Part shown: positions 1 through 21,449 of the stretch, piece after piece | Layout: each line of letters begins with the position of its first letter | How positions within the stretch are numbered: the stretch's first letter is position 1 | IMG/VR virus record: IMGVR_UViG_3300032282_001804 | Span: 1 to 21,449 of that record | DNA: 21,449 bases | Strand: one strand, 5' to 3' | Source of the DNA: a virus | Notes under the pieces: model-generated | Databases searched by the model: none | What the model saw: the letters and a program-made list of their open reading frames with translations, nothing else | What the model was told of the DNA's origin: nothing | Translations under genes and position numbers: made by a program

Positions 1-261
1 CAAATGAACGTGGGTGACAAACCTTTCAACTTCAATGGTATTGAAATCGTATTGTGTCCAGGTATGAGTGCATCTAAAATTGTTGCAGCTCAAAAATCAA
101 ACTTACACTTCGGAACAGGTTTATTATCTGATTACAACGAAGTAAGAGTATTGGATATGGCTAACATTGATGGTTCTCAAAATTACAGAATAATTATGAG
201 ATACACAGGTGGAACAGTTGTAGGTATTAACTCTGATGTAGTTTACTACGGAGCTTACTAA
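1..261 (+). CDS. Major capsid protein, C-terminal end (5' partial)
   Basis: The reading frame is open from the first base, so the gene begins upstream and only about 86 codons are visible. The visible part (PGMSASKIVAAQKSNLHFGT, then LLSDYNEVRVLDMANIDGSQ and a final GGTVVGINSDVVYY) resembles the C-terminus of major capsid proteins of Bacteroidota tailed phages, which end in a similar 'SNLFFGT...SDFNE..VLDM...G' stretch. It would form the icosahedral shell. The ATG at position 4 is internal, because related proteins continue upstream. A terminator-like hairpin follows directly, as expected for a very highly expressed gene. The assignment is family recognition by eye from a fragment; another structural protein is possible but less likely. 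Confidence 0.75.
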   Translation, partial: QMNVGDKPFNFNGIEIVLCPGMSASKIVAAQKSNLHFGTGLLSDYNEVRVLDMANIDGSQNYRIIMRYTGGTVVGINSDVVYYGAY

Positions 262-270
262 AAAATAATT

Positions 271-315
271 AAAGTAGGTGGGGAGTATCGTAGAACAGAA
301 ACCCACCACTTTTTA
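271..315 (+). terminator. Rho-independent terminator after the capsid gene
   Basis: AAAGTaGGTGGG (271-282) pairs with CCCACCACTTT (302-312), leaving one bulged A and a loop of about 19 nt. A run of five T ends at 314. It lies 10 bases after the capsid stop. It may only partly terminate, leaving downstream structural genes expressed at a lower level. Confidence 0.75.
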
Positions 316-341
316 ACTAACAAAAACAAAAATTTAACACT

Positions 342-899
342 ATGGCTTGTAATTTATCAGCAGGTAGACAAGAAGTTTGTAAAGAGAGTGTAGGTGGTTT
401 GCAAGGAGTTTATTTTATGAACTACCCTTCTTCTTCTTACGACCCAACTTTTACAATTAACGCAAACGGACAAGTAACATCTTTCCCTAGCGGTTCTGTG
501 GTTTACTATTATCAATTGAAAGGCAATAGTGCTTATACTGAAACTGTAAACTCATCAAGAGATAACGGAACAACATTTTTCTCTCAAGCATTAACTCTTA
601 ATCTTAAGAAGTTAACAGCTGAGATGACAACTCAATTGAAATTGATGGCTTATGGCCGTCCCGTTGCTATCATTTGGACAACAAATGGTGAAGCGTTAGT
701 TGCAGGTTTAACTAAAGGAACAGATTTAACTGGTGGAACTATTAGCACTGGAGCAGGATTAGGTGACATGTATGGTTACTCAATCACTATGACAGGTTTA
801 GAACCATTACCAGCTCAATTTATCAGCGGTTCAACTACAACAAATCCTTTCGCAGCAGTTGGTAACACACCAACAGTCGTAACTGGTAGTGCAGCTTAA
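342..899 (+). CDS. Probable major tail tube protein
   Basis: This 185-residue protein begins ACNLSAGRQEVCKESVGGL and carries 'SSRDNGTTFFSQALTLNLKK' near residue 75. Its C-terminal third contains 'GLGDMYGYSITMTGLEPLPA'. This pattern is common in a structural protein of Bacteroidota phages, and the last segment resembles the end of tail-tube domains. The size suits a tube subunit polymerising around the tape measure. The gene stands alone between two terminators (271-315 and 929-956), again typical of a highly made structural protein. Its position between capsid and portal genes is unusual for a tail-tube gene, so a head decoration role remains an alternative. The start follows an A-rich leader without a Shine-Dalgarno sequence. 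Confidence 0.6.
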   Translation: MACNLSAGRQEVCKESVGGLQGVYFMNYPSSSYDPTFTINANGQVTSFPSGSVVYYYQLKGNSAYTETVNSSRDNGTTFFSQALTLNLKKLTAEMTTQLKLMAYGRPVAIIWTTNGEALVAGLTKGTDLTGGTISTGAGLGDMYGYSITMTGLEPLPAQFISGSTTTNPFAAVGNTPTVVTGSAA

Positions 900-928
900 T
901 CAGTAAGCACGATTTGATATATAATTAA

Positions 929-956
929 GGGGTATTCTAACGGATACCCTTTTTTA
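929..956 (+). terminator. Rho-independent terminator after the tail tube-like gene
   Basis: GGGTAT (930-935) pairs with ATACCC (944-949), extended inward by a T-G wobble and a C-G pair. Six T follow at 950-955. It lies 30 bases after the stop codon of the upstream gene. Confidence 0.8.
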
Positions 957-1008
957 TTTTAACTATTATTAAGATAAGTGGTGTTAAATAGGAGATAAAT
1001 ACAACATA

Positions 1009-1362
1009 ATGCAAACTTATTACCTTTCAGGCAGTAACGGATACACAATCAGAACAGCACCGACATCTTCAAACAACTTTACAATGAGTTTGCAAGATAT
1101 GACAACATTGGTGAACACTACCGCATCATTAAGTAATATAACTTATAATGGTTATGAAAGTTTATTATCATTTACTGCAAGTATTGATAGTAATGTTGTT
1201 GCAGAAGAATTTAGAGCAACTTTATTAAATGGTGAAGAAGAAATTTGGCATGGTTCATTCCAAATCTTCCGTTCACAATCAATTGATAAAGCAAATTATA
1301 CAAACCAAAACAATCAATACATTTCAAATGTATCTGAAAACAAATATGTAATTTTAGATTAA
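1009..1362 (+). CDS. Small structural-operon protein of unknown function
   Basis: I do not recognise this 117-residue protein. It is rich in Ser, Thr and Asn (TIRTAPTSSNNFTMSLQDM early on) with alternating hydrophobic residues suggesting a beta-rich fold. There is no signal peptide, membrane segment or cysteine. It ends two bases before the portal start, so the two are surely co-transcribed. A GGAGAT sequence lies 13 bases before the ATG, slightly far for a ribosome binding site, and a GTTAAATA motif shared with other late genes lies at 983-990. Context suggests a minor virion protein or an assembly helper; that is inference only. Confidence 0.75.
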   Translation: MQTYYLSGSNGYTIRTAPTSSNNFTMSLQDMTTLVNTTASLSNITYNGYESLLSFTASIDSNVVAEEFRATLLNGEEEIWHGSFQIFRSQSIDKANYTNQNNQYISNVSENKYVILD

Positions 1363-1363
1363 G

Positions 1364-2701
1364 ATGGATAAACAATTCAAACAGCAATTTAGTGTGGTTA
1401 ATTTAGGAACTTCCGAACTACCACAAATAACAGAAGATACAAAGACAAGATACGCATGGGTGCCATTCGGAGTATTCGGACACGATGATTTCTTTCAAGC
1501 CGTAACATTAGCACATTCAACATCAACAACAACTGCTGCATGTATTGAAGGTATTGCTGATTTAATATATGGTAAGGGTTTATATTCTAAAAATGAAGCA
1601 TATAATACAATTTTACAGAAATTAATTCCACAAGAAGAGATTAAGAGAGTAGCATTTGATTTGAAATTATATGGTAATGGTGCATTTCAGGTATATTGGA
1701 ACGATGACCATAGTAAAATCATTAAATTCTATCATATTCCTGTTCAATATTTAAGAGCAGAGAAGATTTTACAAAATCCAAAGATAGAAAGTTACTATTA
1801 TTGCACAGATTGGTTAGACCAAAGAGCAATCCGTAATAAAAAGAAGATTGCAGCATTTGGAACATCAATGGATAAGTGTGAAATTCTTTACATTAAGAAT
1901 TATTCACCTTCATTATACTATTATTCATTACCTGATTGGGTTTCTTCATTACAATACGCATTTGTTGAAGCAGAATTAAGTAATTTACACTTAAACAACA
2001 TTGAGAATGGATTTTTGCCGGCAGTAATGGTAAATTTCAACAATGGTGTTCCTGCTCCTGAAGAAAGACAAACAATTGAAGATTTAATGCAAGCTAAATT
2101 TACTGGAACAAAGAATGCCGGTAGATTTATGATGAGTTTTAACGATGACCCAACTACGAAGCCGACAATAGATGTAATACAGATTGATAACTTACATGAA
2201 AAATATGAATATGTTGCAGGATACGCACAAGATAGAATATTAGTTGCACACAGAGTAACATCACCTTTATTATTTGGTATCAGAACAGAAGGTAATGGTT
2301 TTAGTTCTCAAAGTGAAGAGATGATGACTGCATTTAGTATTATGCAAACAATGACAATTTCTCCATTCCAAAATATAATCTTAAATTCTTTAGATATGGC
2401 ATTAACGGAAGGTGGTTATGAAAATACTGAATTATACTTTGACCAACTTACTCCATTAGCAATCTTATCTCAACAAGCGGAAGATACAGGTAAAACAATT
2501 GATGAAACTGCAGATACTACAAATAAAGAAATGGAAAATCCAGCAACTACTGAAGATAGTGGTGACCAAACTACAACTGATATAAACAAACCAACGGATA
2601 AAGGTTTAAGAGGGCCTAATGGACCAGGTGAAGGAACAACAATTATAAACGCATCATCAGTATTTTTTGAAAGAGATTACGAAATTACAAAAACAAAATA
2701 G
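1364..2701 (+). CDS. Portal protein
   Basis: This 445-residue protein would form the dodecameric portal at one capsid vertex, the channel for DNA entry and exit and the docking site for terminase and connectors. The early part (residues 50-75: HSTSTTTAACIEGIADLIYG) and the 'LKLYGNGAFQVYW' segment near 101-112 are typical of HK97/PBSX-like portals. 'YVAGYAQDRILVAHRVTSPL' (283-302) followed by LLFGIR and then a Ser/Glu-rich helix (313-320) matches the end of the portal core. Residues from about 375 on are low-complexity and polar (Thr, Glu, Asp, Asn), a likely flexible tail. It starts one base after the upstream stop and ends with TAG, so TAG is a normal stop here. Confidence 0.88.
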   Translation: MDKQFKQQFSVVNLGTSELPQITEDTKTRYAWVPFGVFGHDDFFQAVTLAHSTSTTTAACIEGIADLIYGKGLYSKNEAYNTILQKLIPQEEIKRVAFDLKLYGNGAFQVYWNDDHSKIIKFYHIPVQYLRAEKILQNPKIESYYYCTDWLDQRAIRNKKKIAAFGTSMDKCEILYIKNYSPSLYYYSLPDWVSSLQYAFVEAELSNLHLNNIENGFLPAVMVNFNNGVPAPEERQTIEDLMQAKFTGTKNAGRFMMSFNDDPTTKPTIDVIQIDNLHEKYEYVAGYAQDRILVAHRVTSPLLFGIRTEGNGFSSQSEEMMTAFSIMQTMTISPFQNIILNSLDMALTEGGYENTELYFDQLTPLAILSQQAEDTGKTIDETADTTNKEMENPATTEDSGDQTTTDINKPTDKGLRGPNGPGEGTTIINASSVFFERDYEITKTK

Positions 2702-2704
2702 AAT

Positions 2705-3223
2705 ATGTCATACGCACTTTTTATAACCAGAGACGATATTATTAAGAACTCACCATTACAGGGAGCAATTGATGCAGATGCATTATTACCCTTTGTGAGA
2801 ACTGCACAAGATAAATACCTAAAGAATTTATTGGGAACAGTTTTATTTGCTTATTTACAGGCACAAATTACTGCAAACACGGTGGATAATTTATCGGTAT
2901 ACTATAAGGATTTATTAAACGACCATATTAAAAATACTTTGATTTGGTATAGTTGTGTTGAGTATATTCCATTTAGTTCAATTCAGTTCAAATCAAATGG
3001 TGCAGTTAAACAACAAAGTGAACAAGGTGTAGCACCTTCTAAAACTGAAGTAGATTATCTTTTACAAAAAGCACAAGAAAATGGTGATTACTACGCATTA
3101 AGATTACAAAACTATTGTATTGCTTATATAAATCAATTACCACAATACTTACAATCAGTAGGTAATCAAACACAAATTTATCCTGACCAAACTAACCAAT
3201 ATTTTGGTGGTATTCAATTATAA
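2705..3223 (+). CDS. Head-tail connector-like protein (DUF6712 type)
   Basis: The 172-residue, mostly helical protein begins ALFITRDDIIKNSPLQGAID, followed by LLPFVRTAQDKYLKNLLG and a later 'SEQGVAPSKTEVDYLL' segment. This combination matches the DUF6712-type proteins that directly follow the portal in many Bacteroidota phages. Their place and helical content suggest a role like gp6/gp15 adaptors, forming a ring under the portal. It starts three bases after the portal stop. Function comes from family resemblance and gene order, not from a catalytic motif. Confidence 0.7.
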   Translation: MSYALFITRDDIIKNSPLQGAIDADALLPFVRTAQDKYLKNLLGTVLFAYLQAQITANTVDNLSVYYKDLLNDHIKNTLIWYSCVEYIPFSSIQFKSNGAVKQQSEQGVAPSKTEVDYLLQKAQENGDYYALRLQNYCIAYINQLPQYLQSVGNQTQIYPDQTNQYFGGIQL

Positions 3224-3228
3224 GAACT

Positions 3229-3759
3229 ATGAGTTTTTTACAAAATAACGCCGGTGTAAATTATAGTTTATACTATAATATTTTAGATTACTTCAAAACA
3301 ATAATGGTAAATCATCCATCTATTGCACAAGTATCTCAAGGTGGAATTGAATTTTTAGATGATAATTCATTTACAATTTATCCATTAGGACATGTTAGTA
3401 TTTTGGGTGCAAACTTTGGTGAGAAAACAACTGATTACGAAATTCAATTAGTAATTGCAGATAAAATTAAAAATAAGAACAACGAAAGTGAACCTAGAAC
3501 AAACGCAATGCAAGTTCCATTCTTTAATACAGATGATGAAGTTGATATTCACGCTAACACATTGGGTATTGTAAATGATTTAGTTTCATTTACACAATAT
3601 TCATTAGAAAGTTTTGCAATCAATGGTGAAGTAACAAACGAACCTTTTACAGAAAGATTTAACAATGGATTAGCAGGTTGGGTTTCTACATTTACACTTA
3701 CAACACACAACGATAGACCGAGATGTTTATATAACTTATATCCATCAGGCTCCTACTAA
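3229..3759 (+). CDS. Putative tail-completion or terminator-like protein
   Basis: This 176-residue protein contains mixed alpha/beta-looking sequence, including 'TIYPLGHVSILGANF' (about 49-63) and a C-terminal 'GWVSTFTLTTHNDRPRCL'. It lies between the connector gene and an HK97-gp10-like gene, where tail-completion (tail terminator) proteins are usually encoded, and its size fits them. Similar proteins exist in Bacteroidota phages but I cannot name a domain with certainty. It is co-transcribed, with a five-base gap on one side and three on the other. Confidence 0.55.
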   Translation: MSFLQNNAGVNYSLYYNILDYFKTIMVNHPSIAQVSQGGIEFLDDNSFTIYPLGHVSILGANFGEKTTDYEIQLVIADKIKNKNNESEPRTNAMQVPFFNTDDEVDIHANTLGIVNDLVSFTQYSLESFAINGEVTNEPFTERFNNGLAGWVSTFTLTTHNDRPRCLYNLYPSGSY

Positions 3760-3762
3760 TAT

Positions 3763-4161
3763 ATGGCTAAAATACAATACATACGAAAGTTAGAAAGTAT
3801 TGCAGTTGGTATTAGAGATTTAGCTATTAAGAATGCACCTAAAGATACAGGTAATCTTAAAAGAAGAATAAGAGAAGCTAATACTCCAGCAAAAACTAAA
3901 ATGATTAAACAATTGAAAGATTTATCAGTTGTTCTATCTTTAGATTATGCACCTAATGGAGCAGAATATGGACAATGGTTTAACGACCCACCAAAAGTTG
4001 CAAGTAAAAGAAGAGCATCATTAAGAAAAACTGCAATAAGAAAAGGTAATTGGAACTACGCAATTGATGCAATTAATGATGATGAATTATCTAAAAAGTT
4101 TGAAGAATATTTAGATATGTTAGGTGATTATGTAGTTGAAGAGGTAGAGATTGAATTATAA
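3763..4161 (+). CDS. HK97 gp10-like neck/head-tail joining protein
   Basis: The 132-residue basic protein has the hallmark 'APKDTGNLKRRI' (25-36), matching the 'aPkdTGnLr' signature of HK97-gp10-like proteins. A central 'APNGAEYGQW' (51-70 region) and an acidic C-terminal helix follow. These proteins work at the head-tail junction. Gene order portal, connector, completion protein, gp10-like fits the head-tail interface module of siphoviruses. The gene ends the tight cluster; a gap of 54 bases containing a GTTAAATA motif follows. Confidence 0.7.
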   Translation: MAKIQYIRKLESIAVGIRDLAIKNAPKDTGNLKRRIREANTPAKTKMIKQLKDLSVVLSLDYAPNGAEYGQWFNDPPKVASKRRASLRKTAIRKGNWNYAIDAINDDELSKKFEEYLDMLGDYVVEEVEIEL

Positions 4162-4215
4162 ATAGTATCAAATACTTTTCCATTTTCATAGGTTAAATAA
4201 GAAACGATTTAATAG

Positions 4216-5382
4216 ATGTCTTATTCTTTTATACAAACACCGGCAACATTCTCATTGGGGCAATCTCCAACTATTTTTGCTGTATCATCTTCTACATTAA
4301 CTGGTCAAAATAATTTCCAATATGTTGGTTTATTATCTATTTGGACAGGCTCTCAATCTGATAGCGGTAGTGGTGAAGTATGGACTTTAGCTAAATACCC
4401 ATCTACAAATGGTAGAACAGGTATCTTTGATGTTAGTAGAATATTAAACTCTACTCAAACTACATTAACACAAACTAATATTTCGCCTGTATCTTATTTC
4501 AAAATGGAAAGTTTTTATAGATACCAATCAGGTAGTTCTTATATAACTGGCTCACATATTTTTTCAGACCCATACAAATCAATAGATGGTTATCAGGTAT
4601 TTCCTGAAACTATTGGTTCAAATGTTTATACTACATGTCCTCATTGGCCTATAATGACAGATGGCCCGGCAACACAATCAGTATTCATAGATAATATTGG
4701 TAATGGTGCTGTATATGTAGGAACAACAGGAGCAAGTGTTCCAACTAAAATTGTTTATACAAATCAAAGTAATGTAACGGCATCATACGCAGTTAGTGCA
4801 AGTAATGGTAATACTAATAATGAAGTAGTTTCATTTCCATTATCACCTGCACAAAGTGGATTTCCATTATCAACTTCAGGATTAACAAAGTATTCGGTTC
4901 AAGCATATATTGATAATACCCCTTTAGGAACGAAATTAGAGTATTCAATCTCTTGTCAACAAAAGTATCCTAATATAAGAATAAAGTGGAAAAATAGATA
5001 CGGAGAATTTGATTATTTGAACTTTGATATGATAAATAGAAAATCTATTTCATCTACAAAAAGAACTTACCAACCACAATTAGGAACTTGGCAAGGAACA
5101 ACACTATCTTATAATGAATATGATAGCCAAACTCTAAATTATATCGTTGATAGCAAACAAAACATTCTATGTAATACAAACTGGTTAGATGAAGGTTGGA
5201 ATGAAACATTAAAACAATTATTGGTAAGTAATGAAATTTATTGGTGTTTAGAAAATACAACAGCAGTAAAACCATTAACTATCGTAAGTAACAATATACA
5301 ATTCAAAACAGGCGTAAATGACCATTTAATTCAATACTCATTTGAATTTGCATATGGACAAGGCTATAAACTAATCATCTAA
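4216..5382 (+). CDS. Tail protein, possibly distal-tail-like
   Basis: The 388-residue protein is rich in Ser, Thr, Asn and Tyr, consistent with a beta-sandwich virion protein. It has early 'SGEVWTLAKYPSTNGRTGIF' and a late part with 'RIKWKNRYGEFDYLNF' (about 255-270), 'SSTKRTYQPQLGTW' and a C-terminal 'IQYSFEFAYGQGYKLI'. The Trp-Lys-Asn...Gly segment recurs in tail proteins of Bacteroidota phages located before the tail hub gene, where Dit-type proteins normally lie. Its stop overlaps the next gene's start (TAATG), implying translational coupling and co-assembly. I infer a tail-tip role; the exact class is uncertain. Confidence 0.6.
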   Translation: MSYSFIQTPATFSLGQSPTIFAVSSSTLTGQNNFQYVGLLSIWTGSQSDSGSGEVWTLAKYPSTNGRTGIFDVSRILNSTQTTLTQTNISPVSYFKMESFYRYQSGSSYITGSHIFSDPYKSIDGYQVFPETIGSNVYTTCPHWPIMTDGPATQSVFIDNIGNGAVYVGTTGASVPTKIVYTNQSNVTASYAVSASNGNTNNEVVSFPLSPAQSGFPLSTSGLTKYSVQAYIDNTPLGTKLEYSISCQQKYPNIRIKWKNRYGEFDYLNFDMINRKSISSTKRTYQPQLGTWQGTTLSYNEYDSQTLNYIVDSKQNILCNTNWLDEGWNETLKQLLVSNEIYWCLENTTAVKPLTIVSNNIQFKTGVNDHLIQYSFEFAYGQGYKLII

Positions 5383-7367
5383 TGGGTGTAACATCAGTTC
5401 AAGGTTTTAAGTTTAAGTTAGTAGCCAATGGTGAAATTTTAGATTTATTCCAGGATGAAGAAATTAAATTATCAGATAATATCACAGGTCTTTTTGATTT
5501 GGGAATATTACCTGCTGATTTCACTCGTCAAATAACTTTACCAGGTTCAAAGAAGAATAATCATTTTTTTGAATTTGTTTATGATATAAGTGTAGAAAAT
5601 CCTTATACATTCTCAACTAATCAAAAAGTTCAATGTTATTTGGATTTTGATGGTATTTATTTATCTGATGGATATTTACAACTTAATAAAGTAAATGTTT
5701 ATCAAAATAAGTTTATAGATAGTTACGAAGTTACAATATATGGTGGATTAGCTTCATTTGGTAGAAGTTTGAAAAGAACATTTTTAACCGATTTAACGGG
5801 CTCTCTATCTCAATACAATCATACTGCTTCATTTGAAAATATATCGGCAAGTTGGGGTGGTAATTTATTTAATGGAACTATTGTTTATCCATTAGCAGAA
5901 TACGGACAACAAATACAATATCAAACCAATAATACACAATTTGGTATATCATCAACAGATGGTGCATTATGTGTAGCAGATTGGAAACCTGCAATCAAAT
6001 TGAAGACAGTTTGGGATGCATGTTTTTCTACTTTTGGATATACATACACATCTTCATTTTGGAATGAAAGTTGGACAGATAGCATTTATATGATGTGTAA
6101 TAATAAATTACAATATCCTGTTTTTGATAATATTGATTTGGAAACTTATGGTAAATTTAGAATAACTCCACAATCAGGAAGTGGAACAAATATAACAATG
6201 TCACCAATTACAGATACATTTTTGAATTGGTATAATATAGAAAGTAATCCGGGTGGTAACATAGATAGTCAATTACAATATACATTAGGATTTGATACTA
6301 AAATAAGAGGTGAATTAAACTTAAACTTTAGTATTAGTGGGAGTGGTGTATCAACTGCAGTTCCTTTATTTGATTTAGTATTATACAATACTACAACAAC
6401 TGCAACATATTCAACTCCATTAACTAACTATAACAATTATATGTATCAAACACAGGCATATAATAATGGGCCGACAAGACCACAAACATTTGAATTATTA
6501 ACTGAATTTAATACTGCACAAATAATACCTGCAGGAACATATGAATTTTTCTTAAGATATACTCCAGATGGAACAGGGACAGTGACGGTTGTATTAAATC
6601 CAAATAGTAATAATAAATCATATCTATCGGTTAATAAAATAAATCAAGGTGCTGATGGTAGGATTATGGAAATACCACAGAATATGCCATTTGGAACTGC
6701 TGGAATTAAACTTATAGATTTTATTACAGCTGTTCAAAAAAAATTTAATTTAGTAATATATCCAAATAAAACTAAACTAAATGAGTTCATAGTAGAACCA
6801 TTTAATCGTTGGTATAAAGCAGGACAAATAAAATCATTTGATAGATACATTAATTTAGATAGTAAGATTGAAGTAACACCTGCAAATAACTTAGCAGTTC
6901 AAAACTTAAACTTTGGTGATACATTAGATGGTGATTATATTTCACAACAATTTGCAAAAGGTGCAGGTAGAGAATTTGGTAAAGCATATTATATTGATAC
7001 TGACAACTTCTTCTCACAAGGAACATACGAAGTAAAAACAACATTTGCATCTTCTCCATTAGTTTATGTTAGTGGAACAGGTGTATCAGGTAGTTCATTA
7101 CCACCTTCACCTACACAATATTACGCAGGAACTCCATCATTTACTTATAGTAGTGATTTTACACAGGCGTGTATATCTACAATTTCATTTGATGTATATA
7201 CGGCTGATGGATTGTTTACAACTGGTGAAACTATGTATAGAGATGCATATGGAACTAATCCGGTAGTTGGATTAAGATATTTCAAAAATCCAACAACTGA
7301 TGAAGTAACTAACATAAACCAATTTACAGGACAAATAGGATTAGGACAAGGATATTATTGTCCATAA
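5382..7367 (+). CDS. Large tail protein, hub or tail-tip like
   Basis: At 661 residues this is the largest protein in the window. It begins with a domain containing 'LGILPADFTRQITLPGSKKN' (about 40-59), a pattern seen at the start of long tail-tip proteins of Bacteroidota phages. Middle regions are Ser/Thr/Asn-rich beta sequence. The later part has 'AVQKKFNLVIYPNKTKLNEF' (about 448-467) and 'SKIEVTPANNLAVQNLNFGD', resembling the substructure of tail hub or baseplate proteins. The start overlaps the upstream stop as TAATG. The next gene looks like the C-terminal portion of the same family, so the full hub may be split in two polypeptides. Confidence 0.65.
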   Translation: MGVTSVQGFKFKLVANGEILDLFQDEEIKLSDNITGLFDLGILPADFTRQITLPGSKKNNHFFEFVYDISVENPYTFSTNQKVQCYLDFDGIYLSDGYLQLNKVNVYQNKFIDSYEVTIYGGLASFGRSLKRTFLTDLTGSLSQYNHTASFENISASWGGNLFNGTIVYPLAEYGQQIQYQTNNTQFGISSTDGALCVADWKPAIKLKTVWDACFSTFGYTYTSSFWNESWTDSIYMMCNNKLQYPVFDNIDLETYGKFRITPQSGSGTNITMSPITDTFLNWYNIESNPGGNIDSQLQYTLGFDTKIRGELNLNFSISGSGVSTAVPLFDLVLYNTTTTATYSTPLTNYNNYMYQTQAYNNGPTRPQTFELLTEFNTAQIIPAGTYEFFLRYTPDGTGTVTVVLNPNSNNKSYLSVNKINQGADGRIMEIPQNMPFGTAGIKLIDFITAVQKKFNLVIYPNKTKLNEFIVEPFNRWYKAGQIKSFDRYINLDSKIEVTPANNLAVQNLNFGDTLDGDYISQQFAKGAGREFGKAYYIDTDNFFSQGTYEVKTTFASSPLVYVSGTGVSGSSLPPSPTQYYAGTPSFTYSSDFTQACISTISFDVYTADGLFTTGETMYRDAYGTNPVVGLRYFKNPTTDEVTNINQFTGQIGLGQGYYCP

Positions 7368-7378
7368 AATAAAATAGC

Positions 7379-8221
7379 ATGCCACAATTAGATAAAATAT
7401 TTATTCCAACATTTATTAGTAGTATTAACTATAATCCTGCAAGGGTATTACCACATATATACTTTTATAATGGTTTGAAATATACTAATCCATATTATGT
7501 TGAATATAAGACAAATGGAACTGGCTCACTTAATGATACACAATTAGATATATTTCCTTACTTTGACAATTATAATGGAAATAATCCAGATGCTGATAGT
7601 AAATCTTTATTGTTCAATAATGAAACTGCACCTTATGGTGAAATTCCTTCAGGTAGTTTATATTCTGAATATTGGGAAACTTATGTAAATTTATTATATT
7701 CACCATATACAAGATTGATTGATTGTGATGCAATTATTCCTTTAGCAGATTATTTTCAAATGAACTTAAATGATATTGTTGAGTGGAGAGGAAACTATTA
7801 TCACTTAAGAGCAATTAACGATTATAATTTATCCAATGGTGAATGTTCATTACAATTGTTAGGGCCTGTGATTGGTGATACTATTGCAGGAACATTACCT
7901 GGAAACAAATGTAACTTTGATTTCAGTATTGGAACAACAGGAAATACTACAAGAGTAATTACTCTTACCGATAAAGGAGTTGACTCAGGTCCATTCTATG
8001 GAGTATATCAATCTGTTAATGGTATTACTTATACATTTATACAAAATGTAACATTACCATCAGTAGGTTCAACAGCATCAATTACATTTACAACAGGTAA
8101 TACAATTATTAAATTGGTAGATTTAGGTGCATGTGGTAATGAAGTAGTGCATGTAATACCTGGAACATTAGGTGGTGATTTCAATATTGATTTCTCAGCA
8201 TTAGACTTCAATGTTTATTAA
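7379..8221 (+). CDS. Tail-tip protein, probable second half of the hub, with a C-terminal beta domain
   Basis: The 280-residue protein has 'YNPARVLPHIYFYNGLKYTN' near the start and 'YSEYWETYVNLLYSPYTRL' (about 94-112). 'PLADYFQMNLNDIVEWRGN' and 'YYHLRAINDYN' follow. In other Bacteroidota phages I associate this block with the C-terminal half of long tail-tip proteins, after a region like that in the upstream gene. From about residue 175 the sequence changes to a Thr/Gly/Val-rich beta domain (GVYQSVNGITYTFIQNVTLP) that could bind receptors or be an Ig-like decoration. It starts 12 bases after the upstream stop and in a different frame; the intervening bases hold stops in both frames, so this is not a simple one-base sequencing error. 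Confidence 0.62.
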   Translation: MPQLDKIFIPTFISSINYNPARVLPHIYFYNGLKYTNPYYVEYKTNGTGSLNDTQLDIFPYFDNYNGNNPDADSKSLLFNNETAPYGEIPSGSLYSEYWETYVNLLYSPYTRLIDCDAIIPLADYFQMNLNDIVEWRGNYYHLRAINDYNLSNGECSLQLLGPVIGDTIAGTLPGNKCNFDFSIGTTGNTTRVITLTDKGVDSGPFYGVYQSVNGITYTFIQNVTLPSVGSTASITFTTGNTIIKLVDLGACGNEVVHVIPGTLGGDFNIDFSALDFNVY

Positions 8222-8242
8222 AAAAAGTAGTGTTAAAGATAT

Positions 8243-8395
8243 ATGATAAAAAATATAATTGATATACTAACATTTGAAGAATACTATAATGTTTCAGAGA
8301 ATGTTGATATTGCTAAAGGTAAATACGAATATCCATCAACCTGGAAAGGATTGTGGAATAATATAAAAAGAAAATATTATGGCAAAAAAGGTTGA
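8243..8395 (+). CDS. 50-residue ORF overlapping the tape measure start
   Basis: This ORF encodes MIKNIIDILTFEEYYNVSEN, continues through a Trp-containing basic segment (PSTWKGLWNNIKRKYY) and ends GKKG. It fills the otherwise empty 157 bases between tail and tape measure genes and overlaps the latter by 17 bases, with its TGA at 8393-8395. Position just ahead of the tape measure is where siphoviruses encode tail-assembly chaperones, though 50 residues is much shorter than known ones. The overlap includes a run of six A followed by G (8383-8389), and the tape measure is in the +1 frame relative to this ORF. It is not recognised as any family; coding status is supported by composition, spacing and overlap only. 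Confidence 0.5.
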   Translation: MIKNIIDILTFEEYYNVSENVDIAKGKYEYPSTWKGLWNNIKRKYYGKKG

Positions 8396-10253
8396 AGTAG
8401 AGATAGATGTTAAATCCAATCTAGGTGAGTCAATTGCTGATTTGAAAGAATTAAAAAAGCAGTTGAAACAAACTGCTGCAGGTAGTGAAGAATTTAAGAA
8501 ACTTTACAATCAGATTGATGATTTGGAAGATAAGATTAAAGGAGCTAAAGGTGCATCAGCAGATTGGATAGATAGTTTAGAAAGTGCAGGTGGCCCATTG
8601 GGTATGTTAGGTGCAGGATTAAATAAAGTTAAAGTAGCATTTACTTCATTTAATGGTGCAATGAAAGCATCTATTATTGGTATTGTTGTAACTGCCATTG
8701 GTGGATTAGTTGCAGCATTCTCTCAAACAGATGGTGCAATGAAAAAGTTGGAGCCATTGATGATTGCGTTCCAAAGAATATTAGGTGGTATATTTGAAGC
8801 ACTAACTCCATTGATTGATAGTTTTATTGACTTAGCAACTAAAGCATTACCTTATGTTACTGATGGTGTTAAAATATTTTATTCAACATTAGTTGCATTA
8901 TTTACATTAGTTAAAGAAGCCGGAGCAGGTATTGGTAAAGTTCTAAAAGGTGTATTCACTTTGGATATGGATAGTATCAAAGAAGGATATGCACAACTTA
9001 CAGGAACATGGGATAAAACAGTTCAAGCATATGATGATACTGCAACTAGATTTGAAGCAGGAACAAAGAAGTTAACTAAAATTGAAAAAGAAAATCAGAA
9101 AGATAGAAAAGAAGCTGCTGATAAAGCTTTGCAAGAAAAGTTAAAGCAATTAGAGGCAGAAGATAAGTTAGATGAGGCAAGATTAAATAAATTAAAAGCA
9201 GAGGCATTAGAAACTGCATTTAGTGAAGAACAAAAATTAGCAGTTGAACAATCGTTCTATGAAAAATCTTATCAGTTAAAGTTAAAGGATATTGAAGATA
9301 AACAAAAACTTTATAAAGCAGATAGTGTAGAATATAAAGCATTAGAGGCTGAGAAGTTAAATCTTCAAGCCGAAGGAATTAGTAAAGCAAGAGAATTTGC
9401 TGATAAAGAATTACAAATCCGTAAGGAAAACGGAGATAAGATTACTGAATTTGAAGTTAAGTTAGCAGCAGATTTACAAAAGATTGATGATGATAAGTTA
9501 GCAAAACAAATACAATCATTAGAAGACCAGACTCGTTTAGATGAAGCAAGATTAAAAGTTCTTTCAGAAAATTCTACTTTATACTTTGATGCACAAAGAA
9601 AATTAGAGGATGACCTTTATAAAGAAAAATTATTAAAAGCTAAAGGTAATGCTAAACAAATTGAAGCAATTGAATTAGAACATAAAGCAAACCTTAAGAA
9701 TATTGACCAGGCAGAGTTTCAAGCTAAAAAAGATTTACAATTACAAATCGTAAACTTATATGGTGGATTTGGTAAAGCATTGGGTGAGATAGCAGGTAAG
9801 AATAAAGGATTAGCAATTGCAGGTTTGATTATTGAACAAGCAGCAGGTGTTGCAGCAATTATTATCAACACACAAAAGGCAGCAGCTAAAGCAGGATACT
9901 TTACTCCATTGGGTATTGCAACATTGATAGCAGGAACTGCATCAGTTGCATCAGCAATCATTGCAACTAAAAAGGGTATTGACCAAATTAATCAAACACA
10001 AATACCGGGTGGTTCAGCTGCAGGTTCAACTGCAAGTAATTCTACTCCACCAGTATACGGAGGTGGTGGTGCATCGGCATCTATACCAACAATCACTTCG
10101 TCAGGTGGTGCAAATCCAGCAACTCAAATATCACAAACAATACAGAATGCACAACAACAACCTATTAAAGCATATGTTGTAAGTTCAGATGTAACTACAC
10201 AACAGGCATTAGATAGAAAAACGAACAAAGCTGCAACATTTGGATTAGGATAA
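8379..10253 (+). CDS. Tail tape measure protein
   Basis: The 624-residue protein sets tail length and is likely ejected through the tube ahead of DNA. The N-terminus is a charged helix (LKELKKQLKQTAAGSEEFKK, 22-41). A hydrophobic segment follows at 98-114 (SIIGIVVTAIGGLVAAF), then a long Lys/Glu/Ala-rich coiled-coil region (about 230-450). More hydrophobic segments lie at 478-496 and 512-530, and the last 80 residues are Gly/Ser/Gln-rich. Two copies of a helix sharing 'RLDEARL' or 'KLDEARL' lie near 258-276 and 381-399. At the known scale of about 0.15 nm per residue, the tail would be near 90-95 nm. This architecture is diagnostic even without sequence identity. Confidence 0.88.
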   Translation: MAKKVEVEIDVKSNLGESIADLKELKKQLKQTAAGSEEFKKLYNQIDDLEDKIKGAKGASADWIDSLESAGGPLGMLGAGLNKVKVAFTSFNGAMKASIIGIVVTAIGGLVAAFSQTDGAMKKLEPLMIAFQRILGGIFEALTPLIDSFIDLATKALPYVTDGVKIFYSTLVALFTLVKEAGAGIGKVLKGVFTLDMDSIKEGYAQLTGTWDKTVQAYDDTATRFEAGTKKLTKIEKENQKDRKEAADKALQEKLKQLEAEDKLDEARLNKLKAEALETAFSEEQKLAVEQSFYEKSYQLKLKDIEDKQKLYKADSVEYKALEAEKLNLQAEGISKAREFADKELQIRKENGDKITEFEVKLAADLQKIDDDKLAKQIQSLEDQTRLDEARLKVLSENSTLYFDAQRKLEDDLYKEKLLKAKGNAKQIEAIELEHKANLKNIDQAEFQAKKDLQLQIVNLYGGFGKALGEIAGKNKGLAIAGLIIEQAAGVAAIIINTQKAAAKAGYFTPLGIATLIAGTASVASAIIATKKGIDQINQTQIPGGSAAGSTASNSTPPVYGGGGASASIPTITSSGGANPATQISQTIQNAQQQPIKAYVVSSDVTTQQALDRKTNKAATFGLG

Positions 10254-10289
10254 TGGGAAAATTAAAATAAACTATGTTAAATAGATAAT

Positions 10290-11375
10290 ATGAATGAAAA
10301 TTACGAAACATACGAATTAGTATTAAAAGATGATGAAGATGAAGTATTTGCATTATCTTTAGTTTCTGAGCCGGCTATACAACAAGATTTTGTATATTTT
10401 GGTTTAGATGATAAAGAAGTAATTAAGTTTGCTTCGGTTGATACAGATAAACATACTATTGTAGGGCCTATCTTAATTCCAAATATTAAGATTTTAAGAT
10501 TGAAAGAAGATGGAACTCCTTACTATGTAACATTTTCAAAGGATACAGTTCAGAAGTTAGCACAAAAATATATTAAAGATAATAATTCAAATAATATTAC
10601 TTTAGAGCATCAAACACCTGTTAAGGGAATTTCATTAGTGGAAAGTTGGATTGCTGAAAGTTCTAAATACGATAAAGCAAAAGCTTACGGATTGAATGTT
10701 AAACCAGGAACATGGATGGGTGTGTTTGATTTAAGTGGTAATATTAAAGTATGGAACGAATTTATAAAAACTGGTAAATTAAAAGGTATCAGTTTAGAAG
10801 GTTTATTCACACATGAGTTAATGAAAGCATCTAAAATAGAAGATATATTTGAAAAAGATATTACTGAATTATCTGAAATAGAAGCAGAACTTTTATTGGG
10901 ATATATTAAGAATACAATTAAAAAAGATAAAAGATATTCTAAAGGACAAACTATGTTAGAAGAGTCACATTCTGATTATGGTTCTGCAATTAAAAGTAAT
11001 GCAAAGAAAGCATTAGCTTGGGCAGAAGAACATGGTTGGGGTAGTTGTGGAACTCCTGTTGGAAAACAAAGAGCAAATCAATTAGCAAAAGGTGAACCAA
11101 TCTCTGTTGATACAATAAAAAGAATGCATAGTTTCTTAAGTAGACACGAAGGTGATTTACAATCATCAAAATCTTATTCAGATGGTTGTGGTAAACTTAT
11201 GTATGATGCATGGGGTGGAAAAGCAGGTTTAAGATGGAGTAGGAACAAATTAAAGAAATTAGGATTGTTAGAAGCAGAAGCACAACCTTCAATTGCATCT
11301 TCATATCCTGGCGAAGGACCAGATAAAAAGAAAAAAGATTATATTCATCCGGCATTAATCGGAACTAAAAAATAA
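10290..11375 (+). CDS. XkdF-like prohead serine protease with a C-terminal accessory domain
   Basis: Residues 18-175 match XkdF-like putative serine proteases. The start is 'FALSLVSEPAIQQDFVYF', then GPILIPNIKILR (59-70), LEH (105-107, candidate catalytic His107) and GISLEG (166-171, candidate Ser168). Such enzymes cleave scaffold and capsid N-termini during head maturation. Residues about 228-325 form a second domain with 'AKKALAWAEEHGWGSCGTPV', 'RANQLAKGEPISVDTIKRMH', SFLSRHE and a Trp-Gly-Gly motif. That module is common in phage and prophage proteins near head genes, function unknown. The C-terminus is basic (KKKKD). The gene lies after the tape measure, far from the capsid gene. A GTTAAATA motif lies at 10276-10283. 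Confidence 0.75.
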   Translation: MNENYETYELVLKDDEDEVFALSLVSEPAIQQDFVYFGLDDKEVIKFASVDTDKHTIVGPILIPNIKILRLKEDGTPYYVTFSKDTVQKLAQKYIKDNNSNNITLEHQTPVKGISLVESWIAESSKYDKAKAYGLNVKPGTWMGVFDLSGNIKVWNEFIKTGKLKGISLEGLFTHELMKASKIEDIFEKDITELSEIEAELLLGYIKNTIKKDKRYSKGQTMLEESHSDYGSAIKSNAKKALAWAEEHGWGSCGTPVGKQRANQLAKGEPISVDTIKRMHSFLSRHEGDLQSSKSYSDGCGKLMYDAWGGKAGLRWSRNKLKKLGLLEAEAQPSIASSYPGEGPDKKKKDYIHPALIGTKK

Positions 11376-11379
11376 GAAC

Positions 11380-11745
11380 ATGGCAAGTATAGTAGAAATC
11401 GTATCGTATTTTAATGATGCAAAACAACAAGCAATCGTATGGCATCATCAAACAACAAACTTTTCGGAGCACAAAACTTTGGAAGAATTTTATGATGAAA
11501 TCGTAGATTTATTAGATGATTTATCTGAAAGTTATGCAGGTATCTATGGTAGATTAACTCCATATAGTGTAGAAGATTTACAAGATTGGACTTCAACTGA
11601 AGATACAATTACATACTACAAAGGTTGTTATATGTGGTTGCAAGATGAAAGAAAAACTGCACCACAAGATAGTTTTATTCAAAACCAATTAGATGAAATT
11701 ACACAATTAGTAGCATCTACATTATACAAATTGACATTGAAATAA
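11380..11745 (+). CDS. Ferritin/Dps-like four-helix protein
   Basis: The 121-residue helical protein has 'WHHQTTNFSEHKTLEEFYDE' (21-40), followed by IVDLLDDLSESYAG (41-54). This His...His...Glu...Asp...Glu spacing resembles Dps/ferritin-like proteins, in which such residues bind iron. It also resembles small Dps-like proteins (DUF5856 type) encoded by some phages. It is shorter than host Dps (about 150-170 residues), so either it lacks one helix pair element or binds metal differently. It sits in the late operon, four bases after the protease and overlapping the next start as TAATG. A virion or host-stress role is inference; metal binding is not shown by sequence alone. Confidence 0.6.
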   Translation: MASIVEIVSYFNDAKQQAIVWHHQTTNFSEHKTLEEFYDEIVDLLDDLSESYAGIYGRLTPYSVEDLQDWTSTEDTITYYKGCYMWLQDERKTAPQDSFIQNQLDEITQLVASTLYKLTLK

Positions 11746-12071
11746 TGACCGGTAATTCTGTTCATAGTAAATTATATCAGTTTACACCACAAACAATTTC
11801 TTTAAGTAAGTTTCAAAACTTATTAGAGAGTTCAACTCGTAACAATCCAATTAGAGTTCAATGGGAAACTTTAGAAGGTTTTACCGATTACTATTGGATG
11901 TATTGGGATAGTAACGCATATGTTGGTGGTGATGCGGGTGGTAGTAATACTAAAGCAGAAGAAGGTATGTTTAATATTCAATGTTTAGGTTTAAGACCTA
12001 AATGGAGAACACTTTCATTACAGACAGTAAGTAAGTGTAGGTTTGAAAACAAATTATATTTAATCAAATAA
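11745..12071 (+). CDS. Hypothetical late-operon protein
   Basis: The 108-residue protein is not recognised. It contains aromatic-rich 'FTDYYWMYWDSNAYVGGDAG' (about 46-65) and a C-terminal basic beta-like stretch with two cysteines (Cys79 and Cys98 region). Its ATG overlaps the upstream stop (TAATG), so its translation is probably coupled to the ferritin-like gene. It has no signal peptide or membrane segment. The tight coupling suggests that the two proteins act together or are needed in similar amounts. Confidence 0.7.
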   Translation: MTGNSVHSKLYQFTPQTISLSKFQNLLESSTRNNPIRVQWETLEGFTDYYWMYWDSNAYVGGDAGGSNTKAEEGMFNIQCLGLRPKWRTLSLQTVSKCRFENKLYLIK

Positions 12072-12082
12072 AAAATAAACAT

Positions 12083-12160
12083 ATGCAAATAATATATGAA
12101 AATGCAACTATTAAGATAGTTAGAAACACAGATGGAACAGTCACTAAAATAAATAAATAA
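12083..12160 (+). CDS. Possible 25-residue microprotein
   Basis: A 25-codon ORF (MQIIYENATIKIVRNTDGTV, then TKINK) starts 11 bases after the upstream stop in A-rich context and stops one base before the next ATG. It would fill a gap that otherwise holds nothing. Length alone gives no statistical support; the tight spacing and an amphipathic beta-strand-like sequence are the only positive signs. Confidence 0.35.
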   Translation: MQIIYENATIKIVRNTDGTVTKINK

Positions 12161-12161
12161 T

Positions 12162-12224
12162 ATGCCAATTAGAATTAATCCAGAAACAGATGAATTAGAA
12201 ATATTTCATCCTAAAAAACCATAA
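12162..12224 (+). CDS. Possible 20-residue microprotein
   Basis: The ORF reads MPIRINPETDELEIFHPKKP and ends one base before the next gene. Its start context (TAATATGCC) is the same as that of the following, well-supported gene at 12226. This, plus the one-base gaps on both sides, suggests real translation in a densely packed operon. It could also be a leader peptide coupling translation to the gene downstream. Confidence 0.35.
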   Translation: MPIRINPETDELEIFHPKKP

Positions 12225-12225
12225 T

Positions 12226-12756
12226 ATGCCAGTAAATGTAAATAAAGGTGAAACTGAAAACGAGTTTATATCTCGTTGTATTTCCGAAGAAGTAGGTGCA
12301 GGACATGACCAACAACAAGCAATAGCAATCTGTTATTCATATTGGGATAAAGAAAATATGAAAAAGATTAAATATACATCTGATAAAGTAATGGCAAGTG
12401 TAGCTTACAATACTAAATTCAGAGGTATTAATTTAATGGCAGAAGCAGGTGAAGACCCTTGTTGGGATGGATACGAACAATACGGAACAAAAGATATGGG
12501 TGGTAGAGAAGTTCCTAATTGTATTCCAGTTGAAGAAAAAATGGCTAAGATACCAATTGAAATTATTGGTGATAACGAAGAAAAGATATTGGAATATTTA
12601 CCCGATGTTAAAAGTGGTGAAACAGAAAATGCATATTTGGAAAGATGTGTAGTAGTATTATATCCTGAATATGTAGATGAGCAAGCAGGTTATTCTATAT
12701 GTGCAGATAAATACCAAAGAATTATAACTAAATCAGATACAGGTAAAACAGAATAA
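12226..12756 (+). CDS. Multi-module small phage protein with duplicated Cys motif
   Basis: The 176-residue acidic protein has three recognisable modules. Residues 7-40 (KGETENEFISRC ... AIAICYSYW) and 130-163 (SGETENAYLERC ... AGYSICADKY) are two copies of one motif. Between them, residues 78-102 (PCWDGYEQYGTKDMGGREVP, then NCIPVEE) form a different Cys-containing module. I know both as short accessory segments in phage head-associated or protease-associated proteins; their function is not established. The conserved Cys pairs could form a metal site or disulfide. The gene shares its neighbourhood with the protease at 10290, which carries another such accessory domain. Confidence 0.6.
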   Translation: MPVNVNKGETENEFISRCISEEVGAGHDQQQAIAICYSYWDKENMKKIKYTSDKVMASVAYNTKFRGINLMAEAGEDPCWDGYEQYGTKDMGGREVPNCIPVEEKMAKIPIEIIGDNEEKILEYLPDVKSGETENAYLERCVVVLYPEYVDEQAGYSICADKYQRIITKSDTGKTE

Positions 12757-12758
12757 TT

Positions 12759-12935
12759 ATGTTCGGATTTGACGATTGCACGAAAAAGATATTACAATTG
12801 GAATTAACAATTGAACATCAACAAAATCAAATAGATGATTTAAGAAAGATAATTTTAGAATTAACTTCTCAAATCAATACATTAACAATTGAAATAAATC
12901 ATTTAGCAGAAAGTAAATATGGCAAAGGCATCTAA
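12759..12935 (+). CDS. 58-residue coiled-coil protein
   Basis: This ORF encodes MFGFDDCTKKILQLELTIEH followed by a regular heptad-like helix (QIDDLRKIILELTSQINTLT) and ends KYGKGI. The isoleucine/leucine spacing makes a two-stranded coiled coil likely. It starts two bases after the upstream stop in the AATTATG context seen at other genes here, and its last 17 bases overlap the next gene. Small coiled-coil proteins between tail genes and the end of late operons are often lysis (spanin or holin-like) or assembly factors, but there is no signal peptide or membrane helix here, so I give no function. Confidence 0.6.
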   Translation: MFGFDDCTKKILQLELTIEHQQNQIDDLRKIILELTSQINTLTIEINHLAESKYGKGI

Positions 12936-13050
12936 ACTAACAAATCATAAAACTTCATTTGGTAAAAGAAAAACAGGTCCTGAAAGTGGAACTAAATCGT
13001 TTAATAAACATACACCAAAGAAAAAAACTTATAGAGGACAAGGAAGATAG
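12919..13050 (+). CDS. 43-residue very basic protein ending YRGQGR
   Basis: The ORF (MAKASKLTNHKTSFGKRKTG ... TYRGQGR) has many Lys/Arg and no acidic stretch. Small basic proteins with a Gln-Gly-Arg terminus are frequent at the end of late operons in Bacteroidota phages, which supports coding. It overlaps the upstream ORF by 17 bases. It may bind nucleic acid or be a minor virion protein; no fold is evident. The TAG stop is followed directly by a hairpin and then a strong terminator, marking the end of the structural transcription unit. Confidence 0.6.
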   Translation: MAKASKLTNHKTSFGKRKTGPESGTKSFNKHTPKKKTYRGQGR

Positions 13051-13077
13051 GTGAGTAACCTATTGAGTAACCAATAT

Positions 13078-13107
13078 AACCCACCTTAAAAAAGTGGGTT
13101 TTTTTAT
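13078..13107 (+). terminator. Strong Rho-independent terminator ending the late operon
   Basis: AACCCAC (13078-13084) pairs with GTGGGTT (13094-13100), and a T run to 13105 follows. A second perfect hairpin, ATAGGT (13047-13052) with ACCTAT (13058-13063) around a 5-base loop, overlaps the preceding stop codon and may add to termination or protect the mRNA end. Confidence 0.88.
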
Positions 13108-13108
13108 T

Positions 13109-13208
13109 TTATCAATGAGTTACATATATACATATTTTTATATATATAAAACACTCAAAAATACCCTAAAAATCGTAACTAATTCATTATCAACGAGTTA
13201 TGCATATA
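13109..13208 (+). repeat. Direct repeat pair TTATCAAyGAGTTA(nn)CATATA
   Basis: Copy 1 lies near 13109-13128 and copy 2 near 13187-13208. They differ by one transition (T/C) and by two inserted bases (TG) in copy 2, and are about 79 bases apart. An inverted GTAACT lies between them, so the first copy can also pair with the middle element. Related GAGTAACC copies lie at 13053-13060 and 13065-13072. This spacing suggests protein binding sites. Confidence 0.5.
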
Positions 13209-13279
13209 GGATTTTTTAATGTATAAATGGTTGAAAATGAGGTATTTAGGTGTTTTTTTGAAAATAGTTCCTAAATTAT

Positions 13280-13311
13280 TTGGTAAATCCAAAAAATAGT
13301 CGTATATTGTA
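13280..13311 (+). promoter_or_regulatory. Promoter P1 (Bacteroidota type)
   Basis: TTTG at 13280-13283 is followed by exactly 20 nt ending in TCG and then TATATTGT (13304-13311). This fits the Bacteroidota primary promoter pattern (TTTG at -33, TAnnTTTG at -7). The start would fall near 13317. A dyad ATTGTA-gta-TACAAT covers 13307-13321, and a terminator-like hairpin follows at once. Confidence 0.65.
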
Positions 13312-13322
13312 GTATACAATTG

Positions 13323-13347
13323 GGGAAGATAATATTATTCCCTTTTT
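13323..13347 (+). terminator. Small terminator-like hairpin just after P1
   Basis: GGGAA (13323-13327) pairs with TTCCC (13338-13342) around a 10-base AT loop, then five T (13343-13347). It lies only about 6 bases after the predicted start of P1, so P1 transcripts would be about 30 nt if it works. It may equally stop weak read-through from upstream. Confidence 0.5.
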
Positions 13348-13361
13348 ATATATACATACGA

Positions 13362-13415
13362 AACACTAAATATCCAATAAATATTTGGTAATATCAAAAA
13401 TGTTTCGTATCTTTA
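13362..13415 (+). promoter_or_regulatory. Promoter P2 with upstream conserved box
   Basis: AACACTAAAT (13362-13371) precedes TATTTGGTAATAT (13382-13394). TTTG at 13384-13387 is 20 nt from TATCTTTA (13408-13415). P3 has the same two boxes in the same spacing. The predicted start near 13421 is about 19 nt before the ATG at 13440, so P2 should drive the small-gene cluster. ATACGAAACA (13356-13365) is a perfect inverse of TGTTTCGTAT (13401-13410), overlapping the -7 region. Confidence 0.78.
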
Positions 13416-13439
13416 ATTTATAATAAACAAACAAAGTAG

Positions 13440-13658
13440 ATGGTAAACTACTATAAAAACACAATTATTATGAACAAAAAACAAATTGGTTATTTAGAAA
13501 GTATGATGGAAAATAGTAGATTTAATCTCAAACGATTAAACGACCAAAAAGTAAGTGGGGTAAAATTTACCGCACAGGATAAAAGAGATGTAGAATATTA
13601 CTTCACTAAACTACAATTAGTAAATGAGATATTCAAAACATTACCAACATTAAAATAA
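13440..13658 (+). CDS. Hypothetical early protein, first gene after P2
   Basis: The 72-residue protein is not recognised. It is helical and charged: 'MNKKQIGYLESMMENSRFNL' from residue 11, with a C-terminal 'DVEYYFTKLQLVNEIFKTLP'. The ATG at 13440 lies 25 bases after the P2 -7 box, matching the 26 bases between the P3 box and its gene, so I keep this start. An in-frame ATG at 13470 (62 residues) sits in the ATTATG context used by neighbours and is a real alternative. First genes of early phage clusters often act on host functions; here that is inference. Confidence 0.7.
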   Translation: MVNYYKNTIIMNKKQIGYLESMMENSRFNLKRLNDQKVSGVKFTAQDKRDVEYYFTKLQLVNEIFKTLPTLK

Positions 13659-13663
13659 AAGTT

Positions 13664-13870
13664 ATGAAAAAGAAAATGATTACAAAAAATAAAATTATGA
13701 ATGTGTATTTTTTAACACAAAAAGAAATAGGTATTAAATCCCATTTTGGTAGAATTATAGATTGGTTTGAATTAGAAGGGTATAATATCACACACAATTC
13801 AGTTAGTAACATATACAAATATATGGAACAACGCAGACAAATATCAGAATTATTAAACAACACAAAGTAA
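13664..13870 (+). CDS. Hypothetical small protein
   Basis: The 68-residue basic protein (MKKKMITKNKIMNVYFLTQK at the start) contains 'EIGIKSHFGRIIDWFELEGY', a helix-turn-like stretch followed by 'NITHNSVSNIYKYMEQRRQI'. The last part could be the recognition helix of a winged or simple helix-turn-helix DNA-binding domain, but the match is weak. It lies five bases after the previous gene and starts in the AAAAGTTATG context repeated in this cluster. A regulatory role is possible, not shown. Confidence 0.65.
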   Translation: MKKKMITKNKIMNVYFLTQKEIGIKSHFGRIIDWFELEGYNITHNSVSNIYKYMEQRRQISELLNNTK

Positions 13871-13923
13871 TTTATAAACAAAACCTCGATAGTCCCGTAG
13901 GTAACAAACGGAACAAAAACAAA

Positions 13924-14589
13924 ATGGTAACAAATAATTTAAGTGAAACATTACAACAAATGATTGTAACGAAACAACAAAGTATCAAAGATGCAAAAAC
14001 TCAAACTATTTCCAAAGTGAATAAGTTATGTAGTTCAAAGGCTATGTTAGATGTATTAAAGAAAGGTGGATTAGATGTAAGGATTATAGACACCGAACGT
14101 GATGAACAATTGTATAGACAATTTTGGATATTCGATGTGCATGGTATTGATTACACATTTAATATATCAGAAAATTGTGGTAAGTTACAAAGAGTGTATA
14201 CTAACTACGGATATAATAGAACTACGGATGAATTGGTTGAATTAACATATAGTGTAAAATCAACCGACTTTGAAAGATTAAGTATCTATTATGATATATT
14301 AGATGTAGTTAATGGTATTCGTAATTCAAAACCTGTTCAACAATTAATGGAATTGTTTAATGAGTTCGATACTTTCAAACACTCAACTCTAATTGAGATA
14401 GATGCATTCAAAAGACAAATCGAAAGTATCAATGAAGATACATTATCAAGTTTACTTTATAGAGCATTGAATGGTAATGGTATTGATTACGAATACAATG
14501 ACCAAACTGATTGTAATCTCGTCCAAATTTACTTAGATGAATTGGATGAGGATGGTGATAGAATTACTGATTGGGTTAGAGTAATGTAA
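13924..14589 (+). CDS. Hypothetical 221-residue protein
   Basis: I do not recognise this protein. The N-terminal 45 residues are a polar helix (TLQQMIVTKQQSIKDAKTQT). A mixed region with 'QLYRQFWIFDVHGIDYTFNI' follows, then a helical middle and an acidic C-terminus ('LVQIYLDELDEDGDRITDWV'). Cysteines are few and there is no membrane segment. The ATG follows ACAAAAACAAA, an A-rich leader also found before the genes at 342 and 17986, which suggests efficient translation. It is the largest gene of the P2 cluster. The 53-base gap before it (13871-13923) shows no promoter or terminator. Confidence 0.78.
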   Translation: MVTNNLSETLQQMIVTKQQSIKDAKTQTISKVNKLCSSKAMLDVLKKGGLDVRIIDTERDEQLYRQFWIFDVHGIDYTFNISENCGKLQRVYTNYGYNRTTDELVELTYSVKSTDFERLSIYYDILDVVNGIRNSKPVQQLMELFNEFDTFKHSTLIEIDAFKRQIESINEDTLSSLLYRALNGNGIDYEYNDQTDCNLVQIYLDELDEDGDRITDWVRVM

Positions 14590-14601
14590 ACTATAAAGAG
14601 A

Positions 14602-14946
14602 ATGGGATGGATTGATTTCAAAGATGAGGATGGTGATAAGTGGGGTTCATCTATTTGTAAAATATATGTAGGGCCTAAAGTGAAAGGTTCTCAAAGATAT
14701 GTTTGTGATTTGTATAAGTGGGATGATGGTATTAAATTATACAAAGAAGAAGTAGAGGTAACAAAGAAACAAATTACCGATTGGATTACCAACGCATTTG
14801 AATACAATACCGATGGTTCTATCGAAAGGAATAATGAACAACAATTGGATAATTTTGAGAGAAGTATGAAACACTTAAACTCACCAGGTAATGAAAAATC
14901 ATTAAAAGTATATAATGATTACATTCAATCACTAAATAAAGACTAA
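14602..14946 (+). CDS. Hypothetical acidic protein
   Basis: The 114-residue protein begins 'GWIDFKDEDGDKWGSSICKI' and has a middle 'LYKEEVEVTKKQITDWITNA' helix. It ends in a polar helix. It is acidic and soluble, with two cysteines, and no family is evident. It follows the 221-residue gene by 12 bases and is closed by a strong terminator (14953-14980), so it is the last gene of the first part of the P2 unit. Its Asp/Glu-rich start recalls small acidic phage proteins that mimic DNA, but the composition is not extreme enough to claim that. Confidence 0.72.
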   Translation: MGWIDFKDEDGDKWGSSICKIYVGPKVKGSQRYVCDLYKWDDGIKLYKEEVEVTKKQITDWITNAFEYNTDGSIERNNEQQLDNFERSMKHLNSPGNEKSLKVYNDYIQSLNKD

Positions 14947-14952
14947 TACAAT

Positions 14953-14980
14953 AGGGGAGTTGAAATACACTCCCCTTTTT
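14953..14980 (+). terminator. Rho-independent terminator
   Basis: AGGGGAGT (14953-14960) is perfectly complementary to ACTCCCCT (14969-14976) around an 8-base loop, and T continues to 14980. It is the strongest uninterrupted stem of this type in the window. No new promoter of the P1-P4 type was found between it and 15002, so genes after it depend on read-through or on a promoter I cannot see. Confidence 0.9.
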
Positions 14981-15001
14981 ACAAATTAAAAACAATAAGT
15001 T

Positions 15002-15247
15002 ATGAAAAATTATCCTCCAAAAGTTATAGAGGTAAATGATGAAAAGTATATCAGCAGAAATTACTTACGAAATTTATTAGTAATCTATCGAACTAGGTTA
15101 CGAAATAAGTTAACACTATTAGATGAACAATTCCAATCAACTGATATGGATAAACAATCCTATATCACAGAAAGAACTAGAATTGAAACCGAAATGAATA
15201 TGAATGGATTGTATAATAAATGGGTAAGAAAAATTGAAAATAGATAA
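15002..15247 (+). CDS. Hypothetical helical protein
   Basis: The 81-residue protein is basic and helical ('ISRNYLRNLLVIYRTRLRNK' around 17-36, then a charged helix). The N-terminal 'YPPKVIEVNDEKYISRNYLR' contains a short beta-like part before the helices. It is not recognised. It begins in the AAGTTATG context and lies three bases before the next gene. It sits immediately downstream of a strong terminator, which raises the question of its promoter. Confidence 0.7.
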   Translation: MKNYPPKVIEVNDEKYISRNYLRNLLVIYRTRLRNKLTLLDEQFQSTDMDKQSYITERTRIETEMNMNGLYNKWVRKIENR

Positions 15248-15250
15248 TAT

Positions 15251-15583
15251 ATGGAAAATAGAATTAAAGAGTTGGAACAACGAATAATCGATTTAGAGAG
15301 GAGATTTTACCCTATTGAAAACATTATGTATGAAATGTATGAAAAGGAAATTGAGACCCGTAAATCAAAGGATATTGAGAATAATGGGTATTCTTACAAA
15401 GTGAAGTTCGTAGTTGATACTGACAAAGGTTGTAAGGATATAATATTTGAAGTGAAAGGTTATACCGAAAAACAGGCACTATACATTGGTAATAGAGATG
15501 TAGTATATCCAAATATGAGTAGATTAAAAGATAACGGAACTATAAAATGGTTCAAAACAATTAGTAAAGAAATTATAAAATAA
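15251..15583 (+). CDS. Hypothetical protein with N-terminal coiled coil
   Basis: The 110-residue protein starts with a heptad-rich helix (IKELEQRIIDLERRFYPIEN, 5-24), which should form a coiled coil. The second half ('YSYKVKFVVDTDKGCKDIIF' near 47-66, then 'VKGYTEKQALYIGNRD') looks like a small alpha/beta domain. The combination suggests an oligomerising unit joined to a binding domain. No family is recognised. It is co-transcribed with both neighbours (3 and 5 base gaps). Confidence 0.7.
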   Translation: MENRIKELEQRIIDLERRFYPIENIMYEMYEKEIETRKSKDIENNGYSYKVKFVVDTDKGCKDIIFEVKGYTEKQALYIGNRDVVYPNMSRLKDNGTIKWFKTISKEIIK

Positions 15584-15588
15584 AAGTT

Positions 15589-15771
15589 ATGGTAACATTA
15601 AAAATGAGTGATGAGGATAGTAAATTATTATTAAAACCTCTAATGGATTATGTTGGTAAAAATAGACCAATGAGATATGGTGGACAATTTACAAATAACC
15701 CACCTATAACCGAAGAGGAATGGCTAAGGTTGACGGAATTAATAGATAGATTATATCACAATAAAAAATAA
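15589..15771 (+). CDS. Hypothetical 60-residue protein
   Basis: The protein (MVTLKMSDEDSKLLLKPLMD, then an Arg/Gly/Pro-rich middle and a helical end 'EEEWLRLTELIDRLYHNKK') is not recognised. Its start follows TAAAAGTTATG, identical to the context of the gene at 13664. It lies three bases before the following gene. The two-helix layout with a flexible middle is compatible with a small binding protein. Confidence 0.65.
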   Translation: MVTLKMSDEDSKLLLKPLMDYVGKNRPMRYGGQFTNNPPITEEEWLRLTELIDRLYHNKK

Positions 15772-15774
15772 ATT

Positions 15775-15993
15775 ATGATTAAAGAAAAAGAATATCAAAC
15801 ACATCCATGTTGGTGTGGTGAACAACAAATATGTGATTGTATAAGTGAACCAAATGATAATGACTACGGGCCATTTTGGTGTAAATATCCTGATGAAAAT
15901 GGTAATAAAATACCAATGACTAAACTAAAAGGAAGTAGAGTATTAACAAAAAAAGAGATGGAACAATATAACAAAGTGAAGTTACCATTCTAA
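15775..15993 (+). CDS. Small cysteine-rich, probable metal-binding protein
   Basis: The 72-residue protein has 'HPCWCGEQQICDC' (10-22), giving C-x-C-x5-C-x-C with a nearby His, and one further Cys in 'FWCKYPDENGNKIP' (about 34-47). This spacing suits a single zinc site. The C-terminal half is basic and polar (LTKKEMEQYNKVKLP). It is the last gene before a 255-base non-coding region. Phage proteins of this kind often bind nucleic acid or a host enzyme, but nothing more specific is visible. Confidence 0.7.
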   Translation: MIKEKEYQTHPCWCGEQQICDCISEPNDNDYGPFWCKYPDENGNKIPMTKLKGSRVLTKKEMEQYNKVKLPF

Positions 15994-16169
15994 AAACAAA
16001 AACCCCTAACGAGATGGCACAAACGCTAGGGGTATATAAGGATAGTTCACTCTATATAAATTAGTAAAATTGATAGAGCATTATTTAAGAACTATACTCT
16101 TTAACACCAATTACAAAAAAAGTTTTATAAAAGTAGTATTAAAAAAATAAAAAAATATACTTATATATG
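15994..16169 (+). other. Non-coding region with stacked stem-loops
   Basis: No gene is visible. ACCCCTA (16002-16008) pairs with TAGGGGT (16027-16033), with a further CG/CG step inside. No T run follows on this strand, while the complementary strand has one, so polarity is unclear. Next, ATAGTTC (16042-16048) pairs with GAACTAT (16089-16095) and encloses CTCTAT (16050-16055) with ATAGAG (16073-16078). The rest is A/T-rich sequence leading to promoter P3. A structured RNA or an operator cluster would explain the nesting. Confidence 0.45.
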
Positions 16170-16223
16170 AACACTAAATAACGGAATAATATTTGGTAAT
16201 ATGAAAAACATTCCGTATATTAG
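16170..16223 (+). promoter_or_regulatory. Promoter P3 with upstream conserved box
   Basis: AACACTAAAT (16170-16179) and TATTTGGTAATAT (16190-16202) repeat the P2 arrangement with the same 20-base offset. TTTG (16192-16195) is 20 nt from TATATTAG (16216-16223). The predicted start near 16229 is 20 nt before the HNH gene. ACGGAAT (16181-16187) is the inverse of ATTCCGT (16210-16216), which touches the -7 box. Confidence 0.78.
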
Positions 16224-16248
16224 TATATAAACAAAAAATTAGAAACAA

Positions 16249-16602
16249 ATGGCACAGATTAAAGAAATCAATGGTTTCCCTAATTACTTTATTGATACTG
16301 ATGGTATCGTATATTGTAACAAACCCTCATTAAGATTGGGAACATTTAGTGGTGATATTAGACCAATCACCTTATCAAAAAAGAAAACAGGTTATTTATA
16401 CGCAAACATTTATTGGGGTAAAACAAAAGCTCATAGAAGTTCATTAAGAGTTCATAGAGTAGTGTATCAAACATTCGTAGGTGATATACCTGATGGTTGG
16501 GTAATTGACCATATCAACGGAGATAAATCAGATAATCGTTTAGAGAACTTACAATGTATTACTCAATCTGAAAATCTATTAAAATATAATCAAACTAAAT
16601 AA
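16249..16602 (+). CDS. HNH homing-type endonuclease with NUMOD4-like N-terminus
   Basis: The 117-residue protein would cut DNA at one or a few sites and spread its own gene. Residues 5-35 (KEINGFPNYFIDTDGIVYCN) match NUMOD4-like DNA-binding repeats. The HNH core lies at 66-105: RVHRVVYQTF, then 'DGWVIDHINGDKSDNRLENL', giving His69, His88, Asn90 and Asn100 as likely metal or active-site positions. It is a compact, apparently intact member of the HNH_3 class. It is the first gene after P3, one base before the replication gene. Such endonucleases commonly interrupt phage replication regions, and no split gene is visible around this one. Confidence 0.88.
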   Translation: MAQIKEINGFPNYFIDTDGIVYCNKPSLRLGTFSGDIRPITLSKKKTGYLYANIYWGKTKAHRSSLRVHRVVYQTFVGDIPDGWVIDHINGDKSDNRLENLQCITQSENLLKYNQTK

Positions 16603-16603
16603 G

Positions 16604-17248
16604 ATGGCAAAAAAGAAAAAAGGTAAAGACCCGGCATTCTTAATGTATTCAGGAGATTTCTTAGCTGGAACTTACACAATGAATTATGAACAAAAGGGAA
16701 AGTATATTACCCTGATGTGTATTCATCATCAAAAAGGTTTCTTAACTGAAATAGATTTACATTCTGTTTTATCTGATACTGATATAGTAGTAGCAAGTAA
16801 ATTCTATAAAGCTGATAATGGTAATTACTATAATCAGAAAATGATAGATGTAATTGAAGAAAGAAAACTTTTTACTGAAAGCAGAAGAGCTAATGGTAAT
16901 AAAGGTGGTAGACCTAAAACCATAAATAAACCTAATGGTTATCATATGGATAACCTAAATGAAACCTACACTAAACCTACCAATAACCATACTGGAGATG
17001 AAGATGAAGATGAAAATCAAGATAGAAAATTAGAGATTAAAAATGAAAGTAAAAGTGGAAATGAGTATGGAGTTTATTATAAGCTATATAAACAATTAAC
17101 TAATTATGAAACTGCAGATAATGTATATGAGGATATATACTTTGATATACAGGATGATATTGGTTGGGATAAATTCTATTCAGTATTAAACTTAACTGAT
17201 AAGGAAATAAAAGAAATGGATAATGTGATAACAATTAAATTAAAATAA
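16604..17248 (+). CDS. DUF1376 (YdaU-like) replication-associated protein
   Basis: The 214-residue protein opens with a Lys-rich stretch and 'DPAFLMYSGDFLAGTYTMNY' (9-28), followed by 'EQKGKYITLMCIHHQKGFLT'. 'FYKADNGNYYNQKMIDVIEE' and the RRANGNKGGRPK linker follow. This is the layout of DUF1376 proteins, which resemble primosomal and replication-initiation proteins and lie in phage replication modules. The C-terminal half is acidic and low-complexity (DEDEDENQDR near 132-141), then a helical end. No helicase, primase or polymerase gene is in the window, so its partners may be elsewhere or host-encoded. It lies between two endonuclease genes with 1 and 3 base gaps. Confidence 0.75.
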   Translation: MAKKKKGKDPAFLMYSGDFLAGTYTMNYEQKGKYITLMCIHHQKGFLTEIDLHSVLSDTDIVVASKFYKADNGNYYNQKMIDVIEERKLFTESRRANGNKGGRPKTINKPNGYHMDNLNETYTKPTNNHTGDEDEDENQDRKLEIKNESKSGNEYGVYYKLYKQLTNYETADNVYEDIYFDIQDDIGWDKFYSVLNLTDKEIKEMDNVITIKLK

Positions 17249-17251
17249 AGC

Positions 17252-17701
17252 ATGGCAAAGTTAAAAACAAAATGGTCGGTGTATACCATAGTAAATACAC
17301 AGAATGAAATTGAATACATTGGTTGCACTAGCAATCCTAAAAGAAGATGGTATAATCATACCTATTGGTATCAGGCTTCAGGTATTGGTAAATTCTATGG
17401 TAGAACTGATGTTCGTATGGAAATCATTAAAGAATTTGATAATCGTAGAGATGGTTGGGATTATGAAGCAGAATTAAAATTACAGCATGGTTTTAAGTTA
17501 ACTGAAGAGATTTCAACTAATATGGAAAAGGTATCAGTTAAAGCAATATGTGCATTAACAGGAAAAGAATTAGGTATCTATCGTTCTATTATGGAAGCAA
17601 GTAGAAAACTTAATGTAGGTTTCAAATCTATATCAGCAAACATAAAAGGTAGAAGTAAAGTAGTAGATAGAAAATATACCTTTGTTAGTTTGGAAAATTA
17701 A
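17252..17701 (+). CDS. GIY-YIG homing-type endonuclease with NUMOD-like C-terminus
   Basis: The 149-residue protein has a GIY-YIG nuclease domain at 8-80: VYT (10-12) stands for the GIY half and YIG (22-24) is intact. Arg31/Arg32 and His36 follow in 'SNPKRRWYNH', and Glu73 in 'DYEAELKLQH' is the likely metal-binding Glu. Residues 96-147 ('VKAICALTGKELGIYRSIME' onward, ending KYTFVSL) form a NUMOD/IENR1-like DNA-recognition module. This combination is typical of freestanding homing endonucleases. The gene's final codons carry the -33 element of promoter P4, so its 3' end also regulates the next cluster. Confidence 0.88.
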   Translation: MAKLKTKWSVYTIVNTQNEIEYIGCTSNPKRRWYNHTYWYQASGIGKFYGRTDVRMEIIKEFDNRRDGWDYEAELKLQHGFKLTEEISTNMEKVSVKAICALTGKELGIYRSIMEASRKLNVGFKSISANIKGRSKVVDRKYTFVSLEN

Positions 17702-17720
17702 AATATTATTCGTATCTTAA
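17689..17720 (+). promoter_or_regulatory. Promoter P4, overlapping the end of the GIY-YIG gene
   Basis: TTTG at 17689-17692 is exactly 20 nt from TATCTTAA (17713-17720), with TCG just before the -7 box as in P1 and P2. The predicted start near 17726 is about 32 nt before the ATG at 17758. The AACACTAAAT upstream box of P2 and P3 is absent. Confidence 0.68.
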
Positions 17721-17757
17721 ATAAAATGATATTTATATATTCAAAGGCACAATACAA

Positions 17758-17970
17758 ATGAAATCATTACTCAAACATATTCAGTTAGGAACTTATTTAC
17801 AAACCATTTTGTTTATTATCACAATCGGCCAAAGTGAACATATTGCTTTGTTTATTGCAAAGCGTTTCTTTGGCCGAAATGATTGTGGTTGTTGCAGAAG
17901 AAAGGAGATAATGAATAGGTGGACTAATCCTGACTATGATGGTAAATGTAATCAAATAAATTTATTATAA
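17758..17970 (+). CDS. Small CGCC-motif protein
   Basis: The 70-residue protein has a hydrophobic N-terminal part ('LGTYLQTILFIITIGQSEHI', 10-29) and then 'FGRNDCGCCRRKEIMNRWTN' with a final DGKCNQ. Similar small proteins with a Cys-Gly-Cys cluster followed by Arg/Lys and 'N' occur in Bacteroidota phages, function unknown to me. The hydrophobic stretch could be a membrane-associated helix, so a lysis or membrane role is possible but not shown. Its coding sequence contains a strong nested hairpin at 17825-17877. It is the first gene after promoter P4. Confidence 0.72.
   Translation: MKSLLKHIQLGTYLQTILFIITIGQSEHIALFIAKRFFGRNDCGCCRRKEIMNRWTNPDYDGKCNQINLL
17825..17877 (+). other. Nested GC-rich hairpin inside a coding sequence
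   Basis: CGGCCAAAG (17826-17834) is perfectly complementary to CTTTGGCCG (17868-17876), and T17825 pairs with A17877. Inside, GCTTTG (17845-17850) pairs with CAAAGC (17858-17863) around a 7-base loop. GGCC is rare in this AT-rich genome, so the outer stem stands out. There is no T run, so it is not a normal terminator. It covers codons for residues about 23-40 of the CGCC-motif protein. Confidence 0.7.
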
Positions 17971-17985
17971 ACAAAAACAAAACAG

Positions 17986-18264
17986 ATGGAACAAACAACA
18001 ACAATCAAATCAACTTTAGATGGAACACCAGTAGTTGACCAACAAGCACTTTACTTTATTGATTTTAGTAAGTTAAACAGAATTGAAGATTTAATTTTAA
18101 TCCTAGCGGCAGTAGGATTTACATTCTCTCCTAATCATCCTCATTGGAATTTACTACAACAATTTATGAATTTAGGACAACCAGTTTATCCTAATAAGGC
18201 ACAACAACAAATGCCGGAACTTAAACTACCTAAATTAAACACTTTGAATAAAGATGGAGAATAA
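17986..18264 (+). CDS. Hypothetical protein
   Basis: The 92-residue protein starts with a Thr-rich segment (MEQTTTIKSTLDGTPVVDQQ) and continues with 'LYFIDFSKLNRIEDLILILA' (22-41), a probable amphipathic or hydrophobic helix, then 'HPHWNLLQQF' and a proline-rich basic C-terminus. I do not recognise a family. It begins after ACAAAAACAAAACAG, the A-rich leader found before other genes. It overlaps the next gene by 11 bases, so the two are translated together. Confidence 0.7.
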   Translation: MEQTTTIKSTLDGTPVVDQQALYFIDFSKLNRIEDLILILAAVGFTFSPNHPHWNLLQQFMNLGQPVYPNKAQQQMPELKLPKLNTLNKDGE

Positions 18265-18490
18265 CATTTACACAAACGAAGAGTTCCTTAATTTGGTTAA
18301 AACAATGGAAGGAATACAATCTTATATTCCTGAAAACTTAGCAGGATATGTATGGAACAATTACAAACATATTAGCGGTAGTAATGAGAACACTCCGTGT
18401 ATGTGTTCATCTGCAAGTGGATTATGGATTAAAGCAACAAATGTAATAAGAGATTATATTAAAACCAATTCGGACAAGTATAATGCTTAA
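18254..18490 (+). CDS. Hypothetical protein with CMCSS motif
   Basis: The 78-residue protein contains 'NTPCMCSSASGLWIKATNVI' (47-66), a motif I have seen in small Bacteroidota phage proteins of unknown function. The two close cysteines could bind a metal. The N-terminal half is helical and acidic. Its start overlaps the upstream gene by 11 bases and its end overlaps the sigma-like gene by 8, showing a tightly coupled operon. A link to transcription through the following sigma-like gene is plausible but unproven. Confidence 0.68.
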   Translation: MENNIYTNEEFLNLVKTMEGIQSYIPENLAGYVWNNYKHISGSNENTPCMCSSASGLWIKATNVIRDYIKTNSDKYNA

Positions 18491-19040
18491 CGAAGTAACT
18501 AGTAGTATACAGCAGCAATGTGATAGAAGACTAGAAACTCTATACAAAGAAAGCCATACATGGTTACTAAAAGCAAGTTATAACATATGTAAATCATTTG
18601 AAGAGAGTGAAGAACTCACATCTGATTTATATGTTTACTTAGCAAAGAAATGTAGACCAACAATATGGTGGGGTGATAGTTACAATCTTAATTATTGTCA
18701 AAAGTTTATTAGACATAGGTGGTATAATAAAGCAAGTAAATTAAAAAGATATCAATATACTTCTAATAATACCCTAATGGATGATACTGATAATGATTAT
18801 GATGAACAAAGAGATTTGGATATAATGCAGGCATACGAAGATGTGATGCAAGAGTTAAAGAATTTACAAGTTACTAAACTATGGCCGGCAGCAAGATTAT
18901 ACGAATTATATTGGTGTAGTGATGATACACTCAATGAAGTAGCAAAGAAGATAGGTATATCAAAATCAACTACATTCCTTGCAATCAAAAAGATAAGAAC
19001 ACATATGAGAGGAATTATAGAAAACCCATTCAATGATTGA
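18483..19040 (+). CDS. RNA polymerase sigma-70-like factor
   Basis: The 185-residue protein has the layout of a short alternative sigma factor. The N-terminal part holds 'FEESEELTSDLYVYLAKKCR' (39-58) and 'FIRHRWYNKASKLKRY', like sigma region 2. A linker rich in Asp/Asn follows (99-112). At the C-terminus, 'DDTLNEVAKKIGISKSTTFL' with 'AIKKIRTHMR' (147-176) looks like a region 4 helix-turn-helix. Such proteins are common in Bacteroidota phages near terminase genes. It could redirect host polymerase to late genes, but no match of its target to a DNA site is shown. Starts and ends overlap neighbours by 8 bases. Confidence 0.7.
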   Translation: MLNEVTSSIQQQCDRRLETLYKESHTWLLKASYNICKSFEESEELTSDLYVYLAKKCRPTIWWGDSYNLNYCQKFIRHRWYNKASKLKRYQYTSNNTLMDDTDNDYDEQRDLDIMQAYEDVMQELKNLQVTKLWPAARLYELYWCSDDTLNEVAKKIGISKSTTFLAIKKIRTHMRGIIENPFND

Positions 19041-19167
19041 TAACCAAAATATATTCTTTATGCATTACTACCGAAATGGAACGGCAGAACTTATGGAGTT
19101 TAATGATTGGGGTGATATAGTATGGTGGATTAGTATAGAAGGATTACAAAATTATAAATGGAATTAA
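19033..19167 (+). CDS. 44-residue ORF overlapping the sigma-like gene
   Basis: The ORF reads MIDNQNIFFMHYYRNGTAEL, then 'MEFNDWGDIVWWISIEGLQN' and YKWN. It overlaps the sigma-like gene by 8 bases and the next gene by 10, filling a 117-base gap that has no other content. Its Trp-rich amphipathic sequence looks coding. No family is recognised. The overlaps on both sides support real translation in this coupled operon. Confidence 0.5.
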   Translation: MIDNQNIFFMHYYRNGTAELMEFNDWGDIVWWISIEGLQNYKWN

Positions 19168-19358
19168 CAATGACGAACAACGAAAAGATGAACCAACAAA
19201 TTAATGAAATAGCAGAACTATTCAAAGGTATGTTTACACCTGAAGAGATAAAGGATATGGAAGAGAAGTATAACCAAATTATTGCAGAAGGTGATAAGTG
19301 TGGGTTAGATTATGATGAGGTGATTACAAATAAGAAAGGGGATGTTAAAGATATATAA
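19158..19358 (+). CDS. Hypothetical helical protein
   Basis: The 66-residue acidic protein has 'MNQQINEIAELFKGMFTPEE' (11-30) and 'IKDMEEKYNQIIAEGDKCGL', mainly helix. It is not recognised. The ATG at 19158 overlaps the preceding ORF; an in-frame ATG at 19170 (62 residues) is an equally good start. It sits 15 bases before the small terminase gene and may belong to the packaging module. Confidence 0.65.
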   Translation: MELTMTNNEKMNQQINEIAELFKGMFTPEEIKDMEEKYNQIIAEGDKCGLDYDEVITNKKGDVKDI

Positions 19359-19373
19359 ATAATATAAATTAAT

Positions 19374-19682
19374 ATGCCGTTTGAGAAAGGCCATAAGTTA
19401 GCAAAGGGAAGACCATTAGGAGCAGTTAATCGTTCTACGGAGATGATGAGGTTATCAGTAGCGAGAGCAACTAATAAGGTATTAGATAACTTGCCGGCAA
19501 TAATGGAAGATATGATGAAGACAGACCCTAAAGGTGCAGTTGATTTAGCGATTAAGTTATTAGAATTTAATTTACCTAAACAAAGTAGGGTTGAAATGAA
19601 AGCAGAGATTGAACAAAAGATACAACAAATAAACTTAAACATATTAGATGGAACTCAACATCAACACATCAAAGACTTATAG
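19374..19682 (+). CDS. Probable terminase small subunit
   Basis: The 102-residue protein starts 'PFEKGHKLAKGRPLGAVNRS', a basic segment like those of phage DNA-binding proteins of the DUF5681/terminase-small type. 'MMKTDPKGAVDLAIKLLEFN' (48-67) and a C-terminal helix follow. It would bind the packaging site and load DNA onto the large terminase. Support comes mainly from its position, with its end overlapping the large terminase gene by 35 bases, and from the helix-rich DNA-binding look. I did not find a clear winged-helix signature, so this is a likely rather than a certain call. Confidence 0.65.
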   Translation: MPFEKGHKLAKGRPLGAVNRSTEMMRLSVARATNKVLDNLPAIMEDMMKTDPKGAVDLAIKLLEFNLPKQSRVEMKAEIEQKIQQINLNILDGTQHQHIKDL

Positions 19683-20820
19683 AGATATTGATAAGAGTAG
19701 AAGAATATGTATACTGCAAGGTGGCACAAGAAGTTCTAAAAGTTACTCAGCATTACAATGGATATTAGTTCGTGCTTTAACTGAACCCAACATAGTAATT
19801 TCTATTGTGCGTAAATCGTTTCCATCAATGCGTGTTAGTATTATGAGAGATTGGCAAAGCATACTTAAAGAGTTAAACATATGGGATGAGAATAGTTGGT
19901 CTGCTACTGAACACATATACTCATTTGATAATGGAACAATGGTAGAGTTTATGTCAATTGATAGTTCAGAAAAAAGAAAAGGTAGTGCAAGAGATTATTT
20001 ATTTGTAGATGAGTGTAATGAGTTAAGTAGAGAAGATTGGTTTCAGTTATTCATTAGAACTCGCAAAAAATCTATTATAGCATATAACCCATCATTCGGA
20101 ACTAACCATTATATCTTTAATGAAATACAAACACACCCTGAAGCAGATTTATTTATCAGCACATTCAAAGACAATCCATTTTTAGAAAAGCAATTGGTTG
20201 AAGAGATTGAACGATTAAAAGAAATCAATCCTGAATATTATAAGATATACGGATTAGGATTACCTGGCAATAATGTAGGAACTATATTCTCTATTAACAT
20301 TGTAGATGAGATACCAGAAGAAGCAGAGTTTGTTGCATTCGGTATGGATTATGGATTTACAGTTGACCCTACCACATTAGTAGCAGTAGCAAAATTAGAT
20401 AGAGATATATACATTGATGAGTTGTTGTATAAGAAAGGAATGGTTACGCAAGATATAATAGCAGAATTAAAATCATTACAAATAGATAGAAATGAAATAT
20501 GGGGTGATAGTGCAGAACCGAGATTGATAGAAGAAATATATCGTAGTGGATTTAATATTAAGCCTGTTAAAAAGGGTAAGGATAGTGTAAGGTTAGGAAT
20601 AGATTTAATGCAACAATATAAACTAAATGTAACCAAGCGTTCTCTAAATACAATTAAAGAATTTGGTGAGTATATATGGATGGTTGATAAAAATGGTAAC
20701 TTTGAGAATATGCCAGTAGATTATTCAAACCATAGTATAGATGCAATTCGTTATGTTGTGCAAGAAAGATTAAACGCTAAAAAGATAAACGCAGGAAAAT
20801 ATTCAATTAGTATAAGATAA
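19648..20820 (+). CDS. Terminase large subunit (ATPase-nuclease)
   Basis: The 390-residue enzyme packages DNA into the prohead and cuts it. The ATPase half has Walker A GGTRSSKS (25-32), Walker B YLFVDE (117-122, Asp121 and Glu122) and an AYNPS motif (145-149), a coupling-like site. The nuclease half has candidate metal residues Asp234 (FGMDYGF), Asp287 (WGDSAEP) and Asp365 (HSIDAIRY), the RNase H-like arrangement of terminases. Length fits the short PBSX/Terminase_3 type. The start overlaps the small-subunit-like gene by 35 bases, suggesting translational coupling. Confidence 0.93.
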   Translation: MELNINTSKTYRDIDKSRRICILQGGTRSSKSYSALQWILVRALTEPNIVISIVRKSFPSMRVSIMRDWQSILKELNIWDENSWSATEHIYSFDNGTMVEFMSIDSSEKRKGSARDYLFVDECNELSREDWFQLFIRTRKKSIIAYNPSFGTNHYIFNEIQTHPEADLFISTFKDNPFLEKQLVEEIERLKEINPEYYKIYGLGLPGNNVGTIFSINIVDEIPEEAEFVAFGMDYGFTVDPTTLVAVAKLDRDIYIDELLYKKGMVTQDIIAELKSLQIDRNEIWGDSAEPRLIEEIYRSGFNIKPVKKGKDSVRLGIDLMQQYKLNVTKRSLNTIKEFGEYIWMVDKNGNFENMPVDYSNHSIDAIRYVVQERLNAKKINAGKYSISIR

Positions 20821-20826
20821 TAAGTT

Positions 20827-21174
20827 ATGGCAATTTTAAGTATGAAACAACAATCAACCCATTGTAAAGAGTGTGGTGTTGAATTTAATAAAACGAACAA
20901 ATATCCTAAAAGAGCATTGTGTTTAGATTGTCAGAAAATAGAATATAAGAAAAGCAAGGAAAGAATGAAAGCAAAAAGAATTAACTTCCACGACTTATAT
21001 GCTGAAATTAAAATTGAAAAGAGAAAACATATACACGCTGAAATAAACGAACAATTAAAAAATACTAAAACTACTGAAGAACGAAGAGAGTTTTTAAGTA
21101 ATAGATTTGAAGAAATACAAAACGATAAATTATTATGGAATTATCTAAACCGAGATACACAGAGACGCAGATAG
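20827..21174 (+). CDS. Small zinc-ribbon protein
   Basis: The 115-residue basic protein has CKEC (13-16) and CLDC (32-35), a CxxC-x15-CxxC zinc site within 'THCKECGVEFNKTNKYPKRA'. The rest is a long Lys/Glu-rich helix (KERMKAKRINFHDLYAEIKI onward) and an Arg-rich C-terminus. It lies six bases after the terminase, starting in the AAGTTATG context. A DNA- or terminase-binding role is reasonable given the location but not shown. The TAG stop overlaps the next gene by 40 bases. Confidence 0.78.
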   Translation: MAILSMKQQSTHCKECGVEFNKTNKYPKRALCLDCQKIEYKKSKERMKAKRINFHDLYAEIKIEKRKHIHAEINEQLKNTKTTEERREFLSNRFEEIQNDKLLWNYLNRDTQRRR

Positions 21175-21347
21175 AACAAATGGAAGCATTATGTAGAGAG
21201 TTGTTACAAATCAACGAAGAACAGAATGCTAAACTAATTGCAATGAATGCTAAATTAGAAAACGAAGAGAAGAAGGTTATACACTTAAATTATAAACTTG
21301 CACTCTTACAACAACAAATAATAAACAACTACGAAGATGAAAACTAA
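21135..21347 (+). CDS. Coiled-coil protein
   Basis: The 70-residue protein is almost entirely one helix (EQMEALCRELLQINEEQNAK, then LIAMNAKLENEEKK), with heptads of Leu/Ile/Met indicating a coiled coil. It overlaps the zinc-ribbon gene by 40 bases in another frame and the next gene by 11. No family is recognised. The shape resembles small scaffold or assembly factors, but that is inference. Confidence 0.65.
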   Translation: MELSKPRYTETQIEQMEALCRELLQINEEQNAKLIAMNAKLENEEKKVIHLNYKLALLQQQIINNYEDEN

Positions 21348-21449
21348 TATTACAATTACAATGCCTGAAAGTTGGGCAGATATTAAATTAAAAGATTTCT
21401 TAAAACTACAATCTGAATTAGAAAGTTATAAGGATGATGAAGAAGCAAC
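21337..21449 (+). CDS. Hypothetical protein, 3' partial
   Basis: The frame starts with ATG at 21337 and stays open to the window end, giving 37 codons (MKTNITITMPESWADIKLKD, then a helical part). The 'ITMPESWADIKLKDFLKL' start is a pattern seen in conserved phage proteins of unknown function from Bacteroidota. The rest is outside the window, so no function is assigned. Confidence 0.65.
   Translation, partial: MKTNITITMPESWADIKLKDFLKLQSELESYKDDEEA

Follow-up and report, generated by a model that had tools for sequence, protein, structure and literature searches.

Four sites with the frame of a Bacteroidota primary-sigma promoter in an uncultured phage: a probable sharpened, TG-less phage form

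An uncultured virus carries four promoter-like sites, P1 to P4, that are most likely a sharpened, TG-less phage version of the promoter read by the primary sigma factor of Bacteroidota. The sites have an invariant spacing, are conserved across phages, and stand ahead of genes, and the same frame occurs in host chromosomes. We place the probability at roughly 0.7 that P1 to P4 serve the phage as promoters by recruiting host RNA polymerase together with the primary sigma factor, which is of the sigma-ABfr type. The window, i.e., the whole stretch of DNA that was analyzed, is the complete IMG/VR record IMGVR_UViG_3300032282_001804 (21,449 bases), which may be a fragment because its ends are linear.

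RESULTS

Four sites of equal length in the window

The four sites, with scores from the matrix described below, are as follows.

13279 to 13308, plus strand: P1, TTTGG (13279 to 13283), N17, CG (13301 to 13302), −7 box TATATT (13303 to 13308); 32.6 bits
13384 to 13413, plus strand: P2, TTTGG, N17, CG (13406 to 13407), −7 box TATCTT (13408 to 13413); 37.3 bits
16192 to 16221, plus strand: P3, TTTGG, N17, CG (16214 to 16215), −7 box TATATT (16216 to 16221); 33.9 bits
17689 to 17718, plus strand: P4, TTTGG, N17, CG (17711 to 17712), −7 box TATCTT (17713 to 17718); 30.1 bits

These sites are real. The pattern TTTGGN{14,20}CGTATnTT matched the window four times, on the plus strand only, versus 0.04 matches expected from shuffles, and none of 100 shuffles reached four; the comparison with shuffled sequence proposed in the initial annotation thus gave nothing similar to the window. 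All four matches were of equal length although the search left the gap free at 14 to 20 bases. A scoring matrix of 35 positions, trained on 95 sites from other phages with the window left out, gave P1 to P4 scores of 30.1 to 37.3 bits, versus 12.1 bits for the next best place in the window and 17.9 bits for the best of 100 shuffles. The −33 TTTG is present at all four sites, and the distance from TTTG to TATnTT is 20 bases in P1, P2, P3, and P4, just as the initial annotation had claimed. Its reading of TCG or CCG before the box also agrees with what is found (TCG at P1, P2, and P4; CCG at P3). The start positions that it gave are exact for P2 (13384), P3 (16192), and P4 (17689), but P1 starts at 13279 rather than 13280, and its proposed scan pattern, TTTGG-N17-YCG-TATNTT, is one base too long, the actual form being TTTGG-N16-YCG-TATnTT.

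Gene context of P1 to P4

The features surrounding the sites are listed in order of position.

13078 to 13107, plus strand: stem-loop with T-run (CCCACC..GTGGG, TTTTTTT); the inverted-repeat search scored the repeat on the other strand
13440 to 15993, plus strand: cluster after P1/P2, small ORFs without assigned function
16249 to 17701, plus strand: cluster after P3, HNH_3 endonuclease, replication-like ORF, and GIY-YIG/NUMOD1 endonuclease
17758 to 18490, plus strand: start of the cluster after P4, three small ORFs without assigned function
18483 to 19040, plus strand: sigma-like protein with sigma2/sigma4 layout (phrog_1740, E value of 9.6e−6), downstream of P4 and adjoining the terminase genes
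19374 to 20820, plus strand: small ORF (weak terminase-small match), then large terminase, used to fetch relatives

Three copies had been described as lying directly upstream of gene clusters, and this is the case for P2 (ORF from 13440 or 13470), P3 (16249), and P4 (17758). P1 precedes P2 in tandem by 105 bases within one intergenic stretch, and the final codons of the GIY-YIG ORF overlap with the −33 part of P4. The stem-loop at 13078 to 13107 is a probable terminator that would close the upstream structural operon before P1. The replication-like ORF downstream of P3 has a weak primosomal match, while P4 is followed by small ORFs, the sigma-like gene, and the terminase genes. Positions 13000 to 18000 have no DNA-level match in named phages, and no Rfam family or tRNA was found in the window.

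Other conserved elements lie near the sites. A 15-base inverted repeat (13351 to 13365 and 13401 to 13415, 87% complementary) brackets most of P2 but was rejected as a feature of the motif, since it is not seen at homologous sites; P3 has a shorter inverted repeat, CGGAAT/ATTCCG. A second conserved element with the core ATCAAYGAGTTAYR occurs at 13111 to 13124 and 13189 to 13202 (0.00 expected in shuffles) and also in loci L375, L393, L077, L081, L088, L192, L225, and L315. This core belongs to a palindrome of 25 bases, TAACTnnTTGATTATCAAyGAGTTA. In its strict form, the palindrome occurs in 73 viral stretches, and no copy was found in a sample of 118 Bacteroidota genomes. The palindrome element is intergenic in 46 of 51 distinct copies, and in several phages the core lies 32 to 100 bases upstream of the promoter motif. 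An invariant ATGATAYTTATATA stands just downstream of P4 (17728 to 17741) and at the homologous places after P4 in L007, L012, and L063. A similar ATACTTATATA is found upstream of P3 at 16157 and is overrepresented in the noncoding DNA of the group.

The motif in relatives and in unrelated phages

Relatives of the window's phage were collected as loci fetched solely through terminase or sigma homology and not by the pattern. In this set, TTTGG-Nk-TATnTT has 51 distinct sites at k = 20 versus 3 to 13 at other gaps, and the box is preceded by CG in 25 of the 51, versus 0 to 1 at other gaps. CG is absent from the other 26, some of which are likely coding, as is the one at 6912 in the window. Sites homologous to P3 were found in six relatives and sites homologous to P4 in three; in these alignments, TTTGG and CGTATMTT are invariant, whereas most spacer and flank positions vary. 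The count of intergenic versus coding hits that the initial annotation had suggested, made on whole stretches of records, gave a clear answer, with 79 of 92 distinct sites being intergenic where noncoding sequence is 10.7% (P = 1e−62). The median distance from the motif to the next mechanical start was 34 bases for these 92 sites.

The motif extends well beyond this group. A degenerate 30-base pattern matched 11 other viral contigs, and a looser pattern had at least 120 matches in IMG/VR, whereas the genomes of bacteria and archaea, 257 billion bases in all, yielded 14 matching stretches. In parts of five large phages (380 kb), counted on whole stretches of records that had first been met through the pattern scan, TTTG-N20-TATnTT occurs 106 times versus 26 to 46 at other gaps and TTTG-N20-TAnnTTTG 42 times versus 0 to 13. 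Several large records contain 12 to 26 copies of the motif each, mostly on one strand, with few copies of the reversed pattern. Some of the motif-bearing large records have genes for a family-B DNA polymerase and for proteins resembling a tail sheath (identified by eye), and because of these genes, the large phages are not considered relatives of the window's phage. The promoter type is most likely common to unrelated siphophage-like and T4-like phages. On a large contig with T4-like genes (G030, comprising L310 to L315, 118 kb), one promoter copy lies just upstream of a GroEL gene (87380) and another just upstream of a TonB-receptor-like gene (83745).

Among eight named phages of Flavobacterium, Riemerella, Bacteroides, and Phocaeicola, the relaxed form showed no clear excess, so that these phages give no host reading. 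The sole similar-looking sites among them are two CCGTACATT sites in Bacteroides phage SJC01. A logo built from 300 sites is biased because the pattern was used to fetch many of its loci.

The same frame in Bacteroidota chromosomes

The published consensus for the primary sigma factor of Bacteroidota, sigma-ABfr, consists of a −33 TTTG and a −7 TAnnTTTG (PMC7366714; motifs SM1-3 of Flavobacterium in PMC9723704). In five Prevotella-group genomes, TTTGG-N17-CGTATMTT has 14 to 19 copies per genome versus 0 to 1 for the reversed pattern. The Prevotella copies examined precede ordinary genes (dtd-, carB-, and uvrD/pcrA-like, assigned by eye), and one chromosomal copy in another genome precedes an rpsT-like gene (also by eye). 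In 400 kb of Xylanibacter ruminicola, TTTG-Nk-TAnnTTTG has 27 sites at k = 20, 13 at k = 19, and about 3 at other gaps. The 20-base gap of P1 to P4 equals this Xylanibacter optimum of 20. In the phage sites, the spacer is biased toward T at about positions 9 to 11, A at about 13 to 17, and T at about 19 to 22, and the same T, A, T bias is seen at the 27 Xylanibacter sites. When 118 genomes from across the phylum were scanned for the N20 form with a complete box, many had more copies of it than of the control (e.g., 36 versus 2 and 35 versus 6). The strict CG form showed no clear excess over the reversed control among 296 sampled genomes of the phylum, and we therefore rejected the idea that it is a chromosomal promoter in general use across the phylum; it is enriched in Prevotella.

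The Bacteroidota −33/−7 layout that the initial annotation had recognized is thus well supported by spacing, intergenic position, the short distance to start codons, and the frame shared with host genes. Its further proposal, that the extra G after TTTG and the CG before the box are a phage-specific refinement, stands in part. Each G is already preferred in chromosomal promoters (about 64% for the G after TTTG and about 64% for the G before the box at the 27 k = 20 sites of Xylanibacter/Prevotella) and is therefore not a phage invention. What is particular to the phages is that these preferences are near-invariant, in a class that spans many unrelated phages.

Loss of the terminal TG

The real difference from the host form, overlooked in the initial annotation, is the lost terminal TG. 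The −7 box is followed by GT at P1, TA at P2, AG at P3, and AA at P4, so that the full TAnnTTTG is present at none of the four, and in relatives of the window's phage, not one of the 29 TTTGG/CG sites has TG after TAnnTT. In contrast, nearly all chromosomal copies examined continue with TG to give TAnnTTTG. The large phages differ from one to the next: the box is followed by TG or TA in G046 and G054, but hardly ever by TG in G030, G048, and G037. Since TG-less members occur in both phage types, a trait of the hosts would fit better than a trait of a single lineage. Among the examined sites of 14 matches from a species-level genome collection, no genome with TG-less near-consensus copies before genes was found.

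DISCUSSION

If the host primary sigma factor reads P1 to P4, TTTG(G) would serve as the −33 element, CGTATnTT would contain the −7 element, and the fixed 20-base gap would correspond to the host optimum. The base bias of the spacer may aid melting or bending. The phage would have sharpened positions that the host already prefers, namely, the G after TTTG and the CG before the box, and the group to which the window belongs would dispense with the terminal TG of TAnnTTTG. That the sites are active is inferred, as are the sigma factor that reads them, the start sites, and the timing; transcription would start about 5 to 8 bases past TATnTT, so that the transcripts of the clusters behind P1/P2, P3, and P4 would begin with short leaders.

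The main rival as a reader of these sites is the phage's own sigma-like protein (18483 to 19037), which would then feed back on its own expression. Besides its sigma2/sigma4 layout and the phrog_1740 match, this ECF-like protein has a gene that is kept beside the terminase in relatives (53 ORFs among their loci), and its model (pLDDT of 84, pTM of 0.44) has ECF sigma factors as best Foldseek matches (6dv9_F, E value of 1.9e−3, probability of 1.00, TM-score of 0.36), the low TM-scores being due to a disordered linker that joins the two domains. A tblastn search of 50,697 records of named phages did not find it. CGTAT resembles ECF −10 boxes, the TG-less box departs from the host consensus, and most small-phage records contain motif and sigma gene together. 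However, the motif is frequent in large phages without a detectable homologue (14 sites in G029 and 12 in G030), at least one sigma-bearing record of near-complete length (G016, 34.8 kb) lacks it, and Prevotella chromosomes have the same frame ahead of ordinary genes. Because motif and gene thus appear to be uncoupled, each occurring without the other, we dropped this protein as the sole reader from first place and consider it an unlikely one; it could serve other, perhaps late, phage promoters. We also think it improbable that the TG-less promoters are a separate specificity, for which phages of several unrelated lineages would redirect or modify host polymerase, through a sigma-like protein of their own or an accessory factor that they share, to use CGTATATT without TG in place of the host TAnnTTTG. 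Were this so, phage transcription would have its own promoter class.

ECF-sigma promoters have an AAC-type −35 element. No such element was found at P1 to P4, which have TTTGGTAA at three sites and TTTGGAAA at P4. A conserved CGT box at −10 is the hallmark of the SM6 motif of Flavobacterium psychrophilum and has been attributed to ECF sigma factors (PMC9723704), and CGTAT is present at all four sites. A host ECF sigma of this kind is nevertheless a very unlikely reader, given that the copies in chromosomes stand ahead of ordinary genes with TAnnTTTG, the complete box of the primary sigma, and that a −33 TTTG with a 20-base gap belongs to the primary-sigma class. It is most improbable that P1 to P4 happen to look like promoters but instead bind a regulator, encoded by phage or host, or serve in packaging or replication. 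Such roles would suit the unusually high conservation, the strong strand bias, the partial dyad TTTGGTAATATCAAA, and the 15-base inverted repeat at P2, but the sites lie just before start codons, have a promoter-like gap optimum, and match host gene promoters, and the P2 repeat is not evident at the sites of relatives.

A brief literature search found no such phage promoter motif, and promoters of environmental Bacteroidota phages seem little described. With the 30-base signature, likely promoters can be placed, with their strand, on uncultured phages of 20 to 400 kb, so that operons can be delineated from the sequence by itself. How much of the −7 element the unusual primary sigma factor of Bacteroidota requires is a question posed by the TG-less box, and copies of the motif are candidate strong promoters for use in tools for these bacteria.

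Known systems provide three points of comparison. Like P1 to P4, sigma-ABfr promoters have TTTG, TAnnTT, a gap of 20, the spacer bias, and a position before genes; the phage sites differ in that the CG and the second G are near-invariant, in the absence of TG in the window and its phage relatives, and in their fixed gap, whereas the spacer in Bacteroides thetaiotaomicron is reported to vary in length. SM6 promoters share CGT in the −10 region with P1 to P4, but here CGT precedes a TAnnTT box with a −33 TTTG, and the chromosomal versions precede ordinary genes. The early promoters of coliphage T4 are a sharpened form of the host primary-sigma consensus present in several copies. P1 to P4 would resemble them in both sharpening and multiplicity, with a different sigma family as the reader.
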